36,898 bases of DNA from Mycobacterium sp. UM_WGJ (GTDB taxonomy: Bacteria > Actinomycetota > Actinomycetes > Mycobacteriales > Mycobacteriaceae). Under the pieces are notes generated by a model. The model did not search any database. It was given only the letters and a program-made list of their open reading frames with translations, and was not told the origin of the DNA. A program made the translations under genes and the position numbers. The DNA lies in assembly GCF_000455125.1 (NCBI RefSeq), contig NZ_AUWR01000058.1, forward strand, positions 1 to 36,898. The letters are read 5' to 3'. This document shows, piece after piece, positions 1 through 36,898 of the stretch; position 1 is the first letter of the stretch; each line of letters starts with the position of its first letter.

Positions 1-17
1 CCGCCAAGTGGGGCTGA
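1..17 (+). CDS. esxH: EsxH C-terminal tail (partial)
   Basis: The first bases read in frame as Ala-Lys-Trp-Gly followed by TGA at 15-17. This matches the end of the WXG100 protein EsxH (TB10.4), which precedes espG3 in every ESX-3 locus I know. EsxH pairs with EsxG and is secreted by ESX-3 for iron and zinc acquisition. Only five codons are in the window, so the identification rests on the tail residues and on position, 33 bp before espG3. Confidence 0.75.
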
Positions 18-50
18 CCCCAATGATCCGCTCGATGAGGGAAGGCAGCG

Positions 51-926
51 ATGGTTACTGAACCCAACGCTGCCGAACTGACCGTCGAGCAAGCCTGGTA
101 CATCGCGGAAACCGTGGGTGCCGGGTCTTTTCCGTGGGTTTTGGCAATCACCATGCCCTACACGGACGCCGGGGAGCGAGGCGCGTTCATGGCGCGCCAG
201 CGCGACGAGCTCACCCGGATGGGAGTTGTCTCGCCAGAGGGCACGGTCAATCCGGCCGTGGCCGAATGGATCCGGGTGGTGTGCTTCCCCGACCGGTGGC
301 TGGACCTGCGCTATGTGGGTTCGGCCGCCGGCGGGGTCCCCGAGATGTTGCGCGGCATCGTCGCGCGCCGTGACCAGAACACCGGCAAGCCCGGCCGGAC
401 GGTGGTGGCACTGCGCAATGCACAACTGGTCACCTTCACCGTGATGGACATCGACGACCCGCGCCTGCTGGTCCCGGTGCTCGGAGCAGGCCTGCGGCAA
501 CGCCCACCGGCCCGGTTCGACGAGTTCACCCTGCCGGCCCGGGTCGGTGCGCGCGCCGACGAACGACTGCGGGCCGGTGCCCCGCTCACCGAAGTGCTTG
601 ACTACCTGGGCATTCCCGCCTCAGCGCGGCCGATCGTCGAGTCGGTGTTCACCGGACCGCGGCACTACGTCGAGGTCGTCGCGGGATGCGCCCGAGACGG
701 TCGGCACACCACCACCGAAGTGGGGATGAGCCTGGTTGACGCCGAGGCGGGCCGCATCCTGGTCACCCCCTCGCGGGCCTTCGACGGCGAATGGGTCTCG
801 ACCTTCCGGCCTGGAACCGACTTTGCGACTGCCGTCGCGATTGAACAGTTGACCGCCACCCTGCCCGAGGGCACGTGGTTCCCCGGTCAGCGCCTGTCCA
901 GAGATTTCACCAACCAGCTGTCCTAA
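51..926 (+). CDS. espG3: ESX-3 secretion-associated chaperone EspG3
   Basis: A 291-residue protein close to the roughly 295 residues of Rv0289. EspG proteins are cytosolic chaperones that bind the tip of the PPE partner in PE-PPE heterodimers and hold them soluble until the matching ESX machine takes them. The ATG at 51 is preceded by a purine-rich GAGGGAAGG at 37-45. The assignment to system 3 comes from the family-like sequence and from the invariant order esxH-espG3-eccD3-mycP3-eccE3. A 44-bp gap separates it from eccD3, so the genes are likely co-transcribed. The PE5/PPE4 clients would lie upstream of the window. Confidence 0.92.
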
Positions 927-970
927 GACAGCGAGAAGATCGTCCTCGCAGAAAAGAGTAGGAAACACCA

Positions 971-2407
971 ATGACCGAAGCCCCGGCGCTGACCAGCGCC
1001 GTCATGCCGATTGTCCGCATCGCGGTCCTGTCCGACAGTAGGCTGACCGAGATTGCCGTGCCCGCGGAGTTGCCGCTGCGCGAAATCCTGCCGGCGGTGC
1101 AACGCCTGGTAGCCCCGGACGCCGGCGACTCCGTGGATTCGGCCGAGCCTGCCGGTGCGACGCGGCTGAGCCTGGCGCCGGTCGGCGGTGCACCGTTCAG
1201 CCTGGACGCCAACCTGGACACCGTCGGGGTCGTGGACGGCGACCTGCTGGCCCTACGCCCGGTGCCGGTCGGTCCGGCCGCCCCGGGCATCATCGAGGAC
1301 ATCGCCGACGCAGCCGTCATCTTCTCGGCATCTCGGCGTAAGCCCTGGGGGGTCAAGCACATTCAACGTGCGTCGTTGGCTGCCGGGACGGGGCTGATCG
1401 TCGCCGCCACCGGGCTCGCGGCGGCGCACCGCGCCCTGACCGGCGAACCCACCGGTCTGTTCGCGGCTGGGGCCATCGCCCTGCTCACGGTGCTCGCTGC
1501 GCTGCTGTGCCGCACGCGTTCGGCCGAAGCCGCACTGACCCTGTCGATTGCGGCACTGGTGCCGCTCGCCGCGGTGGGCACCCTGGCGGTGCCTGGAGTA
1601 TTCGGTCCGGCGCATGTGGTGCTGGGCGCCGCCGCGGTCAGCGCATGGTCGCTGATCTGCCTGATCCTGCCGCCGGGTGGTCGTGGCGAGCGCGGGATCG
1701 CGTTCTTCACCGCCGCGGTGGTCGTGGGTGTCGGAGTGCTGGCGGCGGCTGCCGTCAAGTCCTTCTGGGAGTTGCCGCCTCTCACCCTGGGCGCTGCCCT
1801 GATCACCGCATCCCTACTGCTGACCATTGCCGCACCGCAGGTTTCGGCATTGTGGGCGCGGCTGCCGTTGCCGGTGATCCCGGCGCCGGGTGACCCGACG
1901 CCGTCTGCGCTGCCGGAGAGCGTGCTTGAAGACCTGCCTCGCCGGGTCCGTGTCACGGACGCCCACCAGACCGGATTCATCGCCGGTGCGGTGCTGCTCG
2001 CTGTGCTCGGTTCTGTTGCTATCGCCTTTGTGCCCGAAGGTCTTTCGGGCTGGGCATGGTACGTGGTCGCGGGCATCGGGGTGGCCTCGGTGCTGCGGGC
2101 CCGGGTGTGGGACTCGGCGTGGTGCAAGGCCTGGCTGCTGGCCGAGCCGCACCTGACGGCGATTGCCCTGCTGGTCGGTTACGCGGCCACCGGCCGATTC
2201 GCGGCCGCCTTCGGCGCGGTACTGGTGCTGGCCGCCTTGGTGGCGGTATGGGCAGTAGTCTCCCTGAGCCCGTCTGTGGCATCGCCGGACAGCTACTCAC
2301 TGCCGGTGCGTCGCCTGGTGGGCTTCCTGGCTTCCGGCGTCGACGCCACCTTGATCCCAGTCATGGCCTACCTGGTCGGCATTTTCGCCTGGGTTCTGTC
2401 TCGATGA
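971..2407 (+). CDS. eccD3: ESX-3 membrane channel component EccD3
   Basis: A 478-residue integral membrane protein. Residues about 13-95 form the cytosolic ubiquitin-like domain typical of EccD (starting near PIVRIAVLSDSRLTEIAV). From about residue 140 to the end there is a run of hydrophobic helices, about eleven, with a charged loop near 315-330. In the ESX inner-membrane complex, EccD dimers form most of the transmembrane vestibule with EccB, EccC and EccE. The start used is ATG 971, with GAAAAGAGTAGGAAA just upstream; an in-frame ATG at residue 13 is a possible alternative. The stop overlaps the mycP3 start as ATGA (2404-2407), indicating translational coupling. Confidence 0.93.
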   Translation: MTEAPALTSAVMPIVRIAVLSDSRLTEIAVPAELPLREILPAVQRLVAPDAGDSVDSAEPAGATRLSLAPVGGAPFSLDANLDTVGVVDGDLLALRPVPVGPAAPGIIEDIADAAVIFSASRRKPWGVKHIQRASLAAGTGLIVAATGLAAAHRALTGEPTGLFAAGAIALLTVLAALLCRTRSAEAALTLSIAALVPLAAVGTLAVPGVFGPAHVVLGAAAVSAWSLICLILPPGGRGERGIAFFTAAVVVGVGVLAAAAVKSFWELPPLTLGAALITASLLLTIAAPQVSALWARLPLPVIPAPGDPTPSALPESVLEDLPRRVRVTDAHQTGFIAGAVLLAVLGSVAIAFVPEGLSGWAWYVVAGIGVASVLRARVWDSAWCKAWLLAEPHLTAIALLVGYAATGRFAAAFGAVLVLAALVAVWAVVSLSPSVASPDSYSLPVRRLVGFLASGVDATLIPVMAYLVGIFAWVLSR

Positions 2408-3822
2408 CCGTTGCCGTAGAGCGCAGCCGTAGCCGCACGGCGGTACGCGGTGCCGGGATCGCGGTGCTGGCAGCATTGCTGACCAGCGCGCCGGCTCTGG
2501 CAATCACCCCGCCGACGGTCGACCCGACCGTGCCGCCGCCCAGCGGAACGCCCGGCCCCGTCGCGCCGATGGAACAGCACGGCGACTGCGTCAGTTCAGG
2601 TTTGATGCCCGGAAGCAACGTCAGCAGCGCGCCCGCCGGACAGCGCCTGCTCGACCTGCCCAGCGCGTGGCAGTTCTCCCGGGGCGAGGGCCAGACGGTC
2701 GCCGTCATCGACACCGGCGTACGGCCGGGTCCTCGCCTTGGGGCGGTGGATCCGGGCGGCGACTACATCGGCACGACCGACGGCCTGACCGACTGCGACG
2801 GGCACGGAACGCTGGTTGCGGGGATCGTGGCCGGCCAGCCCGGTGATGACGGCTTCTCCGGCGTGGCCCCGGCCTCCCGGCTGCTGTCACTGCGGACCGC
2901 CTCCGCGGCGATCTCGCCGCGGCTGGGCGGAGACGACCCGCGGACGACCCGGGTGATCACCGACATCACCGCGCTGGCGCGGGCCATCGTGCACGCCGCC
3001 GACCTCGGTGCGCGGGTCATCACGGTCTCCACCACCACCTGCCTGCCCGCCGACCGCAACGTCGACCAGACGGCGCTGGGTGCGGCGTTGCGCTACGCAT
3101 CGGTGGAAAAGGACGCGCTGATCGTGGCGGCCGCCGGAGACGCCGGCCAGACCGGCTCGGTCGGCGGTGGCGGGGAGGCGTGCGAGTCCAATCCGCTCAC
3201 CGACCTGAGTCGCCCGCAGGACCCGCGCAACTGGGCGGGAGTGACGTCCCTGTCGGTACCGTCGTGGTGGCACCCCTACGTGCTGTCAGTGGCCGCACTG
3301 TCATCGAGCGGACAGCCGTCCGGATTCACCATGGCCGGACCGTGGGTCGGTGTGGCCGCCCCCGGCGAGGAGATCGTCTCGGTGAGCAACCGCGACGACG
3401 GTGGACTGGCCAACGCGCTGCCGGGCAACCAAGGTCGGCTGGTGCCGCTCAGCGGTACCGGGTACGCCGCGGGCTACGTGGCCGGCGTGGCCGCGCTGGT
3501 TCGCGGCCGTTACCCGGACCTGACCGCGATGCAGGTCGCGCACCGGATCGTGGCGACTGCCCACAACTCCGCGCGCGCACCGTCCGCTCTGGTGGGCGCT
3601 GGGACCATCGACCCGGTGGCCGCCCTGACCTGGGAACTGCCCCCGGCTGCTGACCCGGCGGCCGCACCCGCGAAGAAGATCTCCCCACCCCCGGCACCGC
3701 AACCCGAGGACCCGGCGCCGCGGATCGTGGCCTTCGCCGGAACCGCGCTGCTGGCCGGGTTGGTCGCCGCCGTCGCCACTGGCGCCGCGGCTGCTCGCCG
3801 ACGAAAGGAAAACCAGCTGTGA
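2404..3822 (+). CDS. mycP3: ESX-3 mycosin MycP3 with a substituted active site
   Basis: A 472-residue subtilase-fold mycosin. It has an N-terminal signal segment (about 15-35), a Pro-rich N-terminal extension, the S8 peptidase domain and a C-terminal membrane anchor (about 440-465) followed by Arg/Lys. Mycosins sit on the periplasmic face and stabilise the ESX membrane complex. Catalytic Asp is present (VIDTG, D103) and His is present (DCDGHGT, H134). The nucleophile motif, normally GTS, reads GTG, so residue 353 is Gly (codon GGG 3460-3462). The oxyanion-hole motif, normally AAGN, reads AAGD (D246). The fold looks intact and the frame is open, but classical serine-protease activity is unlikely. 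Start overlaps the eccD3 stop; the stop overlaps the eccE3 start as GTGA. Confidence 0.93.
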   Translation: MTVAVERSRSRTAVRGAGIAVLAALLTSAPALAITPPTVDPTVPPPSGTPGPVAPMEQHGDCVSSGLMPGSNVSSAPAGQRLLDLPSAWQFSRGEGQTVAVIDTGVRPGPRLGAVDPGGDYIGTTDGLTDCDGHGTLVAGIVAGQPGDDGFSGVAPASRLLSLRTASAAISPRLGGDDPRTTRVITDITALARAIVHAADLGARVITVSTTTCLPADRNVDQTALGAALRYASVEKDALIVAAAGDAGQTGSVGGGGEACESNPLTDLSRPQDPRNWAGVTSLSVPSWWHPYVLSVAALSSSGQPSGFTMAGPWVGVAAPGEEIVSVSNRDDGGLANALPGNQGRLVPLSGTGYAAGYVAGVAALVRGRYPDLTAMQVAHRIVATAHNSARAPSALVGAGTIDPVAALTWELPPAADPAAAPAKKISPPPAPQPEDPAPRIVAFAGTALLAGLVAAVATGAAAARRRKENQL

Positions 3823-4790
3823 GCTCGCACCGAACCACCATTCCCCGACCCGGACCGGCCCGGATCGCCTTGGTGCTGTTGGCCGTTGTGCCCGCGGTGA
3901 TGGCGAATCCCTGGGAGACCACCGCGCAGCGCTGGGCGCTCGCCGTGGGCATCATCGTGACGATCCTGCTGCTCGGCTGGTGGCGTGGCCTGCACTTCAC
4001 CACGATCGCTCATCGCCGGTTGTCGATGCTGCGCTCACGCGGCGGCGCGCACACCGACCGTAGGAGCGCTGCCGGCGCCCGCGCGACCGCGGCGCTGCGA
4101 ATCACGGCCTCGGCGGCCGGGAACGCGGTACCGGTGTCGCTGATCGCGAGCTACCTGAACCGGTACGGCCTACGGGCCGACGCGGTGCGCATCACCACCC
4201 GCGCCGGGGCGGGAACCACCGACACCTGGATCGGCCTTACCTACGCGGCTGCGCCGAACCTGGCGGCGTTGCAGGCCCGGTCGGCGTCAATCCCGCTGCA
4301 GCGGACCGTTGACATCGCCGTGCGGCGCCTCGCCGACCACCTCCGCGAAATCGGTTGGGACACCGCGATCGTCGCCGACACTGAGATTCCGTCGCTGATC
4401 GACGCGGGTGCTCGGGAGGCGTGGCGGTCGGTTGTCGACGGCTCGGGTGACCACGTCGCCGCCTACCAGGTGGGGATCGACGCTGCGCTGGCCGACACGA
4501 TCAGCCGAATTCAGGCGGTCAACGCCAATGAGACCTGGACGGTGCTGGAAGTCGCCGAGGCCGACGGTCAGCAGACTGTGGCGGCGGCTTGCGCGCTGCG
4601 TACCGGCCCGGCACCCGACGGTAGTGCACCGCTGGCCGGATTGCTGCCGCAGCAGGGTAACCATCGCAATGCGCTGCTGGGTCTGCACCCGCTGTCCGGC
4701 GTCCGGTTGGACGGCCACACCACGGTGTCGGGCGACGAGATCGCCGGCCTGCGGTGGCCTGTCACGACGGCAGTTGCGGCCGCGCACTAG
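3819..4790 (+). CDS. eccE3: ESX-3 membrane complex component EccE3
   Basis: A 323-residue protein, against 331 for Rv0292. Two N-terminal transmembrane helices (about residues 11-29 and 36-54) precede a soluble C-terminal domain. EccE sits at the periphery of the ESX membrane complex next to EccD and EccC. GTG start at 3819 overlaps the mycP3 stop; GAAAGGAAA lies 8-16 bases upstream as ribosome-binding site. It is the last gene of the ESX-3 operon: the next gene is convergent and starts 27 bp further on. Confidence 0.9.
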   Translation: MSSHRTTIPRPGPARIALVLLAVVPAVMANPWETTAQRWALAVGIIVTILLLGWWRGLHFTTIAHRRLSMLRSRGGAHTDRRSAAGARATAALRITASAAGNAVPVSLIASYLNRYGLRADAVRITTRAGAGTTDTWIGLTYAAAPNLAALQARSASIPLQRTVDIAVRRLADHLREIGWDTAIVADTEIPSLIDAGAREAWRSVVDGSGDHVAAYQVGIDAALADTISRIQAVNANETWTVLEVAEADGQQTVAAACALRTGPAPDGSAPLAGLLPQQGNHRNALLGLHPLSGVRLDGHTTVSGDEIAGLRWPVTTAVAAAH

Positions 4791-4817
4791 CGGGGTCGCC
4801 GCCGTAGGGCCGGCGGG

Positions 4818-6011
4818 CTAGAACATGTATGGCCGCAGGAACGCGGTCATCCTGCGCAGGTAGGCCGGTTGGCTGACGTGCAGCACATGGTTTCCCGGAA
4901 ACCAGTGCAGTGCGCACTTATCCCAGTGGTGCCAGAGCATCTCGGACTGCTCCGGCGGTGCCAGCCGATCCCCCAGGCCGGTGATGATCAGTCGCCGTTC
5001 CTTGGCCACCAGCGGGGAATAGTTCAGCGGCGAGTGGTAGGCGGTCGCGGCGACGAACTCGTCGCCGGCGACCTGCCCCAGCCGTTGGCCGCCCTGGAGC
5101 ACCAGGTTGGCCGGAAACCAGTCTCGGATCTCCGATTCCACGGCAACCACCGGAACGTTGGGGATGACCGCCTGCAATCGAGGTTCGACGGCAGCCAGCA
5201 GGGCGCTGGTGTAACCGCCCAGCGACAGACCGGTCAACGCGAAGCGGTCGACGCCGGTGGACTCCAGATAGTCGATCATCGATCGGAAGTCGTAAACCGC
5301 TTGGGCCATCGCCTCGGCGAAGCCTGACATGCCGTGCGAGAAGTAGCCGTATCCGCTGAAGGGGGAGTACTTTTCAGCACGCCGCCCGTGGAAGGGCAAC
5401 GTGAACAAGGCCACGTCGTAGCCGGTTCTATAGAACCACGGCAGCGAGAAGAACAGGCCATTGAACAGGTAGGGCGACCCCATGAATCCGTGGATGACGC
5501 ACAGTGTCGGCCGCGGCCCGTCATCGTGCCGCCAATGCTGAAACCGTGCGGTGTTGTTGTTCCCCAGGGCACGCCACGAGTCGCGCATCGCCGGATTGAC
5601 CGCCTCGAAACCGCTGCGAAACGAGACGTTTTCGACCGTGCCGCGGGCGATCCGCTCCGCGATCGGATTCGCCCGCCGGGCCGAGACCCTCGGCAGCTCC
5701 GCAGGCGCGGGAAAGGATCGCATCGGGTCATGGTGTGACGCCAGCTCGGCGTAGTACGCCAGCCGTTCCCGCTCCTGGCGGGACTGCTTGCGGCCCACCG
5801 CGGTGGTCAGCACCGACGGGACCATCGCCGCGGCAACCATGGAAGCGACCGCGGTGCGCAGGCCGATGTCGGCGAAGGCCGACACATCCACGATCGCCTT
5901 CTCCCGCAACGACAACTCGCTGCGGTGCGGCAAGCCATGTTCGCCGGCGTCGGCACCGGGGACATCGGGAATCGGGATGGGCGGATTGAGCGGGGTGACG
6001 TCAGTGCTCAC
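4818..6011 (-). CDS. alpha/beta hydrolase, Rv0293c-like
   Basis: A 397-residue protein, close to the length of Rv0293c, which also follows eccE3 convergently in M. tuberculosis. An alpha/beta-hydrolase core is visible: the oxyanion HG motif in VIHGFMGSP (about 173-180), nucleophile elbow GLSLGG with Ser263, a likely acid in GLGDRLAPP (Asp348) and a candidate His in FPGNHVLHVS (His375 or His378). The N-terminal 80 residues contain a moderately hydrophobic stretch (about 45-70) that could contact membrane; there is no clear signal peptide. Substrate unknown; esterase or lipase-like activity is only inferred. GTG start at 6011. Confidence 0.8.
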   Translation of the reverse strand: MSTDVTPLNPPIPIPDVPGADAGEHGLPHRSELSLREKAIVDVSAFADIGLRTAVASMVAAAMVPSVLTTAVGRKQSRQERERLAYYAELASHHDPMRSFPAPAELPRVSARRANPIAERIARGTVENVSFRSGFEAVNPAMRDSWRALGNNNTARFQHWRHDDGPRPTLCVIHGFMGSPYLFNGLFFSLPWFYRTGYDVALFTLPFHGRRAEKYSPFSGYGYFSHGMSGFAEAMAQAVYDFRSMIDYLESTGVDRFALTGLSLGGYTSALLAAVEPRLQAVIPNVPVVAVESEIRDWFPANLVLQGGQRLGQVAGDEFVAATAYHSPLNYSPLVAKERRLIITGLGDRLAPPEQSEMLWHHWDKCALHWFPGNHVLHVSQPAYLRRMTAFLRPYMF

Positions 6012-6068
6012 GGTGGCCGGCCTTTCGCGGGTGTTGGTCGCCCCGGTCCTGCGGACCCCGGTGCGACG

Positions 6069-6968
6069 TCAACCGGATGGTAACTCGGTTGCGAACAGCC
6101 GTGCGGCATTGTCGTGCAGAACCCCACGTAGCCAGGCGTCGTCGATGCCCGGCAGCGCGAGGATGGCGTCCAGTGCCTCGCGGTAGCCGTAGGGGATGTT
6201 CGGAAAGTCGCTGCCGAACAGAATCCGCTCACCCGCGGTGCGTAAACGCGGGTCAGCGCCGGTCGGGAACGGCATCAGCTCGTCAACGAACGCGGTGAAC
6301 GCCATCGTGGTGTCGAGGTGTACCGCTTCGGATTCCAGGCAGATGTCGAGGAACTCGTCGTACTCTGGCATGCCCATGTGCGCGACGATCAAGGCCAGCC
6401 GGGGGTGGCGGCGTAGTAACCGTCGAACCGGTTCGGGCCCGGTGAAGCGGCCGGGCCGAGGACCGGAGCCGCAGTGAATGACGACCGGAATGCCGCAGTC
6501 CTCGATCACGCCCCAGGCTTCGTCGAGCAGCGGATCAGTCGGGTCATAGTCGCCGACCTGAATGTGTGCCTTGAAGATCCGGGCTCCGGAATGGATGGCG
6601 GCTTTAACGTAGTCGGCCGCGCCGGGTTCCGGATAGAACGTCGCCGTGGGCAGGCAATCCGGTGTGTCGCGGGCGAATTGGGCTGCCCACTGGTTCAGCC
6701 ACGCCGCCATCTCCGGCTTGTGCGGGTACACCAGCGAGGTGAACCGGCGCACCCCGAATGCGCGCAGCGTATCGACCCGATCGGACTCAGCCATGCGGTA
6801 GTTGATCGGCCAGGGCCGGCCGACCATCGGGCCGGCCGAATCGAAATACTTCCACACCTTGTCCATCACCGACTTGGGCATGAAATGGGTATGGATGTCG
6901 ATGATTCCCGGCAGTCCCAGCGCCGACCAGACTTGGCGGACCGCGGCGGCTTCGTCGTGGCGAGTCAT
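6069..6968 (-). CDS. metal-dependent amidohydrolase (Amidohydrolase_2 family)
   Basis: A TIM-barrel amidohydrolase of 299 residues from the ATG at 6968. Metal-ligand signatures appear in order: HxH in DIHTHF (His26, His28), VIHCGSG, IVAHMGMPEYDEF and FGSDFPNIPYG with the catalytic Asp. Family members hydrolyse or decarboxylate cyclic or aromatic acids, such as ACMSD and 2-pyrone-4,6-dicarboxylate hydrolases. I cannot name the substrate. The frame is open upstream to 7046, but that longer start would overlap the regulator fragment, so 6968 is preferred. The truncated AraC-type gene ends only 10 bp upstream on the same strand and was probably once its regulator or operon partner. Confidence 0.78.
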   Translation of the reverse strand: MTRHDEAAAVRQVWSALGLPGIIDIHTHFMPKSVMDKVWKYFDSAGPMVGRPWPINYRMAESDRVDTLRAFGVRRFTSLVYPHKPEMAAWLNQWAAQFARDTPDCLPTATFYPEPGAADYVKAAIHSGARIFKAHIQVGDYDPTDPLLDEAWGVIEDCGIPVVIHCGSGPRPGRFTGPEPVRRLLRRHPRLALIVAHMGMPEYDEFLDICLESEAVHLDTTMAFTAFVDELMPFPTGADPRLRTAGERILFGSDFPNIPYGYREALDAILALPGIDDAWLRGVLHDNAARLFATELPSG

Positions 6969-6978
6969 CGGCCGAACG

Positions 6979-7743
6979 TTACCTCGGCGTGGTGTTCCGT
7001 GATCCGCGGGAGTCACTGGCTGAGACGGTTGCCACGATTCGGACATGGCCGCCTTCGCCCGACCACGTGCGCGGCCCGGGGTCCGGTTGGCGCCTGGCCC
7101 CGGTGGTGCGGAATCGGTCTCGATATGCCTTCGGAGAAATGCCGAAGTGGCTGGCGAAAACCCGCCGCAGCGTCTCGGTGCTGCCGAAGCCGGCCAGGCG
7201 TGCAGTGTCTGTGACGCTGTGACCCGCGTCGAGCGCTGCCCGGGCGATGTCGATCCGGATCGTTTCGACGTAGCGGGCCGGGGTGAATCCCAGTTCCGAG
7301 TGAAACAGTCGGGTGAGCTGACGTGTGCTCATCGATGCTCGTGCGGCAAGGGCTTTCACGCTGTGTTCGGCACTGGGATCAGCCGCGATCGAATCGAGAA
7401 CGCCACGTAGCGCCGACCCCGGTGGGGGATCGCTCTCCACGAGGACCGAGAACTGTGATTGCCCGCCAGCACGTTTGAGGTATACCACCAGAGCGCGGGC
7501 GACTTGACGGGCCAGTTCGGTGCCGTAATCCTGCTCGACCAGGGCCAGTGCCAGGTCGATGCCCGACGACACACCCGCCGAGGTGAAGACGTGGCCGTCA
7601 CGGACGAAGATCGCGTCCGGCTCGACGTCGATGTCGGGGAACGCGCGCGCCAGCCGCGCGGTGTGGCGCCAATGGGTGGTCGCGCGACGTCTGCTGAGCA
7701 GGCCGGCCCGGGCCAGAATGAACGCGCCCGTACACACCGACGT
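6979..7743 (-). pseudogene. N-terminally truncated GlxA/AraC-family regulator
   Basis: The readable part begins TSVCTGAFILARAGLL, the nucleophile-elbow region of the DJ-1/PfpI-like domain found in GlxA-type AraC regulators, and continues through a full AraC helix-turn-helix pair (MSTRQLTRLF ... FGSTETLRRVFASHFGISPKAYR). In intact relatives this Cys lies about 100 residues in, so roughly the first 100 residues are missing. An in-frame stop lies just upstream (7753-7755) and the flanking sequence does not continue the domain. A GTG at 7737 could in principle initiate, but the resulting protein would lack half of the ligand-binding fold. I read this as a deletion remnant joined near 7741 to another gene fragment. 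Confidence 0.75.
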
Positions 7744-7745
7744 GA

Positions 7746-8015
7746 GACGAGTTCACCGTCGACGGCGTCACCGCCGCCACCGGTGTGGGCACTGGGGATC
7801 TGCCCGCAATCGGCTCGGTGTATGACGTGCTCAACTTCGGTGGCGGCTTCGTCAACGTCTACACCGCAATCCCGGGTCTGGAGGGCGCCGAGGGCACCGT
7901 TACCGACATCTTGGTGACACCGTTGGGGAACGTGGACCTCAGCGCGCTGTTCGAGGGCTTCGACGCCTCCGCGCTGATGGATCCGGGGGCCGCGTTCCTC
8001 GGTCTGGACATCTAG
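7746..8015 (+). pseudogene. 3' remnant of an unidentified gene at a deletion junction
   Basis: An open frame with no convincing start. It begins right after a stop at 7743-7745 with DEFTVDGVTAATGVG and ends ATT TAG-style at 8015 after FLGLDI. A GTG at 7785 would give 76 residues but has no ribosome-binding site. Codon use is strongly GC3-rich, so this was coding sequence. The composition (Gly, Val, Asp, Leu; motifs such as FGGGFVNVYTAIPG) resembles the C-terminus of a larger exported repeat-type protein; I cannot assign a family. Its own terminator hairpin (8035-8066) is still in place. Confidence 0.55.
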
Positions 8016-8034
8016 GTAGTCCAGTCGTCACGAC

Positions 8035-8066
8035 GGCCCAGGCGGAAGGCACCTACCGCCTGGGCC
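8035..8066 (+). terminator. terminator-like hairpin after the 7746-8015 remnant
   Basis: GGCCCAGGCGG (8035-8045) and CCGCCTGGGCC (8056-8066) form a perfect 11-bp stem with a 10-base loop, followed by GGGTGCTTCTC. There is no long U-tract, which is usual for mycobacterial terminators. It would serve transcripts from either side. Confidence 0.65.
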
Positions 8067-8112
8067 GGGTGCTTCTCATCGCAAGATGCTGCGCCCGCGC
8101 CGGTCCGGAGAA

Positions 8113-8790
8113 TCATTGGACGCTGGAATCCGGGTGTAATGCGGTTGTTTCCCAGCTATTTTCGGCAACAAACTCGCCCAAGGGCTGGCGGTAGGCCCAC
8201 TCGTCGATCTCCAGCGCCGGCCGGTCCGGGAACTCCGGGACCGGACCCAGGCACAGGATCGCCACGGGCTCCGCATCCGAGGGCATGCCCAGCAGCTGCG
8301 CCAGCTGCGCAGGTTCGAAAAGCGACACCCAGCCCATGCCCAGCCCCTCTGCGCGGGCCGCCAGCCAGAGGTTTTGAATGGCGCACGACACCGACGCCAG
8401 ATCCATCTGCGGCAAGGTACGGCGACCGAAGATGTGTGCCTGCCTGCCGTCTCGCAACGCCACCACCCAAAGTTCGGCGCACTCGCGGATACCTTCCACT
8501 TTCAGCGCCAGGAACTCCTGCTCGCGGCGGCCCAGTGCCTCGGCGGTGCGATGACGTTCCTCATCGACCAAGGCGTGGATCCGCTGCCGAAGGGCGCCGT
8601 CGGTGATTCGGATGAACCGCCACGGCTGCATGAGGCCCACACTCGGTGCGGCGTGGGCCGCCGCCAACAGGCGCGCCAGGACGTCGGGCTCGACAGTGCT
8701 GCCGGGCACGAATCGGCGCATGTCGCGCCGCTCGGCGATCACCCGGTACACGGCTTGGCGCTCCTGCACGGTGAACGATGGATCAGCCAC
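8113..8790 (-). CDS. bluB: BluB-like flavin nitroreductase (5,6-dimethylbenzimidazole synthase family)
   Basis: A nitroreductase-fold protein. From GTG 8790 it has 225 residues, near the 223 of Rv0306; a longer reading from ATG 8829 exists. Family signatures: RRDMRRF near the N-terminus, SVGLMQPWRFI, and FGRRTLPQMDLASVSCAIQN followed by GLGMGWVSLF. BluB cleaves reduced FMN with O2 to make the lower ligand of cobalamin; the RRD Asp is a key residue in characterised BluB. The gene is divergent from 8828 with a 37-bp gap, so a shared promoter region is likely. The BluB role is inferred from motifs; a different nitroreductase activity remains possible. Confidence 0.75.
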   Translation of the reverse strand: MADPSFTVQERQAVYRVIAERRDMRRFVPGSTVEPDVLARLLAAAHAAPSVGLMQPWRFIRITDGALRQRIHALVDEERHRTAEALGRREQEFLALKVEGIRECAELWVVALRDGRQAHIFGRRTLPQMDLASVSCAIQNLWLAARAEGLGMGWVSLFEPAQLAQLLGMPSDAEPVAILCLGPVPEFPDRPALEIDEWAYRQPLGEFVAENSWETTALHPDSSVQ

Positions 8791-8827
8791 GGGATCATGG
8801 TAGGAGCCACACGAAGGGACGCTCGTC

Positions 8828-9166
8828 ATGAAACGTTCGCAACTGCTCGACCACTTCTCAGCCGGTGCCGCCGCAGACCTTGTCTACGGCGAACCCCACC
8901 AGACCGCGGATGGGGCGACGGTGATCACCGCTGCACGGGTGACCGCGTCAGGCCCGGACGGGTCGAAAGTGAGTGCGACACCCCTCGGGGTGATGGTGAT
9001 TCGCGGCGAGCAGGCCAAGTGGGTGGCCGCGGTCGACGCGAATCGGATCGCACTGGTCGGGGTGCTCACCGGGTTGCTGTCCGCGGTCATCGCGTCTCTG
9101 GCAGTACTGCGCCGCCCACCCTGGCCGGACCTACGCGGTGGCGAAACTTCCCGCGGCGGGAACTAA
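8828..9166 (+). CDS. small single-pass membrane protein
   Basis: A 112-residue protein starting at ATG 8828. Residues 1-75 form a soluble domain with the pattern TVITAARVTASG ... SATPLGVMVIRG, reminiscent of the small beta-rich GerW/YtfJ-type fold. A transmembrane helix follows at about 77-96, then a short charged C-terminal tail. Function unknown. The next gene starts 3 bp downstream, so it is co-transcribed with the PAP2 phosphatase. The GerW resemblance is an impression, not an established match. Confidence 0.65.
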   Translation: MKRSQLLDHFSAGAAADLVYGEPHQTADGATVITAARVTASGPDGSKVSATPLGVMVIRGEQAKWVAAVDANRIALVGVLTGLLSAVIASLAVLRRPPWPDLRGGETSRGGN

Positions 9167-9169
9167 CTG

Positions 9170-9856
9170 GTGTCGCCTTCGACCGCGCGTGCCGCGGCAC
9201 TGATCTCGATGGCGGCCGCGGTGGCGGTCTACGTACTGATGTTGGTGGGGTATCGGCAGGGCTGGACCTGGCTGGCCGAGGTCGACAACGCCGCCCTGGA
9301 CGCGAGCTACGACGTCGCCGTCAAACACCCGATCTGGGTCCGGTTCTGGGATGGCATCTCCACGGTTTTCGCACCGGCGGTGTTCCGGGCGGTGGGCATG
9401 GTGGTGACCCTGGTCGCGGTGCTGCGTCACCGGCTGCGCGCCGCACTGTTCCTCTTGGTTTCGGTGGAGGCCAGCGGTCTGCTGACGGTAGTGGCCAAGG
9501 GCTCGGTCGGGCGGCCGCGGCCGGTGACGGCTCTGGTCTCGGCGAGCTCGACCTCGTTTCCGTCCGGGCACGCACTGGGAGTGATGATCGGTGTCGGCGC
9601 GCTGGTGCTGTTGGCGCTGCCCACCCTGCGGCGCAATGCCCGGGTGGCGGCCGTGAGCGCCGGCGTGCTGGTGGTGGCGGCGGTCGGTGTGTCTCGGGTA
9701 GCGCTCAACGTGCACCACCCCTCCGACGTGTTGGCCGGCTGGGCGCTGGGCTGGGCTTATCTGACGGCGTGGGCTCTGGCCCTGCAACCGTGGCGGCGAC
9801 CGGGGTTGACCGGATCCGCCGGCGCGCCGCAGGATGGCCATCATGACCAGCAGTAA
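9170..9856 (+). CDS. PAP2-family membrane phosphatase, Rv0308-like
   Basis: A 228-residue polytopic membrane protein with the three phosphatase motifs of the PAP2 superfamily: KGSVGRPRP, PSGHA and SRVALNVHHPSDVLAG. About six hydrophobic helices are visible. The family removes phosphate from lipid phosphates such as phosphatidic acid, undecaprenyl pyrophosphate or related polyprenyl phosphates on the outer face of the membrane. GTG start at 9170, 3 bp after the upstream stop. Rv0308 has about the same length and the same neighbours (Rv0306 on one side, Rv0309 on the other). Confidence 0.85.
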   Translation: MSPSTARAAALISMAAAVAVYVLMLVGYRQGWTWLAEVDNAALDASYDVAVKHPIWVRFWDGISTVFAPAVFRAVGMVVTLVAVLRHRLRAALFLLVSVEASGLLTVVAKGSVGRPRPVTALVSASSTSFPSGHALGVMIGVGALVLLALPTLRRNARVAAVSAGVLVVAAVGVSRVALNVHHPSDVLAGWALGWAYLTAWALALQPWRRPGLTGSAGAPQDGHHDQQ

Positions 9857-10079
9857 CGCCGACCCGGTCGATGTGCTCGTGTGCTCCCGCAAGGGCTGCA
9901 GCGCCGACGCGGTGTACGGCATGCTGTGGAACAACCCGAAGCTGCACACCCCCGAGCGGCGCAAGGTTTGGCTGACGTGTGCTGAACATCGTGAGTACTT
10001 CCGCGACTATCTGTCGTCCCGTGGCCTGCTCAAAGCCGAGGCGCCGGTCGAAGACCTGCCGCGCCGGCAGGGGTCGTGA
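9843..10079 (+). CDS. small cysteine-containing conserved protein
   Basis: A 78-residue cytosolic protein from ATG 9843 (three residues longer from ATG 9834); both starts overlap the end of the PAP2 gene, implying coupling. Two short metal-ligand-like clusters are visible: CSRKGCSADA near the N-terminus and TCAEHREYF mid-protein, so Cys3His or Cys3 zinc binding is plausible. Similar short proteins are common in actinobacteria and are sometimes annotated as acetone carboxylase, which this is too short to be. Function unknown. Confidence 0.7.
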   Translation: MTSSNADPVDVLVCSRKGCSADAVYGMLWNNPKLHTPERRKVWLTCAEHREYFRDYLSSRGLLKAEAPVEDLPRRQGS

Positions 10080-10131
10080 ACACCGCGTCGTGAAAGCGGC
10101 CACCTGAACCCCGGCACGCCGTGAGCGGTGT

Positions 10132-10160
10132 TTGACCCGGTCCTGACATGCACAGATGAT
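10132..10160 (+). promoter_or_regulatory. sigma-70-type promoter predicting a leaderless transcript
   Basis: TTGACC (10132-10137), 17-base spacer, GATGAT (10155-10160). Six bases separate the -10 from the ATG at 10167, so the expected start of transcription falls on the A of the start codon. No Shine-Dalgarno sequence is present. Confidence 0.55.
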
Positions 10161-10166
10161 GAGTGA

Positions 10167-10823
10167 ATGCGCCGACTTGTGAGCGTGTTCAGCGCTGCCC
10201 TGTGCACGGTTGCTGCGGCGCTGGCCGCGGCCCCGGGAGCCCAAGCCGACGTCATTCCCTGGTTTGCCCGGTCGGTAGGCAATGCCAATCAGGTGATTTC
10301 GGTTGTCGGAGTGGGCGGTTCGGACGCCAAGATGGACGTCTACCAGCGCAGCGCGACGGGCTGGCAGCCGGTGGCCGCCGGCATACCGACTCATGTCGGT
10401 TCGGCCGGCATGGCAGCCAAGGCGAAGAGCGGTTATCCGGCCACCCCGATGGGTGTATTCACCTTGCCGTATGCGTTCGGCACCGCGCCGAACCCCGGTG
10501 GGGGACTGCAGTATGTACAGGTCGGACCGGATCACTGGTGGGACGGTGACGACCACAGCCCGACGTTCAACACCATGCAGGTGTGCAAGAAAGCGCAATG
10601 TGCGTTCGACACCAGTGAGAGTGAGAACCTCGAGATCCCGCAGTACAAGCACGCTGTGGTGATGGGGGTCAATACCGCTCGTACCCCCGGGGACGGCGCC
10701 GCCTTCTTCTTTCACACCACCGACGGCGGCCCGACCGCGGGCTGTGTGGCGATCGACGATGCCAAGCTGGTGCAGATCATTCAGTGGCTGCGACCGGGCG
10801 CGGTCATGGCGATCGCAAAGTAG
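10167..10823 (+). CDS. exported L,D-transpeptidase-like (YkuD fold) protein, Rv0309-like
   Basis: A 218-residue protein, the same length as Rv0309. A Sec signal peptide (about 1-27, cleavage after AQA) precedes a YkuD-type domain ending in the catalytic signature HTTDGGPTAGCVAI with the nucleophile Cys. The middle contains the expected substrate-loop sequence (GYPATPMGVFTLPYAFG). The family forms 3-3 peptidoglycan cross-links or attaches proteins to peptidoglycan; this short branch lacks the Ig-like domains of LdtMt2 and its reaction is not certain. A second Cys pair (VCKKAQC) could form a disulphide. The promoter predicts a leaderless mRNA. Confidence 0.8.
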   Translation: MRRLVSVFSAALCTVAAALAAAPGAQADVIPWFARSVGNANQVISVVGVGGSDAKMDVYQRSATGWQPVAAGIPTHVGSAGMAAKAKSGYPATPMGVFTLPYAFGTAPNPGGGLQYVQVGPDHWWDGDDHSPTFNTMQVCKKAQCAFDTSESENLEIPQYKHAVVMGVNTARTPGDGAAFFFHTTDGGPTAGCVAIDDAKLVQIIQWLRPGAVMAIAK

Positions 10824-10827
10824 TCCG

Positions 10828-11139
10828 TCAGCCCTCTTCGCAGTAGGACGCTCGGGCGATGCTGACGAACTGCGACGCCCGGGTCAAGGTCAGGCTGGGA
10901 TTGGCGTTCTTCACGGCCTTGGCCGCCTGATTGGGCGAGTGCCCCCCGGCCAGGTATTCGCACACCGAATGCCCGCCGGCGACGGCGTCGGCGGCATCGG
11001 GGTAGGAGATGCCCATCTTGTCGAGGGCACCGAGGAAGCCGTTGTCATCGGTGTCGGCAACCGCCGGTGCAGCCAGGCCCAGCAGGCCGGCCACCGCGAA
11101 TGCGCTTACGGCGAGTGTGCGGGGCATGCGAATGGCCAT
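10828..11139 (-). CDS. DUF732 secreted small protein (copy 1)
   Basis: A 103-residue protein with a signal peptide (about 1-28, ending AVADTDD) and a mature DUF732 domain: FLGALDKMGISYPDAADAVAGG, VCEYLAGG, and a C-terminal ASYC. The two conserved Cys residues probably form the family disulphide. DUF732 proteins are mycobacterial exported proteins of unknown role. ATG at 11139 was chosen because the longer frame lacks a signal sequence. It lies 14 bp downstream of the related copy 2 on the same strand. Confidence 0.85.
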   Translation of the reverse strand: MAIRMPRTLAVSAFAVAGLLGLAAPAVADTDDNGFLGALDKMGISYPDAADAVAGGHSVCEYLAGGHSPNQAAKAVKNANPSLTLTRASQFVSIARASYCEEG

Positions 11140-11153
11140 CGTCTTCCTTGTCG

Positions 11154-11480
11154 TCAATCGGTGATCGAGTCGGGGCAGAACGCCACTTGGGAGAACGTCA
11201 CGAACCGGGCGGCGTTCTTCACCGACATGCTGCGATTCGAGATCCGCACGGCGCGTGCCGCGGAATCTACGTGATGGCCGGTCCCGAGATAGGCGCAGAC
11301 TTCCCGGCCGACGGCGACCGCGTCGGCGGCGTTGGTGTACTCGATCCCCGCCTGTTCGATGGTGCTGATGAATGTGGCATCGGGATCGGGTTCGGCATAG
11401 GCCGTCGGGGCCAGACCTGTCAGGGCCGCGGCGGTCGCCGCGGTCACGATCCATCGGGCGTGTTTCACGTGCCAAAGCAT
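11154..11480 (-). CDS. DUF732 secreted small protein (copy 2)
   Basis: A 108-residue protein with an N-terminal signal (about 1-29, cleavage near AYA-EPD) and a DUF732 domain: FISTIEQAGIEYTNAADAVAVG, VCAYLGTGH, and a terminal FC. It is clearly a paralogue of the adjacent downstream copy but diverged, so the duplication is old. Both are transcribed leftward, away from the PPE pair. The 219-bp region to the PPE gene at 11700 must hold both divergent promoters; it is visibly more A/T rich (11520-11670), and I see no further gene in it. Confidence 0.85.
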   Translation of the reverse strand: MLWHVKHARWIVTAATAAALTGLAPTAYAEPDPDATFISTIEQAGIEYTNAADAVAVGREVCAYLGTGHHVDSAARAVRISNRSMSVKNAARFVTFSQVAFCPDSITD

Positions 11481-11699
11481 TCTCGCCCGGGATTAATCCG
11501 TCGCAGCGACGACATGAACGCCAGATGAATACCGCCAGCCTGGCAAGTGCCTGGAAAGTAGCTGGAGAAATCACAATTCACAGATGTTCTCCCGTTTGAA
11601 CGCCCAACCTTAACCTCCGATTCACCGACCAGGCGTTTGCTCATTCCCAGCAAGCTAACAATCAGCTGGCCACAAAACGGCTCGCGCCGAGGGGGTGTG

Positions 11700-12860
11700 A
11701 TGTTCCTGGACTACGGTGTGCTTCCGCCGGAAATCAATTCGGGGCGCATGTATTCCGGACCCGGATCGGGTTCGTTGCTGACCGCGGCTACGGCCTGGGA
11801 GAACCTGTCCGCCGAGCTGCAGACCGCCGCGTCCAGCTACGACTCAGTGACCTCAGGACTGGTCACCGGGGGGTGGACCGGCCCGTCGGCTGTGGCGATG
11901 GCGGCCTCTGCTGCGCCGTATGTGACCTGGCTGCGTGGTGTCGGCGTTCAGGCCGAAGCCACGGCTCGCCAGGCAACCGCCGCGGCGGAGGCCTACTCGA
12001 CGGCGGTGGCCGCCGTGGTGCCGCCACCGGTAATCGCCGCCAACCGAGTCCTGCTGGCGCAGCTGGTCGCCACGAACTTCTTCGGGCAGAACTCCCCGGC
12101 GATCGCCGAAGCCGAGCGTCAATACGCCGAGATGTGGGCGCAGGACGCGGCCGCGATGTACCGCTACGCCGGCTCTTCGGCGGCCGCCGCGAACCTGGCC
12201 GCGTTCAACCAGCCGCCGCAGGCCACCAACAGCGCCGGGCTGGCCGCACAGTCCACCGCGGTCACCCAGGCGGCTTCGGATGCCGCGGCCGCCGGCCCGA
12301 CGGATTTCATGAGTTGGCTGACTTCGCTCATCGGGCAGGTATCGCCGTTCACCGGGTTGGCCACCCAGGGCATGAGCGCGACGATGACCAGCTGGTCGGG
12401 AACGGCGAACATGCTCAGCAACGTCAACAACGGGATCGGTCTGGCGGCGTTTCAGGCGGAGAACCCCGGCGGCCTCGACGAAATCCTGCACCCACCCAAG
12501 ATCGGCCCGGCCGGTTTGGGGCTGGGCGGCCTGGGGCTGGGCAAAACCGGACTCGGCAGTGCCGGGTTGGGTGCCGGACTGGGCGGTGTCGGGTCGTCGG
12601 CAAGCGCCGGTACCGCGCTCAAGATCGGGGCGTTGTCGGTGCCGCACGGCTGGGCGATGCCGGTCACGCTCACTTCGGCGGGAGCACCGCTACCGGCCCC
12701 CGCCGTGTCGGCGGCGCCGGCCTTTGCCACCGGGGTGCCAGGTGGAGCGTTCGGTGAGACCATGCTCGGCACCTTGGCCGGTCGCGGTCTGGGTGCGGCG
12801 ACGTCGCGCGCGGCCGCTGCGCGCCGGACCGTCGTGCCGCGTCCGCCGGCTGCCGGCTAG
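11700..12860 (+). CDS. PPE family protein, SVP subfamily (copy 1)
   Basis: A 386-residue PPE protein from ATG 11700, preceded by GAGGGGG. The N-terminal PPE domain (about 1-175) opens MFLDYGVLPPEINSGRMYSG and includes the GGWTGPSA helix-turn and the QDAAAMYRYA region. The C-terminal part carries a Gly/Leu repeat (LGLGGLGLGKTGLG) and the SVP-subfamily signature LSVPHGWA (about 317-324). PPE proteins are exported by ESX systems as dimers with a PE partner through an EspG chaperone; no PE gene is adjacent, so its partner must be elsewhere. Stop TAG at 12858-12860; the next PPE begins 8 bp later. Confidence 0.9.
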   Translation: MFLDYGVLPPEINSGRMYSGPGSGSLLTAATAWENLSAELQTAASSYDSVTSGLVTGGWTGPSAVAMAASAAPYVTWLRGVGVQAEATARQATAAAEAYSTAVAAVVPPPVIAANRVLLAQLVATNFFGQNSPAIAEAERQYAEMWAQDAAAMYRYAGSSAAAANLAAFNQPPQATNSAGLAAQSTAVTQAASDAAAAGPTDFMSWLTSLIGQVSPFTGLATQGMSATMTSWSGTANMLSNVNNGIGLAAFQAENPGGLDEILHPPKIGPAGLGLGGLGLGKTGLGSAGLGAGLGGVGSSASAGTALKIGALSVPHGWAMPVTLTSAGAPLPAPAVSAAPAFATGVPGGAFGETMLGTLAGRGLGAATSRAAAARRTVVPRPPAAG

Positions 12861-12868
12861 TGGCCGCC

Positions 12869-14119
12869 ATGGACTTCGGGCTGCTTCCCCCGGAGATCAA
12901 TTCCGGCCGGATGTATAGCGGCCCCGGCGCGGGACCGATGCTCGCCGCGGCGGCGGCCTGGGACGCTGTGGCCGCCGAATTGGAGACCGCCGCGGGCGGC
13001 TACTCCGGAGCGATTTCGGCTCTGCTCGGCCAGGCATGGGCCGGTCCGGCGTCGGTCGCGATGGCCGGCGCTGCAGCGCCCTACGTGGCGTGGCTGCAGG
13101 CCGGCGCCGCCAATGCCGAACAGACCGCGAGCCAGGCCAAGGCCGTCGTCGCCGCCTACGAGGCCGCGTTCACCGCGACGGTTCCGCCGCCGGTGATAGC
13201 CGCCAACCGGGCGCTGCTGGCCGCCCTGGTCGCCACCAATTTCTTCGGTCAGAACAGCGCGGCCATCGCCGCCACCGAGGCTGCGTATGCCGAGATGTGG
13301 GCCCAAGACGCCGTCGCGATGTACGGCTACGCGGCGGCGGCGATGCCGGCCAGCGCATTGCCGGCGCTCGACCACGCCCCGCAGACCACCAACCCGGTCG
13401 GACCCGGTGCGCAGTCGGCCGCGGTCGCCAAGGCGGTCGCCGACGGTCACGCCGCGGCCCCGCTCAACGGTGCCCTGCAGACGGCCCTGCAGCAGGTGCT
13501 GCATCCGGCGGCCACCGCCACCGACCCGCCCTCCTGGTGGCAGACCCTGGTCGCCGATCTGGGCCAAGTGTCGCCGTTCACCAGCGTCGCCTCCAGTGGG
13601 CTCAGTTTCGACTCCAGCCTGTACACCGTGGTGAGCAACGGCGCCGGCTGGGGGCGTCTGGTGTATGTCCGCGGTGGTGCCGAGGGTGCGTTGACCTTCG
13701 AGGGGATCGGACCGCGCGGGGTGCTGTCGGCATCCACCACGCCGGCGATGGGTCCCGGTGTCGGCAGGGCGCTCCCGGTCGGCGGGCTGTCGGTGCCGCC
13801 GAGTTGGGCGTCTGCTGCCCCGGAGATGAAGCCGGTGGCCTTCACGCTGGCTGCCGCCGAAACCCCGTTGCCGGTCGCCGGCGGGCTGCCGCCGGGAATG
13901 GCATGTCAGGAGGCGATGATGGGAACGACGGCGGGCCAAGGCGCAACGCCCGACTCCAACGCTCGCCGCAATCCGAAGACCAACGGCAAAAACGACGATC
14001 AGGACGGTAAGCCGATCACGACGCTGACCAATGGCAGTGGCTGGCTGGCGTCGTCGTGGGCGTATCACACCCGGCAGCGTGAGGGTCAGCCGCTTCCGGC
14101 CCACTGGCGGACCGGCTAA
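12869..14119 (+). CDS. PPE family protein, SVP subfamily (copy 2)
   Basis: A 416-residue PPE protein starting MDFGLLPPEINSGRMYSGPG at ATG 12869; a GTG at 12860 overlapping the previous stop is an alternative start. The PPE domain runs to about 175 and is close in sequence to copy 1, including APYVAWL and NFFGQNSAAIA. The SVP signature is LSVPPSWA. Unlike copy 1 it has a hydrophilic Asn/Lys/Asp-rich insert (NARRNPKTNGKNDDQDGK) near the end. The pair is a tandem duplication with diverged C-termini. The stop overlaps the convergent TetR gene by 4 bp. Confidence 0.9.
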   Translation: MDFGLLPPEINSGRMYSGPGAGPMLAAAAAWDAVAAELETAAGGYSGAISALLGQAWAGPASVAMAGAAAPYVAWLQAGAANAEQTASQAKAVVAAYEAAFTATVPPPVIAANRALLAALVATNFFGQNSAAIAATEAAYAEMWAQDAVAMYGYAAAAMPASALPALDHAPQTTNPVGPGAQSAAVAKAVADGHAAAPLNGALQTALQQVLHPAATATDPPSWWQTLVADLGQVSPFTSVASSGLSFDSSLYTVVSNGAGWGRLVYVRGGAEGALTFEGIGPRGVLSASTTPAMGPGVGRALPVGGLSVPPSWASAAPEMKPVAFTLAAAETPLPVAGGLPPGMACQEAMMGTTAGQGATPDSNARRNPKTNGKNDDQDGKPITTLTNGSGWLASSWAYHTRQREGQPLPAHWRTG

Positions 14120-14766
14120 CGCTCGATCGGCTGACCGCGATCACGTTGCAGGTAGTGGGCGACCATGTCGAGCAACACCCGTCGCTCGGTGTGCCAGTCG
14201 ACGGGACCGCCTATCAGCATCTGCGCCAATATGATTCCCCGCAGCGCTGCCCAGATCACCTCGGCCACACCGGAATCCGCCGGGTCGTCGGAGACCAGCC
14301 GGCCTAGCCTGTTGATCGCGGTGTTCATCTGGATCAAGTGCTCGTGGGACTGCTCACCTAAGCTGCCGCGGGTGGCCCGCAGGATCTCGAACGCGGCCAG
14401 CGAGGTCGGGCTGGCGTAGCAGCGCCACGCGGTGTCGACAACGGCTTCGATGCGCTGCCGCAGTCCCAGCTCGCTGACGTCGACGGCGGACAGGCTCGTC
14501 AGCAGTTCGGCCACCCCGTCGTCGACCACGGCCATCAACAGGCCGTTGCGGTCCCCGAAGTGGTACTGGATGACACCCCAGGTCACGCCGGCCCGCTCGG
14601 CGACATGTTTGGCGGTCGCTGCGCCGAAACCCTCTTCGCTGATGCAGCGCACCGTCTCGTCGATGATCCGGGCACGGGTGTCGTCGCCGCGCTTGCGGGG
14701 CGAGCTGGTCCGCCGGGTCGGCCCAGCGGGCCCCGAAACCCGGGCGGAACCAGCAGGAATAGACAT
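14116..14766 (-). CDS. TetR/AcrR family transcriptional regulator
   Basis: A 216-residue regulator. A Pro/Arg-rich leader of about 25 residues precedes the HTH (about 28-75; TAKHVAERAGVTWGVIQYHFGDRNGL), followed by an all-helical ligand domain. ATG at 14766 is used because the upstream frame belongs to the complement of the divergent gene. It is divergent from the Rv0311-like gene with only 39 bp between starts, so it probably controls both. Ligand unknown. Confidence 0.85.
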   Translation of the reverse strand: MSIPAGSARVSGPAGPTRRTSSPRKRGDDTRARIIDETVRCISEEGFGAATAKHVAERAGVTWGVIQYHFGDRNGLLMAVVDDGVAELLTSLSAVDVSELGLRQRIEAVVDTAWRCYASPTSLAAFEILRATRGSLGEQSHEHLIQMNTAINRLGRLVSDDPADSGVAEVIWAALRGIILAQMLIGGPVDWHTERRVLLDMVAHYLQRDRGQPIER

Positions 14767-14805
14767 TGTTGACTTTATAACATAGATCCAACTATTTTTT
14801 AGCGC
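14767..14805. promoter_or_regulatory. compact divergent promoter between TetR and Rv0311-like genes
   Basis: A 39-bp A/T-rich spacer in a GC-rich setting. On the plus strand TATTTT (14793-14798) sits 7 bases from the GTG at 14806. On the minus strand TATAAA (about 14774-14779) sits 7 bases from the ATG at 14766. Both spacings predict near-leaderless transcripts, and the two promoters overlap so one bound repressor could block both. I did not find a clean long palindrome. Confidence 0.45.
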
Positions 14806-16032
14806 GTGACCGAATCCAGGTATGCGTCGCTGTCCCGCGACGAGTTGGCTGTGCTCGTGCCCGAACTGCTGCTGATCGGGCACATGATCGACCGGTCCGG
14901 AATGGCCTGGTGCATCTCGGAGTTCGGCCGCGAGGAAATGGTGCAGATCGCCATCGAGGAATGGGCGGGCGCCAGCCCCATCTACACCCAGCGCATGCAG
15001 CGCGCGTTGGGCTACACCGGCAACGACGTTTTCACCATCTTCAAAGGCCTGCAGTTCGACATCGGTTCCCCGCCGCAGTTCATGGACTTTCGTTTCACCG
15101 TCCACGACCGCTGGAACGGCGAGTTCGAGTTGGCCAGCTGCGGTGCGCTGCTCGACGTGGAGCCGATGGGCGACGACTACGTCTTCGGCATGTGCCACAC
15201 CATCGAGGACCCGACCTTCGACGCCACCGCGGTGGCCACCAATGTCCACGCCCAGTGCCGTCCCGTACACCGGCCACCTCGCACGCCATCGGACCGGCAA
15301 CCGCACTGTCACTGGACCGTCATCATCGACGAGTCTTACCCGCCGGCCCAGCCGATTCCCGCGCTGGCGGTGATCAGTGAAAGCCGGGCCGCCACTTGGC
15401 AACTCGACGACATCGATGCCGCCGACGAAGGCCTAGCGGACTACTCCGGACCGCTGCTGACCGACGTCGACTTCAGCGCGTTCTCCCATTCGGCGCTGGT
15501 CCGCATCGCCGACGAGGTGTGCTTGCAGATGCACCTGCTCTACCTGTCCTTCGCGCTCGCGGTCCGCGCCCGGGCCAACTCCGACGAGCTGGCCGCATCG
15601 GTGGGGCGGCGCCAACTCACCGGCCTGGCGGGGCTGGGCGCCCAGCGGATCAAGAACGCGCTGAAACTGCCCGCAGACATCGACGGCGCGCTGCGCACCT
15701 TTGAACTGCACCCACTGCTCAACCCGACCGGCTACGTGCGCGCCGACTTCGGCGAGAACACCATCGCGGTGCACCCCTCGCCCGCCCACGACGACCATGC
15801 CTGGATCACGCTGTGCTCGCCGCAGAACGTCAATCCGCTGCAGGCCATCGCGACCGCCGTGAACCCGCGTCTGCGGGTCGAGATCGAGGGGGCAGCAGAT
15901 CAATGGACGGCTCGACTGACCGAGACCGATGTCGAGGCAAAAGAACTGCCCGAGGTGATGGTGACCAAGGTCAGCAGCGGTGCGGATTTCGTGTTCCGCA
16001 CCCGCAAATCGTTACCGCTGACCGTGGTGTGA
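14806..16032 (+). CDS. conserved hypothetical protein, Rv0311-like
   Basis: A 408-residue soluble protein, one residue off the length of Rv0311 and with the same neighbours. No signal peptide or membrane segment. The N-terminus (LSRDELAVLVPELLLIGHMIDRSGMAW) and an early segment DVFTIFKGLQFDIG are helical; a Cys/His-containing stretch (HAQCRP ... QPHCHWTVIID) in the middle might bind a metal. I do not recognise an enzymatic motif. It is divergent from a TetR regulator and probably repressed by it. GTG start at 14806. Confidence 0.75.
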   Translation: MTESRYASLSRDELAVLVPELLLIGHMIDRSGMAWCISEFGREEMVQIAIEEWAGASPIYTQRMQRALGYTGNDVFTIFKGLQFDIGSPPQFMDFRFTVHDRWNGEFELASCGALLDVEPMGDDYVFGMCHTIEDPTFDATAVATNVHAQCRPVHRPPRTPSDRQPHCHWTVIIDESYPPAQPIPALAVISESRAATWQLDDIDAADEGLADYSGPLLTDVDFSAFSHSALVRIADEVCLQMHLLYLSFALAVRARANSDELAASVGRRQLTGLAGLGAQRIKNALKLPADIDGALRTFELHPLLNPTGYVRADFGENTIAVHPSPAHDDHAWITLCSPQNVNPLQAIATAVNPRLRVEIEGAADQWTARLTETDVEAKELPEVMVTKVSSGADFVFRTRKSLPLTVV

Positions 16033-16046
16033 ATCCGCTGATAGCC

Positions 16047-16069
16047 CGCCGACCGCCGGTGTGTCGGCG
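16047..16069 (+). terminator. short hairpin after the Rv0311-like gene
   Basis: CGCCGAC (16047-16053) and GTCGGCG (16063-16069) form a 7-bp stem with a 9-base loop, 15 bp after the stop. No U-tract. A weak terminator candidate. Confidence 0.4.
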
Positions 16070-16137
16070 ATCCTGAACGGTTCGGCCCCGCCTATGGTGA
16101 GGCCATTCCAGCCGTTGTCGATCCAAGGTAGTCAGCT

Positions 16138-16881
16138 ATGTATGACCCGCAGGACGACGAGGCCACCAGGGAAGCAGAAGCCGTCGACGCGACCGACATG
16201 GCGCCGACCGTGATGTCTGCTCCCGGCTCCGGCGCTGTGGTGGACGCGTTCGCCTGGTCGCAGGAGGACGGCAGCGCTGTTGCCGAACCGGTGCCCTACG
16301 TCCCTTATGCCGAAGACCCCTACTACGACCAAGATCCGGGTACCGGATGCCGTCCGACAGTTGCGGTGCCCGCTGCGCCGATCTCAGGCCGTCGAGCGCC
16401 TTCACGGCTACCGCGGTTGGTGTTGATGGTGGGCATCGTGGTGGCGCTGATCGCCGTTGCCGGGGCGCTGTACAGCTTGACCCGCGGCCAGGACGACGAG
16501 ACGCCGGTTGTTCCTGAAACCAGCGCCGTGGTGCCACCGGCCCCGAAGCCCAGCGCGCCGCCGCAGCCCAGCGCTCCCGCACCGCCGCCGGTGGCCACGA
16601 CGTCAGCGCCGCCGCCCCAGACCACCACCGCGCCGCCGCCGACCACCACGACGGCGCCACCCACCACGACGACCACCACCGCGCCGCCGACCAGCACCAC
16701 CACAACCACGACGGCTCCGCCCACGACGACCACGGCGCCGCCGACCACGACGGTTCCGCCGACGACCAGCGAACCACCCACCACCACGGTGCCGCCGACC
16801 ACCACCGTGCCGATGACCACCGAATACCTGCGTATTCCGTTGGTCCCGATTCCCATTCCGATCACGGTTCCGGAGAACTAG
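16138..16881 (+). CDS. Thr/Pro-rich single-pass membrane protein
   Basis: A 247-residue protein with an acidic N-terminal cytoplasmic part (1-95), one transmembrane helix (about 96-118, LVLMVGIVVALIAVAGALY), then a long extracellular low-complexity region of Thr and Pro (about 125-228, repeats of TTT and APP) and a short terminal patch LRIPLVPIPIPITVPEN. The low-complexity segment resembles the Pro/Thr-rich tail of Rv0312, the neighbour of Rv0311 in M. tuberculosis, but the N-terminal domain of Rv0312 is not here; it appears instead in the two genes at 31452 and 32973. The Thr-rich stretch is a plausible site for O-mannosylation. Function unknown. Confidence 0.75.
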   Translation: MYDPQDDEATREAEAVDATDMAPTVMSAPGSGAVVDAFAWSQEDGSAVAEPVPYVPYAEDPYYDQDPGTGCRPTVAVPAAPISGRRAPSRLPRLVLMVGIVVALIAVAGALYSLTRGQDDETPVVPETSAVVPPAPKPSAPPQPSAPAPPPVATTSAPPPQTTTAPPPTTTTAPPTTTTTTAPPTSTTTTTTAPPTTTTAPPTTTVPPTTSEPPTTTVPPTTTVPMTTEYLRIPLVPIPIPITVPEN

Positions 16882-16890
16882 CCACACCGG

Positions 16891-16909
16891 ACGGTCTCGC
16901 CGAGACCGT
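16891..16909 (+). terminator. hairpin after the Thr/Pro-rich gene
   Basis: ACGGTCTCG (16891-16899) and CGAGACCGT (16901-16909) are perfect inverted repeats one base apart, giving a tight stem 10 bp after the stop codon. Terminator-like without a U-tract. Confidence 0.5.
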
Positions 16910-16970
16910 GGCCGGATCTGCCCCGCGCAGGCACACTGGGGTGTGGCGACCACGGTGAAAGGGGCTCGCG

Positions 16971-17372
16971 ATGGGCGACAACGGCGCCTTCGGATTCGAT
17001 TCCGAGGATTTGGATCGAATGATGCGTGAGGCCGGCGAGGGACTGCGTGCCGCATTCGACCGCTTCTCGGGCACGTTCGGCTCTGCCGGGAGCAACCGGG
17101 CCGGCTGGGGTGCGATCTTCGCCGACCTTGCTCGGGCTGCGCGGGCTGAGCCGGCGACCACCGGCGAGACCGGCGATGGAGTCTGGGCTATCTATACCGT
17201 CGGCGACGACGGAGCGGCGCGGGTCGAGCAGGTCTACGCCACCGAGATCGATGCGCTGCGGGCCAGCCAGCGCAATCCCGACCCGAAACGCCGGGTGCGG
17301 TTCCTGCCCTACGGGATCGCAGTGGGAGTGCTCGACGACGGTGCCGACGGCAGCGAGCCAACTCAGAGGTGA
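16971..17372 (+). CDS. conserved hypothetical protein, Rv0313-like
   Basis: A 133-residue acidic soluble protein, close to the 128 residues of Rv0313 and in the same position. GAAAGGGG 9-16 bases before ATG 16971 is a good ribosome-binding site. The N-terminal half is amphipathic helix (DSEDLDRMMREAGEGLRAAFDRF); the C-terminal half looks like a small beta domain (WAIYTVGDDGAARVEQVYATEIDALRA split by short turns). No catalytic motif recognised. Confidence 0.72.
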   Translation: MGDNGAFGFDSEDLDRMMREAGEGLRAAFDRFSGTFGSAGSNRAGWGAIFADLARAARAEPATTGETGDGVWAIYTVGDDGAARVEQVYATEIDALRASQRNPDPKRRVRFLPYGIAVGVLDDGADGSEPTQR

Positions 17373-17401
17373 CATAGGCCACGCAGGCGGGCTTGTGTTG
17401 T

Positions 17402-17429
17402 TTGACACCGGTGCGCTGTGGGTTAGATT
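17402..17429 (+). promoter_or_regulatory. consensus promoter predicting a leaderless glucanase mRNA
   Basis: TTGACA (17402-17407), 16-base spacer, TAGATT (17424-17429), then exactly six bases to the GTG at 17436, which would be the +1 base. This is the best sigma-A-type promoter match I see in the window. Confidence 0.65.
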
Positions 17430-17435
17430 GCCACC

Positions 17436-18347
17436 GTGCCCGAGATGAACCGCCGCCAGATCATGATGATGCTGGGTGCCGGCGCATTGGCTGCCGCAGC
17501 CCCCACCCCCCAGGCCAGAGCCGTTCCGGCGGGTCCTGGAGCGCCGGGCGACCCGGCTCAGGCGCCGTCTGCCCCGGCTGATCCCGCTGCGCCTGCCGCG
17601 CCTACGGCCGCCGCCAAGCCCGGGGGCTTCATCTGGCATGACGAGTTCGACGGACCCGCCGGCTCGGCGCCCGATCCGTCGAAGTGGACGATCTCCAACC
17701 ACCGCACCCCGATCCGTCGCCCCGTCGGCTGGGACCGGCCCGAGTACTTTCACCAGTACCGCGACAGCCGCAAGAATGTTTTCCTCGACGGCAAATCCAA
17801 CCTGGTGATCCGCGGCACGCAGGAGGGCACCAACTACTTCGGCGGTTTGGTGCACGGCAACTGGCGGGGCGGCATCGGCACCACCTGGGAAGCGCGTATC
17901 AAGCTGGACTGCCAGACCTCCGGTGCCTGGCCCGCATGGTGGCTGTCCAACGATGACCCGGGCCGCGAGGGCGAAATCGACCTGATGGAGTGGTACGGCA
18001 ACGGCGAGTGGCCGTCGGGCACCACTGTGCACGCCAACCCGTATGGCACGGCGTTCGAGACCTTCGCCTACCCGGTCGACAACAACTGGCACACTTGGCG
18101 GGTCACCTGGAACCAGAGCGGGATGTATTTCTGGCAGGACTATGTCGAGGGCAAGGAGCCGTACTTCTCCGTTCCGGCCGTCGGCATCGAGAACATCGAG
18201 GAACCCGGCCGGGAGTGGCCGTTCAACGACCCCGGCTACACCGTGTTCCCGATCCTGAACCTGGCCATCGGCGGATCCGGCGGCGGCGACGCCCGGGCGG
18301 GGAACTACCCGGCGGACATGCTGATCGACTGGGTGCGGGTGTTCTAG
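17436..18347 (+). CDS. exported GH16 beta-1,3-glucanase-like hydrolase (copy 1), Rv0315-like
   Basis: A 303-residue protein. The N-terminus MPEMNRRQIMMMLGAGALA is a Tat-type signal (Arg-Arg, hydrophobic core, AxA near residue 29), followed by a Pro/Ala linker to about residue 65 and a GH16 jelly-roll domain. The catalytic signature is EIDLMEW (ExDxxE), with Trp-rich substrate-cleft segments (WPAWWLSNDD, NNWHTWRVTW). GH16 enzymes hydrolyse or transfer beta-1,3- and related glucans. Rv0315 (294 residues) occupies the same position in M. tuberculosis. GTG start at the predicted transcription start. Confidence 0.87.
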   Translation: MPEMNRRQIMMMLGAGALAAAAPTPQARAVPAGPGAPGDPAQAPSAPADPAAPAAPTAAAKPGGFIWHDEFDGPAGSAPDPSKWTISNHRTPIRRPVGWDRPEYFHQYRDSRKNVFLDGKSNLVIRGTQEGTNYFGGLVHGNWRGGIGTTWEARIKLDCQTSGAWPAWWLSNDDPGREGEIDLMEWYGNGEWPSGTTVHANPYGTAFETFAYPVDNNWHTWRVTWNQSGMYFWQDYVEGKEPYFSVPAVGIENIEEPGREWPFNDPGYTVFPILNLAIGGSGGGDARAGNYPADMLIDWVRVF

Positions 18348-18369
18348 GAACGGTTCGTCACTTGACGCC

Positions 18370-18397
18370 AGCCGGTCGGGGTGATCCCCGGCCGGCT
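18370..18397 (+). terminator. hairpin after first GH16 gene
   Basis: AGCCGGTCGGGG (18370-18381) and CCCCGGCCGGCT (18386-18397) pair with one mismatch around a 4-base loop (TGAT), 22 bp after the stop. This is followed by GCTCGTTCT. A good intrinsic-terminator-like structure that would insulate the second GH16 gene. Confidence 0.6.
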
Positions 18398-18408
18398 CGC
18401 TCGTTCTA

Positions 18409-18428
18409 TGGGAGCGGTAACGCTTCCA
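18409..18428. promoter_or_regulatory. LacI-type operator candidate before second GH16 gene
   Basis: Half-sites TGGGAGCG (18409-18416) and CGCTTCCA (18421-18428) are inverted with 7 of 8 bases matching around GTAA. The half-site resembles the TGGGAGCG arm of CebR/CelR-type operators for glucan-utilisation genes, although those are normally without the 4-base centre. It lies 35 bp upstream of the GTG at 18464, in a good position to control that gene. Confidence 0.45.
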
Positions 18429-18463
18429 TTGATGCCCCGGCCGGGTAGTGGTTTCATGCGAAG

Positions 18464-19285
18464 GTGGCCGAGATAGATCGACGCAGCCTGATGTTGACGA
18501 CCGGAATCGGCATGCTCGCCGCCGCGATGCGCCTGCCGGAGGCCTGGGCCCGACCCGGGCCCGTCGATCCACTGCCCTCGGCCCCCTCGCAGAACTACCT
18601 CTTCAGCGACGAGTTCGACGGTCCGGCCGGTTCCGCGCCGGATCCGGCGAAGTGGGCGGTGGCACGGGCGCGGGAATCAATGAAGGACCCGACGTTTTGG
18701 GAGCGCCCCGAGAACGTCGGCCAATACCGCGACGACCGCAAGAACGTGTTCGTCGACGGCAAGTCGAACCTCGTGTTGCGCGCCGCCAAAGACGGCGATA
18801 CCTACTACAGCGGCAAAGTCCAGAGCCGGTGGATGGGCGGTATCGGGCACACCTGGGAAGCCCGGATCAAGCTGAACTGCCTCACCGCCGGGGCTTGGCC
18901 CGCCTGGTGGATGGGCAACGAAGACCAAGGCGAGATCGACGTGCTGGAGTGGTACGGCAACGGCAATTGGCCGTCGGCGACCACCGTCCACACAAAAGCG
19001 AACGGTGCCGAATGGGCGACCCAACAGATTTCGATGGACAGCGCCTGGCACACCTGGCGGTGCCGCTGGGACGCCGACGGTATCCGGTTCTGGCGCGACT
19101 ACGTCGACGGTGCGGCACCCTACTTTTCGGTTCCGGCGAATTCGATCGCGGACTGGCCGTTCAATAACCCTGGATACCAAGTATTTTCGGTGTTCAACTT
19201 GGCGGTGGCCGGTTCCGGTGGCGGCGATCCACGACCGGGCAGCTATCCCGCGGAGATGCTCGTCGACTGGATTCGGGTTTTCTAA
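18464..19285 (+). CDS. exported GH16 beta-1,3-glucanase-like hydrolase (copy 2)
   Basis: A 273-residue paralogue of the preceding gene. It starts GTG 18464 with a twin-Arg signal (IDRRSLMLTTGIGMLAAAM; cleavage near AWA) but without the Pro/Ala linker of copy 1. The catalytic motif EIDVLEW and cleft motifs WPAWWMGNED and WHTWRCRW are conserved. The two copies share DEFDGPAGSAPDP, RKNVF-DGKSNL and TWEARIKL blocks and clearly arose by tandem duplication. Spacing of 116 bp, a terminator and a candidate operator suggest independent regulation. The stop overlaps the convergent gene by 4 bp (19282-19285). Confidence 0.86.
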   Translation: MAEIDRRSLMLTTGIGMLAAAMRLPEAWARPGPVDPLPSAPSQNYLFSDEFDGPAGSAPDPAKWAVARARESMKDPTFWERPENVGQYRDDRKNVFVDGKSNLVLRAAKDGDTYYSGKVQSRWMGGIGHTWEARIKLNCLTAGAWPAWWMGNEDQGEIDVLEWYGNGNWPSATTVHTKANGAEWATQQISMDSAWHTWRCRWDADGIRFWRDYVDGAAPYFSVPANSIADWPFNNPGYQVFSVFNLAVAGSGGGDPRPGSYPAEMLVDWIRVF

Positions 19286-20175
19286 AGCGGGCTTGTGTCC
19301 CCGGTCTTGGCGGGATCGGCGCCGCCTTCGTGGGCCTCGAGCCACGCCACGCCCTGGTCGGCCGCTCGAATCAGTGCGCCCCGTTCGCCGAAATAGGCTG
19401 CGAACAAACCGAAGCCGGGCAGGGATCCCAGGCGCTGGTAGAGCTTCTTCGGGTGCGGGCGCTTGCTCACCTCGTCGAACGTTGCCCGCAGGATGCCGGC
19501 CAGCTGCCAGATGGTCCGGGTGATCACCACCGGGGTCGATGACGAGATCGACTTCAGCGGCTTCCACCCCGGCGGCGGCGTCTGCGGCAGTGGCGCGGGA
19601 TCGGGCTGTGTGGGCACGTCGACGTTCTCGGGCAGATGCCGCCCGCACAACACCTCGGCAAGCAGCCGCACCTGCACACGGCGGTCGGTGACGCCGTATT
19701 CGCGGGCCAGCGCGCACAACACGATGGCGTGGTTGATGAATCCCGCCAGCTCGCCCACCGGGACCACTCGAGTCAGCCAGCCGAAGACCCCGGGGGAGGC
19801 GACCACCACGGTGTTGAGCGCGCCCACCCGGTGCACCCACCAGTGCACGCGTTGCTCGCGGCTCATCCGCTCCCAGGCCGCGGTGCCCGGTAGATCCGCG
19901 GCGTTGATCAGCTGGGCCCCGGCGTTCAGGGCGCGGTGGGTGACGCTGGGGCCGCGACCGGCCTCGTTACGGCGCCGCCGCAGCCGAATTCGGCGGAGGC
20001 GATCGGACAGGCCACGAGGCGGCGTGAGCAGGCGGCGGGTGCGTTTGCGCAGCCCGATCGGATCGGCCTCGGCGAGCAGGTCGAGCAGCGGGTCGATGAC
20101 CGCGACCGCGCGGCCCAGAGCGTCGGCGACCTCGACGTCGGTCAGGGTGGCGTGCGACTTCGGAAACAGGCCCAT
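19282..20175 (-). CDS. conserved hypothetical mycobacterial protein
   Basis: A 297-residue, Arg-rich, largely helical protein without a signal peptide. A basic stretch (RRIRLRRRRNEAGRG) around 80-95 is followed by repeated helical segments with W and H residues (HWWVHRVGALNTVVVASPGVFGWL). I do not recognise the family; the overall look is of an EcsC- or helical-bundle-type protein, and that is only a guess. ATG at 20175, 19 bp after the TetR stop on the same strand, so it is probably the third gene of an SDR-TetR-hypothetical operon. Confidence 0.65.
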   Translation of the reverse strand: MGLFPKSHATLTDVEVADALGRAVAVIDPLLDLLAEADPIGLRKRTRRLLTPPRGLSDRLRRIRLRRRRNEAGRGPSVTHRALNAGAQLINAADLPGTAAWERMSREQRVHWWVHRVGALNTVVVASPGVFGWLTRVVPVGELAGFINHAIVLCALAREYGVTDRRVQVRLLAEVLCGRHLPENVDVPTQPDPAPLPQTPPPGWKPLKSISSSTPVVITRTIWQLAGILRATFDEVSKRPHPKKLYQRLGSLPGFGLFAAYFGERGALIRAADQGVAWLEAHEGGADPAKTGDTSPL

Positions 20176-20194
20176 ACCGGTGATTGTGGCGGGA

Positions 20195-20827
20195 TCAGCC
20201 GGCGCCGGGGGCGTTTAGGGCGAGTGCGCCGCGCAGCGCGACTTCAGCCAGCCGCCGCGCGTGGTGCTCGGTGAGCGGGCAATGCCCGGTCATGCGGCGA
20301 AATATCAGCGGACCGAACAGCAGATCGATGACGTCGTCGATGGCGATGTCGGCGTCAACATGGCCGCGGGTGACTCCCCGTTGCCATAGTTCGGTGATGG
20401 CGGCGCGGCGACCATCGAGAAAGTATTCGCGGAAATAGACCGCGCCCGCCGCATCCTCCACGCAGGCGGCAAGCAACTGTGCGAAGACGTCACCGCGGCT
20501 GCTGGCGTAGAACGCCGAGACGCGCACCATTTGTTCGGCGAGGTCGCCGACGGCGCTTCCGGTGTCCGGCAAGGGCAGATCCTGGGCCATCATCGCGCCG
20601 AAAGCCTCGGCGGCGACCGCAGTTCGTGACGGCCAGTGTTTGTAGATGGTGGCCTTGCTGGCCCCGGACCGGGCCGCGATCGCGTCGACCGTCGTGGCGG
20701 CATAGCCGCCCTCGTCGAGGAGTTGTGCGGTCGCATCCAAGATGGCCTGGTGGATGCGGTCGCTGCGCGGGCCGGTGGGGCGGGCGAAGATGTATTCGCC
20801 GGCCCCACCGACGGTTTCAGGCGGCAT
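20195..20827 (-). CDS. TetR/AcrR family regulator in the SDR operon
   Basis: A 210-residue TetR regulator: HTH at about 28-75 (TTVDAIAARSGASKATIYKHWPSR) and a helical ligand domain with a C-terminal region typical of TetR_C families. ATG 20827 overlaps the end of the SDR gene by 11 bp, so translation is coupled to it. The palindrome at 21678-21693 upstream of the SDR gene is its likely operator, making the operon autoregulated. Ligand unknown, perhaps the substrate or product of the SDR. Confidence 0.85.
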   Translation of the reverse strand: MPPETVGGAGEYIFARPTGPRSDRIHQAILDATAQLLDEGGYAATTVDAIAARSGASKATIYKHWPSRTAVAAEAFGAMMAQDLPLPDTGSAVGDLAEQMVRVSAFYASSRGDVFAQLLAACVEDAAGAVYFREYFLDGRRAAITELWQRGVTRGHVDADIAIDDVIDLLFGPLIFRRMTGHCPLTEHHARRLAEVALRGALALNAPGAG

Positions 20828-21656
20828 CGTCGAAGTCGGTCGAGGACGAGACGTCGCGCCACTGGGCCAATTCGGCTTGCACGTGGGCGAGCTTGCCCTC
20901 GACCGCGGCGATGGTGTCGTTGCCCAGCAGCAGGCGCACCGGGGGCCGCTCGGACTCGACGACGTCGATGATGGCTGCCGCCGCCTTGACCGGGTCGCCA
21001 GGCTGGTCGTGGTTGCGGTCGGCTGCGGTCGTGCGCATCTTGCCCGCCGGCCCCTCGGCGTAGTCGTCGATGGTGTTCTGCTGGATCTGCAAGCTCGAGG
21101 AGTCCAGGAAGTCCGTGCGGAAGTAGCCGGGCTCGACCACCATGGCGTGGATTCCCAGGGGTTGCAGCTCGGCATGCAGCGCTTCGGAGAGTGCTTCGAC
21201 GGCGAACTTGGTGGAGGCGTACACGCCCCACCCCGGGGAGCTGACGAACCCGCCCACCGAGGAAATGTTGACGATGGTGCCGGATCGCTGTGCGCGCAGC
21301 ACCGGGGTGACCGCGCGCGTGACGGTCAACAGGCCGAACACGTTGGTCTCGTAGACGGCGCGCACCTCGGCGTCGGTGGCTTCCTCGACGGCGCCCAGCA
21401 GCCCGCGGCCGGCGTTGTTGATCAGCACGTCGATACGGCCGAAGCGGTCCACCGCGGCCTGCACGGCCTGGCGTGCTTGGGTCTCGTCGGTGACATCGAG
21501 GGCCACGGCAAGCACGTTGTCGTTCTCGCCGAGTGCCTCGGTGACGGTGGCCGCGTCGCGTGCGGTCGCGACCACCTGATGGCCGCGGTCCAACAGATCG
21601 CGTGCGATCTGCAGGCCGAACCCGCGGGAAGCTCCTGTGATGAACCAGACGCTCAT
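20817..21656 (-). CDS. short-chain dehydrogenase/reductase (classical SDR)
   Basis: A 279-residue Rossmann oxidoreductase. The cofactor motif TGASRGFG (about 8-15), NNAG (about 85-88), catalytic Ser in NISSVGG and YASTK (Tyr/Lys about 152-156) are all present. Arg at 27-33 region (ATARD) and ALDVTD suggest NADP(H) preference. The PGYFRTDF segment and the C-terminal extension place it among the SDR5-like oxidoreductases often annotated generically. Substrate unknown. GGAAGGG precedes ATG 21656. It leads the SDR-TetR operon and is probably induced by the ligand of the following TetR. Confidence 0.88.
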   Translation of the reverse strand: MSVWFITGASRGFGLQIARDLLDRGHQVVATARDAATVTEALGENDNVLAVALDVTDETQARQAVQAAVDRFGRIDVLINNAGRGLLGAVEEATDAEVRAVYETNVFGLLTVTRAVTPVLRAQRSGTIVNISSVGGFVSSPGWGVYASTKFAVEALSEALHAELQPLGIHAMVVEPGYFRTDFLDSSSLQIQQNTIDDYAEGPAGKMRTTAADRNHDQPGDPVKAAAAIIDVVESERPPVRLLLGNDTIAAVEGKLAHVQAELAQWRDVSSSTDFDDAA

Positions 21657-21677
21657 GTCGTCGCCCTTCCGTAAATG

Positions 21678-21693
21678 AACTGTACGGTCAGTT
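21678..21693. promoter_or_regulatory. TetR-type operator upstream of SDR operon
   Basis: The 16-bp sequence AACTGTACGGTCAGTT has inverted arms AACTG and CAGTT with a central CG; 12 of 16 positions are symmetric. It is 22 bp upstream of the SDR start and overlaps TACAGT, a plausible -10 on the minus strand, so binding would block transcription. Confidence 0.65.
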
Positions 21694-21801
21694 TAGATAG
21701 CGCACCGGGGGAGCGCAAGGGTCAATCTGGAGCGAGATGCGGGCCTCACCAGATTTCATTTGCTGTTGCACAGGGAAAACATCGTTGACACACGGCGAAG
21801 T

Positions 21802-21807
21802 TAGTTT
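21802..21807 (+). promoter_or_regulatory. -10 hexamer predicting a near-leaderless MTB12-like mRNA
   Basis: TAGTTT at 21802-21807 places transcription start at about 21814, one base before the ATG at 21815. No Shine-Dalgarno sequence is visible. A TTGACA lies at 21785-21790 but the spacer of 11 is too short for it to be the matching -35. Confidence 0.35.
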
Positions 21808-21814
21808 TGCGGCC

Positions 21815-22285
21815 ATGAGAATCGCCTCCGCCTCGATCGTGCTTGCTGCTGCGCTCACGGGCGTCGCTACACCCGCAACCGCCGCCGCTGCCGAGCCCGT
21901 GCCCACCCCCGACGAAGTGCTGGCCGCGATGGCCGAGCTGACCAACCCGGACATCCCGGCGGCGAACAAGGGCAACATCGTCACCCCCGGCTTCAGTCCC
22001 GAAGAAGCCCAGACGATCGATCAGCGACTGCGCGAGACCCAAGAGGCCGGATTATTGCCGTACCACTTCGTGGTGACCGATATCCAGCCCGCGCAAGACA
22101 ACTTCGCCGGTGCGACCGTGGCCTCGGTCGGGGGCTTTCACGAGGAGAGCGCGCCCGAGCCCATCGTGCTGTCCGAGCAGGGCGGCCGCTGGCTGATCAC
22201 GCACGACACCGCGGTGACGGCTCTGGAGCACTTCTGGCACAACGCCAACCGGCCCTTTGTGCCCATCGTGCCGTGGGTCAAGTGA
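21815..22285 (+). CDS. secreted MTB12/CFP-2-like low-molecular-weight antigen family protein
   Basis: A 156-residue protein from ATG 21815. A Sec signal peptide (about 1-26, ALTGVATPATAAAA) precedes a mature domain that follows the recalled MTB12 (Rv2376c) pattern: LTNPDIPAANKGNIVTPG, then TGLLP-like GLLPYHFVVTDIQPA and QGGRWLIT. This is an NTF2-like small secreted fold of unknown function. It is the last chromosomal gene before the integrated element. Confidence 0.8.
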   Translation: MRIASASIVLAAALTGVATPATAAAAEPVPTPDEVLAAMAELTNPDIPAANKGNIVTPGFSPEEAQTIDQRLRETQEAGLLPYHFVVTDIQPAQDNFAGATVASVGGFHEESAPEPIVLSEQGGRWLITHDTAVTALEHFWHNANRPFVPIVPWVK

Positions 22286-22322
22286 GCCGTTTTCCCGAGG
22301 GCGCTGGTAGCCGATAAAAGCG

Positions 22323-22363
22323 TGGAGCCGATGACGGGAATCGAACCCGCGTATTCAGCTTGG
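22323..22363. repeat. attL: 41-bp core repeat
   Basis: Identical over 41 bases to 30537-30577. It is a partial tRNA-Gly 3' segment (CCA end through the T arm to the anticodon stem, read on the minus strand); the sequence diverges immediately after TTGG, so the left copy no longer encodes a full tRNA. Confidence 0.95.
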
Positions 22364-22814
22364 AGCCGAAGCGTCTGTCGCAGTGCGCTGAGATTCGTTA
22401 AGGTGTTGCCGCTCAGTGGGATTCGTTGGAAATAGGTCTGTGTGGATACAGGCGAGTATGCGGCGTGTCGCGGACGTTTATCCGGGGAAAATACGGAGTA
22501 GCAGCAAACGGGCTGCGCTGGAACTACTGCGGACGCACTGCGGACGGCGGGGCCGTGCGACGCCTACTCCGTCGCCTTCATCTCGACGTAGACCTGGATC
22601 ATCTGCGGAGCCACGTCATCAACTCTGCATACCCATGCATGACTTGCGAAAAAAAAAGACCGCTCCCTCTATTAACGCCAATGGAGTGGCGCTTGACCCT
22701 GCGGCCGGGGTCACTCCCCCACCCATCTCCGCAGGTCAGAGCGTTATCGCGTGGCTCGCGGCCGGCTGGCGATGCGTCGACCGACCGTCCTGGCCGCATA
22801 GTTATGCATGAGTG
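22364..22814. other. left terminal region of the element without a convincing gene
   Basis: About 450 bp. Several long plus-strand frames are open here but they start on weak codons, lack ribosome-binding sites and have non-coding-like composition. It contains two copies of GATTCGTT (near 22391 and 22422), an arm-type repeat (22483-22496), an A9 run near 22649-22657, and on the minus strand a short tail reading DDVAPQMIQVYVEMKATE before a stop at 22564-22566, which looks like the C-terminus of a lost or very small protein. This is the region where an attachment arm and any leftover packaging sequence would lie. Confidence 0.5.
22483..22496 (+). repeat. candidate integrase arm-type site (left)
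   Basis: CGGGGAAAATACGG matches CGGGGAAAATGCGG at 30467-30480 in 13 of 14 bases, in the same orientation. The two copies flank the att cores at 119 and 56 bp, as arm-binding sites of tyrosine integrases do. Confidence 0.5.
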
Positions 22815-22853
22815 CGGCCCGGCGCCCTGGCTGACGGACAGGGCGCCGGGCCG
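22815..22853 (-). terminator. strong terminator hairpin of the element operon
   Basis: CGGCCCGGCGCCCTG (22815-22829) and CAGGGCGCCGGGCCG (22839-22853) form a perfect 15-bp stem with a 9-base loop, downstream of the capsid gene on the minus strand. The stability of the stem suggests efficient termination even without a U-tract. Confidence 0.8.
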
Positions 22854-22881
22854 ACTTCCGCCACAACCCCTACAGCCCTCA

Positions 22882-22996
22882 CTAGCCGGGGGTCGGCGTC
22901 ACCGGCTCGGTCGAGGAGTTGGGCGACCAGCTGGTGGTGATTGAGGTCCGGCCGGCGGGCGGTATCGGCGTGAACTTCCGACGGCCGGACCGGTCC
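22882..22996 (-). other. start-less coding-like frame after the capsid gene
   Basis: Directly after the capsid stop the +1 frame stays open to a TAG at 22882-22884 and reads KDRSGRRKFTPIPPAG, then RTSITTSWSPNSSTEPV and a PTPG end. Nearly every third codon position is G or C, as in real genes of this genome. I find no ATG, GTG or TTG start in this frame, and it is open back into the capsid gene. It may be a frameshift-dependent capsid extension or a small gene that lost its start. Confidence 0.3.
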
Positions 22997-23851
22997 TTAG
23001 CTGCCGCCGTCGTCGCTGGCGATGGTGAACTTGCCGACGCGCTCGGGCCGTACCAGGTTCCAGCCGATGCGCCACGTCGCCCTCACGGCAACCGAGTCGG
23101 AGTCGAAGTACCGGTCGTACGAGTTGGCGATCCGCACCTGGCCGACCGCGGCCGCGATGGCGTTGCGGTCGATCACCAGACCGGAGTACGGGGTGACGTG
23201 GCGGTTGACGATGACCGGGATGCCGAGCAGCCGGGGCTGCGCGTCGTCGGTGCCGGCTCCGAGCAGGCTGGCGCTGAAGTCGGTGCCAAGCTTTAGCTTG
23301 CGCAGTTCCGACCAGCCCTTGGGATCGAGCACGATGGCACTCGGGTTGGCCAAGTTGCCCTGCAACTCGGCGATCAGGTCGGCCAGGACATCGAGGTCGG
23401 TCGCCAGTTCGCCGCCGTCCACGGTGCCGGCCAGGTTGAGTAGGCCGGCCGGCGGGGTGACCGCCGGACTGACCGGCGCGGCCTGGCTGATGAATGCTTG
23501 GTCAGCCTTGTAGACGATGCTGCGGGCGACGCTGGTGGCCAGCTCGCGCGCGGTGCCTTCCTGGCTGAACTGCTCGTCGGTCACCTTCACCAGTTGCGAA
23601 ATCTTGCCGGTGTGGACAACGACCTCGGACAGGTCCGGCGGGTTGTCGGAGATGGTGTCACCTTCACCGACGAACGTGGCGGCGGCATCGTCGATGTAGG
23701 CGACGCGCACTGCGGGCTGGTCACCCTGGACGGCGCCGACAACGTTGGCACACTGCAGGACTAAAGCGTTCGGGACGACATCAGCCGGCGCGAACGCTTG
23801 TACATCTGGCCGCCACGGATACGCGGCGGTGGTGGTGTCGATGGTTGCCAT
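22997..23851 (-). CDS. phage major capsid protein, HK97 fold family
   Basis: A 284-residue protein with the layout of Siphoviridae-type HK97 capsids: N-terminal arm, VGEGDTISDNPPDLSEVVVHTGKISQLVKVTDEQFSQ (the E-loop/P-domain strand segment, seen in pieces), an A-domain with AIVLDPKGWSELRKL and LLGIPVIVNRHV, and a C-terminal strand region ending VGKFTIASDDG. There is no fused protease and no long delta domain; the separate scaffold gene just upstream fills that role. ATG 23851 has a strong AGGAGGTAA ribosome-binding site, and a long hairpin separates it from the scaffold gene, so it is probably highly translated. No portal or protease gene accompanies it. Confidence 0.85.
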   Translation of the reverse strand: MATIDTTTAAYPWRPDVQAFAPADVVPNALVLQCANVVGAVQGDQPAVRVAYIDDAAATFVGEGDTISDNPPDLSEVVVHTGKISQLVKVTDEQFSQEGTARELATSVARSIVYKADQAFISQAAPVSPAVTPPAGLLNLAGTVDGGELATDLDVLADLIAELQGNLANPSAIVLDPKGWSELRKLKLGTDFSASLLGAGTDDAQPRLLGIPVIVNRHVTPYSGLVIDRNAIAAAVGQVRIANSYDRYFDSDSVAVRATWRIGWNLVRPERVGKFTIASDDGGS

Positions 23852-23875
23852 CGAGTTACCTCCTGGGGAAACGGG

Positions 23876-23932
23876 TGCGGCCCGGAAGCGCGCACATCAT
23901 CAAAGTGAGTGATGGCGCGGCTCCGGGCCGCA
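23876..23932 (-). promoter_or_regulatory. long hairpin between scaffold and capsid genes
   Basis: TGCGGCCCGGA (23876-23886) pairs perfectly with TCCGGGCCGCA (23922-23932); inside it GCGC/GCGC and CATCA/TGATG continue the stem after small bulges, giving a nearly complete 57-base hairpin. It begins 24 bp upstream of the capsid ATG, on the leader of that gene. It may terminate, attenuate, protect or process the mRNA; no U-tract follows. Confidence 0.6.
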
Positions 23933-23971
23933 TCCGATTCGCTCCGCTCCGGGCGAAGGCTTAGAGGGATT

Positions 23972-24478
23972 CTACCTCTCAGGGGGCGCGAATGCCGATT
24001 GCCAGCGATTCGGTGTGGATTGCGGTGCGCCGGTTCCGCTGGTCAGTCCACCCCGCGACAGAAGGGGCTGCGGGCGGCCGGTGACGCCGAGCTCCTGGCG
24101 GGCGCGGGTCACCGCGGCGTTGACCTTCTCGGCGTCTACAGTGCCGTCGTCGGCGATCAGGTCGGCCAGTTCCGTCACCGCGAACACTGCTGCCGGTTTC
24201 ACCCCGGCGGCGTCGATGAGCCGTTCGGCGTGCTGCTGCTGTAGTGCGGCGACCGCGGCCTCGGCGGTAGTGGCGCGCTCGCGGTATCCGGCAGATTCCC
24301 GGCGGAGCTTTTCCACGTAGCTGCGGGAAAACTCTTGCGCGTCATCGGCGGTCGGTTCTGCCGCGTCGGTGTCATCCGCCGGGTCCGGCGCCTGCTCGGC
24401 GGACTCAGGTTCGGGCTGAACCTCGGTCGTCGGGGTGTCGGCCACCTCGGTTTCGGTGGCGGCTTCGGTGTCACTCAT
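23972..24478 (-). CDS. phage scaffold-like protein
   Basis: A 168-residue acidic protein. Residues 1-48 are disordered, rich in Glu, Asp, Thr and Pro. Residues 49-95 form a coiled-coil helix (EFSRSYVEKLRRESAGYRERATTAEAAVAALQQQHAE, in two segments). The C-terminal third has an ELADLIADDGTVD segment and a basic tail. This composition and the position just before the capsid gene fit actinobacteriophage capsid scaffolds. ATG 24478 overlaps the previous stop by 8 bp (ATGAGTGA) and has AAGGAG upstream. Confidence 0.72.
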   Translation of the reverse strand: MSDTEAATETEVADTPTTEVQPEPESAEQAPDPADDTDAAEPTADDAQEFSRSYVEKLRRESAGYRERATTAEAAVAALQQQHAERLIDAAGVKPAAVFAVTELADLIADDGTVDAEKVNAAVTRARQELGVTGRPQPLLSRGGLTSGTGAPQSTPNRWQSAFAPPER

Positions 24479-24737
24479 TCGAGATTTCTCCTTCAGTTCG
24501 CGCTACGCCATCGCGCAGCGTTTGGACAATTTGGTGGGGGCCGGTCTCGGTGAGTTCGCCGATGCGGCGGGCGAATACCTCGGTGACGCTGAGCAGTTGC
24601 CTTAGCAGCACACCGGCGTTGTCGGTGTAGTTGCCGACGATCAGCTGCGCGGCCGGATTGTCTCCGGACAGCGCTGCATCGACCAGGGCTAGCGCGTCTC
24701 GGGCGGCGTCGATTTCCTCGGCGGCTTCGGGATTCAA
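24471..24737 (-). CDS. small helical protein of the satellite operon
   Basis: An 88-residue predicted all-helical protein: AAEEIDAARDALALVDAAL, then AGVLLRQLLSVTEVFARRIGELTE. The likely start is TTG at 24737-24735, which overlaps the WhiB-like gene's TGA as TTGA and has AAGGAAGGA upstream; no ATG or GTG is available near it. Function unknown. Position between the regulator and scaffold suggests a morphogenesis or regulatory role; this is inference. Confidence 0.65.
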   Translation of the reverse strand: MNPEAAEEIDAARDALALVDAALSGDNPAAQLIVGNYTDNAGVLLRQLLSVTEVFARRIGELTETGPHQIVQTLRDGVARTEGEISNE

Positions 24738-25153
24738 GATGCTGACCGTCCTTCCTTGGTGGGGGTGGTGATGATTCCGGCGACGACACCGGGTGGTCGT
24801 TTTCGGGCGGGCAGATCGGCGTACCACTGCTGGCAGGACGCCAACGCTGGGCAGACCCTGCACAAGCCGATGGCCTGCTGGTGACGCTGCTCGGCTACTT
24901 CGGGCGGTTCATCAACGCCGCGTTCATCAAAGAGATGTGATCGGTTGCGGCACCGGGCACCGGGCAACGAGGGGGCGCCGGCCAGCACGGCGGCCAGCAC
25001 CTCGACAACCGGGTCACCGGAGGTGTCTGGGCGGACGCGGGGCGCCTGGGGGCGGTCCCTATGCCACCGCTGGCCGTAATGCGGGCCGCACATACCCACC
25101 GCACGCACCGGGCGGCCACAATCGGCGACAGAGCAGACAGGGCGGGCGCTCAC
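24734..25153 (-). CDS. WhiB-like protein with N-terminal Cys/His zinc-type domain
   Basis: A 139-residue fusion. Residues 7-25 hold Cys7, Cys12, Cys22 and His25 (C-x4-C-x9-C-x2-H), a zinc-ribbon-like cluster common in phage proteins. Residues 64-126 hold a WhiB core: Cys68, then Cys98-x2-Cys101-x5-Cys107, and a GVVAG turn (122-126) in place of the usual GVWGG. WhiB proteins bind a 4Fe-4S cluster and regulate transcription through the principal sigma factor. Mycobacteriophage TM4 encodes a WhiB-like protein (gp49) that interferes with host WhiB2 and excludes superinfection, so a role in host or helper control is plausible. The GTG start overlaps the upstream stop as GTGA. Confidence 0.75.
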   Translation of the reverse strand: MSARPVCSVADCGRPVRAVGMCGPHYGQRWHRDRPQAPRVRPDTSGDPVVEVLAAVLAGAPSLPGARCRNRSHLFDERGVDEPPEVAEQRHQQAIGLCRVCPALASCQQWYADLPARKRPPGVVAGIITTPTKEGRSAS

Positions 25154-25374
25154 GATGCCTCCTTCGGTCGGCGTGGCTCGGAGTAATCAACCGCCGTTGT
25201 GATGCTGGTGGTTGGCGCGAGATCGGCGGCGGCGACCCTGCCGACGCACGGCACCCGCGAGATGCGACCGTCCGGCTTGGTGCAGGGGTTGCCGGCTTCG
25301 GCTCCGCAGTGCGGGCAAGGGATGGTTGCTGCGCCCGTGTCTCGGTAGGCGGCCAGGATCACTCGACCCTTCAC
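25150..25374 (-). CDS. small zinc-finger-type phage protein
   Basis: A 74-residue protein with Cys20, Cys23, Cys31 and Cys43 in IPCPHCGAEAGNPC and RVPC, resembling phage small zinc-binding proteins that usually carry C-x2-C then C and H. Start GTG 25374 overlaps the ATPase stop (GTGA). It is likely nucleic-acid binding, with unknown target. Confidence 0.65.
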   Translation of the reverse strand: MKGRVILAAYRDTGAATIPCPHCGAEAGNPCTKPDGRISRVPCVGRVAAADLAPTTSITTAVDYSEPRRPKEAS

Positions 25375-26915
25375 GAGGTGGCCTCTTCTGCGATGATCGA
25401 CCAGGTGGCGCTGCGGCCATCTGACGCGATCACGCTGATATCGGAATTGGCCGACGCTGCGGCCCGCAACGAGTTAATCGAGTAGCCCGCCGCCTGCCCT
25501 GCTTCATACACAGCAAACGAATTGGCGGTGGTGTGGCCGGCTTCCTGTAGGTCCGCAACGTGGTTCGCGAGCCACTTGGTTGCGGGCAGCTTCGGCCGCT
25601 CGGGTTCGTGCGACCTGCGGGAATCCAGATTCGTGACAGCGTGGTTGGCGCCCTTCGCGCGGGGGGAATCTGCCAACCTGCCATCCTTGCCATCCTGGGG
25701 GTGGATGGCAGGGACAACGTGCAGGTCAGGGGCTGGATGGCAGGATGGCAAGCTTCCCGTTGTCTGGGTGTCATTCTGGTTGCCATTCGGCGGTACGAAC
25801 GGCAACAATTTCCAGTAGTACGGGCCACTGCCGCCGTCGCGGAACGGCCTGCCGATCCGGCAGCGCTTGGCTAACTCTTCACGGGCGCGACGGGTCTGGT
25901 CGGCGCTGTATCCGGCTTCGGCCATCTGGGCGACCGCATCATCCTTGGTCACCGCCAGCAGGGCGCCATTGGGTCCAGTCAGGATCTGCACCAGCATGGC
26001 GGCCTTGTCGCTCATCGGCTTGTCTCCTGGGCCTGCTGGCGGGCCACCTGACGCCGCTTCACGTAGCGCGTCAGAAACGGTCCGGTCGGTCTCCTCACCG
26101 AGCACGAATCGACTCACGGTCGCCGTCTTACCGCTGTCGGTGGTCACCTCTACCGGCTCCAGCGAGTACGTGTAAGACAGTGACTCGGGGCCGATGCTGC
26201 TCTTGGCGTGTGACATCAGCCGGGTGCCGTCGTCGGCGTTGTCGTCCTTGGCGAATCCGAAGATGGAGCGGGCGACCTCTCCGAACGCGCTGGAGCCGTT
26301 CAGGGCGGCCACCACGTCACCGGTGAAGGACTTCTTCAGGTGCGCGATGCCGATCACGACGCCATCGATGGCCTCGGCGAGCTTCACCCACGGCTCCAGT
26401 CGTGCCCGGACCTCGTTCGACCGGTTCACATCAGTCCGTGATCCGACCGCGGACATCAGCGGGTCGAGCACCACCACTTTGATGCCCGCCGAGTTGAACT
26501 CACTGGCGAGACCGTCCATGTCGAGGTGGTACAGGATCGGCACCACCGTGGCGCCGTCGTCATCGTGGTGGTGAATCTCAACTTCGGGGATCACTACCTT
26601 GTCCAGGTCTGCGCCGGCAGCCCGTAAGCCTGGCTTCATCATGTAGATCTCGGACTCCTCGGTCCCGATCCAGGCCGCACCGACGGGCATCCCTCGCCAG
26701 GCACCGGGGAGTGTGCCCTTGGTTGCCTCGGCGACAAACCACCGTGCGGAGGTGGACTTGCCCGCTGCTGGCCGGCCGCCGAAGATGACCAAGGTTCCGA
26801 CGGCGATACCGGGGTATCCGGGCTTCGGTTCCCACGCCAACGTCGGAACGTCGTCTTTCACGTTGGACATGGGGCGCAGGTTGATTCGTCTCTGCCGAAT
26901 CTCTTCTGCTGTCAA
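25371..26915 (-). CDS. RepA-like AAA ATPase (replicative helicase type)
   Basis: 514 residues from TTG 26915, which has AAAGGAGG six bases upstream and overlaps the primase TGA as TTGA; an internal ATG at 26870 has no ribosome-binding site. The RecA-type ATPase domain has Walker A GGRPAAGKST (46-55) and Walker B VVVLD (147-151), then a GIAHLKKS sensor-like segment; this is the AAA_25/RepA type. Two winged-helix-like regions follow (about 300-365 and 440-514) separated by a Pro/His/Gly/Asp linker (about 385-420). The linker DNA holds an array of six octamer repeats that looks like a replication origin. It probably works with the adjacent primase-polymerase for autonomous element replication. 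Confidence 0.82.
   Translation of the reverse strand: MTAEEIRQRRINLRPMSNVKDDVPTLAWEPKPGYPGIAVGTLVIFGGRPAAGKSTSARWFVAEATKGTLPGAWRGMPVGAAWIGTEESEIYMMKPGLRAAGADLDKVVIPEVEIHHHDDDGATVVPILYHLDMDGLASEFNSAGIKVVVLDPLMSAVGSRTDVNRSNEVRARLEPWVKLAEAIDGVVIGIAHLKKSFTGDVVAALNGSSAFGEVARSIFGFAKDDNADDGTRLMSHAKSSIGPESLSYTYSLEPVEVTTDSGKTATVSRFVLGEETDRTVSDALREAASGGPPAGPGDKPMSDKAAMLVQILTGPNGALLAVTKDDAVAQMAEAGYSADQTRRAREELAKRCRIGRPFRDGGSGPYYWKLLPFVPPNGNQNDTQTTGSLPSCHPAPDLHVVPAIHPQDGKDGRLADSPRAKGANHAVTNLDSRRSHEPERPKLPATKWLANHVADLQEAGHTTANSFAVYEAGQAAGYSINSLRAAASANSDISVIASDGRSATWSIIAEEATS
25671..25750. repeat. candidate replication origin: six 8-bp iterons in opposed triplets
   Basis: Octamer TGCCATCC occurs at 25671-25678 (one mismatch, TGCCAACC), 25679-25686 and 25688-25695 on the plus strand. 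Its reverse complement GGATGGCA occurs at 25703-25710, 25735-25742 and 25743-25750. Three sites point each way within 80 bp, inside the disordered-linker part of the helicase gene. Confidence 0.55.
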
Positions 26916-27628
26916 GATGCCCTCCTTTGGGCGCTCTGAATGGTCTGCGAGATCTCGTGTGCGCTCAAGCCGATCTGGTGGCCGGCCGCTGCGAGCGCGG
27001 AATAGACCGCGGCCGGCGCGCTGTCGGCTGCAGCTCGCGCCGCTGCCCAGAACAAGGCCGCATTGCGACCGCCTGGCTGCGCCTCTTGCACCGTGCGGAT
27101 TAGGCCGTCCCAGCGGTCCCCGGATGAGCTTCCGGGTGCAGCTGGTGGTGACCATGCCGGTTGGACGATCAGTGTTGTCAGGTGGTCGGGCACCTGGGCT
27201 ATCTCGGCATCGCAGTGCAACCGGTACGGCTTCCCGGTGCCAGGGTGGATGCTGCCGGGTGCGACCGTGTAGCCCTTCCCGCCGCACTTGATGTCGATAC
27301 CGGGAATGCCGTCGACCTTGCCGCGCGCCGAGCCCGACATCCGGTAGTAAAAGTGCCAACCGCCACTCCCGGTATGCACGCACAAGGTGCGGTGTTCCGG
27401 GCGTAACTTCAAGGCGCTGACGGAACCGCCGTTGCGCGGGTCGACATCGAGGACGATCACGCCGGGTTGCGTTGCGCCCCAATTACAGCCGGGGTGCCGT
27501 TCAGTCCATCGTGCGATGACGGCAGGGTCTCGGGTGAAGTCGTTGACCCCGTGCGCGGTGAGCGGGATCTTGCCGTCAAGCGGGCCGACAGAGAATCCGC
27601 GGTCGAGCATGATGTCCAAGTCAGTCAC
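26912..27628 (-). CDS. bifunctional primase-polymerase (PrimPol) domain protein
   Basis: 238 residues. The archaeo-eukaryotic PrimPol fold is marked by DVD (Asp61, Asp63 in VLDVDPRNGG), the GSGGWHFYY histidine (His92) and a third acidic site in GIDIKCGGKGYTVAPGS (Asp112). The C-terminal 60 residues are Ala-rich helical. Such proteins prime element replication together with a helicase; here the ATPase gene follows with a 4-bp overlap. Start GTG 27628 overlaps the upstream DUF6011 stop by 8 bp. Confidence 0.86.
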   Translation of the reverse strand: MTDLDIMLDRGFSVGPLDGKIPLTAHGVNDFTRDPAVIARWTERHPGCNWGATQPGVIVLDVDPRNGGSVSALKLRPEHRTLCVHTGSGGWHFYYRMSGSARGKVDGIPGIDIKCGGKGYTVAPGSIHPGTGKPYRLHCDAEIAQVPDHLTTLIVQPAWSPPAAPGSSSGDRWDGLIRTVQEAQPGGRNAALFWAAARAAADSAPAAVYSALAAAGHQIGLSAHEISQTIQSAQRRAS

Positions 27629-27797
27629 CGGCTGCCTCCAATTGGGCGCAGCGGGCAGAGATTCCGGCCATCACTGACCTCGGGCTGGTCAACCACGCGC
27701 CGCAGCGGCGGCAGGGGACGGCGACACGCCAATCGGGCAGTTCGGTGGGGATACCGGCCCGAAGGCCGGCCCCCTCCACGCTGTTCATCGCGGCCAT
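27621..27797 (-). CDS. DUF6011-like small zinc protein
   Basis: 58 residues. ATG 27797 overlaps the upstream TGA as TGATG. The C-terminal half reads PCRRCGAWLTSPRSVMAGIS then ARC, with Cys29, Cys32 and Cys50, matching the phage DUF6011 pattern C-x2-C-G ... S-V-x-x-G-I-x-x-x-C. Probably a small zinc-binding protein of the replication module; function unknown. Its end overlaps the primase start by 8 bp. Confidence 0.7.
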   Translation of the reverse strand: MAAMNSVEGAGLRAGIPTELPDWRVAVPCRRCGAWLTSPRSVMAGISARCAQLEAAGD

Positions 27798-28240
27798 CAG
27801 GAACCGGCCCCGGCGATCTGGGCCAGCAGCTTCACCGCCAGCTCGTCGGCCGTGGCCTGTAGAGCTGCGGCCTGCTCGCTAGCCTCCCGGAGAGCTGCGG
27901 CCAGCGCCACCGCCTGAGACGGTAGTGCCCCGTTTCCGACCCCGGCGACCGGCGAGATGAGATAGACGCACGTCACCTCGCTGCCATCGTTCGCGACGTA
28001 CTGATGGCCGGTGACGCGTGCCCCCAGCCAATTCCGACCAGGCAGGGCCGGGAAGAACTCGCCGGCGAACTCTCGGAACGTGTAGGTGTGGTCCGCAGTG
28101 TCTGACCAGTCGCCGACCACGAGGGCGCCAGGTGGGGCGGGCACGGTGGCCAGGCGGGCGCACTCCTGGCTGTGCAGGCCGTGATCAACGTCGTCGGCCG
28201 GATCTGCCAACACGTACTCGATGGGGTTGTCTACACTCAC
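27797..28240 (-). CDS. unrecognised satellite protein, 147 residues
   Basis: GTG 28240 is preceded by AGGAG at 8 bases spacing. The central part reads GDWSDTADHTYTFREFAGEFFPALPG followed by a beta-rich stretch (ARVTGHQYVANDG, VTCVYLISPVAG), and the C-terminal 45 residues form an Ala-rich amphipathic helix. No domain recognised. It begins 2 bp after the stop of the 52-residue gene, so it belongs to the same operon. Confidence 0.68.
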   Translation of the reverse strand: MSVDNPIEYVLADPADDVDHGLHSQECARLATVPAPPGALVVGDWSDTADHTYTFREFAGEFFPALPGRNWLGARVTGHQYVANDGSEVTCVYLISPVAGVGNGALPSQAVALAAALREASEQAAALQATADELAVKLLAQIAGAGS

Positions 28241-28242
28241 GG

Positions 28243-28401
28243 TTAGGACTCCTGTTCTTGCATGGGTGGGTTGTTCTGCAAGCCCTCGGCGGTGTTCCAG
28301 CACCGACCGGGGGCATTTCTCTTGGTGAACCGAAGATCTTCGGTCCTGTCGTTCTCGACCAGGCCCAAGTCGGCGTGGTCGATCTGTGGGAGATGCCGCA
28401 T
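28243..28401 (-). CDS. small satellite protein, 52 residues, coupled to excisionase
   Basis: ATG 28401 overlaps the excisionase TGA as TGATG. The protein is hydrophilic: DHADLGLVENDRTEDLRFTK, then RNAPGRCWNTAEGLQNN. No domain recognised. The start overlap and the AGGAG of the next gene immediately beyond its end support it as genuine. Confidence 0.6.
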   Translation of the reverse strand: MRHLPQIDHADLGLVENDRTEDLRFTKRNAPGRCWNTAEGLQNNPPMQEQES

Positions 28402-28583
28402 CAAGCCGCGTCTCCGCCGGTCTTCCGTTCCAGGCGCTGGACGAACTCGTCGATCTGCTTGTCGGTGCTGAACCGGCGCTTGCCGATCTTCACCGAGCCC
28501 AGCTCGCCCGAATACCAGAGCCCGAACACAGTGGATCTGCTGATCCCGCCGAGCCTGTCGCTCGTCGCCTGCCAGTCGTTCAC
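28401..28583 (-). CDS. xis: excisionase-like winged-helix protein
   Basis: 60 residues from GTG 28583 with GGAAGG upstream. Sequence layout DRLGGISRSTVFGLWYSGEL and SVKIGKRRFSTDKQIDEFVQ is the HTH_17/MerR-like excisionase pattern: a recognition helix followed by a wing and Arg-rich strand. It would bend att DNA and direct the integrase to excision, and could also repress. It is the first gene of the minus-strand operon and is divergent from the repressor. Confidence 0.78.
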   Translation of the reverse strand: MNDWQATSDRLGGISRSTVFGLWYSGELGSVKIGKRRFSTDKQIDEFVQRLERKTGGDAA

Positions 28584-28613
28584 TCTGACCCATCCTTCCG
28601 TTTTGTGTGTGGT

Positions 28614-28639
28614 AGACGCGTATGAGCGTGTCTGCGTCT
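28614..28639. promoter_or_regulatory. candidate operator between excisionase and repressor
   Basis: AGACGC (28614-28619) and GCGTCT (28634-28639) are perfect inverted arms; an overlapping inner dyad AGACGCG / CGTGTCT (28614-28633) matches at 6 of 7 positions. The site sits in the 106-bp divergent spacer, 31 bp upstream of the excisionase start and 51 bp upstream of the repressor start, where an immunity repressor would bind. Confidence 0.5.
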
Positions 28640-28689
28640 GTTTCTAACATGCGTTGAGTTTCAGCGCAAGAGGGGGCATTCTGTGTTTC

Positions 28690-29265
28690 GTGGACAAATG
28701 GGAGTTCGAACAGGCTCACCGTGTGGGTCGCGAAGTTCAGCGGCTCCGGAAGCTCGCGAAGTTAACGGCGCAGCAGCTTGCGGACGAGACGGAACGGTGG
28801 GGGCTGAAGATGACGCGGCAGTCGATCTCCGACCTTGAGAATGGCCGCCGCAGGTACGTCACAACTGCTGAGTTGGCAGTTCTCTCGGCCGCGCTGTTTA
28901 CCCCGCCGGTGGCCCTTATGTTCCCAGGACCATATGACGAGGAGATCGAAGTTCTACCAACACTACAATCGTCGCAATTCGATGCAGCGCAATGGTTTTC
29001 AGGACTGAGCAACGAGACGTTCGGTGTGGAGTCGGATGAGCTGAAGACCGCGAGAAGGCTCGTCGCTAGAGATACGGAGTCCATCCGGCAGCAGGCGGAG
29101 TTCATCCGGCAGCAGGCGGAGTCCGCCCAAGCGGAGGCGGCGGCCACGCGAGAAATCGCCCTTCGGGCGCTCGAAAAGTTGGACGAGCTCCGGCAGCGAG
29201 TTGATGCAGCAGAAGCTCGGGCCCGAATTGTGGATGAGTATCCAAGGACTGCCGACGGTGCCTAG
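28690..29265 (+). CDS. XRE-family immunity repressor-like protein
   Basis: 191 residues from GTG 28690 (AGAGGGGG 14-21 bases upstream; a TTG at 28654 would add 12 residues). The HTH domain spans about 8-70: VQRLRKLAKLTAQQLADETE and MTRQSISDLENGRR. The C-terminal 80 residues are a charged coiled coil with an internal repeat SIRQQAEFIRQQAES, which likely serves oligomerisation. No LexA-like peptidase motif is visible, so derepression may depend on a protein from a helper phage rather than on RecA. The 3' end overlaps the integrase start by 8 bp. Confidence 0.78.
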   Translation: MDKWEFEQAHRVGREVQRLRKLAKLTAQQLADETERWGLKMTRQSISDLENGRRRYVTTAELAVLSAALFTPPVALMFPGPYDEEIEVLPTLQSSQFDAAQWFSGLSNETFGVESDELKTARRLVARDTESIRQQAEFIRQQAESAQAEAAATREIALRALEKLDELRQRVDAAEARARIVDEYPRTADGA

Positions 29266-30457
29266 GCAACGAATGGCTCCGGGCGAGCACGGGAAGATTG
29301 CCGAGCGTGTCGTCACGGAGAACCTGCCTGGCGGTAAGAAGCAAGAGATCTTCTACGCCACAACGTATTTGCGACTCCACAGTGGGAAGCTGCGCGAGCG
29401 TGAGGCGTCGTCCAGGAAGTCCGCCGAAGATGCCCGACGCGAGCTTAAGCGCCGCATCGCTGTGGAACTGGAAGCGGGAGAGCCAACAGGTGTAATCAAC
29501 CGTCGCACGACACTGTCGGAGCTATTCGAGGCATGGCTGCCGGCGAAGATCGCCGAGGACCGCATCGGGGAGCGCACCGAGACCATCTACCGGGATACCT
29601 GGCGGCTGCACGGTGATCAGCAGCTGGGCGCACTTCGGATCGCGGAGCTTACGACGAGCCGCGCCGATGCCCACCTGAAGGCGTTGCCGTCTTCGTCGGC
29701 TATCTACATGCGCATCATCCTGTCTGGCATGTACAGCCTGGCGGCCCGGTTCGACGTGGTGAAGCACAATCCGATCCGCGAGACCAAGACTGCCAAGCTG
29801 GAACGCAAGCCAGCGCGTGCCCTCACCGGGATCGAGCTGGAGCAGGTGCGTCGGGCCGTTGAGGTGTGGTGCGGGCGGAAGGGTCCGGGGCCACGGCGTG
29901 GGCTGATGCTGCCGGCGTTCGTGGAGCTGCTCGCGGCGACGGGCGTGCGGCCGGGGGAGGTGCTGGCAATCCGCTGGGATGAGGTCGACCTACTCGGCAC
30001 GCCACCAACCGTCACCGTCACTGGGACTGTGCAAGACGCGGGGCGTGTGGCCGGCAAACCACTGCACCGGCAGGACGGCCGCAAGGGTGGCGCGCCGCCG
30101 CACACGGTGACTCTGCCGAAGTTCGGTGCCCAGGTGCTCGCTGACCTCTATGCGCTCACGGGGCCGGATGGAACGGTTCTGAAGAACCGGGACGGCGGCC
30201 TGGTAAGCCTGTCGAACATCCGTTCATCGCTGCGGGAAGCGCTCGCGCCGCACGAGGAGCTGAGGTGGGTGACACCGCACAGCTTCCGGAGGTCGGTGGC
30301 CACGGTCGTCAGGGACGGGCTCGGCGTCGAGGCGGCCCAGCAGCAGCTCTCGCACGCCCAACTGGCGACCACCGAAGGGCACTACGTCCAGCGGATCACG
30401 GCAGGGCCGGATACCCGCGCCGTATTAGAGGAGTGGGCCAGCAACGGGAACGGCTGA
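29258..30457 (+). CDS. int: tyrosine site-specific integrase
   Basis: 399 residues from GTG 29258, which has AAGGA about 10 bases upstream; ATG 29234 or ATG 29273 are alternatives. An arm-binding N-terminal domain (about 1-80) and a core-binding domain (about 82-185, TLSELFEAWLPAKIAEDRIG) precede the catalytic domain: Arg231 (TGVRPGEVL), His341 and Arg344 (HSFRR), His366 (LSHAQL) and nucleophile Tyr376 (EGHYVQ). It lies 80 bp from the right core repeat, as expected for integration into a tRNA 3' end. It is translationally coupled to the repressor gene. Confidence 0.92.
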   Translation: MPRQRMAPGEHGKIAERVVTENLPGGKKQEIFYATTYLRLHSGKLREREASSRKSAEDARRELKRRIAVELEAGEPTGVINRRTTLSELFEAWLPAKIAEDRIGERTETIYRDTWRLHGDQQLGALRIAELTTSRADAHLKALPSSSAIYMRIILSGMYSLAARFDVVKHNPIRETKTAKLERKPARALTGIELEQVRRAVEVWCGRKGPGPRRGLMLPAFVELLAATGVRPGEVLAIRWDEVDLLGTPPTVTVTGTVQDAGRVAGKPLHRQDGRKGGAPPHTVTLPKFGAQVLADLYALTGPDGTVLKNRDGGLVSLSNIRSSLREALAPHEELRWVTPHSFRRSVATVVRDGLGVEAAQQQLSHAQLATTEGHYVQRITAGPDTRAVLEEWASNGNG

Positions 30458-30464
30458 CCCAATT

Positions 30465-30490
30465 TGCGGGGAAAATGCGGGATTTTGCGG
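30465..30490 (+). repeat. candidate integrase/excisionase binding sites (right arm)
   Basis: TGCGG occurs at 30465, 30476 and 30486, about one helical turn apart. The 14-bp CGGGGAAAATGCGG (30467-30480) matches the left arm site 22483-22496 at 13 of 14 bases. Confidence 0.5.
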
Positions 30491-30536
30491 ATGTGAGTTT
30501 GCCAGCAAACTTCAAAAATGCCCTGACCTGCATGTA

Positions 30537-30577
30537 TGGAGCCGATGACGGGAATCGAACCCGCGTATTCAGCTTGG
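30537..30577. repeat. attR: 41-bp core repeat within tRNA-Gly
   Basis: Identical to 22323-22363. It covers the CCA end, acceptor 3' strand, T arm and most of the anticodon arm of the tRNA-Gly on the minus strand. Integration here restores a complete tRNA gene. Confidence 0.95.
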
Positions 30578-30610
30578 GAAGCTGATGTTCTGCCATTGAA
30601 CTACATCGGC
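30537..30610 (-). tRNA. tRNA-Gly (anticodon TCC)
   Basis: Read on the minus strand: acceptor GCCGATG (30610-30604) pairs with CATCGGC; D arm AGTTCAATGGCAGAAC-type sequence; anticodon stem CAGCT/AGCTG enclosing TTCCCAA with anticodon TCC; T arm CGGGTTCGATTCCCG; discriminator T and an encoded CCA (30539-30537). All four arms fold. This is the intact copy regenerated by the element's integration. Confidence 0.93.
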
Positions 30611-30654
30611 ACTGGTGCGCTAGCAGGCTAGCATCCGGGCGCCCACCCGCTCCG

Positions 30655-30710
30655 CGAGTGTGCGGAATCGTTGGCCGATCGGCCGCAAGCCGAATCTATG
30701 CGCACACTCG
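30655..30710. repeat. nested inverted repeats upstream of dcd
   Basis: CGAGTGTGCG (30655-30664) and CGCACACTCG (30701-30710) are perfect 10-bp inverted arms, with the palindrome GGCCGATCGGCC (30673-30684) between them. They lie between the tRNA and the dcd promoter. Terminator for tRNA-directed transcription or a regulatory structure; undetermined. Confidence 0.45.
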
Positions 30711-30758
30711 GTGGCCACCACCGGCTTGGTCATCCGGCCCAGCCGGCGGGCCGAGCGA

Positions 30759-30764
30759 TACGCT
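30759..30764 (+). promoter_or_regulatory. -10 hexamer predicting leaderless dcd mRNA
   Basis: TACGCT ends exactly six bases before the GTG at 30771, so transcription would start at the first base of the gene. No Shine-Dalgarno is present. Confidence 0.45.
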
Positions 30765-30770
30765 CGTGCC

Positions 30771-31343
30771 GTGCTGCTCTCCGATCGCGATCTGCGGGCC
30801 GAAATCGCTGCTGGCCGGCTGGGCATCGACCCGTTCGACGACGCGCTGGTCCAGCCGTCCAGCGTGGACGTCCGCCTCGACAGCCTGTTCCGGGTGTTCA
30901 ACAACACCCGCTACACCCACATCGACCCGGCTCAACAACAAGACGAACTGACCACGCTGGTCGAACCCAAGCCGGGCGAGCCGTTCGTGCTGCACCCCGG
31001 CGAGTTCGTGCTGGGCTCCACCCTGGAGTGCTGCACCCTGCCGGAGGATCTGGCCGGCCGGCTGGAGGGCAAGTCGAGCCTGGGCCGACTGGGTCTACTG
31101 ACCCATTCCACCGCGGGATTCATCGACCCCGGCTTCTCCGGGCACATCACGTTGGAGCTGTCCAACGTGGCGAATCTGCCAATCACGTTGTGGCCCGGCA
31201 TGAAGATCGGCCAGCTGTGTCTGCTGCGGCTGACCAGTCCGGCGGAGCACCCTTACGGCAGTACGCGCGTAGGGTCGAAATATCAGGGCCAGCGCGGGCC
31301 GACGCCGTCCCGCTCGTACCAGAACTTCATCAAGTCCGGTTAG
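30771..31343 (+). CDS. dcd: dCTP deaminase (probably bifunctional dUMP-forming)
   Basis: 190 residues, the same as M. tuberculosis Dcd (Rv0321). The trimeric dUTPase-like fold is marked by [12 protein letters not shown] (phosphate-binding Ser/Arg) and [22 protein letters not shown]-type sequence containing the catalytic Glu, and by the C-terminal [17 protein letters not shown] loop that closes over the substrate. It converts dCTP to dUTP; the M. tuberculosis enzyme is reported to go on to dUMP. Start GTG 30771 gives the family length; the frame is open further upstream but that part is not conserved-looking. Confidence 0.93.
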
Positions 31344-31451
31344 CCCTCGGACCTGACGCCGCCTCGCGGCTGCGATGAAGCCGGTATCGGCCAGCCCTGG
31401 TGGGGGTTCGGCCCGCATACCTGGCCGATAAGCAGTGGCAGGGGAGGTTTC

Positions 31452-32906
31452 GTGGAGATCGTACTCGGGGTGTCGGTGGCGCCCTCGGCGGTCCGCATGG
31501 TGCTGGTGGAAGGCGAGCACGCCGACGGGGTCACCGTGGAGCACGACGACTTCGACGTCGTAGACGGTGCCCAAACCGCGCCGGAACGGGTGGTGTCGGC
31601 GATCCTGGGCACCCGCGAGGGCGCCCGGGAGGGCGGTTATGAGCTCAGCTCCACCGGTGTGACCTGGAGTAATCCGGCCGAGGCGAACGCGCTGCGCGAG
31701 GCGCTGGCCGGCCGGAAGGTCGAGAACGTGATGCTGGTGTCGGCGTTTCTGGCCGCAGCGGCGCTGGCCCAGTCGGTGGGCAGTGCCACGCGCTACGCCC
31801 GGACTGCTCTGCTGTTCGTCGAGCCGGAAGCCGCCACCTTGGCCGTCGTGAACTCTGACGACGGCTCGATCACCGAGATTCACCGGCAGCCGCTGTCCAA
31901 CGACGACGAGAGCGCGGTCGGTGAGATCACCGAACTGGCGGCCGGTGCGCAACGGCTTGAGTCGAACCCCGACGGTCTGTTCGTGGTGGGCTCGGGCGTC
32001 AACGTGGCGATGATCAAACCGGAGTTGGACAAGGCCACCCAGCTGCCGGTCAGCGTGCCGGAGGAACCGCACATGGCGTTGGCGCGCGGCGCGGCCCTGG
32101 CCAGCGCGCATGCCCCACTGTTTTCGTCCTCCACCCGGGCGCAGGCCTGGGCGCAGGACCCGGGCACCGGTGAGCTGGACCCGGCGCTGGCCGGTGTCGG
32201 GTACGCCTACATCGCGCCCGGCGGGAACGCTTACGACGAGGTGGACTACAACGCCACCAGCGACAATGAGCCGCTGGCCTACAGCGCGCTTCCGGACAGC
32301 GGTGTGGTTCTGGGCGGCGCGCTTCCGGGTCTGGCCGACGATCCCGAACTCGTCGACTCCCGGATGCTGGACTTCGGCACCGGGATCCAGCCGCGGGAAC
32401 GCAAGCCGATGCTGGTCACCGGCGGGGTCGCGGCGCTGTTCGTGATCGGCGTGCTGGGCTTGGCGGTCGCCTTGGCTGTGGGAATGCGGGCGGCCAATCA
32501 GGACCGCCCCGACGTGCGGGCCAATGTCGTCACCCCAAAGGCACCGCCGCCGGCGGCTGTCGTCACCCCGGCGCCCGCTCCGCCGGCGGCCCCGCCTGCC
32601 CCGGCCGGCGAACCGGCTCCGCCGCGGGCTCCCGCTCCGGCCCCGCAGGCACCGGCCCCGCGGGCGCCGGCGCCCCTGCCGGTGGCACCGCCTCCGCCGC
32701 CGCCGGCACTCCCGCCACCACCGCTACCTAACCTGGGGATTCCGGGGTTGCCGGGCGGTCCACCGCTCTTCGGCCCGCCCCGGGGCGGGTGGGGCCCCGG
32801 CGGTGGGGGCCCAGGACCCGGTCACGGTCGCGGTGGCGGCCCCGGCGGCGGCCATGGACGCGGTGGCGGCGGGTTCCCGTTCAAGATCCCCGGCCTTCAC
32901 TTCTGA
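31452..32906 (+). CDS. DUF7159-type membrane protein with Pro-rich tail, Rv0312-like (copy 1)
   Basis: 484 residues; GTG 31452 with GGGGAGG upstream. The N-terminal domain (1-230) resembles an actin/Hsp70-like fold: EIVLGVSVAPSAVRMVLVEG at the start and the LFVVGSGVNVAMIKPEL ... ALARGAALASAHAPL end segment. An acidic linker leads to a transmembrane helix (about 318-340, MLVTGGVAALFVIGVLGLAV), then an extracellular Pro/Ala-rich region and a Gly/Pro/Arg/His tail. Rv0312 has the same plan with a Pro/Thr tail. Function unknown; the cytoplasmic fold coupled to an external low-complexity tail suggests a sensor or scaffold at the cell envelope. Confidence 0.82.
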   Translation: MEIVLGVSVAPSAVRMVLVEGEHADGVTVEHDDFDVVDGAQTAPERVVSAILGTREGAREGGYELSSTGVTWSNPAEANALREALAGRKVENVMLVSAFLAAAALAQSVGSATRYARTALLFVEPEAATLAVVNSDDGSITEIHRQPLSNDDESAVGEITELAAGAQRLESNPDGLFVVGSGVNVAMIKPELDKATQLPVSVPEEPHMALARGAALASAHAPLFSSSTRAQAWAQDPGTGELDPALAGVGYAYIAPGGNAYDEVDYNATSDNEPLAYSALPDSGVVLGGALPGLADDPELVDSRMLDFGTGIQPRERKPMLVTGGVAALFVIGVLGLAVALAVGMRAANQDRPDVRANVVTPKAPPPAAVVTPAPAPPAAPPAPAGEPAPPRAPAPAPQAPAPRAPAPLPVAPPPPPPALPPPPLPNLGIPGLPGGPPLFGPPRGGWGPGGGGPGPGHGRGGGPGGGHGRGGGGFPFKIPGLHF

Positions 32907-32972
32907 GTGGCATTCACATCCGACAGTCGTAAGATGGGCTAATAATTCACCGGTCCTAGTGGAGGAGGTGCG

Positions 32973-34748
32973 GTGGACATCGTTCTGGGGGTCTCGATGG
33001 CACCGCCATCGGTACGCATGGTCCTCGTCGAGGGAGAGCGCGCCGGTGGCGTGACCGTCGATGAAGACGGCTTCGAGGTGGACGCCGACGAGGTGGCGTT
33101 CCCCGACCAGGTCGTGTCGGCCATCCTGGGCACCCAGGAAAGCGCGCGGGAGAGCGGCTACCGGCTGGCCTCGACCGGGGTGACCGTCGCCAACCAGCTG
33201 CAAGCCGGCCAACTGCGTGACGCGTTGGCCGGTCACCGAGTCGAGAACGTGATGCTGGTGTCGGCCTTCTTGGCGGCCGCTGCCTTGGCGCAGACCGTCG
33301 GCGGTTCGGTCGGCTACGAGCGGACCGCTCTGATGTTCATCGAGCCGGACGGGGCGACCCTGGCCGTCGTCGCCTCATCGGACGGTTCGATCGCCGAGGT
33401 GCAGCGGGTGGCGCTGCCGTCCGATGACGCCGCCGCAGTGGGCGAGCTGACCCGCCTGGCCGCCGAGGCCGGTCGTCTGTCGCCGCGACCCGACGGCTTG
33501 TTCGTGGTCGGTTCCGGCGTCAACGTCGGCTTGGTCAAGCCCGAGCTGGACGCCGTCAGCGCCATCCCGGTCAGCGTGCCCGAGGAGCCCGATACCGCGC
33601 TGGCGCGCGGCGCGGCGCTGGCCAGTGCCCATGCGCCGCTGTTCGACTCATCGACCTCGGCGCTGGCGTGGGCCCGCGACCCGGGCACCGGCGTGATCGA
33701 CCCGGACCTGGTCGCGCTCGGCTACTCCTCTCAGGCCTACCGAACCGACTATGACGCCACCATGGGCGAGTACGCGCTGGCCTACAGTGCGGTCCCCGAC
33801 GACGCCGGCGACAGCGGCTATCTGAACCTGGTCGACGCCACCGGCTTCGACGGCACCGTGATCGAGGACGACGAGGACTACCTGCCGAGTTCCGGTGTGG
33901 ATCAGTTCGACGACAGCAAGCACCAACAGCGCCGCAGCCCCTTCCTGTTGGCCGGCAGCGGCCTGGCGGCGTTCTTCGTCGTCGGGGTCTCCAGCCTGGT
34001 GGTGGCGCTGGCCGTCAGCATCCGGCCCACAGCCGCAGATCGCCCGCCGCCCACCGGGCACATCGTGGTCCCCACCCAGCAGGCGCCGGCCCCGGCGCCC
34101 GCCCCCGAAGCGGCGCCCGCACCTGCCCCCGCGCCGCCGCCCGCCGCCCCCCCAGTCACCGAGGTCCCGGTAGCGCGGCCGGCGCCGGCCGCACCTGCTC
34201 CTGCTCCCGCCCCGGCGGCTCCGGCTCCCGCCCCCGCGGCGCCGGCTCCCGTGCCGGTGGCTCCGGCGCCGATACCGATTCCGGTGCCCATCCGTGTGCC
34301 GGCGCCGATCGAGGCACCGGCCCCGGCTGCACCGGTCCCGGCACCACCGCCGATCCAGCAACCCGAGCTGCCGCCGATCTTCCGGCCACCGTCCAACAAC
34401 GGCGGAAACCCGTCGTGGCTGCCGGGCAACAACAATGGCGGCGGCAAGAAGGGCGGAAACCCGTCGTGGCTGCCCGATAACGATGGTGGCGGCAAGAAGG
34501 GCGGCAACCCGTCCTGGCTGCCTGATAACGATGGTGGCGGCAAGAAGGGCGGCAACCCCTCACCCTGGCTGCCCGGCATCGGCAGCAACGGCGGCGGGAA
34601 CCCGTGGTTCCCGGGCCTCGGCGGCGGTGGCGGCGGTGGCGGTGGCGGCGGCAAGGGTGGCAGCCGCGGCGGCGGTGGCGGCGGCTCCTGGTTCCCGGGC
34701 TTCGGCAGTGGTGGCGGTGGTGGGGGCAAAGGTGGCTGGCCCTTCTGA
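32973..34748 (+). CDS. DUF7159-type membrane protein with Pro- and Gly-rich tail, Rv0312-like (copy 2)
   Basis: 591 residues; GTG 32973 with GGAGGAGG upstream. The N-terminal domain is clearly paralogous to copy 1 (VENVMLVSAFLAAAALAQ is identical in both; DGLFVVGSGVNV shared). A transmembrane helix at about 326-348 precedes a long Pro/Ala region (about 365-465) and a C-terminal Gly-rich part with near-identical GGNPSWLP repeats and poly-Gly runs, ending FGSGGGGGGKGGWPF. The tail is external by topology. It starts 66 bp after copy 1 and is probably co-transcribed. Function unknown. Confidence 0.82.
   Translation: MDIVLGVSMAPPSVRMVLVEGERAGGVTVDEDGFEVDADEVAFPDQVVSAILGTQESARESGYRLASTGVTVANQLQAGQLRDALAGHRVENVMLVSAFLAAAALAQTVGGSVGYERTALMFIEPDGATLAVVASSDGSIAEVQRVALPSDDAAAVGELTRLAAEAGRLSPRPDGLFVVGSGVNVGLVKPELDAVSAIPVSVPEEPDTALARGAALASAHAPLFDSSTSALAWARDPGTGVIDPDLVALGYSSQAYRTDYDATMGEYALAYSAVPDDAGDSGYLNLVDATGFDGTVIEDDEDYLPSSGVDQFDDSKHQQRRSPFLLAGSGLAAFFVVGVSSLVVALAVSIRPTAADRPPPTGHIVVPTQQAPAPAPAPEAAPAPAPAPPPAAPPVTEVPVARPAPAAPAPAPAPAAPAPAPAAPAPVPVAPAPIPIPVPIRVPAPIEAPAPAAPVPAPPPIQQPELPPIFRPPSNNGGNPSWLPGNNNGGGKKGGNPSWLPDNDGGGKKGGNPSWLPDNDGGGKKGGNPSPWLPGIGSNGGGNPWFPGLGGGGGGGGGGGKGGSRGGGGGGSWFPGFGSGGGGGGKGGWPF
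34405..34560 (+). repeat. tandem 48-bp repeats encoding GGNPSWLP units
   Basis: Four GGNPS(P)WLP units, three of them separated by DND-GGGKK or NNN-GGGKK spacers, give a period of about 16 residues (48 bp; the first is 51 bp). The DNA copies are almost identical, so they expanded recently and could vary in number between strains. Confidence 0.75.
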
Positions 34749-34765
34749 GCCCGCCCGGAATCCAC

Positions 34766-34771
34766 TAGCCT
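34766..34771 (+). promoter_or_regulatory. -10 hexamer predicting leaderless mRNA
   Basis: TAGCCT (34766-34771) ends six bases before GTG 34778; a weak -35 TTCTGA lies at 34743-34748 with 17-base spacing. No Shine-Dalgarno. Confidence 0.45.
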
Positions 34772-34777
34772 GACGGC

Positions 34778-35539
34778 GTGGACTACGCCGCAGCATTACT
34801 CGATGAGACGCGCGCGTTCGGGAAGCTGATCCGCGCCGGCGATCCGCAATTGCCGATCCCCACCTGCCCGGAGTGGAATCTCACCCAACTGTTCCGGCAC
34901 TTCGGGCGCGGAAACCGTTGGGCCGCACAGATCATCACCGATCGTATGGACGGCCCCCTGGACCCGCGTGACGTCGTCGACGGCAAGCCGCCCGCCGAGG
35001 CGGACGCAGCGATCGACTGGTTGCACGACGGCGCGCAGCGGGTGTTGGACGCCGTCGCCCACAGTGGGCCGGACATCCCGGCGTGGACGTTCATGGGTCC
35101 CCGCCCGGCTTCCTGGTGGGTGCGTCGCAGGCTGCACGAGGCGACCGTGCACCGCGCCGACGCCACGCTGGCGCTCGGCGGCGACTTCGCGCTGTCGCCG
35201 GAGCTGGCCGCCGACGGGATCGGCGAGTTGCTGGACCTGATCCCCGTACTCATCGCGCGTAATGACCACGTGATGCCGCTGGCCGACGGCCAGAGTCTGC
35301 ACTTGCACGCCACCGATGACGGCCTCGGGGCGGCAGGGGAGTGGACCATCAGCCGTCCGGCCGGGACCGACGCGGTGAGCTGGTCACATGAGCACGGCAA
35401 AGGATCGGTGGCTCTACGGGGCTCGGCACGCGACCTGTTCCTGGCGGTGATGCGCCGGATACCGGTGGGCGATATCGACATCGCGATCTTCGGCGACGCC
35501 ACGGTGTGGCAGAACTGGATCGACCACACCGCCTTCTGA
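34778..35539 (+). CDS. maleylpyruvate isomerase-family mycothiol-dependent protein, Rv0332-like
   Basis: 253 residues. The N-terminal half is a DinB/MDMPI four-helix domain (LPIPTCPEWNLTQLFRHFGRGNRWAA; WVRRRLHEATVHRADA), with His residues in HFG, H-D-G and HEATVHR positions that form the metal site in the family. The C-terminal half is the small alpha/beta domain. Characterised members use mycothiol as cofactor; most, like this one, have unknown substrates. Rv0332 (261 residues) precedes Rv0333 and rmlA in the same order. Confidence 0.8.
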   Translation: MDYAAALLDETRAFGKLIRAGDPQLPIPTCPEWNLTQLFRHFGRGNRWAAQIITDRMDGPLDPRDVVDGKPPAEADAAIDWLHDGAQRVLDAVAHSGPDIPAWTFMGPRPASWWVRRRLHEATVHRADATLALGGDFALSPELAADGIGELLDLIPVLIARNDHVMPLADGQSLHLHATDDGLGAAGEWTISRPAGTDAVSWSHEHGKGSVALRGSARDLFLAVMRRIPVGDIDIAIFGDATVWQNWIDHTAF

Positions 35540-35561
35540 TCGGGCGGTAGTTTTGGCGAGC

Positions 35562-35921
35562 ATGAGCACATCGGAGATCGCAACGGTCCTCGCCTGGCAC
35601 GACGCCTTGGCTGCCGGTGATCTGGACACCCTGGAAAAGCTGTCCAGTGACGACATCGAGGTGGCCGACGCCAACGGCGCCGGGCAGGGCCATCAGGCAT
35701 TACGCGGGTGGGCCGCTTCGGCACAGGTGAATGCCGGACTCGGCCGGATGTATGTGCACGACGGTGTGGTGGTGGCCGAACTGACCCCCGCGGGAGCAGG
35801 CGCTGCCCAGGCGGTCGCCTTCCGGGTGGTGCACGACCGCGTCACCGCGGTATTCCGGCACCAGGACCTGGCCAGCGCCTTGGCCGCCACAGACCTCACC
35901 GACGCCGATCTGGTCGACTAG
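35562..35921 (+). CDS. NTF2-like (SnoaL-type) small protein, Rv0333-like
   Basis: 119 residues from ATG 35562. The pattern VLAWHDALAAGDLDTLEKLSSDDIEVADANG at the N-terminus and the following cone of beta strands (MYVHDGVVVAELTP, VAFRVVHDRVTAVFRH) fit the NTF2/SnoaL fold. No catalytic residue can be named. Rv0333 (about 124 residues) sits in the same place before rmlA. Confidence 0.75.
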   Translation: MSTSEIATVLAWHDALAAGDLDTLEKLSSDDIEVADANGAGQGHQALRGWAASAQVNAGLGRMYVHDGVVVAELTPAGAGAAQAVAFRVVHDRVTAVFRHQDLASALAATDLTDADLVD

Positions 35922-35986
35922 CCGCCTGTCGCCCACTGGCGGCGACCCGCGTCGCCCGGCTGCGCCGCGCTCGCGATCGCCGCGGT

Positions 35987-35992
35987 TAGGCT
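35987..35992 (+). promoter_or_regulatory. -10 hexamer for rmlA, near-leaderless
   Basis: TAGGCT (35987-35992) predicts transcription from about 35999, one base before the ATG at 36000. Confidence 0.4.
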
Positions 35993-35999
35993 GAGCGGC

Positions 36000-36866
36000 A
36001 TGCGCGGGATCATCCTGGCCGGTGGCTCCGGCACCCGCCTGCATCCGATCACCATGGGTGTGAGCAAGCAGCTGCTGCCGGTATACGACAAGCCGCTGGT
36101 CTACTACCCGCTGTGCACGCTGATGCTGGCGGGCATTCGGGACATTCAGGTGATCACCACTGGTCACGACGCGCCCGCCTTCCGGCGACTGCTGGGCGAC
36201 GGCAGTGCATTCGGGGTCGACATCAGCTACGCCGTCCAGGAACAGCCCGATGGTTTGGCGCGGGCTTTCGTGATCGGCGCCGACCACATCGGCACCGACT
36301 CTGTCGCGCTGGTGTTGGGGGACAACATCTTCTACGGACCCGGCTTGGGAACCAGCCTGCGGCGTCACCAATCGCTTTCCGGCGCGATCATTTTCGCCTA
36401 CTGGATGGCTGACCCGTCGGCCTACGGTGTGGTCGAGTTCGATGAGCACGGGTCAGCGGTGTCGGTGGTGGAGAAGCCTGCCGCGCCCCCATCGCACTTC
36501 GCGATACCCGGGCTGTATTTCTACGACAACGATGTCGTTGAGATCGCCAAGGGTCTTAAGCCTTCCGCGCGCGGCGAGTACGAGATCACCGACATCAACC
36601 AGACCTACCTCGATCAGGGCCGGCTCACGGTCGAGACCCTGGCTCGGGGCACCGCCTGGCTGGACACCGGGACTTTCGACTCACTGCTGGACGCCGGCGA
36701 TTACGTACGCACCGTGGAGCGCCGCCAGGGCCTCAAGATCGGCGTGCCCGAAGAGGTGGCCTGGCGGATGGGTTTCATCGATGATGACGCGCTCGTGGCC
36801 CGTGCCGCGGTGCTGGGCAAGTCCGGCTACGGCGATTACCTGACGGGGTTGTTGGACCGGCGGTGA
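36000..36866 (+). CDS. rmlA: glucose-1-phosphate thymidylyltransferase RmlA
   Basis: 288 residues, the length of Rv0334. The nucleotidyltransferase signature [20 protein letters not shown] is at residues 8-27, followed by DKPLVYYPL, the metal-binding [27 protein letters not shown] and [16 protein letters not shown]. It forms dTDP-glucose from dTTP and glucose-1-phosphate, the first step to dTDP-rhamnose for the arabinogalactan linker of the mycobacterial wall, and is essential in mycobacteria. Confidence 0.95.
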
Positions 36867-36873
36867 CGGGGGC

Positions 36874-36898
36874 TCACTCCCGGATCGCGGCGGCCGCC
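36874..36898 (-). CDS. possible C-terminal end of a minus-strand gene (partial)
   Basis: Read from the window edge on the minus strand the frame gives Ala-Ala-Ala-Ala-Ile-Arg-Glu followed by TGA (36876-36874), a common type of protein end. In M. tuberculosis genes near this point run convergently to rmlA. Too short to identify. Confidence 0.25.

What the first reader, a model, noticed from the sequence alone, without database searches (positions are those of the whole stretch)
22323..30577. Minimal capsid-encoding phage satellite in a mycobacterium-type chromosome
Seen: an 8.2-kb unit between perfect 41-bp tRNA repeats, with integrase, excisionase, repressor, primase-polymerase, helicase-type ATPase, scaffold and major capsid, and a closing terminator. 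Missing: portal, terminase, prohead protease, tail and lysis genes. Known: PICI-type satellites keep integration, regulation and replication genes and borrow helper functions; capsid-forming ones bring capsid genes; phiRv1 and phiRv2 of M. tuberculosis are similar-sized elements with capsid plus protease and terminase-like genes. Inference: this element makes its own (perhaps smaller) shell and takes portal, packaging motor and tail from a helper phage. The intact, tightly overlapped operon argues against random prophage decay.
Basis: partly seen in the sequence, partly recalled or inferred. Interest (0 to 1): 0.87.

Follow-up and report, generated by a model that had tools for sequence, protein, structure and literature searches.

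The report
Tiny capsid-making mycobacterial phage satellite
An 8.2-kb virus-like passenger in a mycobacterial chromosome seems to build its own small protein shell but to borrow the packaging motor and tail of a helper virus; relatives with the same plan occur in many actinobacteria.

Summary
In detail: an intact 8,214-bp element lies between perfect 41-bp copies of the 3' end of tRNA-Gly; a relative has the empty site. It encodes integrase, repressor, replication genes, scaffold and an HK97-fold capsid protein, and no recognisable portal, terminase, protease, tail or lysis gene. The capsid lineage recurs in 47 same-genus loci (45 intact genes) and in other actinobacterial families; none of the 47 elements shows a portal or large terminase. 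Capsid dN/dS is 0.05-0.34 (9 pairs) and 38 of 40 att-delimited elements are 7.9-10.1 kb, so this is a maintained satellite lineage, not prophage wreckage. Twelve deposited 10.9-11.1-kb Mycolicibacterium phage genomes carry a related scaffold and capsid; one of them shares 24 bp at its ends with phage Herbertwm. After its capsid gene the window carries a 13-bp motif that lies 59 bp from the ends of phages Tortellini and Xavia, its closest integrase relatives. Best reading: a cos-type satellite that makes its own small shell and borrows portal, motor, tail and lysis; untested by experiment. Integrase-plus-capsid candidates in Mycobacterium were published in 2023, so: new variant of a known kind.

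The parts
22323..22363 (.). att repeat, far end of the element
   Evidence: 41/41 identity with 30537-30577
22524..22546 (-). short repeat-bearing noncoding stretch, possible integrase arm sites
   Evidence: 23-24-nt matches in L060 and L051; role is inference
22714..22748 (-). putative packaging (cos-type) site; 13-mer core at 22741-22729
   Evidence: same 13-mer 59 bp from the right ends of phages Tortellini and Xavia and at 36-48 of phi673, before its small-terminase gene; exact in 3 loci (window included), all after the capsid gene, 0 elsewhere in 1.2 Mb
22815..22853 (-). hairpin closing the operon (15-bp perfect stem)
   Evidence: z -5.2, 0 of 200 shuffles fold as well
22997..23851 (-). 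major capsid protein, 284 aa, HK97 fold
   Evidence: PF05065; AlphaFold pLDDT 87, pTM 0.82; Foldseek to HK97-fold capsids
23972..24478 (-). scaffold-like protein, 168 aa
   Evidence: phrog_12880 5.8e-5; family profile in 71 of 83 loci; family members match the protein annotated 'scaffolding protein' in some OR387110-121 records
24471..24761 (-). small protein (about 90 aa), unknown
   Evidence: no family hit; 78% identical match in L041
24734..25153 (-). WhiB-like protein, 139 aa
   Evidence: PF02467 E 0.0014, below cut-off; matches in many related loci
25150..25374 (-). phage zinc-finger protein, 74 aa
   Evidence: PF24623 1.8e-9
25371..26870 (-). AAA_25 helicase-type ATPase (start codon chosen by eye)
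   Evidence: PF13481 9.7e-15; phrog_10729 2.2e-75
26912..27628 (-). primase-polymerase, 238 aa
   Evidence: PF09250 9.6e-26
27621..27797 (-). DUF6011-like small protein
   Evidence: PF19474 1.4e-4, below cut-off
27797..28303 (-). unknown protein, up to 168 aa
   Evidence: ORF; partial matches in L041 and L060
28401..28583 (-). excisionase-like HTH protein, 60 aa
   Evidence: HTH_17 E 0.023, below cut-off; cluster in 10 loci
28690..29265 (+). XRE-type repressor
   Evidence: HTH_3 1.6e-6
29201..30457 (+). tyrosine integrase (longest ORF; true start probably near 29273, by eye)
   Evidence: PF00589 2.1e-10; 67.5% DNA identity to the Tortellini integrase gene
30537..30577 (.). att repeat inside tRNA-Gly
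30537..30610 (-). tRNA-Gly(CCC), integration target

Best explanation
The element is an integrative phage satellite. Shown here: it sits at tRNA-Gly, has an intact regulation, replication, scaffold and capsid gene set, and belongs to a lineage spread over actinobacteria in whose elements no portal or large terminase was found and which keeps to about 9 kb. Inferred: when a temperate helper enters or is induced, the element excises, replicates with its own primase-polymerase and ATPase, and assembles small shells from its own scaffold and capsid protein, possibly T=3 or smaller. The helper supplies portal, terminase, tail and lysis. The helper's terminase recognises a site after the capsid gene that resembles the end region of Tortellini/Xavia-type phages, so the element needs no terminase of its own.
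For: att repeats and tRNA; empty site in G022; recurring order in 47 same-genus loci and in other families; no portal or TerL in the 47 elements by three portal and two TerL families and local profiles, and none found in those of 26 further genomes or records by phrog_2 and phrog_12; 70-row capsid group, split support 100/98, without TerL; sizes 9,019 +/- 835 bp in 40 loci; capsid dN/dS 0.05-0.34 in 9 pairs of relatives; 12 deposited 10.9-11.1-kb records with related capsid and scaffold, WillG annotated without TerL or portal; JSGardenL2 and Herbertwm share 24 bp at their ends; window 13-mer at the ends of Tortellini, Xavia and phi673 and after the capsid gene in L038 and L090.
Against: No induction, particle or helper data. 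The own genome shows no recognisable prophage (no portal hit; one weak phrog_2 hit, 8.1e-7, in a 729-aa ORF), so no resident helper is seen. The window lacks the TerS, adaptor, stopper and tape measure annotated in WillG. A helper portal would have to fit a capsid with no clear phage relative by tblastn (best E 0.2). The 13-mer was found starting from the window, so only L038 and L090 are independent satellite cases; most of the family lacks it, and with two mismatches allowed the enrichment nearly vanishes (18 sites after the capsid gene against 80 elsewhere, density ratio 1.3). The Larva and Herbertwm ends lack it.
Confidence: 0.68

Rival explanations
1. A satellite packaged in helper capsids, its capsid protein and scaffold serving to poison or downsize helper heads by mixing, not to form a pure shell.
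For: P4 and SaPIs redirect helper capsid assembly with scaffolding proteins (PMC10690885 passages); the portal is not encoded, so helper head parts must be involved.
Against: It encodes a whole capsid protein and a scaffold, both kept in the family; the window capsid has no clear phage relative by tblastn, so co-assembly with a helper capsid protein is not expected; the size is narrow at about 9 kb.
Confidence: 0.13
2. A decayed prophage that lost portal, terminase, tail and lysis genes.
For: Integrase and primase/ATPase genes resemble those of temperate mycobacteriophages; decay does occur in the family: 2 of 47 loci hold only a broken capsid gene.
Against: The same gene plan without portal or TerL recurs in many genera; 45 of 47 frames intact; purifying selection among relatives; tight size; no phage record in the collection carries this capsid at E 1e-5.
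Confidence: 0.06
3. A domesticated or defence island whose capsid protein forms a non-packaging shell (encapsulin-like) or interferes with phages.
For: HK97 fold shared with encapsulins, which appear lower in the Foldseek list; single defence-type hits among ORFs in or beside some loci.
Against: Best structural matches are phage capsids; scaffold gene, att sites, Xis-like gene, replication genes and the phage-end motif indicate a packaged mobile element; related genomes were deposited as phages.
Confidence: 0.06

Closest known systems
Candidate Mycobacterium PICIs of Abad et al. 2023 (PMC10654092; abstract and passages read)
   Same: Integrase plus capsid islands, some at tRNA genes, some with replication, scaffold or terminase genes; the phiRv elements are counted among them.
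   Different: The passages I read do not separate a portal- and TerL-less lineage, its roughly 9-kb size, its spread beyond mycobacteria, or a packaging-site match. Whether this window's element is in their data set was not checked (supplements not available).
Mycolicibacterium aichiense phages WillG, JSGardenL2 and ten others (OR387110-OR387121)
   Same: Related scaffold and capsid (WillG capsid about 24-35% to the members of the window's lineage that BLAST detects), 10.9-11.1 kb; in WillG and JSGardenL2 integrase is present and no TerL, portal or protease is annotated.
   Different: WillG has serine integrase, TerS, adaptor, stopper and tape measure protein, which the window lacks; the JSGardenL2 ends match Herbertwm, not the Tortellini type. 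No paper on them was found.
Capsid-forming PICIs (definition from PMC10690885 passages)
   Same: Own capsid gene; tail expected from the helper.
   Different: cf-PICIs also encode portal, protease, connectors, TerL, TerS and HNH; absent here.
SaPI/P4-type satellites (as described in PMC10690885 passages)
   Same: Satellite with its own replication genes; some are packaged at cos sites by the helper terminase.
   Different: Those redirect helper capsid protein; here a full capsid protein is encoded.
Streptomyces MulchRoom/MiniFlayer satellites (PMC10690885 passages)
   Same: Actinobacterial satellites with own capsid protein and scaffold.
   Different: They encode portal and both terminase subunits, lack obvious replication genes, are 14.8-17.4 kb and have virulent helpers.

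Membership tests
Candidate mycobacterial PICI (Abad et al. [quoted passage not shown]
   definition from a Methods passage
Capsid-forming PICI | portal protein | tested here: not met
   PF04860, PF05133, phrog_12: no hit in the own genome
Capsid-forming PICI | large terminase subunit | tested here: not met
   PF03354 no hit; phrog_2 one weak hit on another contig
Capsid-forming PICI | head maturation protease, TerS, connectors | tested here: not met
   no such assignment among the element's proteins; the scaffold has a weak E 0.037 hit to a protease family
Capsid-forming PICI | major capsid protein | tested here: met
Phage satellite in general | integration and replication functions with an incomplete virion gene set | tested here: met
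Phage satellite in general | transfer depends on a helper phage | not testable with these tools
   needs induction or superinfection
M. aichiense satellite type (WillG) | homologous scaffold-capsid pair without TerL and portal | tested here: met
   the window proteins themselves give no direct hit to these records, the link runs through family members
M. aichiense satellite type (WillG) | TerS, adaptor, stopper, tape measure | tested here: not met
   none found in the window element
   no phiRv record was compared
Encapsulin | HK97-fold shell protein outside a mobile phage element | tested here: not met
   phage capsid family hit and mobile-element context; definition recalled

The most novel reading that the evidence does not exclude
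A class-wide lineage of roughly 9-kb satellites in which scaffold and capsid are the only virion genes common to most members forms the smallest DNA-filled HK97-type capsids known (T=3 or below), each fitted with a foreign helper's portal, motor and tail through a stolen packaging site. [quoted passage not shown]
Probability: 0.34. Interest if true: 0.82.

Novelty: new variant of a known kind. Interest (0 to 1): 0.65.

Why it matters
It points to a widespread class of satellites that may divide virion building in an unusual way: shell from the parasite, portal and motor from the helper. It gives concrete predictions (a shell for about 9 kb, a placed packaging site, named helper-type phages) and bears on why T=3 and smaller tailed-phage capsids seem missing (Luque et al. 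2020, PMC7762592, passages read: T=3 predicted to hold about 11.8 kb, 95% range 8.1-17.1 kb; the smallest genome among their 3,348 isolated tailed phages is 11.6 kb).

Tried and rejected
Single-protein scan of IMG/VR with the window capsid found nothing; an alignment query found 2 contigs. The 46-row capsid alignment was too diverse for the genome scan, so a 12-row alignment was used. PF04860 and phrog_12 proved poor probes for satellite portals (the portal of L084 is PF05133), so PF05133 was added for the 47 genomes; it was not run on the 26 further ones, where only phrog_12 and local profiles within the fetched loci speak. In one search the integrase query was read in the wrong frame; statements on integrases rest. 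L075 and L077 first looked like possible prophages because tail families appeared in the pooled scan; with wider flanks both are lone capsid remnants among ordinary genes. The tail-type hits I traced come from L043, L044 and L046; two other pooled Pfam hits (VG15, Sipho_Gp37) were not traced. The pooled scans show only 25 of 78 Pfam and 25 of 109 PHROG families. The Herbertwm end sequence is not found in the family above shuffled controls (best 18 of 24 matches in 25 loci; ten shuffled versions 17-19). The 13-mer in IMG/VR gives a mixed result: at the 2-kb limit set beforehand, 20 of 28 loci with a terminase-like ORF against 15.5 expected, not decisive; within 800 nt upstream, a limit chosen after seeing the distances, 12 of 28 against 2.6 expected. 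Reading cluster c7 as a small-terminase relative rests on one profile comparison (probability 85); Pfam and PHROGs do not support it. Rows dropped: about ten short partial capsid matches (for example in G271, G093, G272, G236:C86, G202) and all but 7 weak-group matches were not fetched; one search drew 297 genomes from a larger genus and does not list its lowest matches. L115, L122 and L127 had no capsid ORF in the main cluster, and L118, L129 and L130 are short or fragmentary; L126 was not held for the TerL search. Of the 47 strong loci, 10 are cut by contig ends to under 19 kb, and L054 ends 0.6 kb after its capsid gene.
Full report
Observation. The 41-bp repeats at 22323-22363 and 30537-30577 are identical and 8,214 bp apart. 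The right copy is the 3' part of tRNA-Gly(CCC), 30537-30610 on the minus strand. The window is a whole contig of a 4.47-Mb draft genome. In G022 of the same genus the left flank (85% over 603 bp) and right flank (91% over 1,477 bp) meet, overlapping by 41 bp, at an uninterrupted tRNA-Gly with the same anticodon; the element has only chance-level matches in that stretch. G022 has no capsid match.

Genes. On the minus strand, in transcription order: excisionase-like protein, unknown, DUF6011-like, primase-polymerase, AAA ATPase, zinc finger, WhiB-like, unknown small protein, scaffold, capsid; on the plus strand repressor and tyrosine integrase. Some labels are weak: scaffold by PHROG only at 5.8e-5; excisionase, WhiB and DUF6011 below cut-off. 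The capsid model has pLDDT 87 and pTM 0.82; its best PDB matches are HK97-fold phage capsids (first E 2e-14), with SaPI1 and encapsulins further down. A hairpin with a 15-bp perfect stem follows the capsid gene (z -5.2) without a T-run.

Not a relic of one prophage. The capsid protein matches 120 of 297 same-genus genomes, own included, at E <= 1e-3. I fetched 47 loci with strong matches (36-56% identity, L031-L077) and 7 weaker ones (L078-L084). In the strong set 45 of 47 loci hold an intact capsid frame; L075 and L077 hold broken remnants. The order integrase, Xis, replication gene, scaffold, capsid recurs, while integrase and replication modules are exchanged. A scan of GTDB genomes gave 40 loci, 18 of them outside Mycobacteriaceae, including Rhodococcus, Leucobacter, Xylanimicrobium, Microbacterium, Arthrobacter and Propionibacteriaceae. 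Of 69 loci counted in the window's lineage, 51 have a scaffold ORF in the main cluster, 63 an integrase within the fetched stretch, 46 both. A scaffold profile hits 71 of 83 loci; the capsid profile hits all 83, which is expected because it was built from them.

Missing genes. In 47 genomes (own and 46 others): portal PF04860 4 of 47, phrog_12 4 of 47, PF05133 16 of 47; TerL PF03354 16 of 47, phrog_2 42 of 47, many of these weak. None of the listed places lies inside a strong-set element. The nearest TerL is on G024:C122, about 8 kb from the strong capsid gene, and belongs to a neighbouring opposite-strand element with its own portal, scaffold and capsid. In 26 further genomes or records phrog_2 has 7 hits at E below 1e-9: 6 lie on contigs whose length differs from the capsid contig, the seventh is an IMG/VR copy of the same tandem. 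Local profiles of the satellite portal and TerL hit only L078, L084 and the tandem neighbour in L058/L130. Ten strong loci are cut by contig ends, so genes beyond could be missed.

Lineage. In a 79-row capsid tree the window lies in a 70-row group split from the 9 others (weak set and WillG) with support 100/98; the TerL-bearing loci (3) lie only among the 9, one of them on a very long branch. The root is by midpoint only. No phage record matches the window capsid at 1e-5 or the window scaffold at 0.01; at E <= 10 the best capsid hit is 0.2. As a control, the capsid of weak-set locus L084 finds 35 phage records with the same method.

Size. A direct repeat of at least 16 nt overlapping a tRNA gene and flanking the capsid gene was found in 44 of 79 loci; no other tRNA-overlapping repeat 3-18 kb apart appeared in the same loci. 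For the 40 of these in the window's lineage the size is 9,019 +/- 835 bp; 38 of 40 lie between 7.9 and 10.1 kb, the others being 7.0 and 12.3 kb; 11 non-mycobacterial ones average 8,241 bp. Uncut loci could have shown sizes up to about 18 kb. A constant length with exchanged modules is what a small shell would enforce (inference). Luque et al. (PMC7762592, passages) predict a mean of 11.78 kb for T=3 (95% range 8.1-17.1) and 8.94 kb for T about 2.49.

Selection. NG86 dN/dS, by my own script, is 0.05-0.34 for the capsid gene in 9 pairs of relatives and 0.14-0.59 for the scaffold in 6 pairs; the window itself has no relative close enough and is in none of them.

Packaged relatives. Twelve deposited Mycolicibacterium phage genomes of 10,866-11,078 bp (OR387110-OR387121; host M. 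aichiense) encode a capsid 40-41% identical to that of L084 and a scaffold 44-49% identical to that of L079. WillG is annotated with serine integrase, terminase (97 aa; phrog_1496 small subunit, 2.2e-18), adaptor, stopper, capsid and tape measure protein, but no large terminase, portal or protease. JSGardenL2 is 99.9% identical to WillG and annotated alike; Alyssa1 lists the same kinds over the part seen; the other nine annotations were not read. The WillG tape measure gene shares DNA (72%) with phage Herbertwm from the same host species. The JSGardenL2 record, read end to start, carries the same 24 bp as the ends of Herbertwm; the WillG record as deposited lacks these bases at its ends, and the ends of the other ten were not read. 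So a scaffold-plus-capsid satellite without large terminase or portal appears to be packaged through its helper's cos site (inference). I found no paper on them.

A packaging site in the window. The 633 bp between capsid stop and att (22364-22996), searched against all phages, gave among several hits of E 0.2 a match to the first 55 bp of Corynebacterium phage phi673, just before its small-terminase gene. The 13-mer inside it also lies 59 bp from the right ends of Tortellini and Xavia, the two phages whose integrase genes are closest to the window's (67% DNA identity). phi674 has 12 of 13; the ends of Larva and Herbertwm that I examined lack it. In the family it occurs exactly in 3 loci, window included, each after the capsid gene and on its strand, and nowhere in the other 1.2 Mb; an 11-nt core has 6 sites after the capsid gene and 7 elsewhere, against a mean of 0.25 and a maximum of 1 after the capsid gene for 40 shuffled 11-mers. 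Looser versions lose the contrast: 7 against 22 for the 10-mer, 18 against 80 with two mismatches (density ratios 1.8 and 1.3). So most members must use other sites. L090 has a serine and L038 a tyrosine integrase, which argues against an integrase arm site.

Variation. Some relatives add head or tail genes: an adaptor-type cluster in 8 of 69 loci and a possible small-terminase cluster in 11 of 69, a clear small terminase in L042, a minor tail protein in L043 and L046, a protease in L072, and in the sister group a tape measure protein in L081. The window is at the minimal end.

Known or new. Abad et al. 2023 (PMC10654092; abstract and passages) already proposed Mycobacterium PICIs defined by integrase plus capsid, some with scaffold or terminase, and counted the phiRv elements among them. 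cf-PICIs by definition carry portal, protease and terminase (PMC10690885 passages), so the window is not one, though it may work like one that encodes less. My literature searches showed no description of a portal- and TerL-less capsid lineage of about 9 kb in their listings; they cover open-licence PMC papers only, and the paper that describes SatelliteFinder was not held. On checking, I lowered the main confidence from 0.70 to 0.68 and the novel case from 0.35 to 0.34 because looser motif counts had been left out.

Noticed in passing
L058 (G024:C122:171750-191740) and L130: Two satellites lie side by side on opposite strands: one of the window's lineage without terminase, one with TerL, SPP1-type portal, scaffold and a distant capsid.
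   Followed up: partly
L099, 1898-2740 and 9944-10867: Two capsid genes of this superfamily within 9 kb in the Mycolicibacter sinensis E1572 record, possibly neighbouring satellites.
   Followed up: no
L043, L044, L046, L081, L157: Several satellites carry a single large tail-type gene after the capsid gene (minor tail protein, tape measure protein, or a 978-aa protein with weak NlpC/P60 and endolysin/tape-measure hits); in so small an element this may adjust the helper's tail.
   Followed up: partly
L072, 8454-9305 minus: A head maturation protease lies after, not before, the capsid gene.
   Followed up: no
L075 and L077: Broken capsid remnants alone among ordinary chromosomal genes: decayed members of the family.
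   Followed up: yes
window 22627-22641 and 22796-22810, minus strand: A 15-nt motif occurs twice (12 of 15 identical, by eye) on either side of the putative packaging site; possible protein-binding repeats.
   Followed up: no
ORFs of alignment A1 (L031-L077): Single hits to defence-type families (for example a TIR effector) among ORFs in or beside some elements; whether they lie inside the att sites was not checked.
   Followed up: no
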